Shown piece by piece: positions 1 through 24,707 of a stretch of 24,707 nt of DNA (position 1 is the first letter of the stretch; every line of letters starts with the position of its first letter). A program made the translations under genes and the position numbers. The notes under the pieces were generated by a model. It saw nothing but the letters and a program-made list of their open reading frames with translations. It was not told where the DNA came from and did not search any database. The DNA is from a virus. The stretch covers positions 1 through 24,707 of IMG/VR virus record IMGVR_UViG_3300017757_000145, one strand, 5' to 3'.

Positions 1-3000
1 TACTTCTTTAAATTGTGGATTAACACTTGCAACTTGGAATACATTTGCATTTAAGTTACTTAATCCTGCATCTACAAAATATAAAAAGTCATCTACTCTA
101 ACACCGTCTATGTCACCATTTCTAATTTTAAATGCAGGTGTGCCTTTAAAACTATATGGTCTTGTATCTGCTTCTACATCTCTAAGAACATCCATAGGTA
201 CTGATGTTGAAGCCATTCGTGCTTTTGCTGGAATACTAACATTAGCATAACTATCATAAGTTATGTTAGTGATGTTACCACTCAGAACTGGTTGTATTTT
301 AGATACACCAACTAGTTGTGGATGGTTGTATGATATGTTACCAATTGTAATTGTTTCGTCATATAATCTATTTTCATTTTCCCATATTACAACTTCTTTG
401 CTTGTATCCGGAATTGTTGTATCGTAAACTTTCTCACCATTTGCATATCTTAAGTTAGCATCTCTAGACGATATTGTACCGTCACCTTTAAGCACTAACA
501 CATAATCAAAGAATGCAGTTTGGTCATAACTAGCATCTACGTTACTTAAATCATTACCGTCTGAAATATTTGTACTAAGTTGATAATCTGTAAAGTATTT
601 TAATGAACCTGTCCCTTCATCATTTTGAACATAGGATACATTAGCATTAACTGGAGCAAGTTTATAAACATCAAACTCGCCATGTTCACTTCTAGCCATA
701 TGCACGATGTCATCTTGTGCTGGAATCTCACTTGCAAGTCTTGATGTTCTATCAAATAATGTTTCAAAATTTAATATATCAAATGCTTGATAATCTACAT
801 TATATTTACTTACATAACCTGCGTTAGGCAAAGGCTGGTAGTCTAAATCTGTTATACCAGTATGGTCTGCTTTTGTTGTAGTGGGCCATAAGCCTTTCTC
901 TGACATGTCCCTAGGTCTAACAACTAAACGTGTTGGATCATCAACATCTATTAATAGTGTGGAGTCTGACTTACTATCTGGTGTAATGTCAAACGTTCTC
1001 ATCTGTTGTAATTTTGCGGCTAAGGCATCACTTGCCTCTACTTTAATATTTAAAGTACTGCCTGGTAAATCTTTTTGGTATGCATCTACAAAGTCTATAC
1101 TTGCTCTTTCATCTACTATAATAGTTGAACCAGCGGATATGTTTCCACCTGGTAATGCTTGTACGTTTGCAAAGTTAATGTATGAGTTAGTTGTATCACT
1201 AGCAATACTAGAAACTGTGTATAACGGATCAGTAACTCTTTCTTCTAATTTAACACCATCTATGTAAACATCTAAATGTGGATATGTTCCATTAATAATT
1301 GTTAAGTTATCTGTAGCAACATTACCTGCATTTGATAATTCGTCACTTCTACTTAATGGTGCAAAAGTAAAACTAGTATTTCCACTTTCAACTAAACTAG
1401 TGTTTGTAATCTTAGTTCTACTACCTGGATCAAATTCCCAATTATGAGAACCTGCGGCTCCTACAACATTACCTGTTGTAGCAACTGAATCTACAGTAGC
1501 AGTTACATCTGAGTATGTTGTGCTGTTTGCACTTTCAAAACTGAATCTCTGTCTTGGTTGATATCTTTTTGCTTCTAAATCTAAATTTGCTAGTCCACTA
1601 CCTGCAAGTGTGAAGTCTGAACCTCTAAGTGTAATAACAAAGTTTTCTGACGTAGCATTTGCTATACGTTGTGAGGTTGCTTTTACTAAACTGTTACCAC
1701 TTGTTACACCAATGTCTGCTGTAATAGTTGGATCTAATGGCACGTTAGCCATTGTATTATTAATAGCACTAACAACATTGGCAACCATCTGTGCATTTGT
1801 GGCACTACCACTTGCTACTGTTGTTAAATCAATAGTAGTTGTTTGATGTGTTGCATTAGCATGGTGGTCAGTAATTGTAATATTAGGAACACTAGTTAAA
1901 TCACCTGTGTTGGTAATGTAAGTATTACTTGTTGCAAAAGGTTGCTGATATGACGTGCTAATGTTTGCTGTGAGCAACTGTGCCGCAATAACTGTTACTG
2001 CTGGATTAATAGTATAACCATATCCTGGCTCTGTAACATCTACAGTAGTAATTCTACCGTCTTGTCCAATATTAACTGTTGCTTGGGCAGTAGTACCTCC
2101 ACCATATGAGAAACTACCTGGTATCTCTGCTGGTGGTGGTTCAATTTCTAAAAATGGTCTTTGGAAGAACTTAGTGGTCCTATCCAATACTTCCACTTCT
2201 CTAACTTTACTTACAGTATCTTCTGGATATGCTATTTGTATAAGTTGTAGTTCGTCAGTAATTTCTGATTCGTTAACTTTAACATCCAAACTTTGTTGAT
2301 TTTCTACGTCACCGAATTCGCCAAATTTAAGTGCCCACTCGTCATAAACATTAACACTACCTGGCACTAGAACTTTATCACTGTTTAACAAAATCTTTAA
2401 TGCATTTTGTGTACCTTTACTTCTAATCATTCCCATATAGAAATCATATTGGTCATCTTGTGTAAGTTCAAATTCTCTCAGATATTTTCTTTCTTGATAT
2501 CCGTATTGTCTTCTACTTGCTTCGTATAATTGTTTTTGTACTGGTACATGTCCAATCTCATTGTATTTGCCCATGTCACCTGCTAACGTATCAAAGTTAG
2601 GCAATAATTCTGAACCTTGTATAATATATCCGTCTGCAGATAAAGTTCCGTCCCATGCTTTAGTACGTTTTGCTTTAATTTTTAATCTTGCTTGCCTTTG
2701 GTTTAATACATCATCGTATATTGTATCACCAAATATAGTTTTGTTTGAAATTAACAAACTATGTTCTATCTCATTTGTGTATAACAATGAGCCGTATAAT
2801 TCTTTTCCTTCTGGAGGACTAATAGTTATTAGTTGTCCATCTCTAATTATTTCACATTCTATAGGACTAATTTTTTTGCCTTCGGAATCTAGTAAACTAA
2901 ATTGTCCTTGGTCTATATCTTTTATTTCACTAACTTTTCCTATAGGAGCAATGAATTTTATTTTGGATGCCATTGGACTTAGATTTAATGTGTTGCCTGA

Positions 3001-6000
3001 ACTCCACTTACCTAAACTCCAAAATAGGAACTGTCTTCCTGAATATATCCAGTCGTTTACATCTGCTATTTCGTCATTGTAGTCACCAAAGTCATAGCCT
3101 TGTGATTCTTGTAATCTACCTAAACTTACTAAGAAGTCAAATACTTCTGATACTGTATCATACTCTGTTCCGTATTCTACTCTTGCTATTTCTCCAGTAC
3201 CACGCAAGTATAATGTTGCTTCTGCACCACCTACTGTAGGCAATGTTTGAAGTCTTTGCCAAATTTCTGTATTAGTTACAACACTTCCTGCCGGAGCAGG
3301 TGCTTTTGCTCTAAAGTAATTGTAGCCACTTTTAACAATTTCGCCTTCGTTGTACTGGTTTGTTCTATCATATGTACCAGGGTTAAGTGGCTCACCACCA
3401 ACTTTAACTTGTGTTTTCTCTTTTGCTGTATCACTTACTTCTATTTCAAAATATTTTTTGGTGCTGTTATATCCAAACACTTTATATTTCTGTGAACTTG
3501 TTAGTTGTATTAGCACACCGGTATAATCATTTGTTGAACTGTAAGGACCAACGTGTACATCTACTTGTATATCTTCTTGAGGTAATATCAAACTTGAACT
3601 GTTACCAGTTGTACTATAGTTGTCACTAAACACAGTCATTGTGTCTCTGTCAACAAAGCCTGCGAACTTATGTCCTAGTTTACTATTAACTGTTTTAAAT
3701 GGTTTACTGAATTCTGCTACAGGATTAAGTCCTTGGAATCTCAAGTAAGTATCTATAAATTGTGTATAACCAGTATTGGTTTGCAATATTGCACTTGCAT
3801 CTACACTACCATGTACAGTTGTGTTTTTGACCTTGTAACGTTTATTTGTTGTCTTATCAAGTAATTGGTTGGTGTCTGCAGAACCTCGGATAATATTTCC
3901 GGGCTCTGCAAACACACTGGCAAACTTACCGGGCTTGGTAAGTAAAAGGGCCTCTGCTATTGCAAAGGGATATGCTTCAGAAATTTTCCATGCGTTCTCT
4001 ACAGGAGCACCATCTCCAAATTTCCAATTCTTTCCTGCTAGTGTGGTATCCGCACTATAGGTTGTTGTTAGTGTACTTGTTAATTTATAATTCTCTGTAC
4101 CGCTTTGATGTGTAGCAGTACCTGTAGCATTTGTACTTTGACTTGTAGGTGTAAAGAAATATTTAGGACCTACTGTGAATGGATATGCTGGTTGTAAGTT
4201 GCTATCCACTGTTACTACATAATATCTTGTTCCACCTGGGAATTCAGGTGTTACACCATAACGTGTATTAAATTCATCTAGGTCTCCAGTTGAAGAACTA
4301 TATTCATAGTCCTCAACAAATTCTCCAGTTGGTGTTCCACCTATTGTTGTTCTTAATGCAGTTTTTAAACTATAACCGCTTTCTAATCTTTTGATTGCAC
4401 TAGTGTTGTCTGCTCTGTCTGTATAACCATATGGACCGTAAATTGGTAAACCGTCAAATGCCCAACCAACAATTGGTGAGTGACTGTCGGTTGCCCAACT
4501 ATTTAATCCAACTGTTTGTGAACTAGGTTGTGCGTAACCATATATGTTATCTGATTTAACAAAACCACTAGCACTATCCATGCTCACATCGTTTCTATAC
4601 AAGTGAGCGTATGTGAATGAGTTGCTTAATGAGTGTGCGTTGCCAGTACTGGCATTAAATATTTGTGCTCCATTAACTGCAACACCAACTGCTGTTGATC
4701 CTGTGCTTGTTGCACTTGCAAAGTTTCCGGATGTATTATCGCCTGTATTAGTTGTAATAGTATACTTGATTTCTTTATCGTCAATAAAGTTTGTATTATC
4801 TGTTGTTGGGAATGTGCCTACAGTATGATTGATAACATTGTTTGTAGTAACATTTAAAATAGCACCACTGTCTAATTCTGCAACACTTAATCCATCTGCA
4901 GTTTCTATAAATGAAGTTGCGTTTGCAGTAGCAGTACCCGTTGTCGATTCTACCCAACTAATACTTTTAGTTGTTGCAGTTGTACTAATAATATTTGCAG
5001 GTGCTATTAAGTTAGCACCAGTATCTACTGGTATCTCAGTTTTTAATCCTATTCTTCTGTATGGATTATTTTTTGTATATCTATTATTTGTAACATTTTC
5101 TCTGTCACCTTGTCTAATTATACCTTCTTCTAAATCTTCCCATAAAGGTTTGTTATTTAAACCATAGTCAGTATATGTAGTAGTAATGTACTGAGTATCA
5201 AACCAACTTGGCTTTTTAACAAAGCCTAACATTTCCCATGGATGAGTATGTGGTCTTTCTGTATCGTAACATGCTTCGTATATACCTCTCCAATACCCAG
5301 GCTTTGGAGTTCCTGAGTTGTAGTTCCATGTGAAGTAGTTTGATGCATCATAGTATTCATTGATTACAAAGTCTACATCATTTCTATTAATGAATTGGTT
5401 AAAGTTACTTCTTAATAAGTTATAATAACTGCTTCTAGTTAAACCTGTATCTGTTCTAAAACGTCCTGGGCGTACAGAATGTACGTTTAAGTCGTAATGA
5501 CTATCTCTTTTTCTAAATGTATCTGTGATACCATTCCAAACTCTTTTCTCAAATTCTAATAGTATGTGGTCATGAATATCATTGGCGGCAACTGTTTTAC
5601 TACCGTCATGTCCAACAATAACATTAATTGGTTCTTTAAAACTTGTGTCAGTTATAATCTCTGGTTTGTATGCAGGATACAATCCCATTGCACTTGGCGT
5701 AGGAGGTGTTTGACAACTTTCTCTATCCTTGTCATATATTCTAAATTTAAGTGTATTACCTAATGTTAAAGTATAAGAGTCAGTGAAGTTTACAGTATTA
5801 GAAGTTGTTGTACTTGTTACTGTATAATCTTGTTCTGCATCTAATAATTTTTCTATACCGTCTGAACCTGTGTCGTACACATACAAACTATTTTCAATTT
5901 TAGATAAGTCACAGTACTTGCTTAATGTAATTGCTTTTGTTAGTACGTTATTTACTATAACTCGTTGTTCGTCATACTTGTCGCCAAATGCCGCCATGTA

Positions 6001-8493
6001 ACTATAATCAAAAACATTTTTACCTTGGTTATAACTAATTACTGCTTCTAACACAAACTCTAAAGTCTCACCGTAACTTTGGTTACTAGTGTCGTTTGCA
6101 TCTATATAATTCTTAATTTCTTTCTTTAATCTATTTTTATACTTTACATATTCATCACTATTAAATTCCAATGAATCTTTAATATTAAACTTGTCATTAC
6201 TAAACAGCCAACTTGCCATTTGTAAGTCATCATCTGTTTGTATAAGTTTATCTGCAAAACTATTATCTACTTCTATATCTGTAAAGTTATTTGTTGCTAG
6301 TGGCTCACCGGTTATGTCTTCTTGATTTTTAATCAAGTTATAGAAATGCTCCAGGTATTGCGGTTGAGCAACTGTTTCAATATCTAAATTGTTTAAGTTA
6401 CTGTGCCAACTTAAAGGTAAATTATATCTACCTTTACGATTTGCATCTTTAATAAACCCTGTTGTAGTTTTTGTTTGAACATCTATAACATCATCTTTAT
6501 TAAGTTCAAATGTTCCAAATGTAATTGCTATGTGCGTTGGGTTATAACTAAATGTTCTATTTCTTACACCATTAATAAAAACTCTAATACTGCTTTCATC
6601 TACTTCTGGTTTAGCAGTTATTTCCCATATTGTTCTTTCATTTTTAATATCTTGGTCATTAACAATAAATCTGTCTTCTACTTTTTGATTTGTCTTTTTA
6701 TCTTGTGCCTTCCAACTTGTATCCTTAACAACATTTCCGTTAGATAAAGTTTTGCTATAATAAATGTAACCTTTCATATAACTTTTTTCTGTACCACCAA
6801 AAGGTATGTAAGAATGTAAATCTGTTTCTAAGTCGTTAGCAAAAACTATTTCACTAAAGTTATTAAAGTTGCTGTAAGTTAACGGAAAGCCTAAAACACT
6901 ATCGTCTGGCTTAGAAGCATTTGCTTCTTTATAACTGAATATTTTTGTCCCAGAAAAATCACTTTTAGGATATACAGAATCGCTGTTTAAAGAAATACCG
7001 TTGTAATCGTATGCATTAAAAAGGATTGGTGTATTAACTTTATTCTTTTGTTGTCCTTCAATCCATTTTGTTCCGTTCCAGTAATATTCTACACCTTGTT
7101 TTCTAGCACCAAACTTAACACTAATAACATCGCCAATACTTGCTGTATAACTTTCCGGTGTTAATGTAGCCAAAGATGGGCTACCACCATCACTACCAAT
7201 TGTGTATATTTTTTGTGCTATACTTGTTTCTTCGTTAGGGAACATAATCCTGTTACCCACTTCAAGTGTAACACCGTCAATAACACCGCCGTTTGGTCTG
7301 CCTTCTACTTCGCTTTTTAAATTATCAAAAGATGCAATTTCTACTGCGTCAACACCTGCTGTACCAAAATTATGAAGTTCTATATTTCTATCAAATTCTA
7401 AAATAGGTCTAACAGCACGTTTATCCTTGCTAGGTAATTGGTCACCTGCATCTAGGAAGTTTTGTCTGTGATACCAAAAGTTAATTCTACTCCAAACATT
7501 ATTATCAGTAGCACCACGTTCCATCATGATGTAGTCATTAACTTCTTGAGTGTTATCACTATCAAATGGGCCTGTGTCGTATGCTCCAATACCACCCACA
7601 ATATATTGTAGTTGTTGTCCTACTGGAGTTATATAGCCGTCCCATAAAGGTCTTCCTGTAGTTGAGTCTACCTGGGTCATTGTTGAATAAGAGAAATTAT
7701 CTACATCTACATAGTTCTCTATACCGACCAATCCACCTGATTTAAATCTAGTATCATCTTCATCATCAGTTGTGTTTACTAATGTATCTGATGCAATATC
7801 TATAATAGTTCTATCGTATAGTATATAATCTTCTGTACTAAATGTTGTTGCAAAGTTTTGTTCTTTGTTTATTAATAGTATGCTTTCCCCTACACCTTCT
7901 ACAATCCAACGTGTATCGTTCATATATGTATCTGGTATTACATAGTTTCCACTGAATGATATTACCATACCATTTTTAAATACTGTGCCATCGGGTGCTG
8001 TGTAAGATGTTTTTCCTAATATATCTTTTTCTATATTAATAGGTGTTGTGCTTGTACCTGCTATAATCTTTGCTGTAGGGCCTGTTGGACTCCAAAAGTA
8101 TTCTTGATAGTTAATAAATTTATCAATGTTAATAGGTGGAAGAAAACTATAAAAGTTACTATCGAATAATGTATTTTGGTTTTGTGTATCAACACCATAA
8201 CTTTTTAAAACATTTAAAAAGTCTTGATAGAACATTGCATTTTCACTTTGTCCAGATAACTGATTAATATTATTAACTACAGGATCGAGACTATATTTGT
8301 CTCTAGTTGGATTATGCTCTACCTTATATGTATCTTCAGGATCAAAAACGTCAAAATCTTTTGAACCAATGTAAGCACTTATATTTTCTACATTTGCTTT
8401 TGAAAATAGTTGCTCAACAGTTGTATCAAAAAAGTTTTTGACAGTTGTTGTTTGGTTAACTACTGGTAGTTTTGTATATTTCTTATCTGCCAC
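1..8493 (-). CDS. Giant virion structural protein with YHYH-type domain (partial)
   Basis: The frame is open for 2831 codons from a GTG at 8493 and runs off the left edge, so the C-terminus is missing and the protein exceeds about 310 kDa. The GTG is chosen because an in-frame TAA lies immediately before it, an AGGA site sits 6 nt upstream, and the next in-frame ATG is about 80 codons later. The N-terminus (VKNFFDTTVEQLF, then NYQEYFWSPTGP near residues 120-140) and a HPWEMLGF segment near residue 1084 resemble large structural proteins beside gp6 in marine T4-like phages. Residues about 1265-1360 look like a YHYH domain (VGVAVNG, then HSPIVGWAFDG and PIYGPYGY from residue 1338), but the namesake YHYH tetrad is not present. 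A glycine-rich beta motif (EPGYGYTINPAVTV) lies near residue 2150. It follows gp6 by 11 nt, where T4 has wedge gene 7, so a peripheral baseplate or fibre-linked role is inferred. No catalytic motif was seen. Confidence 0.85.
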   Translation of the reverse strand, partial: MADKKYTKLPVVNQTTTVKNFFDTTVEQLFSKANVENISAYIGSKDFDVFDPEDTYKVEHNPTRDKYSLDPVVNNINQLSGQSENAMFYQDFLNVLKSYGVDTQNQNTLFDSNFYSFLPPINIDKFINYQEYFWSPTGPTAKIIAGTSTTPINIEKDILGKTSYTAPDGTVFKNGMVISFSGNYVIPDTYMNDTRWIVEGVGESILLINKEQNFATTFSTEDYILYDRTIIDIASDTLVNTTDDEDDTRFKSGGLVGIENYVDVDNFSYSTMTQVDSTTGRPLWDGYITPVGQQLQYIVGGIGAYDTGPFDSDNTQEVNDYIMMERGATDNNVWSRINFWYHRQNFLDAGDQLPSKDKRAVRPILEFDRNIELHNFGTAGVDAVEIASFDNLKSEVEGRPNGGVIDGVTLEVGNRIMFPNEETSIAQKIYTIGSDGGSPSLATLTPESYTASIGDVISVKFGARKQGVEYYWNGTKWIEGQQKNKVNTPILFNAYDYNGISLNSDSVYPKSDFSGTKIFSYKEANASKPDDSVLGFPLTYSNFNNFSEIVFANDLETDLHSYIPFGGTEKSYMKGYIYYSKTLSNGNVVKDTSWKAQDKKTNQKVEDRFIVNDQDIKNERTIWEITAKPEVDESSIRVFINGVRNRTFSYNPTHIAITFGTFELNKDDVIDVQTKTTTGFIKDANRKGRYNLPLSWHSNLNNLDIETVAQPQYLEHFYNLIKNQEDITGEPLATNNFTDIEVDNSFADKLIQTDDDLQMASWLFSNDKFNIKDSLEFNSDEYVKYKNRLKKEIKNYIDANDTSNQSYGETLEFVLEAVISYNQGKNVFDYSYMAAFGDKYDEQRVIVNNVLTKAITLSKYCDLSKIENSLYVYDTGSDGIEKLLDAEQDYTVTSTTTSNTVNFTDSYTLTLGNTLKFRIYDKDRESCQTPPTPSAMGLYPAYKPEIITDTSFKEPINVIVGHDGSKTVAANDIHDHILLEFEKRVWNGITDTFRKRDSHYDLNVHSVRPGRFRTDTGLTRSSYYNLLRSNFNQFINRNDVDFVINEYYDASNYFTWNYNSGTPKPGYWRGIYEACYDTERPHTHPWEMLGFVKKPSWFDTQYITTTYTDYGLNNKPLWEDLEEGIIRQGDRENVTNNRYTKNNPYRRIGLKTEIPVDTGANLIAPANIISTTATTKSISWVESTTGTATANATSFIETADGLSVAELDSGAILNVTTNNVINHTVGTFPTTDNTNFIDDKEIKYTITTNTGDNTSGNFASATSTGSTAVGVAVNGAQIFNASTGNAHSLSNSFTYAHLYRNDVSMDSASGFVKSDNIYGYAQPSSQTVGLNSWATDSHSPIVGWAFDGLPIYGPYGYTDRADNTSAIKRLESGYSLKTALRTTIGGTPTGEFVEDYEYSSSTGDLDEFNTRYGVTPEFPGGTRYYVVTVDSNLQPAYPFTVGPKYFFTPTSQSTNATGTATHQSGTENYKLTSTLTTTYSADTTLAGKNWKFGDGAPVENAWKISEAYPFAIAEALLLTKPGKFASVFAEPGNIIRGSADTNQLLDKTTNKRYKVKNTTVHGSVDASAILQTNTGYTQFIDTYLRFQGLNPVAEFSKPFKTVNSKLGHKFAGFVDRDTMTVFSDNYSTTGNSSSLILPQEDIQVDVHVGPYSSTNDYTGVLIQLTSSQKYKVFGYNSTKKYFEIEVSDTAKEKTQVKVGGEPLNPGTYDRTNQYNEGEIVKSGYNYFRAKAPAPAGSVVTNTEIWQRLQTLPTVGGAEATLYLRGTGEIARVEYGTEYDTVSEVFDFLVSLGRLQESQGYDFGDYNDEIADVNDWIYSGRQFLFWSLGKWSSGNTLNLSPMASKIKFIAPIGKVSEIKDIDQGQFSLLDSEGKKISPIECEIIRDGQLITISPPEGKELYGSLLYTNEIEHSLLISNKTIFGDTIYDDVLNQRQARLKIKAKRTKAWDGTLSADGYIIQGSELLPNFDTLAGDMGKYNEIGHVPVQKQLYEASRRQYGYQERKYLREFELTQDDQYDFYMGMIRSKGTQNALKILLNSDKVLVPGSVNVYDEWALKFGEFGDVENQQSLDVKVNESEITDELQLIQIAYPEDTVSKVREVEVLDRTTKFFQRPFLEIEPPPAEIPGSFSYGGGTTAQATVNIGQDGRITTVDVTEPGYGYTINPAVTVIAAQLLTANISTSYQQPFATSNTYITNTGDLTSVPNITITDHHANATHQTTTIDLTTVASGSATNAQMVANVVSAINNTMANVPLDPTITADIGVTSGNSLVKATSQRIANATSENFVITLRGSDFTLAGSGLANLDLEAKRYQPRQRFSFESANSTTYSDVTATVDSVATTGNVVGAAGSHNWEFDPGSRTKITNTSLVESGNTSFTFAPLSRSDELSNAGNVATDNLTIINGTYPHLDVYIDGVKLEERVTDPLYTVSSIASDTTNSYINFANVQALPGGNISAGSTIIVDERASIDFVDAYQKDLPGSTLNIKVEASDALAAKLQQMRTFDITPDSKSDSTLLIDVDDPTRLVVRPRDMSEKGLWPTTTKADHTGITDLDYQPLPNAGYVSKYNVDYQAFDILNFETLFDRTSRLASEIPAQDDIVHMARSEHGEFDVYKLAPVNANVSYVQNDEGTGSLKYFTDYQLSTNISDGNDLSNVDASYDQTAFFDYVLVLKGDGTISSRDANLRYANGEKVYDTTIPDTSKEVVIWENENRLYDETITIGNISYNHPQLVGVSKIQPVLSGNITNITYDSYANVSIPAKARMASTSVPMDVLRDVEADTRPYSFKGTPAFKIRNGDIDGVRVDDFLYFVDAGLSNLNANVFQVASVNPQFKEV

Positions 8494-8504
8494 TTAATTT
8501 CCTA

Positions 8505-11500
8505 TTAATAGCCTGAACCACTAGAACCGCTCGATCCTGAACTTGAACTTGAAGAGCTTGTACCAGTTGTGTTATTTATTATGTCTGAATTAGCAGTTGT
8601 CGACGATTCTTGTACATTAGTTTCTACAACATAGTTACCATGATAAAATGTTACACCATTAGGCATAAAAAATGTTTTACCAAAGAATACATGCGTATGA
8701 TGTGTACCATCGCCTACAAAGTCTGCCGCTTCTGCTGAAGGATATAAAGGATAGTATCCATCTATTGCATAAGGACCAATTGCCTCTGTGCTATTGTCGT
8801 AACTACTAAATGATTGTGCGCCTACTAAAGAAGGTTTCAAGTTATCACTAGTTAGTTTATCAACTATATCTACATCTGTAACTTTTGCTGTACTTAAAAA
8901 TAATTCGTCTGAGTCACATTTAACTTGGAATAAATCTCCAAATTTACCGCTATTTGTTTTAGGCACTATAACAATACTGCCTATTGAATTTCCTACTTGC
9001 TGATGAATATAACTACTCAATTCTGTAAAATAGAATGTGTCTCCAAATTCCCAATTATCAATTGTAAAATAGGCATTCACAGCCTTAATAATATTTGTTT
9101 TAATTTCATTGTCACTTAAACTTGTTCCTGGTAGTCTTACAACTTTAAATCTTGCTTGTAAAGAACTAGGAGCATCGTCGCCAAATAGTAATTTAAACCT
9201 TCCGCTCTTAAATAGTAGTTGGTCACTTGCTGTTTTAAATTGTTCTAGTATAGCAAATTCATTTTCTAGTTCTGCAGATGTAGGCTCAATGGGCCATGCT
9301 GTTCCAGGCACATTAAGATATGATTGAACTTTATCATTGTATGTATCAGTTAGCATAAACATCTCATGTACATTACTAATGCTTGGATCTATTCTCATGC
9401 TGTTATCTGCAATGTGTTGCCATTTAAAAATTACACCTTCTTGTGTTGTTGACTTAGTATTTTGTGTAAAACTCTTACCATGTCTTGCTCTATGATTAGA
9501 ACTTTCATAATGTTTAACAACGTTTAAGTTCGTACTACTGTACGTCATAATATAAACTTTTTTAGTATCTACTGCATAAACTTTTTTATTGTGTAACTTA
9601 CCACCAATGTTGGTGTTATCAAATTTGTCAATAATACTTTCTTTTTTAACTAAAAAGTATTCATAGTCTGCTACTGTATACACAGTACCTGTGTTGGCTG
9701 AAGCATCACCTGTTGATGAGCCTGCAATTTTTGACATTTCTGTATTAAAGTTTACGTCATCTTCTCTTCTTAAATCTAGTATTCCTGCTTTAACAGGTTT
9801 TGTATATGTGTAACCATCGAAACTGTTAAAGTCCTCAAATATGATTACATCGCCAGTTGCAACAAAATCTGCAAACTGGATTGGATTGTCTGGGCTGTCA
9901 TCACCTGTAGTATTAATTGGCGTGACTTGTACTTTTCTAGGATCTGTATAACCGTCACCATAGGAAAAGTTTCCAACTGCTGAATAAGTAATTGGTGTTG
10001 TTAATCTTTCTCTATCGTTAATATATGTAATAGTTAATTTGTCTTTGCTTGGCAAACTTGAACCATCTATAGCATAGTGCCTCTTATTATTAAACGTACC
10101 AATTCTCAATGTACCTGTCTGTGCAGAAATATTTGCATTTGTAACTTCTATATGTCCGCCACCCATGTTAGATGCATTACCTATGTTTTCATATAATGTA
10201 TTATTGTATTTGTAACTAATATTACCACTAGCATCTAAGATGTTTGAACCAAACGTTGTGTTACTAAAATTAATAACAATATTACTAGGCAAACTATGTA
10301 CAACACCTGTGTTATTAGCAATAGTAACGTTTGTATTGCTTGTTAAATCTGAAGTATCAAAGTTAGTACCTAATTCTATTACAGCATCTTTAACAAATGA
10401 ATTTGCACTTGCATCACCATTACTAAATATTCCAAAGTTACTAACAAGTTTTGCTTCTACTTGGTCGTATCTAGTATCTCTGTTCTTTAAAGGTATATTT
10501 GTAAAACTTTGTCCAATCTTAGTTGAATACCATGCATCGCCTACATAGTCTGGTGTTGTATCAGTATCAGTCCACTCAAATGTTTCTTCACTTCTTGATT
10601 TATTATTAAGTGTTGTAATTTCTATAGTATCGTATTTTGCAGTTCCTGTGAAACTGTCTACAATTCTATTTGTATTAACATCATAAAATCTTACATCTTC
10701 ATAACTTTCAAACACATAACGTATGCCTCTGATAATCACGTCATATCTGTTACTTAATGTATCGATAGGAACGTAAGTGAATTTTAATAACCAACTTTTA
10801 TCTCTGCCGTTACCTGATGAATCTTCAGCATTACCAATGCTAAAGTCTGTTCCTGATGAAACATCATTGTTTGAAATAACGTAAAAACTATTACTGCTTG
10901 GATTATATCCTAAAGCAAAACTTTGTTTTAAGTTCATAGCATTTGTAAGTGCTGTTATTTCTGTATCAAAGAATTTTTTTCTTAATGTTGTAATTACTGC
11001 TGTGCCCTTCCATCCTTCCGGTACACTTTCACTGAGTGTAATTGGGCCTTGCACAACGGTACTATTACTAACACGTCTTCCGTTATCTCTTATACTTTTA
11101 ATCTTAACCCATTTGTTATCTGTGATATCTTCTGGGTTTTCAAATCTAATTAAGTGACCAGGCTGTATAAGTTGCAAAGCCGGGTTTGCAATATTTACAT
11201 CTGATGCTGTGCCGTTAGCAGTAAAAGTTTCTGTTAAATATCCTGTTACGCCTTCTGCAACTTTAGGTAATGTGTGCCACTCTATACCATACAATGCTAA
11301 ATTAAATTTATTTGGTTCTCTGTCTAACCATGCATCTCTAAAATCACTGTATATAAAATCATTTAGTTCTAACTTCTTCAAATATGTTGGAAGTAATTTT
11401 GTAATTTGTTCTAGTGGTGTGTTATTGTTATCTATAAGGAAGTTAGCACTTAAATTACTATCTTCAATAAACAATGCACCATCTTCTGCTAATGTATTTG

Positions 11501-12929
11501 TTGTTTGGAACGTACTAGTTGGATCTGAAATATCAATATATCTACTATGTCCAGCATGTGTTCTATTTGTTACTTTAAGTTTTGCAATGTTTGTACTTTT
11601 TGCCAAAGGTAACACTTGGTAATCTTGTGCTGACACCATTCTATCTTGAGCATAAAATGCCTGTGGTGCTCTTTCTTTAATACCTTCTATTGTCTCTGCA
11701 GGCAAACTGTTATTAACAGCATTTTGTAATCTTAATGTTACAGTAAGTACATGTTGCGTTCCTGCATTATTAATATAAGGAATATTTATAGTAACGTTTC
11801 CAACATCATCTGGTTGTATTTGATATCTAACAGGATCACTAGTTCTATATATAAACTTAAATAATCCAATTGGTACCTGTGCAAAGTTGCCATCTGCAAA
11901 TTGTAAGTTTACTCCGCTATCGCCTCTGTTCTGTATAGCATATAAACTAGATGTGCCAGTTGCTAATGTATTATATTGTAATGTCTGCCCAACTGTATTT
12001 GGAACTTTAGTCCACTTAGTTAAACTATCGCCTGAAGCATTTACTTGTTGTAAGTAACAATCTGTTTCATTAATATTTTCAATAGTAACAGGTACTTGTC
12101 TATTTTCTACAGGTTCAACAAAGTCAAAATCTTCTGTTTGTAATATGCCCTGTTTAAACATAAGGAAGAAACCATTATTTTTACTGCTTAACCCTAAGCC
12201 ATCATTTCTGTGAATCATTCCAAAGTTATTTGTTCTATCGGGGTGTTTCTCAAAAATAACTTTATTATCTGTAAAGTCTGCATTAACAATTTCAAAATCT
12301 TTAGTAATACCGTTTATGTTTGATGTGAATGCATGTACTAGTGAATTTGTTATTGGTGTATTAATTTCATATAAGTCTGTTACTATATCATCTATAGTTC
12401 CTGTTTTAACAGGCTTACTAAATCTATTTACGTTTCCAAATGCACTATTTAAAATAGTAATAAATTGCTCGTAACTGTCTGAGTTATTTGCATCATTCCA
12501 ATTAATTGTTCTAGCAGATAGTTCGTTACCTAAACTGTCTATTAGCGGTTCAGATGTTGACATGCTTACAATTTTCATTAAGCCACTTGCTCCAATATTT
12601 CTTTTTGGATTATATCCTAATTGTCTAGCAAGTTTGTAAACACTATCTTTTCTTTCTGCTGTTTCTAAAAAGTTTTCCCTTGTGTTAATATCCATTCTAA
12701 ATGCAATACTTTGTGCCAAGTATGCAAGTAGTTCTATAATAGCAATAAATTCAGAACTCTCAATGTAGTCATTGAAGTTCTCTGGGAAATTAGTTTTGAT
12801 GTAATCAACCATTGCTGAACGCATGGTATCAAAGTCGTATGCTTGGAAGTCAACTTGGCTGTATGCCTGATAGGCTACTTCCCAATCTTCCGCCGCAAAT
12901 AAATTGTTTTGTCTATTGTTTACTGCCAT
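8505..12929 (-). CDS. 6: Baseplate wedge protein gp6, enlarged
   Basis: gp6 forms the ring of baseplate wedges that joins the hub to the periphery and opens during sheath contraction. The family is recognised from the N-terminal block at residues about 45-125 (IIELLAYLAQSIAFRMDINT, ENFLETAERKDSVYKLARQLGYNP) and from a C-terminal block at residues about 1259-1355 (RFKVVRLPGTSLSDNEIK, then NWEFGDTFYFTEL). The protein has 1474 residues against about 660 in T4, so roughly 800 residues of beta- and Asn/Thr-rich sequence lie between the conserved ends. After the second block comes a segment with THHTHVFFGK, then a Ser/Gly tail (residues about 1455-1474) that looks like a flexible linker. The ATG lies 2 nt after the gp25 stop with only a weak GAGA upstream, so coupled translation is likely. 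The giant protein follows 11 nt downstream. Confidence 0.9.
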   Translation of the reverse strand: MAVNNRQNNLFAAEDWEVAYQAYSQVDFQAYDFDTMRSAMVDYIKTNFPENFNDYIESSEFIAIIELLAYLAQSIAFRMDINTRENFLETAERKDSVYKLARQLGYNPKRNIGASGLMKIVSMSTSEPLIDSLGNELSARTINWNDANNSDSYEQFITILNSAFGNVNRFSKPVKTGTIDDIVTDLYEINTPITNSLVHAFTSNINGITKDFEIVNADFTDNKVIFEKHPDRTNNFGMIHRNDGLGLSSKNNGFFLMFKQGILQTEDFDFVEPVENRQVPVTIENINETDCYLQQVNASGDSLTKWTKVPNTVGQTLQYNTLATGTSSLYAIQNRGDSGVNLQFADGNFAQVPIGLFKFIYRTSDPVRYQIQPDDVGNVTINIPYINNAGTQHVLTVTLRLQNAVNNSLPAETIEGIKERAPQAFYAQDRMVSAQDYQVLPLAKSTNIAKLKVTNRTHAGHSRYIDISDPTSTFQTTNTLAEDGALFIEDSNLSANFLIDNNNTPLEQITKLLPTYLKKLELNDFIYSDFRDAWLDREPNKFNLALYGIEWHTLPKVAEGVTGYLTETFTANGTASDVNIANPALQLIQPGHLIRFENPEDITDNKWVKIKSIRDNGRRVSNSTVVQGPITLSESVPEGWKGTAVITTLRKKFFDTEITALTNAMNLKQSFALGYNPSSNSFYVISNNDVSSGTDFSIGNAEDSSGNGRDKSWLLKFTYVPIDTLSNRYDVIIRGIRYVFESYEDVRFYDVNTNRIVDSFTGTAKYDTIEITTLNNKSRSEETFEWTDTDTTPDYVGDAWYSTKIGQSFTNIPLKNRDTRYDQVEAKLVSNFGIFSNGDASANSFVKDAVIELGTNFDTSDLTSNTNVTIANNTGVVHSLPSNIVINFSNTTFGSNILDASGNISYKYNNTLYENIGNASNMGGGHIEVTNANISAQTGTLRIGTFNNKRHYAIDGSSLPSKDKLTITYINDRERLTTPITYSAVGNFSYGDGYTDPRKVQVTPINTTGDDSPDNPIQFADFVATGDVIIFEDFNSFDGYTYTKPVKAGILDLRREDDVNFNTEMSKIAGSSTGDASANTGTVYTVADYEYFLVKKESIIDKFDNTNIGGKLHNKKVYAVDTKKVYIMTYSSTNLNVVKHYESSNHRARHGKSFTQNTKSTTQEGVIFKWQHIADNSMRIDPSISNVHEMFMLTDTYNDKVQSYLNVPGTAWPIEPTSAELENEFAILEQFKTASDQLLFKSGRFKLLFGDDAPSSLQARFKVVRLPGTSLSDNEIKTNIIKAVNAYFTIDNWEFGDTFYFTELSSYIHQQVGNSIGSIVIVPKTNSGKFGDLFQVKCDSDELFLSTAKVTDVDIVDKLTSDNLKPSLVGAQSFSSYDNSTEAIGPYAIDGYYPLYPSAEAADFVGDGTHHTHVFFGKTFFMPNGVTFYHGNYVVETNVQESSTTANSDIINNTTGTSSSSSSSGSSGSSGSGY

Positions 12930-12931
12930 TT

Positions 12932-13303
12932 TTAAATCTCTACGTCTGTCCTAGCATATTCAAGAAATAATCTATCCTCGTCTAGGGTTGGCAAAAATTT
13001 TAATTGTACTTGTACTCGTATTAAATGGTCTAAAGTTTGTGTAAAGATTTCATCAATCTGTACTCTTGGGTCTTTTTCGATAACCCTTCTCACTTCCTCT
13101 TTAACTTCTTCAATTACGAATTGGTCTAGTGGGTTCATCAAAATGTCGTATAATGTTGTTCCGAAGTTAGGTCTCATCACTCGTTCGCCTTTTCTTGCTT
13201 TTAGTTCATTCATTAAATCTTGTTTAATCAAATCACCATCAATAAGTGTATAAGGTGCCCTAACCTTCCCTACTGTACTAAACCCTTTGTATATGTTTGC
13301 CAT
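12932..13303 (-). CDS. 25: Baseplate wedge protein gp25
   Basis: This is the gp25/GPW family wedge component, which binds gp6 and gp53 near the sheath-initiating part of the baseplate. The conserved core is RKGERVMRPNFGTTLYD at residues 37-53, followed by an acidic helical stretch (EEVKEEVRRVIEKDPRV) and a beta-rich end. The 123-residue length is normal (T4 about 132). I prefer the ATG at 13303 (MANIYKGF, like the MANI start of T4 gp25) over an in-frame GTG at 13318, because the GTG lies inside a GATAAATA late-promoter-like box. No Shine-Dalgarno site precedes the ATG. gp6 starts 2 nt after its stop. The older name 'lysozyme-like' for this family does not imply enzyme activity. Confidence 0.92.
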   Translation of the reverse strand: MANIYKGFSTVGKVRAPYTLIDGDLIKQDLMNELKARKGERVMRPNFGTTLYDILMNPLDQFVIEEVKEEVRRVIEKDPRVQIDEIFTQTLDHLIRVQVQLKFLPTLDEDRLFLEYARTDVEI

Positions 13304-13308
13304 ACTGA

Positions 13309-13316
13309 TATTTATC
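13309..13316 (-). promoter_or_regulatory. Candidate late promoter for gp25-gp6-giant gene
   Basis: On the minus strand this reads GATAAATA, one base away from the T4 late box TATAAATA read by gp55. It ends 5 nt before the gp25 ATG. With T4 geometry (box at about -13 to -6), transcription would start at or next to the A of the ATG, giving a leaderless mRNA. The box is seen in the sequence; its activity is inferred. Confidence 0.55.
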
Positions 13317-13324
13317 ACTAATCG

Positions 13325-13340
13325 TTAAAACTAGTTTTAA
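13325..13340. repeat. Perfect 16-bp palindrome between divergent genes
   Basis: TTAAAACTAGTTTTAA is its own reverse complement. It sits between the predicted late promoter of gp25 and that of the plus-strand cassette, about 20-40 bp upstream of the predicted gp25 start site. It could be a protein-binding site or a cruciform-prone spacer. No T-run follows on either strand, so it is a poor intrinsic terminator. Confidence 0.5.
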
Positions 13341-13345
13341 TACAC

Positions 13346-13359
13346 CACTTTTTGAAGTG
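13346..13359 (+). other. Short hairpin upstream of hydrolase cassette
   Basis: CACTT-TTTG-AAGTG forms a 5-bp stem with a 4-nt loop. The stem can extend by three pairs past a C/C mismatch. It lies upstream of the candidate late promoter at 13375, so it would not be in the cassette mRNA if that promoter is used. No function can be assigned. Confidence 0.3.
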
Positions 13360-13374
13360 CTGTGTTTTGCTATG

Positions 13375-13382
13375 GATAAGTA
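13375..13382 (+). promoter_or_regulatory. Candidate late promoter for hydrolase cassette
   Basis: GATAAGTA is one base off the GATAAATA boxes elsewhere in the window. The 18 nt from 13375 to 13392 match the gp48-side promoter-plus-ribosome-site module at 16 positions (GATAAgTACATaTAGGAG against GATAAaTACATgTAGGAG). With T4 late geometry the mRNA would begin at the A of AGGAG (13388). No sigma-70 promoter with acceptable spacing was seen here. Confidence 0.5.
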
Positions 13383-13387
13383 CATAT

Positions 13388-13392
13388 AGGAG
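13388..13392 (+). promoter_or_regulatory. Strong ribosome binding site of leader peptide
   Basis: AGGAG lies 4 nt before the ATG at 13397. It is the strongest Shine-Dalgarno site of the cassette and serves the 14-codon leader frame directly. The 93-aa gene that follows has only AGGG 5 nt before its start. Confidence 0.55.
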
Positions 13393-13396
13393 CAAG

Positions 13397-13441
13397 ATGA
13401 GAATCTTGTATTGTTTTACTCAATTCATAGGGATAATATGA
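13397..13441 (+). CDS. 14-codon leader peptide, coupled to next gene
   Basis: The frame encodes MRILYCFTQFIGII. It has a strong AGGAG site, and its TGA stop overlaps the ATG of the next gene as ATGA (13438-13441). Ribosomes ending here would be placed on the next start, so its likely role is to feed translation into the cassette. The peptide is hydrophobic and aromatic; a function of the peptide itself cannot be judged. It could be chance, but the combination of a strong ribosome site and an exact ATGA junction argues that it is translated. Confidence 0.5.
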   Translation: MRILYCFTQFIGII

Positions 13442-13719
13442 AAAACGTACTAGAGCGATTTGAAAATATCGTACAACTTGCGTATTCTGTCAATAAGGAA
13501 ATTCAATCCAAAGGATACGAGGGAGCCGTAGGTTACGGTCCCAGGTTCAGAAAAATGCTACACAAAAACGGCAAAAGAGTGCATTCCATGGGAATATATG
13601 ACTATTACACCAAGAAGTATGTTCTTTTTGAAATGGTTAATATGGTTGGACAAAAGGACAAAATACCTCCTGAGTTCGCACAAATGGAGAGACTTGTAAA
13701 GGATGCCGTTACCGCCTAG
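13438..13719 (+). CDS. Hypothetical 93-aa protein
   Basis: I do not recognise this protein. It is 93 residues, soluble-looking and fairly basic, with an amphipathic N-terminal helix (VLERFENIVQLAYSVNKEI), a Gly/Arg segment (GYGPRFRKMLHKNGKRVH) and a Tyr-rich part (MGIYDYYTKKYVLFEM). It has no signal peptide or membrane segment. The ATG at 13438 is preferred over a TTG at 13411 because it has AGGG 5 nt upstream and sits in an ATGA overlap with the leader peptide. Its 3' end overlaps the hydrolase start by 17 nt, so the two are probably translated together. It is first in a plus-strand cassette flanked by minus-strand baseplate genes. Confidence 0.75.
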   Translation: MKNVLERFENIVQLAYSVNKEIQSKGYEGAVGYGPRFRKMLHKNGKRVHSMGIYDYYTKKYVLFEMVNMVGQKDKIPPEFAQMERLVKDAVTA

Positions 13720-14347
13720 CAAAAATATTGTTTTCGTTCACGGCAGTGGACAAAGCCACTTGAGTTTTAATTTTCTTGAGCTGTGGTTACCAGAGCATTA
13801 CTCAATGTGCTTCAACTACAGCACTCAAGAAAACCCTGATGATATTATAAAAAGATTTAAGATGCTATTAGACTTAAATTTTGATGGTGAACCCATACAC
13901 ATTATTGCACATAGTTATGGTTGCTTAATAGCATCTTTAATAACAAAAGAGTATGACAATGTGGAATCACTTATAGCATTATCAAGTCCATGGGCAGGCT
14001 CAAGAGCCGCTAAGTGGCTTAATATGGTTTTTAGAGAAAGCAAACTTTTTGCAACCACCAAACCCGGAAGTCCTCTTTTAAAGGCAATTGCTAGTCTAAA
14101 GGTAGATTTTCCGATAACTAATATTGTATCCACAGGAACTAAGTCGTCAGCAAATGCGTTAGCAGGTTTAGGAGCAACGCCAAATGATGGATTACTAACA
14201 TTGGAGACACAACGAGCCGTCCCAAAAGGCTTTTCTAGTTGTGAAACAATTGATATGGAAGTTAGTCATAATGAATTGCTGATGTCTATGGACGTTGTGG
14301 AATTAATTAAAGAGAAAATATTTGATGAACCAGAATATATCACTTAA
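13703..14347 (+). CDS. Alpha/beta hydrolase (lipase/esterase-like)
   Basis: The 214-residue protein shows the alpha/beta hydrolase pattern. There is an N-terminal strand and oxyanion loop (NIVFVHGSGQ, residues 8-17), a nucleophile elbow (IIAHSYGC, Ser71 as the candidate nucleophile), an LSSPWAGS turn (residues 93-100) typical of lipase-like members, a probable acid in PNDGLLTLE (Asp162) and a late histidine (SHNELL, His189). Order and spacing fit a complete Ser-Asp-His triad, so activity on an ester, thioester or amide bond is plausible; the substrate is unknown. There is no signal peptide or membrane segment, so it acts in the host cytoplasm or as a virion part. It overlaps the preceding gene by 17 nt and the next by 23 nt. 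The start is an ATG with GGAGAG 11 nt upstream. Host envelope lipids or a metabolite are possible targets, but only by inference. Confidence 0.85.
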   Translation: MPLPPSKNIVFVHGSGQSHLSFNFLELWLPEHYSMCFNYSTQENPDDIIKRFKMLLDLNFDGEPIHIIAHSYGCLIASLITKEYDNVESLIALSSPWAGSRAAKWLNMVFRESKLFATTKPGSPLLKAIASLKVDFPITNIVSTGTKSSANALAGLGATPNDGLLTLETQRAVPKGFSSCETIDMEVSHNELLMSMDVVELIKEKIFDEPEYIT

Positions 14348-14528
14348 CAATACCGTAGAAGAAGAACTTCGAATAATGCTTGTAGAAAAAAATAATGAAT
14401 GTAATTTACTAAGAAAACAAATAGAAGTTTTAAGACATACTGTTGCTGAAGAACAAGAAGGCAAGTATAGGGCTTATATTAAGTTTGCAGATTTACAAAA
14501 AGAATTTGAAACTCTTAAGAAAAAGTAA
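14325..14528 (+). CDS. Small coiled-coil protein, 67 aa
   Basis: I do not recognise a family. Residues about 12-65 form a nearly continuous charged helix with spaced Leu/Ile (EEELRIMLVEKNNECNLL, then KQIEVLRHTVAEEQEGKY) and end in a lysine run, so a dimeric or trimeric coiled coil is likely. The start is the ATG at 14325, overlapping the hydrolase gene by 23 nt; a TTG one codon earlier is less likely. The gene ends 6 nt before the convergent stop of gp5, with no room for a terminator between them. It may be a partner or scaffold for the hydrolase or for a tail part, but nothing in the sequence shows which. Confidence 0.65.
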   Translation: MNQNISLNNTVEEELRIMLVEKNNECNLLRKQIEVLRHTVAEEQEGKYRAYIKFADLQKEFETLKKK

Positions 14529-14534
14529 ATAATA

Positions 14535-16991
14535 CTACGACAATAATTCTAACTGTCTACGTTTTATACGTTGTGCCATAATACCCCAACCCATGCCGTT
14601 TGCAGTAGGAGTTTCTGTTTCTAAGTCATAAGCATCAGGCATACCAAATAAGTATGCTTCATAAATTCGTCTTTGTTTTAGTGTTGGTCTAAATGTACTA
14701 TTAGTAACCCACTTCTGTAATAGTTGTGGCACAAGTCTGTTATCTTGTCCTGTTAGTAATGCATCTTTGACTTCACTGCCCATAAAATTATTATGTCCAA
14801 TACTATTACCAAATAACACAGTTGCCAACATGGCATTCTTACTCATGTTCATACCCATTAATGTACCTACCATAAACTTACCGGAGTTACTAAGTCCAGC
14901 ACTACCTAATTTCTGAGATACGTTGTTAGTCATAGCAAATTTTAAATTATGTATAATTGTGCCTTTAGTTCCGTCAATTGAATAACTGCCCTTAGTTCCT
15001 AGTACCTTTGATAGTCCGTAACTAGGCAAGTCTGCTTCTAATGTATTTTGGATTATATCTGCGTACTCACTTGCTCCTCTAGCCATGCCAGGAGTTTTAA
15101 AATTGCTTTGTGGATCTAATATTTTACCATCACCAAACATAGTTGCACCAGCATCTAATTCATTTCTATCTAATACATGCCCAAGTCCTACAACTGTATT
15201 ACCGCTACTGTTCTTAACTGGTGTAGGTAAACTAGTACCGCATGTAGCCAATAATTTGGCACCAGCATCTGCCATTCCGTTTTTATCCATATTACCAGCC
15301 ATACTTTGTACATCAGTTGGAACTGCTTTTAATACACTTTTCTTGTAGTTAGGTGTTGCACCAGGTTGTGGTGCTGGAGTAAATCCTGTTCCAACATCTA
15401 TACTACCATCTGGTTGAGGTACTGTTGCTGGTTTTGTGTCTGTTTGTTCAATTGCGTTTGTTGGATTATCTTTAACTGTGGCATCTTGTGACACCATTTT
15501 ATTAGAGTCTTGTGTAAGTGCTGTTGCAGTTGCATGACCAACCCAAGGTTCTCTAGTAGGGTTAATTTCTATAATACTTATGAATTCTGTTTTATCTCCT
15601 TCACGTTCACCGTCTGTGGGTAAAGGATTATCTTCTCCAGGATCTTCTTCATTGTACTCGAACGCAGGCTTCTCTACACTTGGATCCTCATGTGTTATCT
15701 CTGTGAATGGCTCAACGACTAAAGATTCTTTTGCCTGTTCAGCACCACCGCCATCATTAAGATGCACAGTCGAACCTATAATATTATTCTTCCCACCTGC
15801 TTGGGAATTTATTTCTCCACTGGCGTGTTGCATTATATCTGCACCACTAATAACAGCCTTGCCGGCAACTAATATATGTCCATCTCCTGCTGACTGAATA
15901 GTGTATTCTCCTAAAGCACGTTGACTTATTAAACTCTCTGCATCTAAATGGAAGTCGTGTCCTGCTTTAGTTGTTATATCATTACCTGCACTAATTTTTA
16001 AGTCACCTGCTTTTTCAGAATAAACACCAGCATTAATATTAATACCTAATCCGGCTTCTAAATTTAAAAACTCATCTGCTCTTATATTAATATTTTTTGT
16101 TGCTCTCATGTTTATGTTTTCATCACTGAATACATGTACACTTCCGTTTTCTGCTAGTTCTACCCATGCAGTACCTTTGCTGTTAATAACATAGATGATA
16201 CCGTTTGTATCATCCATTAAAATCTGATTACCTAATGCTGTTCGTAAACGTATGTGTCGTTGTTCCAACGCATCGTCCATAACAAACTGATGTCCACCAC
16301 GTCTATTTGTTCCGTCTTTTTTACCTGACTTTAAGCCTGGCTCTTCTGGACCTGGTGTCAATATTCCAAATACTTGTGAAGGACTTTCTCTCCTAGCACC
16401 AGCAGTTGTTGTTCCTCTAATTGGGTCGTTTATTAAACCTTGGTCTAATATAGATTTTGTTAAAATATGATGTAAAGGTCTCGAAGCCGTTTTACCATGA
16501 CTTGGATCATCTTCTCTTTTATTTTTTTCTGCAACTGGTAAAGGTAAACTACTACCGTATGTTGTTCCTGAGGGAATACCTGGAACCATATGTTGCATTT
16601 GGTCTGGGAATAAGCAACCAATTATAATTGGAAATTTTTTCTTACCATCGCCGAATATAACTAATACAAAGTTACCTGGATCTGGTGGAACCATCCACAT
16701 ACCATAGGACTTCATAGTCTCATCATAACTTTTTACATTCTTGCCTATCTTCTCACTAGGAGTACTTCCTGCAAAAGGTGAACTCCAGTATGCATTAAAA
16801 TACCCTGTGGGGTCGTCTCTGTCTTTTGACAGCATTGGAATGTAAACAGGTATACGTCCGCTGTTTGTATCATCCTTAGGTCTTACAATAACTTCGCCTA
16901 CATATATACCGTGGTCTAACTCTGCGGCAGACCTCATCTTTTCTGTTTGATTCTTTCTAGTTACTTTGAATTCGTCTGGTCTATATCCCAT
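14535..16991 (-). CDS. 5: Baseplate hub/spike protein gp5
   Basis: gp5 forms the trimeric membrane-piercing spike under the hub. Residues about 28-135 are the OB-fold (GIYVGEVIVRPKDD, then YGMWMVPPDPGNFVLVIFGD and PIIIGCLFPD). Residues about 275-414 are the spike beta-helix, with short alternating repeats (ENINMRATKNINIRADEFLN). Then comes a Pro/Glu/Thr-rich linker (about 415-560). The C-terminal domain (about 565-818) carries VVGLGHVL at 600-607 and a helical KWVTNSTFRPTLKQRR segment, which recall T4-type lysozyme. If aligned this way, the positions of the T4 lysozyme catalytic residues Glu11, Asp20 and Thr26 hold Gly, Asn and Val, so enzyme activity is doubtful. In T4 the lysozyme lies between OB-fold and helix; here it would be at the end. 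The length is 818 against 575 in T4. The start overlaps the upstream stop (TAATG), with GGAGGT 8 nt before it. Confidence 0.9.
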   Translation of the reverse strand: MGYRPDEFKVTRKNQTEKMRSAAELDHGIYVGEVIVRPKDDTNSGRIPVYIPMLSKDRDDPTGYFNAYWSSPFAGSTPSEKIGKNVKSYDETMKSYGMWMVPPDPGNFVLVIFGDGKKKFPIIIGCLFPDQMQHMVPGIPSGTTYGSSLPLPVAEKNKREDDPSHGKTASRPLHHILTKSILDQGLINDPIRGTTTAGARRESPSQVFGILTPGPEEPGLKSGKKDGTNRRGGHQFVMDDALEQRHIRLRTALGNQILMDDTNGIIYVINSKGTAWVELAENGSVHVFSDENINMRATKNINIRADEFLNLEAGLGININAGVYSEKAGDLKISAGNDITTKAGHDFHLDAESLISQRALGEYTIQSAGDGHILVAGKAVISGADIMQHASGEINSQAGGKNNIIGSTVHLNDGGGAEQAKESLVVEPFTEITHEDPSVEKPAFEYNEEDPGEDNPLPTDGEREGDKTEFISIIEINPTREPWVGHATATALTQDSNKMVSQDATVKDNPTNAIEQTDTKPATVPQPDGSIDVGTGFTPAPQPGATPNYKKSVLKAVPTDVQSMAGNMDKNGMADAGAKLLATCGTSLPTPVKNSSGNTVVGLGHVLDRNELDAGATMFGDGKILDPQSNFKTPGMARGASEYADIIQNTLEADLPSYGLSKVLGTKGSYSIDGTKGTIIHNLKFAMTNNVSQKLGSAGLSNSGKFMVGTLMGMNMSKNAMLATVLFGNSIGHNNFMGSEVKDALLTGQDNRLVPQLLQKWVTNSTFRPTLKQRRIYEAYLFGMPDAYDLETETPTANGMGWGIMAQRIKRRQLELLS

Positions 16992-19468
16992 TATCCACTA
17001 CCTCCGCCCTGTGCTAATGCTCTTTGTTCTGCTTCTCGTCTAGTTTGCTCTGCATTATAGGCGTCTGCCTCAGCCGCCGGATCAAACGGATCTTCATCTC
17101 CGTAATCAACGTCTGTTAGTTTAAACTTGCTCATTTGGATAGCAGTATCCTTTGGTGCTTTATCAAATGTAACAGTATACATACCGCCGCTAAATGAACA
17201 TGTAGTAGAGACTATTCTGTATACTCCACTTATAAAATATGATGTATCAGTGTTCCTTAAATATCCTGTGTTCTCATCTTCTTCATCTATATTTGGATCT
17301 CTAACTCTAGGTGTTTGCATTGTGAATAAAAAGAAATTATCGTCACCGTTATTGTATACCATACCAGATTTAGAATTCTCTCTACGTTGGTCATATTCTT
17401 CAATGGCTGTCATTTTCTTTGTGCCTTTCTGTGCTTCTGCATAACTTGTTGGTATACCTAAGTAAAAAGGATCGCCTCTTACTTTTAAGCCTAGTTCTAC
17501 TAATATACTTGCATCATTAACATTTTGATACATGTAACCAAATAGTGTTGCGGCATTTGTACCATCACTAGTATCTCCACTTGTTGATACAATACTTGGT
17601 CCGTACATATATTTTGTTCTAGGTTCTACTGACTTGCCTCTTGCCGCGGCAGAAATTGCCTGAGAGTGAGCTCTCCGAGTTTGAGTGTTTTTTAAGTTTC
17701 CAATAACTGATTCAGAACCACCATCATCATCTATTAAATCTACACTATAAATATAGCCACTTGCTTCTGGTTTGTAGTCACCGTTATCTTGTGTTGCGCC
17801 AGGTGTAGTTCTACTGTAGCCGGCAGTATAGTTTGCACTTGCTAATGCTTTGGCAGTAGCATTTCTGTGAGTGTTTGATTTGTCGGTAGCAAACTTTTTA
17901 TATTCTTCATCAGTCATTCTCAAATCATCTTTAAGTTTCCTGTCGAACTCTCCGCCTTTACCAATTTGTTCTAGTATTTTACTTTGTGCGGCGGCTATTC
18001 TGGCTTTTTCTTCTTTGCCTGATTGGTCTTTATCTGAGTCTATGTTTGCTCCAGGTGAATTAGGGTTAGTACTTAAATCTCCTAGTGTACCTGCCGCTGG
18101 TGCTTGTAGTAAAACTTGTCCTGCATTGTACTGAATATCTGCACTTAATATTTGGTCATTTAATCCTGTATACAAATAATGATATGCTTTTTTAATGTTT
18201 ACATTTTTAACAATATTTGTTACTTGTTCTTCTGATAGATTTGTCTCAGCCGCAGAAGTGTTTTGACCATTTTGCCTTGTATTATAAATTATAGGTTTGT
18301 ATGTTACACGTTTGGCGTATTTGTTTCTTCTAGTATCAAAATCTAAGTATTCAATGTCTGCTTCTATTCGGTACCATTTTACAAATGTTTTGTCTAAGTC
18401 TAATCCATCCTCGCCTAAAGCAGGATCTCTAAAGTTACTTTTTCTTGAAGTGGTATTTAAAAATGAATCGCACATAACAAGTGCTGTAGTAAAGAACTGA
18501 TTCATACTAGTTCCTTCTTTCATATTAATTTGTTGTTGTGTTCCAAAACCACCGCTTTCTAATGTAATACCACCATCTAAACTGTCTGGATTATCTTCTA
18601 ATGCTTTTTCAAAATCTTCCTTAGTTTTGATACCTTGAGATTCTGCATTAATTAATCTGTTAATTTGTTCTGCATTTTTTCTAGAACCTCTATTACTGCC
18701 GTCAACAATACTAGTATTTTCTAATACACTTTCCAGTTGCGATAAATCAAAAATGATTTCATCATGGAACTCTTCTTCTTTGAGATTGTCCTCTTTAAAC
18801 TTTTTAATATTTTCTTGTAAGTTCTCTGTTAATTCCTCTATGGTTGTACCTTGTACATACATGTCTTTAGGAATTTTAAAATTGTAATCTGCGTATGCTT
18901 CTGATTGTGCTACCGGGCAATCAAACTCGTACATACTTCCTGTATCATCTATAGCAACTGAAACTTTTGCAAGTCTTAGTTGGTATATAAACGGTCCAGC
19001 AATATGAGCCGGTTCACCGCCGGCATCTTCGTCATTAATATCATCTTCGTAGCCTTTAAATTCTACTGCTAAAAACATAGGTACATCAGCATACATGTAA
19101 TGTCCTAAATGTGCCTTTGCTATTTGTATTTGGTCTAGTAAATCTGCGGCTCCTGGTTGTATTAATGTAAACTGAGCTCTTGTTGCCACAGAATTACCTG
19201 TGCCAGGTCCTTGTACAAAACTTATATCTAAGTTGTCTATTTGTACACCTGTTACACTTGTCTGTGCAATTACAACTGTATCTCTTGGCTGAGCCGATTT
19301 TGCTCCACGCATCCAGCCGCCATTATCGTATCCAGTTTTTGCTGGTATCATATAAAGTTTTAAATTATAGGAAGTGTTCTGATATGCATCTAATAGGTTG
19401 CCTTCGACAGCACCTATGTAATTATCTTCGTAAGTTACCTTTGGTTTTACTTTGTCTTTTGATGCCAT
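16991..19468 (-). CDS. Probable baseplate hub protein, gp27 position
   Basis: This 825-residue protein sits between gp53 and gp5, where the hub subunit that holds the gp5 spike is expected, but it does not clearly read as T4 gp27 (391 aa). The N-terminal part (about 14-200) is beta-rich (NLDISFVQGPGTGNSV, FIYQLRLAKVSVAID, MYEFDCPVAQSEAYAD). A long charged, Asn/Glu/Lys-rich middle follows (about 205-600). The C-terminal part is again beta-rich (FFLFTMQTPRVRDP, YFISGVYRIVSTTCSF, then SGGMYTVTFDKAP) and could complete a split hub domain. The tail ends in Gly-Gly-Gly-Ser-Gly, whose codons also carry the GGAGGT ribosome site of gp5. Both junctions are TAATG overlaps. The hub assignment rests mainly on position and on beta-rich ends around a large insertion. 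Confidence 0.6.
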   Translation of the reverse strand: MASKDKVKPKVTYEDNYIGAVEGNLLDAYQNTSYNLKLYMIPAKTGYDNGGWMRGAKSAQPRDTVVIAQTSVTGVQIDNLDISFVQGPGTGNSVATRAQFTLIQPGAADLLDQIQIAKAHLGHYMYADVPMFLAVEFKGYEDDINDEDAGGEPAHIAGPFIYQLRLAKVSVAIDDTGSMYEFDCPVAQSEAYADYNFKIPKDMYVQGTTIEELTENLQENIKKFKEDNLKEEEFHDEIIFDLSQLESVLENTSIVDGSNRGSRKNAEQINRLINAESQGIKTKEDFEKALEDNPDSLDGGITLESGGFGTQQQINMKEGTSMNQFFTTALVMCDSFLNTTSRKSNFRDPALGEDGLDLDKTFVKWYRIEADIEYLDFDTRRNKYAKRVTYKPIIYNTRQNGQNTSAAETNLSEEQVTNIVKNVNIKKAYHYLYTGLNDQILSADIQYNAGQVLLQAPAAGTLGDLSTNPNSPGANIDSDKDQSGKEEKARIAAAQSKILEQIGKGGEFDRKLKDDLRMTDEEYKKFATDKSNTHRNATAKALASANYTAGYSRTTPGATQDNGDYKPEASGYIYSVDLIDDDGGSESVIGNLKNTQTRRAHSQAISAAARGKSVEPRTKYMYGPSIVSTSGDTSDGTNAATLFGYMYQNVNDASILVELGLKVRGDPFYLGIPTSYAEAQKGTKKMTAIEEYDQRRENSKSGMVYNNGDDNFFLFTMQTPRVRDPNIDEEDENTGYLRNTDTSYFISGVYRIVSTTCSFSGGMYTVTFDKAPKDTAIQMSKFKLTDVDYGDEDPFDPAAEADAYNAEQTRREAEQRALAQGGGSG
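17000..17005 (-). promoter_or_regulatory. gp5 ribosome binding site inside upstream gene
   Basis: On the minus strand this reads GGAGGT, 8 nt before the gp5 ATG at 16991. It is a near-perfect Shine-Dalgarno site formed by the Gly/Ser codons at the end of the hub gene. It suggests that gp5 is initiated at a high independent rate as well as by stop-start coupling. Confidence 0.6.
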
Positions 19469-19767
19469 TATCCAATTACTCTATCAATAGTTTGTCTGGT
19501 CGGTAAAAGTATTTCTAAACCTGATACAAAGTCCTCTAGCGGATCTATTAGTAAGTCTGGGTTCCTTAAAGCAAATACCCACCACAGGTTTGTTGTACCA
19601 TATAACTTATGTGCTAATAAATCGGGTCTTTTATCATACCTTGATTCTATTGTATAGATGTCGTCGGATATTGACTTAGGAATTTTAGGCAATGAATTTA
19701 AGTCTAGGTAAAAATCTGTTACCTTTGCATTTCTAAGAAAACTGTCGTTGCTATGAAAGTCTGCCAT
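19468..19767 (-). CDS. 53: Baseplate wedge protein gp53-like, short form
   Basis: gp53 clamps neighbouring wedges together next to gp6 and gp25. The 99 residues match the N-terminal part of the family: a proline-rich arm (LPKIPKSISDD, residues 26-36), YTIESRYDKRPDLLAHKLYG (38-57), then TTNLWWVFALRNPD (58-71) and a final DPLEDFVSGLEILLP. The LAxxLYGxxxLWW pattern is typical of this wedge family and its P2-type relatives. T4 gp53 is about 196 residues, so the second half is missing here. That looks like a compact form, not a break, because the gene ends in a clean TAATG overlap with the hub gene. The start likewise overlaps the stop of the gp48-like gene. Confidence 0.75.
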   Translation of the reverse strand: MADFHSNDSFLRNAKVTDFYLDLNSLPKIPKSISDDIYTIESRYDKRPDLLAHKLYGTTNLWWVFALRNPDLLIDPLEDFVSGLEILLPTRQTIDRVIG

Positions 19768-20513
19768 TAGATAAATCCATCCTTATAAGACCTACCACTT
19801 GAAAATGATTGTAAGTCAAATTTCTTTCTAAGTTTCTTGTATGTGTACTGTGGTGCCATTTCAATCATTATGTCTGTTTCAACTGGCATGTATGTAGTTG
19901 TTTCTGCACCAGTTGAAGATTTGTATTTAACTGGAACATAGTCTACACCATCCGGGAATTGGAAGTTATAAGAACGTATCACAACTGGTACCTTATTAAA
20001 CCCATATTCTCCTAGATATTCGAATAACATCACTGGAGGAGGTGTACCATATGTACCTGCGTCTACAGAAGTATCTCCAAAGAAACCTTTAGTAACACTT
20101 CTTAGGAAATGAAATACTGCTAACAAGTATTGTGCTTCTTCTGTTGTGTTTGCTGTCCAACTACCTTGTAACGGTAATGTAGGGGGTCTACTATTAATAT
20201 ATGTATAAAACGGATAATTGGAACCATGCTGTGCCGCCTCATTGTATTCAACACTTGCTTGTAAGTATAAGTTAGGAGTATATGGAAATACTATACCGCC
20301 TCTATCTTTGAGAGGTTGTAGTATAGAACTTTGTTCATTGCCTTTAGCATCCACTAAGCCATATGCCCAGTCTTCTCCACCTTTCTTAGGTCGAATTCTT
20401 GCTCGCCAATCTTTATTTACAAAATTAGTTCGGTCATCGGTATCAGACGTAATAAGTGTAGTATTCGTTGGGTACCGGCCTCTATAATCTATTAAGCCTT
20501 CGTCATTTGCCAT
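19767..20513 (-). CDS. Baseplate tail-tube cap protein, gp48/gp54-like
   Basis: This is probably the protein that caps the hub and starts tail-tube polymerisation. The best evidence is the C-terminal half: PPVMLFEYLGEYGFNKVPVV, then IRSYNFQFPDGVDYVPV, YMPVETDIMIEMAPQY and KKLRKKFDLQSFSSGRSYKDG. This resembles the tube-like fold region of the T4 gp48/gp54 family, which ends with a predicted mature tail. Length is 248 residues against 364 (gp48) and 320 (gp54) in T4; I cannot decide between the two. The ATG at 20513 is used: AGGAG lies 9 nt upstream, whereas the in-frame TTG at 20519 would leave only 3 nt. It is the first gene of a minus-strand late operon with gp53, hub and gp5, each linked by TAATG. 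Confidence 0.65.
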   Translation of the reverse strand: MANDEGLIDYRGRYPTNTTLITSDTDDRTNFVNKDWRARIRPKKGGEDWAYGLVDAKGNEQSSILQPLKDRGGIVFPYTPNLYLQASVEYNEAAQHGSNYPFYTYINSRPPTLPLQGSWTANTTEEAQYLLAVFHFLRSVTKGFFGDTSVDAGTYGTPPPVMLFEYLGEYGFNKVPVVIRSYNFQFPDGVDYVPVKYKSSTGAETTTYMPVETDIMIEMAPQYTYKKLRKKFDLQSFSSGRSYKDGFI

Positions 20514-20522
20514 AATCAATAT

Positions 20523-20527
20523 CTCCT
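20523..20527 (-). promoter_or_regulatory. Ribosome binding site of gp48-like gene
   Basis: AGGAG on the minus strand, 9 nt before the ATG at 20513. It decides the start over the TTG at 20519. If the late box at 20533-20540 is used with T4 geometry, the mRNA would begin at or next to the first A of this site. Confidence 0.6.
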
Positions 20528-20532
20528 ACATG

Positions 20533-20540
20533 TATTTATC
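20533..20540 (-). promoter_or_regulatory. Candidate late promoter for gp48-53-hub-5 operon
   Basis: GATAAATA on the minus strand, one base from the T4 late consensus TATAAATA. It is followed by CATGT and then the AGGAG ribosome site. The same arrangement, with two changes, lies before the hydrolase cassette at 13375. It forms one arm of an inverted repeat whose other arm faces gp55. Confidence 0.6.
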
Positions 20541-20541
20541 A

Positions 20542-20549
20542 GATAAATA
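20542..20549 (+). promoter_or_regulatory. Candidate second late box facing gp55
   Basis: GATAAATA on the plus strand, about 105 nt before the gp55 ATG and upstream of its sigma-70 promoter. If active, gp55 would be able to sustain its own operon late in infection. It may simply be the mirror arm of the gp48-side promoter. Confidence 0.35.
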
Positions 20550-20588
20550 ATAACATACTTTAATTATTATAGCCATTTAACAAATAAG

Positions 20589-20616
20589 TTGACAAACGCC
20601 AGTAAATGTGTATAAT
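20589..20616 (+). promoter_or_regulatory. Consensus sigma-70 promoter for gp55-47-46
   Basis: TTGACA at 20589-20594 and TATAAT at 20611-20616, both perfect matches, with a 16-nt spacer. Predicted transcription start is near 20623. This fits early or middle expression by unmodified host RNA polymerase, before gp55 is available. Confidence 0.85.
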
Positions 20617-20628
20617 ACAATATAAACG

Positions 20629-20638
20629 AACTATAGTT
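20629..20638. repeat. 10-bp palindrome just after gp55 promoter
   Basis: AACTATAGTT is self-complementary and falls at about +6 to +15 of the predicted transcript. Its position would suit a repressor site, and it loosely recalls the AAACTAGTTT core of the palindrome at 13325. It is short enough to occur by chance in AT-rich DNA. Confidence 0.25.
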
Positions 20639-20640
20639 TT

Positions 20641-20646
20641 GAGGAG
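20641..20646 (+). promoter_or_regulatory. gp55 ribosome binding site
   Basis: GAGGAG, 8 nt before the ATG at 20655. It is a strong, well-spaced Shine-Dalgarno site, fixing the gp55 start. Confidence 0.75.
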
Positions 20647-20654
20647 ACAATTTT

Positions 20655-21518
20655 ATGGTGCAACCAAAGAGAGTGAACTATCTTAATAATAAAGATATTC
20701 TAAAACAGATTCATAAAAGCAAGTTATCTTACTGTTATATACAGGATGACAAATTTGCTAACGTCGATTTAATCGTCGATGACGTTAAAAAAATTAACAA
20801 GACAGCAATTAAACAAGCACAGGCTAACAAAGCCGCAAAAATGCAGACAGCGGCATACCAGCAATCTATTGCAGAAGGCAATTGGACTAAAAAGCCAAAA
20901 CAAAAAGAGTTTGCAGTCGACCCAAACACACTAGCAGTAGATGAATTAGTGTTTAGAGTTATGACATTTGACCATATTCCAGATGAACCTGGTAGAAAGA
21001 AAACAACAAAAACAGTTGCTGACACAAAAGCAAAAGTAAACTTTCCACCGTTCAAGCATTACATTTTAGATAGTGCTGGTGTTAATCCTAGAGAAGTTGT
21101 TAGAAGTCATTGGGTAGGTGGATTACACAACGGACATTTTAGTGTTGACCATGGTACTATTAGTAATGAGCTAGGAAAGATGTTTATGAAGTTAGTAGAA
21201 CGTTATAGTCAACGTGGTAACTGGAGAGGTTATACTTATGTTGATGAGATGCGTGGTACTGCTTTAGTACAACTATCGCAAATTGGCTTACAATTTAACG
21301 AAGCAAAATCGGATAACCCATTTGCATATTACACGGCTACTGTTAATAACAGTTTCACTAGAGTACTAAACTTAGAGAAACGTAATCAAACTATCAGAGA
21401 CGACATTTTAATTGAACAAGGACATCTGCCTAGTTACGGAAGACAAATTCAACATGAGAATGAGCTCAAAGAAATGAGAGCCCAGGCTGAAACTGAAGCA
21501 GATACCCCAAAAGAGTAA
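20655..21518 (+). CDS. 55: Late-transcription sigma factor gp55
   Basis: gp55 binds host core RNA polymerase and directs it to late promoters; in T4 it works with gp33 and the gp45 clamp. The N-terminus RVNYLNNKDILKQI (residues 6-19) parallels T4 NYVNNKELLQAI. Residues about 169-245 hold the sigma region 2-like core (FMKLVERYSQRGNWRGYTYV, DEMRGTALVQLSQIGLQFN, NPFAYYTATVNNSFTRVL), close to marine T4-like gp55. The 287-residue length exceeds T4's 185; the extra sequence is mainly residues 20-165, including a Lys/Ala/Gln-rich stretch (about 48-85) and SHWVGGLHNGHFSVDHG. The gene has a consensus sigma-70 promoter and a GAGGAG site. gp47 follows after 8 nt, the conserved 55-47-46 order. Its predicted targets, GATAAATA boxes, occur in this window. 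Confidence 0.93.
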   Translation: MVQPKRVNYLNNKDILKQIHKSKLSYCYIQDDKFANVDLIVDDVKKINKTAIKQAQANKAAKMQTAAYQQSIAEGNWTKKPKQKEFAVDPNTLAVDELVFRVMTFDHIPDEPGRKKTTKTVADTKAKVNFPPFKHYILDSAGVNPREVVRSHWVGGLHNGHFSVDHGTISNELGKMFMKLVERYSQRGNWRGYTYVDEMRGTALVQLSQIGLQFNEAKSDNPFAYYTATVNNSFTRVLNLEKRNQTIRDDILIEQGHLPSYGRQIQHENELKEMRAQAETEADTPKE

Positions 21519-21526
21519 ATCAATAC

Positions 21527-22543
21527 ATGGCAAACCTTTTTGAAAGGGCCGCGTGTTTTACAGATATACATTACGGCTTAAAACAAAATAGTAGACAACA
21601 TTTAAAAGACTGCTACGATTATGTAGAATGGTTTATCGCAGAAGCCAAGGCTCGCGATTGTGAAACCTGTATCTTTTTAGGTGACTGGCATCATCATAGA
21701 GCAAGTATTAATATTGCTACTATGAATGCAACTATTAGAGACTTAAAAAAACTAAACGACAACTTTGAAAAAGTTTACTTTATTACTGGTAATCACGATT
21801 TGTATTATAGAGAAAAACGTGACCTTAACAGTATTGAGTTTGCTAGAGACTTAGAAAACTTTGTTATGGTAGATGAACACTTTTGTCAAGACGGTGTTGC
21901 TATTATTCCGTGGTTAGTAGGTGACGAGCATAAAAAACTAAACAAAGTAGATTGTAAATACATGTTTGGACATTTTGAGTTACCATACTTTAAAATGAAT
22001 GCAATGGTAGAGATGCCAGACCACGGTGGTATTAAAGCATCTGACATTAGCAATCCAGAATATGTTTTCAGTGGACACTTCCATGCTAGGCAATATAAAG
22101 GAAACATACATTATATAGGAAATGCTTTCCCACATAATTATGCAGATGCTGGAGATAATGAACGTGGTGCTATGTTCCTTACTTGGGACGAAGAGCCTGT
22201 TTATGTAGACTGGCCCGATTGTCCTAAATATATCATGATGGGTTTGAGAGAATTACTCACAGAGCCAGAAAAATATTTAGATGCACAAACACATGCAAGA
22301 ATAAAATTAGACGTTGGCATAAGTTATGAAGAAGCCAACTTTATTAGAGAAACATTTGCAAAACAATTTGGTGTTAGAGAACTACAACTTATTCCTATCA
22401 AAGAAGAGGAAGAAGCATTTGAAGGGACTGAGATTAAATTTGAAAGTGTTGACCAAATTGTAATTAGCCAACTTGAAACTATTGAAAGTTCATTAGTAGA
22501 TACTGGAAAACTTATCGAACTGTATCGGGATATTATTATTTAA
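21527..22543 (+). CDS. 47: Recombination endonuclease subunit gp47
   Basis: gp47 is the Mre11/SbcD-type nuclease that, with gp46, resects DNA ends for recombination-dependent replication and repair and for host DNA breakdown. All metallophosphoesterase motifs are visible: TDIH (Asp13, His15), GDWHH (Asp53), GNHD (Asn89, His90), GHFE (His149) and GHFH (His184, His186). The 338-residue length matches T4 (339). The N-terminus carries a short extra arm before the first motif compared with minimal members. The ATG is 8 nt after the gp55 stop without a strong ribosome site, so it is probably fed from gp55. Its TAA overlaps the gp46 ATG by one base, suiting equal production of the two partners. Confidence 0.96.
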   Translation: MANLFERAACFTDIHYGLKQNSRQHLKDCYDYVEWFIAEAKARDCETCIFLGDWHHHRASINIATMNATIRDLKKLNDNFEKVYFITGNHDLYYREKRDLNSIEFARDLENFVMVDEHFCQDGVAIIPWLVGDEHKKLNKVDCKYMFGHFELPYFKMNAMVEMPDHGGIKASDISNPEYVFSGHFHARQYKGNIHYIGNAFPHNYADAGDNERGAMFLTWDEEPVYVDWPDCPKYIMMGLRELLTEPEKYLDAQTHARIKLDVGISYEEANFIRETFAKQFGVRELQLIPIKEEEEAFEGTEIKFESVDQIVISQLETIESSLVDTGKLIELYRDIII

Positions 22544-24345
22544 TGTTAAAAATTAAAAACGTAACTGCAAAAAACTTTATGAGTGTGGGTAATAACCTAC
22601 AAGCAGTAAATTTTGATACTGACTCATTGACACTTGTACTAGGTCATAACTTAGACTTGGGCGGAGACGGCAGTAGAAACGGTACTGGTAAGACTACTAT
22701 TATTAATGCATTAAGTTTTGCATTGTATGGTGAAGCACTTACAAACATTCGTAAAGATAATCTCATAAACAAAACTAATGGCAAAGGCATGATTACTACT
22801 GTTGATTTTGAAATCAATGGTACAGAATACAGAATTGAAAGAGGCAGGCGTCCTAATGTACTAAAGTTTTATGTGGATGGCACAGAAGCCGCTGACAATG
22901 AACAGCAAGGTGATATGCGTGAAACACAAAAAGACATAGAAAAGATTATTGGCTTTCCGCATTTAATGTTTAAGCATTTGATAGCATTAAACACTTATAC
23001 AGAACCTTTCCTAGGTATGAAAGCAAATGACCAACGTGATATGATTGAGCAGTTGTTAGGCATAACAGAAATAAGTTTAAAAGCAGATGTTTTAAAAGAT
23101 AGATTGAAAGAAACTAGAGATAGAATAAAAGATGAAGAACAACGAATCAAAGCAGTAACAAATGCTAATGAACGTGTTGGAAAGAATATTACAGATATTG
23201 AAAACAGAGGCAAGGCTTGGGTAACACAACATGGCGACAAAGTAAATAGTCTGCAGACTAGTTTAGATGCTTTAGAAGAAACGAACATAACTATGGAATT
23301 AGAAAACCATAGACAGATACAAGAGATAAATTCCAAGTACACAAAGATACAAGGACTTGAAAGCGAACTTAAAACTATACAAACAAGTCTAAGTCGTAAT
23401 GAGAAAAATTTAGAAACTTATGCAACTAATATTGCACTTGCAAAAGAAGGTACATGTCCAGCATGTGGACAAGATACTGCACACTTAGAAACGCACGAAG
23501 AATACACACAAGAACTTTATGACAAGATAGCAGAAGAAGAAACGTACAAGTTAGAATTAGACACTAAAGTTTTTGACTGTGAATCTCAATTAAAAGAGTT
23601 AGGTGAATTGCCTGAGACACCTATTACATTTTATAGCAACATGGAAGATGCATTAGGACACATGCACAATGTTACTACACTAAAAGAACAAATAGAAGAA
23701 AAAATTAAAGAACAGAATCCTTATACAGAACAAGTAGAACAACTTAAAGCAACTGGACTAGAAGAAATAAGTTATGACTTGATGAATGACTTAACTTATT
23801 TAAAAGAACATCAAGAGTTTTTACATAAACTGTTAACCAACAAAGACAGTTTTATTAGAAAGAAAATTATTGACCAAAACTTACAATACTTAAATTACAG
23901 ACTAGGACACTATTTAGACAAACTAGGCTTACCACATGATGTTAAGTTTAGTAGTGACCTTAGTGTTGAGATAACTGAGTACGGCAGAGACTTAGATTTT
24001 GATAATTTAAGTAGAGGTGAACGTAACAGACTTATACTAGGTATGAGTTGGGCGTTTAGAGACATATATGAAAGTCTCAACCAACCTATGAATTTAATGT
24101 GTATAGACGAACTGGTAGACAGTGGCATGGATACCACTGGTGTTGAAAATGCATTGGCAGTTCTAAAGAAGATGGGTCGAGAGTCAAACAAAAACGTATT
24201 CCTTATATCGCATAAAGAAGAACTACAGGGTAGAGTAAACAATGTATTGTATGTTGTTAAAGAAGGTGGCTTTACAAGTTACTCCAACGACATAGAAATA
24301 TTAGACCCAGATAGTGACGTGTACAGATTTGAAGTAAAAACATGA
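22543..24345 (+). CDS. 46: Recombination endonuclease subunit gp46
   Basis: gp46 is the Rad50/SbcC-type ATPase that partners gp47. Residues 43-52 are the Walker A motif (GSRNGTGKTT, Lys50). LIALNTYTEPFLGM (about 147-160) lies in the Q-loop region. Long coiled-coil arms (about 185-470) flank a zinc hook CPAC at 305-308. The ABC signature is LSRGERNRL (489-497), Walker B is LMCIDEL (518-524) and the D-loop is DSGMD (526-530). The 600-residue length is near T4's 560. The start overlaps the gp47 stop (TAATG), and its TGA overlaps the next ATG (ATGA). No residue loss was noted, so the enzyme looks intact. Confidence 0.97.
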   Translation: MLKIKNVTAKNFMSVGNNLQAVNFDTDSLTLVLGHNLDLGGDGSRNGTGKTTIINALSFALYGEALTNIRKDNLINKTNGKGMITTVDFEINGTEYRIERGRRPNVLKFYVDGTEAADNEQQGDMRETQKDIEKIIGFPHLMFKHLIALNTYTEPFLGMKANDQRDMIEQLLGITEISLKADVLKDRLKETRDRIKDEEQRIKAVTNANERVGKNITDIENRGKAWVTQHGDKVNSLQTSLDALEETNITMELENHRQIQEINSKYTKIQGLESELKTIQTSLSRNEKNLETYATNIALAKEGTCPACGQDTAHLETHEEYTQELYDKIAEEETYKLELDTKVFDCESQLKELGELPETPITFYSNMEDALGHMHNVTTLKEQIEEKIKEQNPYTEQVEQLKATGLEEISYDLMNDLTYLKEHQEFLHKLLTNKDSFIRKKIIDQNLQYLNYRLGHYLDKLGLPHDVKFSSDLSVEITEYGRDLDFDNLSRGERNRLILGMSWAFRDIYESLNQPMNLMCIDELVDSGMDTTGVENALAVLKKMGRESNKNVFLISHKEELQGRVNNVLYVVKEGGFTSYSNDIEILDPDSDVYRFEVKT

Positions 24346-24707
24346 TTATAGATTTGCATCTTGGTGAAAATGCTGAACACACAATCACTTATAAGATGTA
24401 TGACAATGAGGTGTCCGAACTATTCTATAACAGAATGAAAATTCAAGACAATAAAATTGTTAGCAGAACACAATTTTATAACTTTGGTGAAACCATACAG
24501 TCTGTAGAGCAAGAACTTTTATCTATAAGCGAACAATTAAAAGACTTAGGCTTAATAGAAGATACCAGTCAAAAAAACTTAAACATTTTACATGAAAATT
24601 TTCCTAAGTTGCATGAGCAACACACAGGTAGCACACTTGAACTATTGCGAGAGTTTAATTACTGCATACATCATTTAGAAGATATTAGTAGAGGTTTTAA
24701 TTCAAAA
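24342..24707 (+). CDS. Hypothetical protein downstream of gp46 (partial)
   Basis: A frame starts in an ATGA overlap with the gp46 stop and stays open for 122 codons to the window edge, so the C-terminus is missing. It begins MIIDLHLGENAEHTITYKM and is hydrophilic and mostly helical, with a Leu/Glu-rich stretch (VEQELLSISEQLKDLGL, about residues 60-76) and a later LREFNYCIHHLED. There is no membrane segment or catalytic motif. I do not recognise the family. Position at the end of the gp55-47-46 operon suggests a role in DNA metabolism or clamp loading nearby, but this is only context. Confidence 0.8.
   Translation, partial: MIIDLHLGENAEHTITYKMYDNEVSELFYNRMKIQDNKIVSRTQFYNFGETIQSVEQELLSISEQLKDLGLIEDTSQKNLNILHENFPKLHEQHTGSTLELLREFNYCIHHLEDISRGFNSK

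Follow-up and report, generated by a model that had tools for sequence, protein, structure and literature searches.

A short run of genes that includes an apparent alpha/beta hydrolase interrupts a T4-type baseplate cluster and is read in the direction opposite to the baseplate genes, and the question that it raises is when such an enzyme would be made and what it would do for the virus. The locus is part of a 24.7-kb virus fragment (24,707 nucleotides; hereafter the window, i.e., the whole stretch of DNA analysed). The original prediction described the run as a late accessory module with a lipid- or ester-cleaving enzyme, perhaps used in entry, lysis or host takeover, and two small partners. 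Phage accessory operons with an alpha/beta hydrolase are of a kind already known; the one analysed here is conserved and modular, and belongs to large phages without close cultured relatives. The papers on jumbo-phage lipases that were consulted do not describe the module.

Gene arrangement of the locus

The minus strand of the window carries the baseplate cluster in the order gp7-position gene, gp6, gp25, gp5, a gene for an 825-aa protein, gp53 and a structural protein gene, and the plus strand carries gp55, gp47 and gp46 together with the cassette. On one side the cassette is bounded by gp25 (minus strand, start ATG at 13303; Pfam GPW_gp25, E 1e-9), and on the other by gp5 (14535-16991, minus), the product of which matches annotated baseplate hub proteins. 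Between them, on the plus strand, we identified p93 (93 aa, 13438-13719), the lipase-type alpha/beta hydrolase (214 aa, 13703-14347) and a coiled-coil protein (67 aa, 14325-14528), with overlaps of 17 nt between p93 and the hydrolase and 23 nt between the hydrolase and the coiled coil. The original prediction had listed four overlapping plus-strand frames, with overlaps of 4, 17 and 23 nt. All of the overlaps and three conserved genes were recovered, the two small partners being real, uncharacterised conserved genes, whereas the fourth frame, a 14-aa leader at 13397-13441 (plus) that overlaps p93 by 4 nt, does not qualify as a gene: its ATG falls inside a 5′ transcript hairpin (see below) and is lost in relatives, e.g., L039, L010 and L011.

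The gp5-type hub (818 aa) shows in Pfam only an OB-type domain, below the cut-off, and its residues after about 412 are unmatched. A lysozyme domain was not found in this protein (Pfam, E 0.001); the annotation given to cultured relatives is ‘baseplate hub subunit and tail lysozyme’.

Conservation and modularity of the cassette

For both gp5 and gp55, the nearest cultured counterparts come from jumbo phages, namely, PA5oct-type Pseudomonas phages, Phosso, Atu_ph07 and the CBB/GAP32 group, none of which reaches 60% identity. Neither the hydrolase nor p93 had a match among 50,697 phage records, and searches with divergent relatives of each cassette protein likewise found none in cultured phages, except for PA5oct-type p93. 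A scan of genome contigs for cellular homologues gave nothing beyond one weak partial match. The hydrolase is, however, carried by more than 110 environmental viral contigs, with the coiled coil next to it wherever the following gene is covered, and 76 IMG/VR loci have a close hydrolase; the phages with the cassette come mostly from aquatic samples. At the examined loci, gp25 lies on one side and the coiled coil followed by gp5 on the other, where the contig reaches that far, and gene order and orientation are constant (the coiled coils of L011 and L022 were missed by BLAST and became visible on reading the DNA). The 17-nt overlap of p93 and the hydrolase is kept in nearly all related contigs. 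Comparison of synteny across related phages, which had been proposed as a check, thus shows the block recurring in IMG/VR contigs with gene order, strand and slot unchanged, far beyond chance, and together with the frames confirms the predicted placement between minus-strand gp25 and gp5.

All three genes are subject to purifying selection. The dN/dS ratios are about 0.04-0.12 for p93, the most constrained of the three, 0.06-0.24 for the hydrolase, and mostly 0.1-0.35 for the coiled coil, in which the motifs LNNTxEEELR and EEQxxKYRAY are conserved. Distances between hydrolases track those between gp25 proteins (Mantel r 0.90; permutation maximum 0.14), which indicates that the block was inherited together with the baseplate cluster.

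A scan anchored on gp25 shows that the slot is a modular island, the contents of which are always on the strand opposite gp25. We observed p93 with the hydrolase and the coiled coil, the hydrolase with the coiled coil, p93 with the coiled coil, p93 alone, and the coiled coil alone. The hydrolases themselves form two groups, with and without p93; in the second group (n = 42 loci), a profile scan found the hydrolase and coiled coil without p93 in 40 of the 42. Among the profile-scanned contigs, the hydrolase never occurs without the coiled coil, whereas p93 and the coiled coil can each be present where the hydrolase is missing; by gene content, then, hydrolase and coiled coil are strictly linked. 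The existence of hydrolase-free viruses with the same slot implies that the need for the hydrolase is conditional. In L217, a contig of a related phage, two further minus-strand genes (704-2701 and 2703-3248) sit between p93 and gp25. One encodes a 665-aa, outer-membrane-receptor-like protein, here phage-coded, that is hydrophobic over an N-terminal stretch and has a Plug domain of the TonB-dependent-receptor type (E 7e-7), and the second slot gene encodes a nucleoside-phosphorylase-like protein.

The closest comparison among cultured phages is with PA5oct (Arenbergviridae), which shares the arrangement of gp6, gp25, opposite-strand genes and gp5, followed further on by gp55, gp47 and gp46. 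Its slot holds two opposite-strand genes, EST35_0131 and EST35_0132, the first of which is a homologue of p93 (hhalign probability 94%, E 1e-7; HMM E 7.5e-6). Unlike the window, PA5oct has no hydrolase in the slot, and EST35_0132 bears no relation to the coiled coil. This homologue in the slot and the modular gene contents suggest that p93 is the older resident, to which the hydrolase and coiled coil were later added as a pair.

Modularity of this kind also bears on the main rival explanation of the cassette, namely, anti-defence or superinfection exclusion, under which the hydrolase would remove an acyl group or degrade a defence signal or a modification of a defence protein, while p93 and the coiled coil would be further, optional counter-defence proteins. 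The presence and absence of three genes in one slot, the early-type promoter described below, and the receptor-like and phosphorylase-like genes in the L217 slot, as seen in accessory islands, all favour such a role. Nevertheless, inheritance within the group is strictly vertical, and every slot-covering contig of the window's group has the cassette, both of which look more like a core function, so that we rate a counter-defence role as unlikely.

The predicted structure of p93 (pLDDT 88.1) consists of a helix, three strands and a helix, and no solved structure in the PDB matched it significantly in a fold search. The profile matches of both small proteins, p93 and the coiled coil, are weak. 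Mimicry of ZipA on FtsZ by p93 was considered and rejected: the ZipA C-terminal domain profile scored 19.3 bits, below the cut-off of 23 (E 0.0011), with weak matches in 13 of 28 p93 members.

Transcription of the cassette

A probable sigma-70-type promoter precedes the cassette at 13352-13380 (plus; TTGAAG-17-GATAAG). It is weak in the window, where its score of 8/12 is no better than that of shuffled sequences, but in most relatives the corresponding position, 55-65 bases upstream of p93, carries a strong site (TTGACT-17-CATAAT). Over 18 loci the promoter scores add up to 174, compared to a mean of 144 and a maximum of 153 in 300 sets of dinucleotide shuffles. PA5oct has TTGACG-17-TATACT at the same place, followed by a hairpin. 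Members of the second hydrolase group (L242, L255, L259 and L262) have the promoter immediately upstream of the hydrolase gene, with only a few bases separating the end of the -10 box from the ATG, so that the mRNA might lack a leader. A promoter of the TTGACA/TATAAT type also precedes the gp55 operon, which lies on the same strand as the cassette.

Just after the promoter, the transcript would form a hairpin (13392-13409, plus; GCAAGAT-GAGA-ATCTTGT, followed by a T-rich stretch) with a 7-pair stem and a loop of usually four bases. In 13 distinct sequences, none of the 7 pairs is lost (100% of cells paired) and both sides have changed in 30 cells, a covariation that none of 500 shuffles reached. 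The count was made on 13 stem-loops cut by hand after a best-hairpin search, so that the selection favours pairing; hand cutting was used because the hairpins came out misaligned when MAFFT was applied to all leaders. Comparison of L009, L039 and L010, which is independent of the best-hairpin selection, shows several coupled stem changes. A covarying hairpin near the predicted transcript start, next to a U-rich stretch, might be an mRNA stabiliser or an attenuator.

The signals on the opposite strand are of another kind. A late-promoter-like motif, GATAAATA, lies at 13309-13316 (minus), before gp25 and not before the cassette, and is found at the same place in relatives and in PA5oct; no late TATAAATA-type promoter was found ahead of p93 on the plus strand. 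A palindrome, TTAAAACTAGTTTTAA (13325-13340), lies upstream of the gp25 late motif; it occurs once in the window and is probably part of the late promoter. In most of the contigs tested, including one of 340 kb, the palindrome TTAAAACNNGTTTTAA is a single copy 4-8 bp upstream of GATAAATA. Contig G009 has two further copies, each 4-8 bp from a GATAAATA motif, and because these copies accompany late motifs, we set aside the palindrome as an operator of the cassette; it might serve some T4-type late promoters as an uncommon upstream element. In L154, a contig of a related phage, copies at 3140-3155 and 3176-3191 lie upstream of a plus-strand gene, downstream of which an 801-aa lipoprotein-like protein with FG-GAP repeats is encoded (4338-6743, minus).

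Promoters of the sigma-70 type suggest that the cassette belongs to the early or middle programme. The original prediction had called the module late, which is not supported; its strand, its promoter and the resemblance to the promoter arrangement of gp55 point to independent transcription, early or at the early/middle stage.

The same observations weigh on an enzyme of the virion or baseplate that would cleave envelope lipids or esters at entry. Such a role is favoured by the location of the cassette, which in every relative is flanked by gp25 and gp5, by the lipase-like fold described below, and by a gp5 hub in which Pfam recognises no lysozyme domain (E 0.001), but the cassette is on the opposite strand and has a sigma-70 promoter instead of a late motif. 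Furthermore, the structural neighbours in PA5oct mostly have ‘ESI-MS/MS’ notes, whereas the p93 homologue has none, and many relatives lack the hydrolase in an otherwise equal baseplate cluster. With the cytoplasmic character of the enzyme (see below) added to strand, promoter and the missing virion mass-spectrometry note, we regard entry as improbable.

Fold and active site of the hydrolase

The alpha/beta hydrolase fold of the original prediction was upheld by profile and modelled structure alike. The window hydrolase matches Pfam Abhydrolase_6 with 27.7 bits (cut-off, 26.3), as do all 28 aligned members at E 0.01 or better. An AlphaFold2 model built from 28 sequences (pLDDT 82.6, pTM 0.83) has six strands with helices between them, as for a central parallel sheet. 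Foldseek against the PDB gave 753 matches at E <= 0.001, led by the lipases 5h6g (TM 0.71), CalB (0.70), LipA and PlaB, and the matches in a viral structure library were PGAP1, LCAT and esterase proteins; at 10-20% identity, these matches reflect a general lipase-like fold.

In the model, strand 65-70, Ser71 within A-H-S-Y-G, and helix 73-80 form a nucleophile elbow, Asp162 belongs to an N-D-G motif after strand 138-143, and His189 comes after strand 180-185. The apparently complete Ser71-Asp162-His189 triad and the HG oxyanion loop (HGSGQ, 13-17) that had been read from the window turned out to be invariant: all three residues, as well as His13-Gly14 and Gly16, are the same in 49 of 49 distinct sequences, in which Asp162 is the only invariant aspartate. 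The divergent second group retains GHSFGG, NDGM and AGHSG. It is likely that the three residues come together in space. Given that residues 149-162, including Asp162, form a low-confidence loop of the model (pLDDT <50), one may ask whether the protein is degenerate and non-catalytic, serving in binding. The invariance of the triad and of the oxyanion His-Gly across the 49 sequences, with no other invariant aspartate, speaks against this, and we consider a purely binding protein the least credible of the alternatives.

The protein resembles compact lipases (B. subtilis LipA family I.4, the marine Streptomyces lipase 5h6g and Candida antarctica lipase B) in its six-strand core, A-H-S-x-G elbow and HG oxyanion loop, with the acid in N-D-G after the seventh canonical strand and the histidine after the eighth; at 94-100 (SPW-GS) it has S-P-W-x-G-S where these lipases have T-P-x-x-G-S. 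It differs from them in identity (12-20%), in the lack of a secretion signal, and in being encoded by a phage, within an early-type operon that also specifies two small partner proteins. The A-x-S-x-G motif of LipA family I.4 appears as AHSYG here and as GHSFG in the second group; unlike that family, the hydrolase has no hydrophobic N terminus, and the best LipA profile reached only E 0.013 over residues 5-91. Profiles of PGAP1, Abhydrolase_6 and UPF0227 (YqiA-type) match weakly and partially, covering the first 120 residues, with the second group scoring above the cut-offs for PGAP1 and UPF0227; the C-terminal half has no family match.

Neither a signal peptide nor a membrane segment was found in the hydrolase, the highest 19-residue mean hydropathy being 1.1, which suggests that the protein is probably cytoplasmic. 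This bears on a further alternative, an esterase of lysis or egress comparable to LysB of mycobacteriophages, itself a phage-coded alpha/beta hydrolase esterase. Phage esterases and lipases of PHROG 789 and 35497 are likewise phage-coded alpha/beta hydrolases, but matched at only E 0.12-0.25, and both they and LysB differ from the window hydrolase in size and context. Against this general likeness, the protein lacks any sign of export, no LysB-type family match was found in Pfam, PHROGs or NCBIfam, and the promoter is of the early type; the sigma-70 consensus and the nearest relatives also point to Gram-negative hosts, which would have no mycolic acids. No lysis cassette was found around the hydrolase among the genes of the window. 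A role in lysis is thus very unlikely. Of the three roles originally proposed, entry and lysis are disfavoured by the lack of a signal peptide or membrane segment and by a strand and promoter unlike those of virion genes, and host takeover remains the most likely.

A probable function in host takeover

We consider it probable, judging from gene content, promoters and fold, that the cassette is an early-transcribed host-takeover operon of large T4-like phages, encoding a cytoplasmic lipase-type ester or thioester hydrolase and its linked coiled-coil partner. The promoter and hairpin strongly suggest that transcription by host RNA polymerase with sigma-70 starts before p93 and that the mRNA begins with the hairpin. 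The hydrolase, as a lipase-type serine hydrolase, would cut an ester or thioester early in infection, its candidate targets being an acyl lipid, acyl-CoA or ACP, or a similar host metabolite. The coiled coil may be a partner or scaffold of the enzyme, and p93 an older neighbour that would be functional also without it. The intracellular esterase or thioesterase role is proposed by analogy, from the weak PGAP1 and UPF0227 profile matches, which are above the cut-off only in the second group, and from knowledge of the family. We put forward more tentatively that the hydrolase and its always-linked coiled coil may be a new two-protein early weapon, for host lipid or acyl remodelling or for counter-defence, that occupies a fixed slot with p93 and is so far confined to uncultivated viruses.

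Accessory genes with an early-type promoter inside a late structural cluster are easily mis-annotated as structural; here, in dozens of genomes, the two programmes can be told apart by strand and promoter class. The cassette is a testable set made up of an enzyme, its obligate partner and an ancient small protein that has a homologue in cultured PA5oct. Should the substrate prove to be a host lipid or an acyl carrier, the cassette would represent a takeover step that is absent from the isolates searched and common in large aquatic phages.
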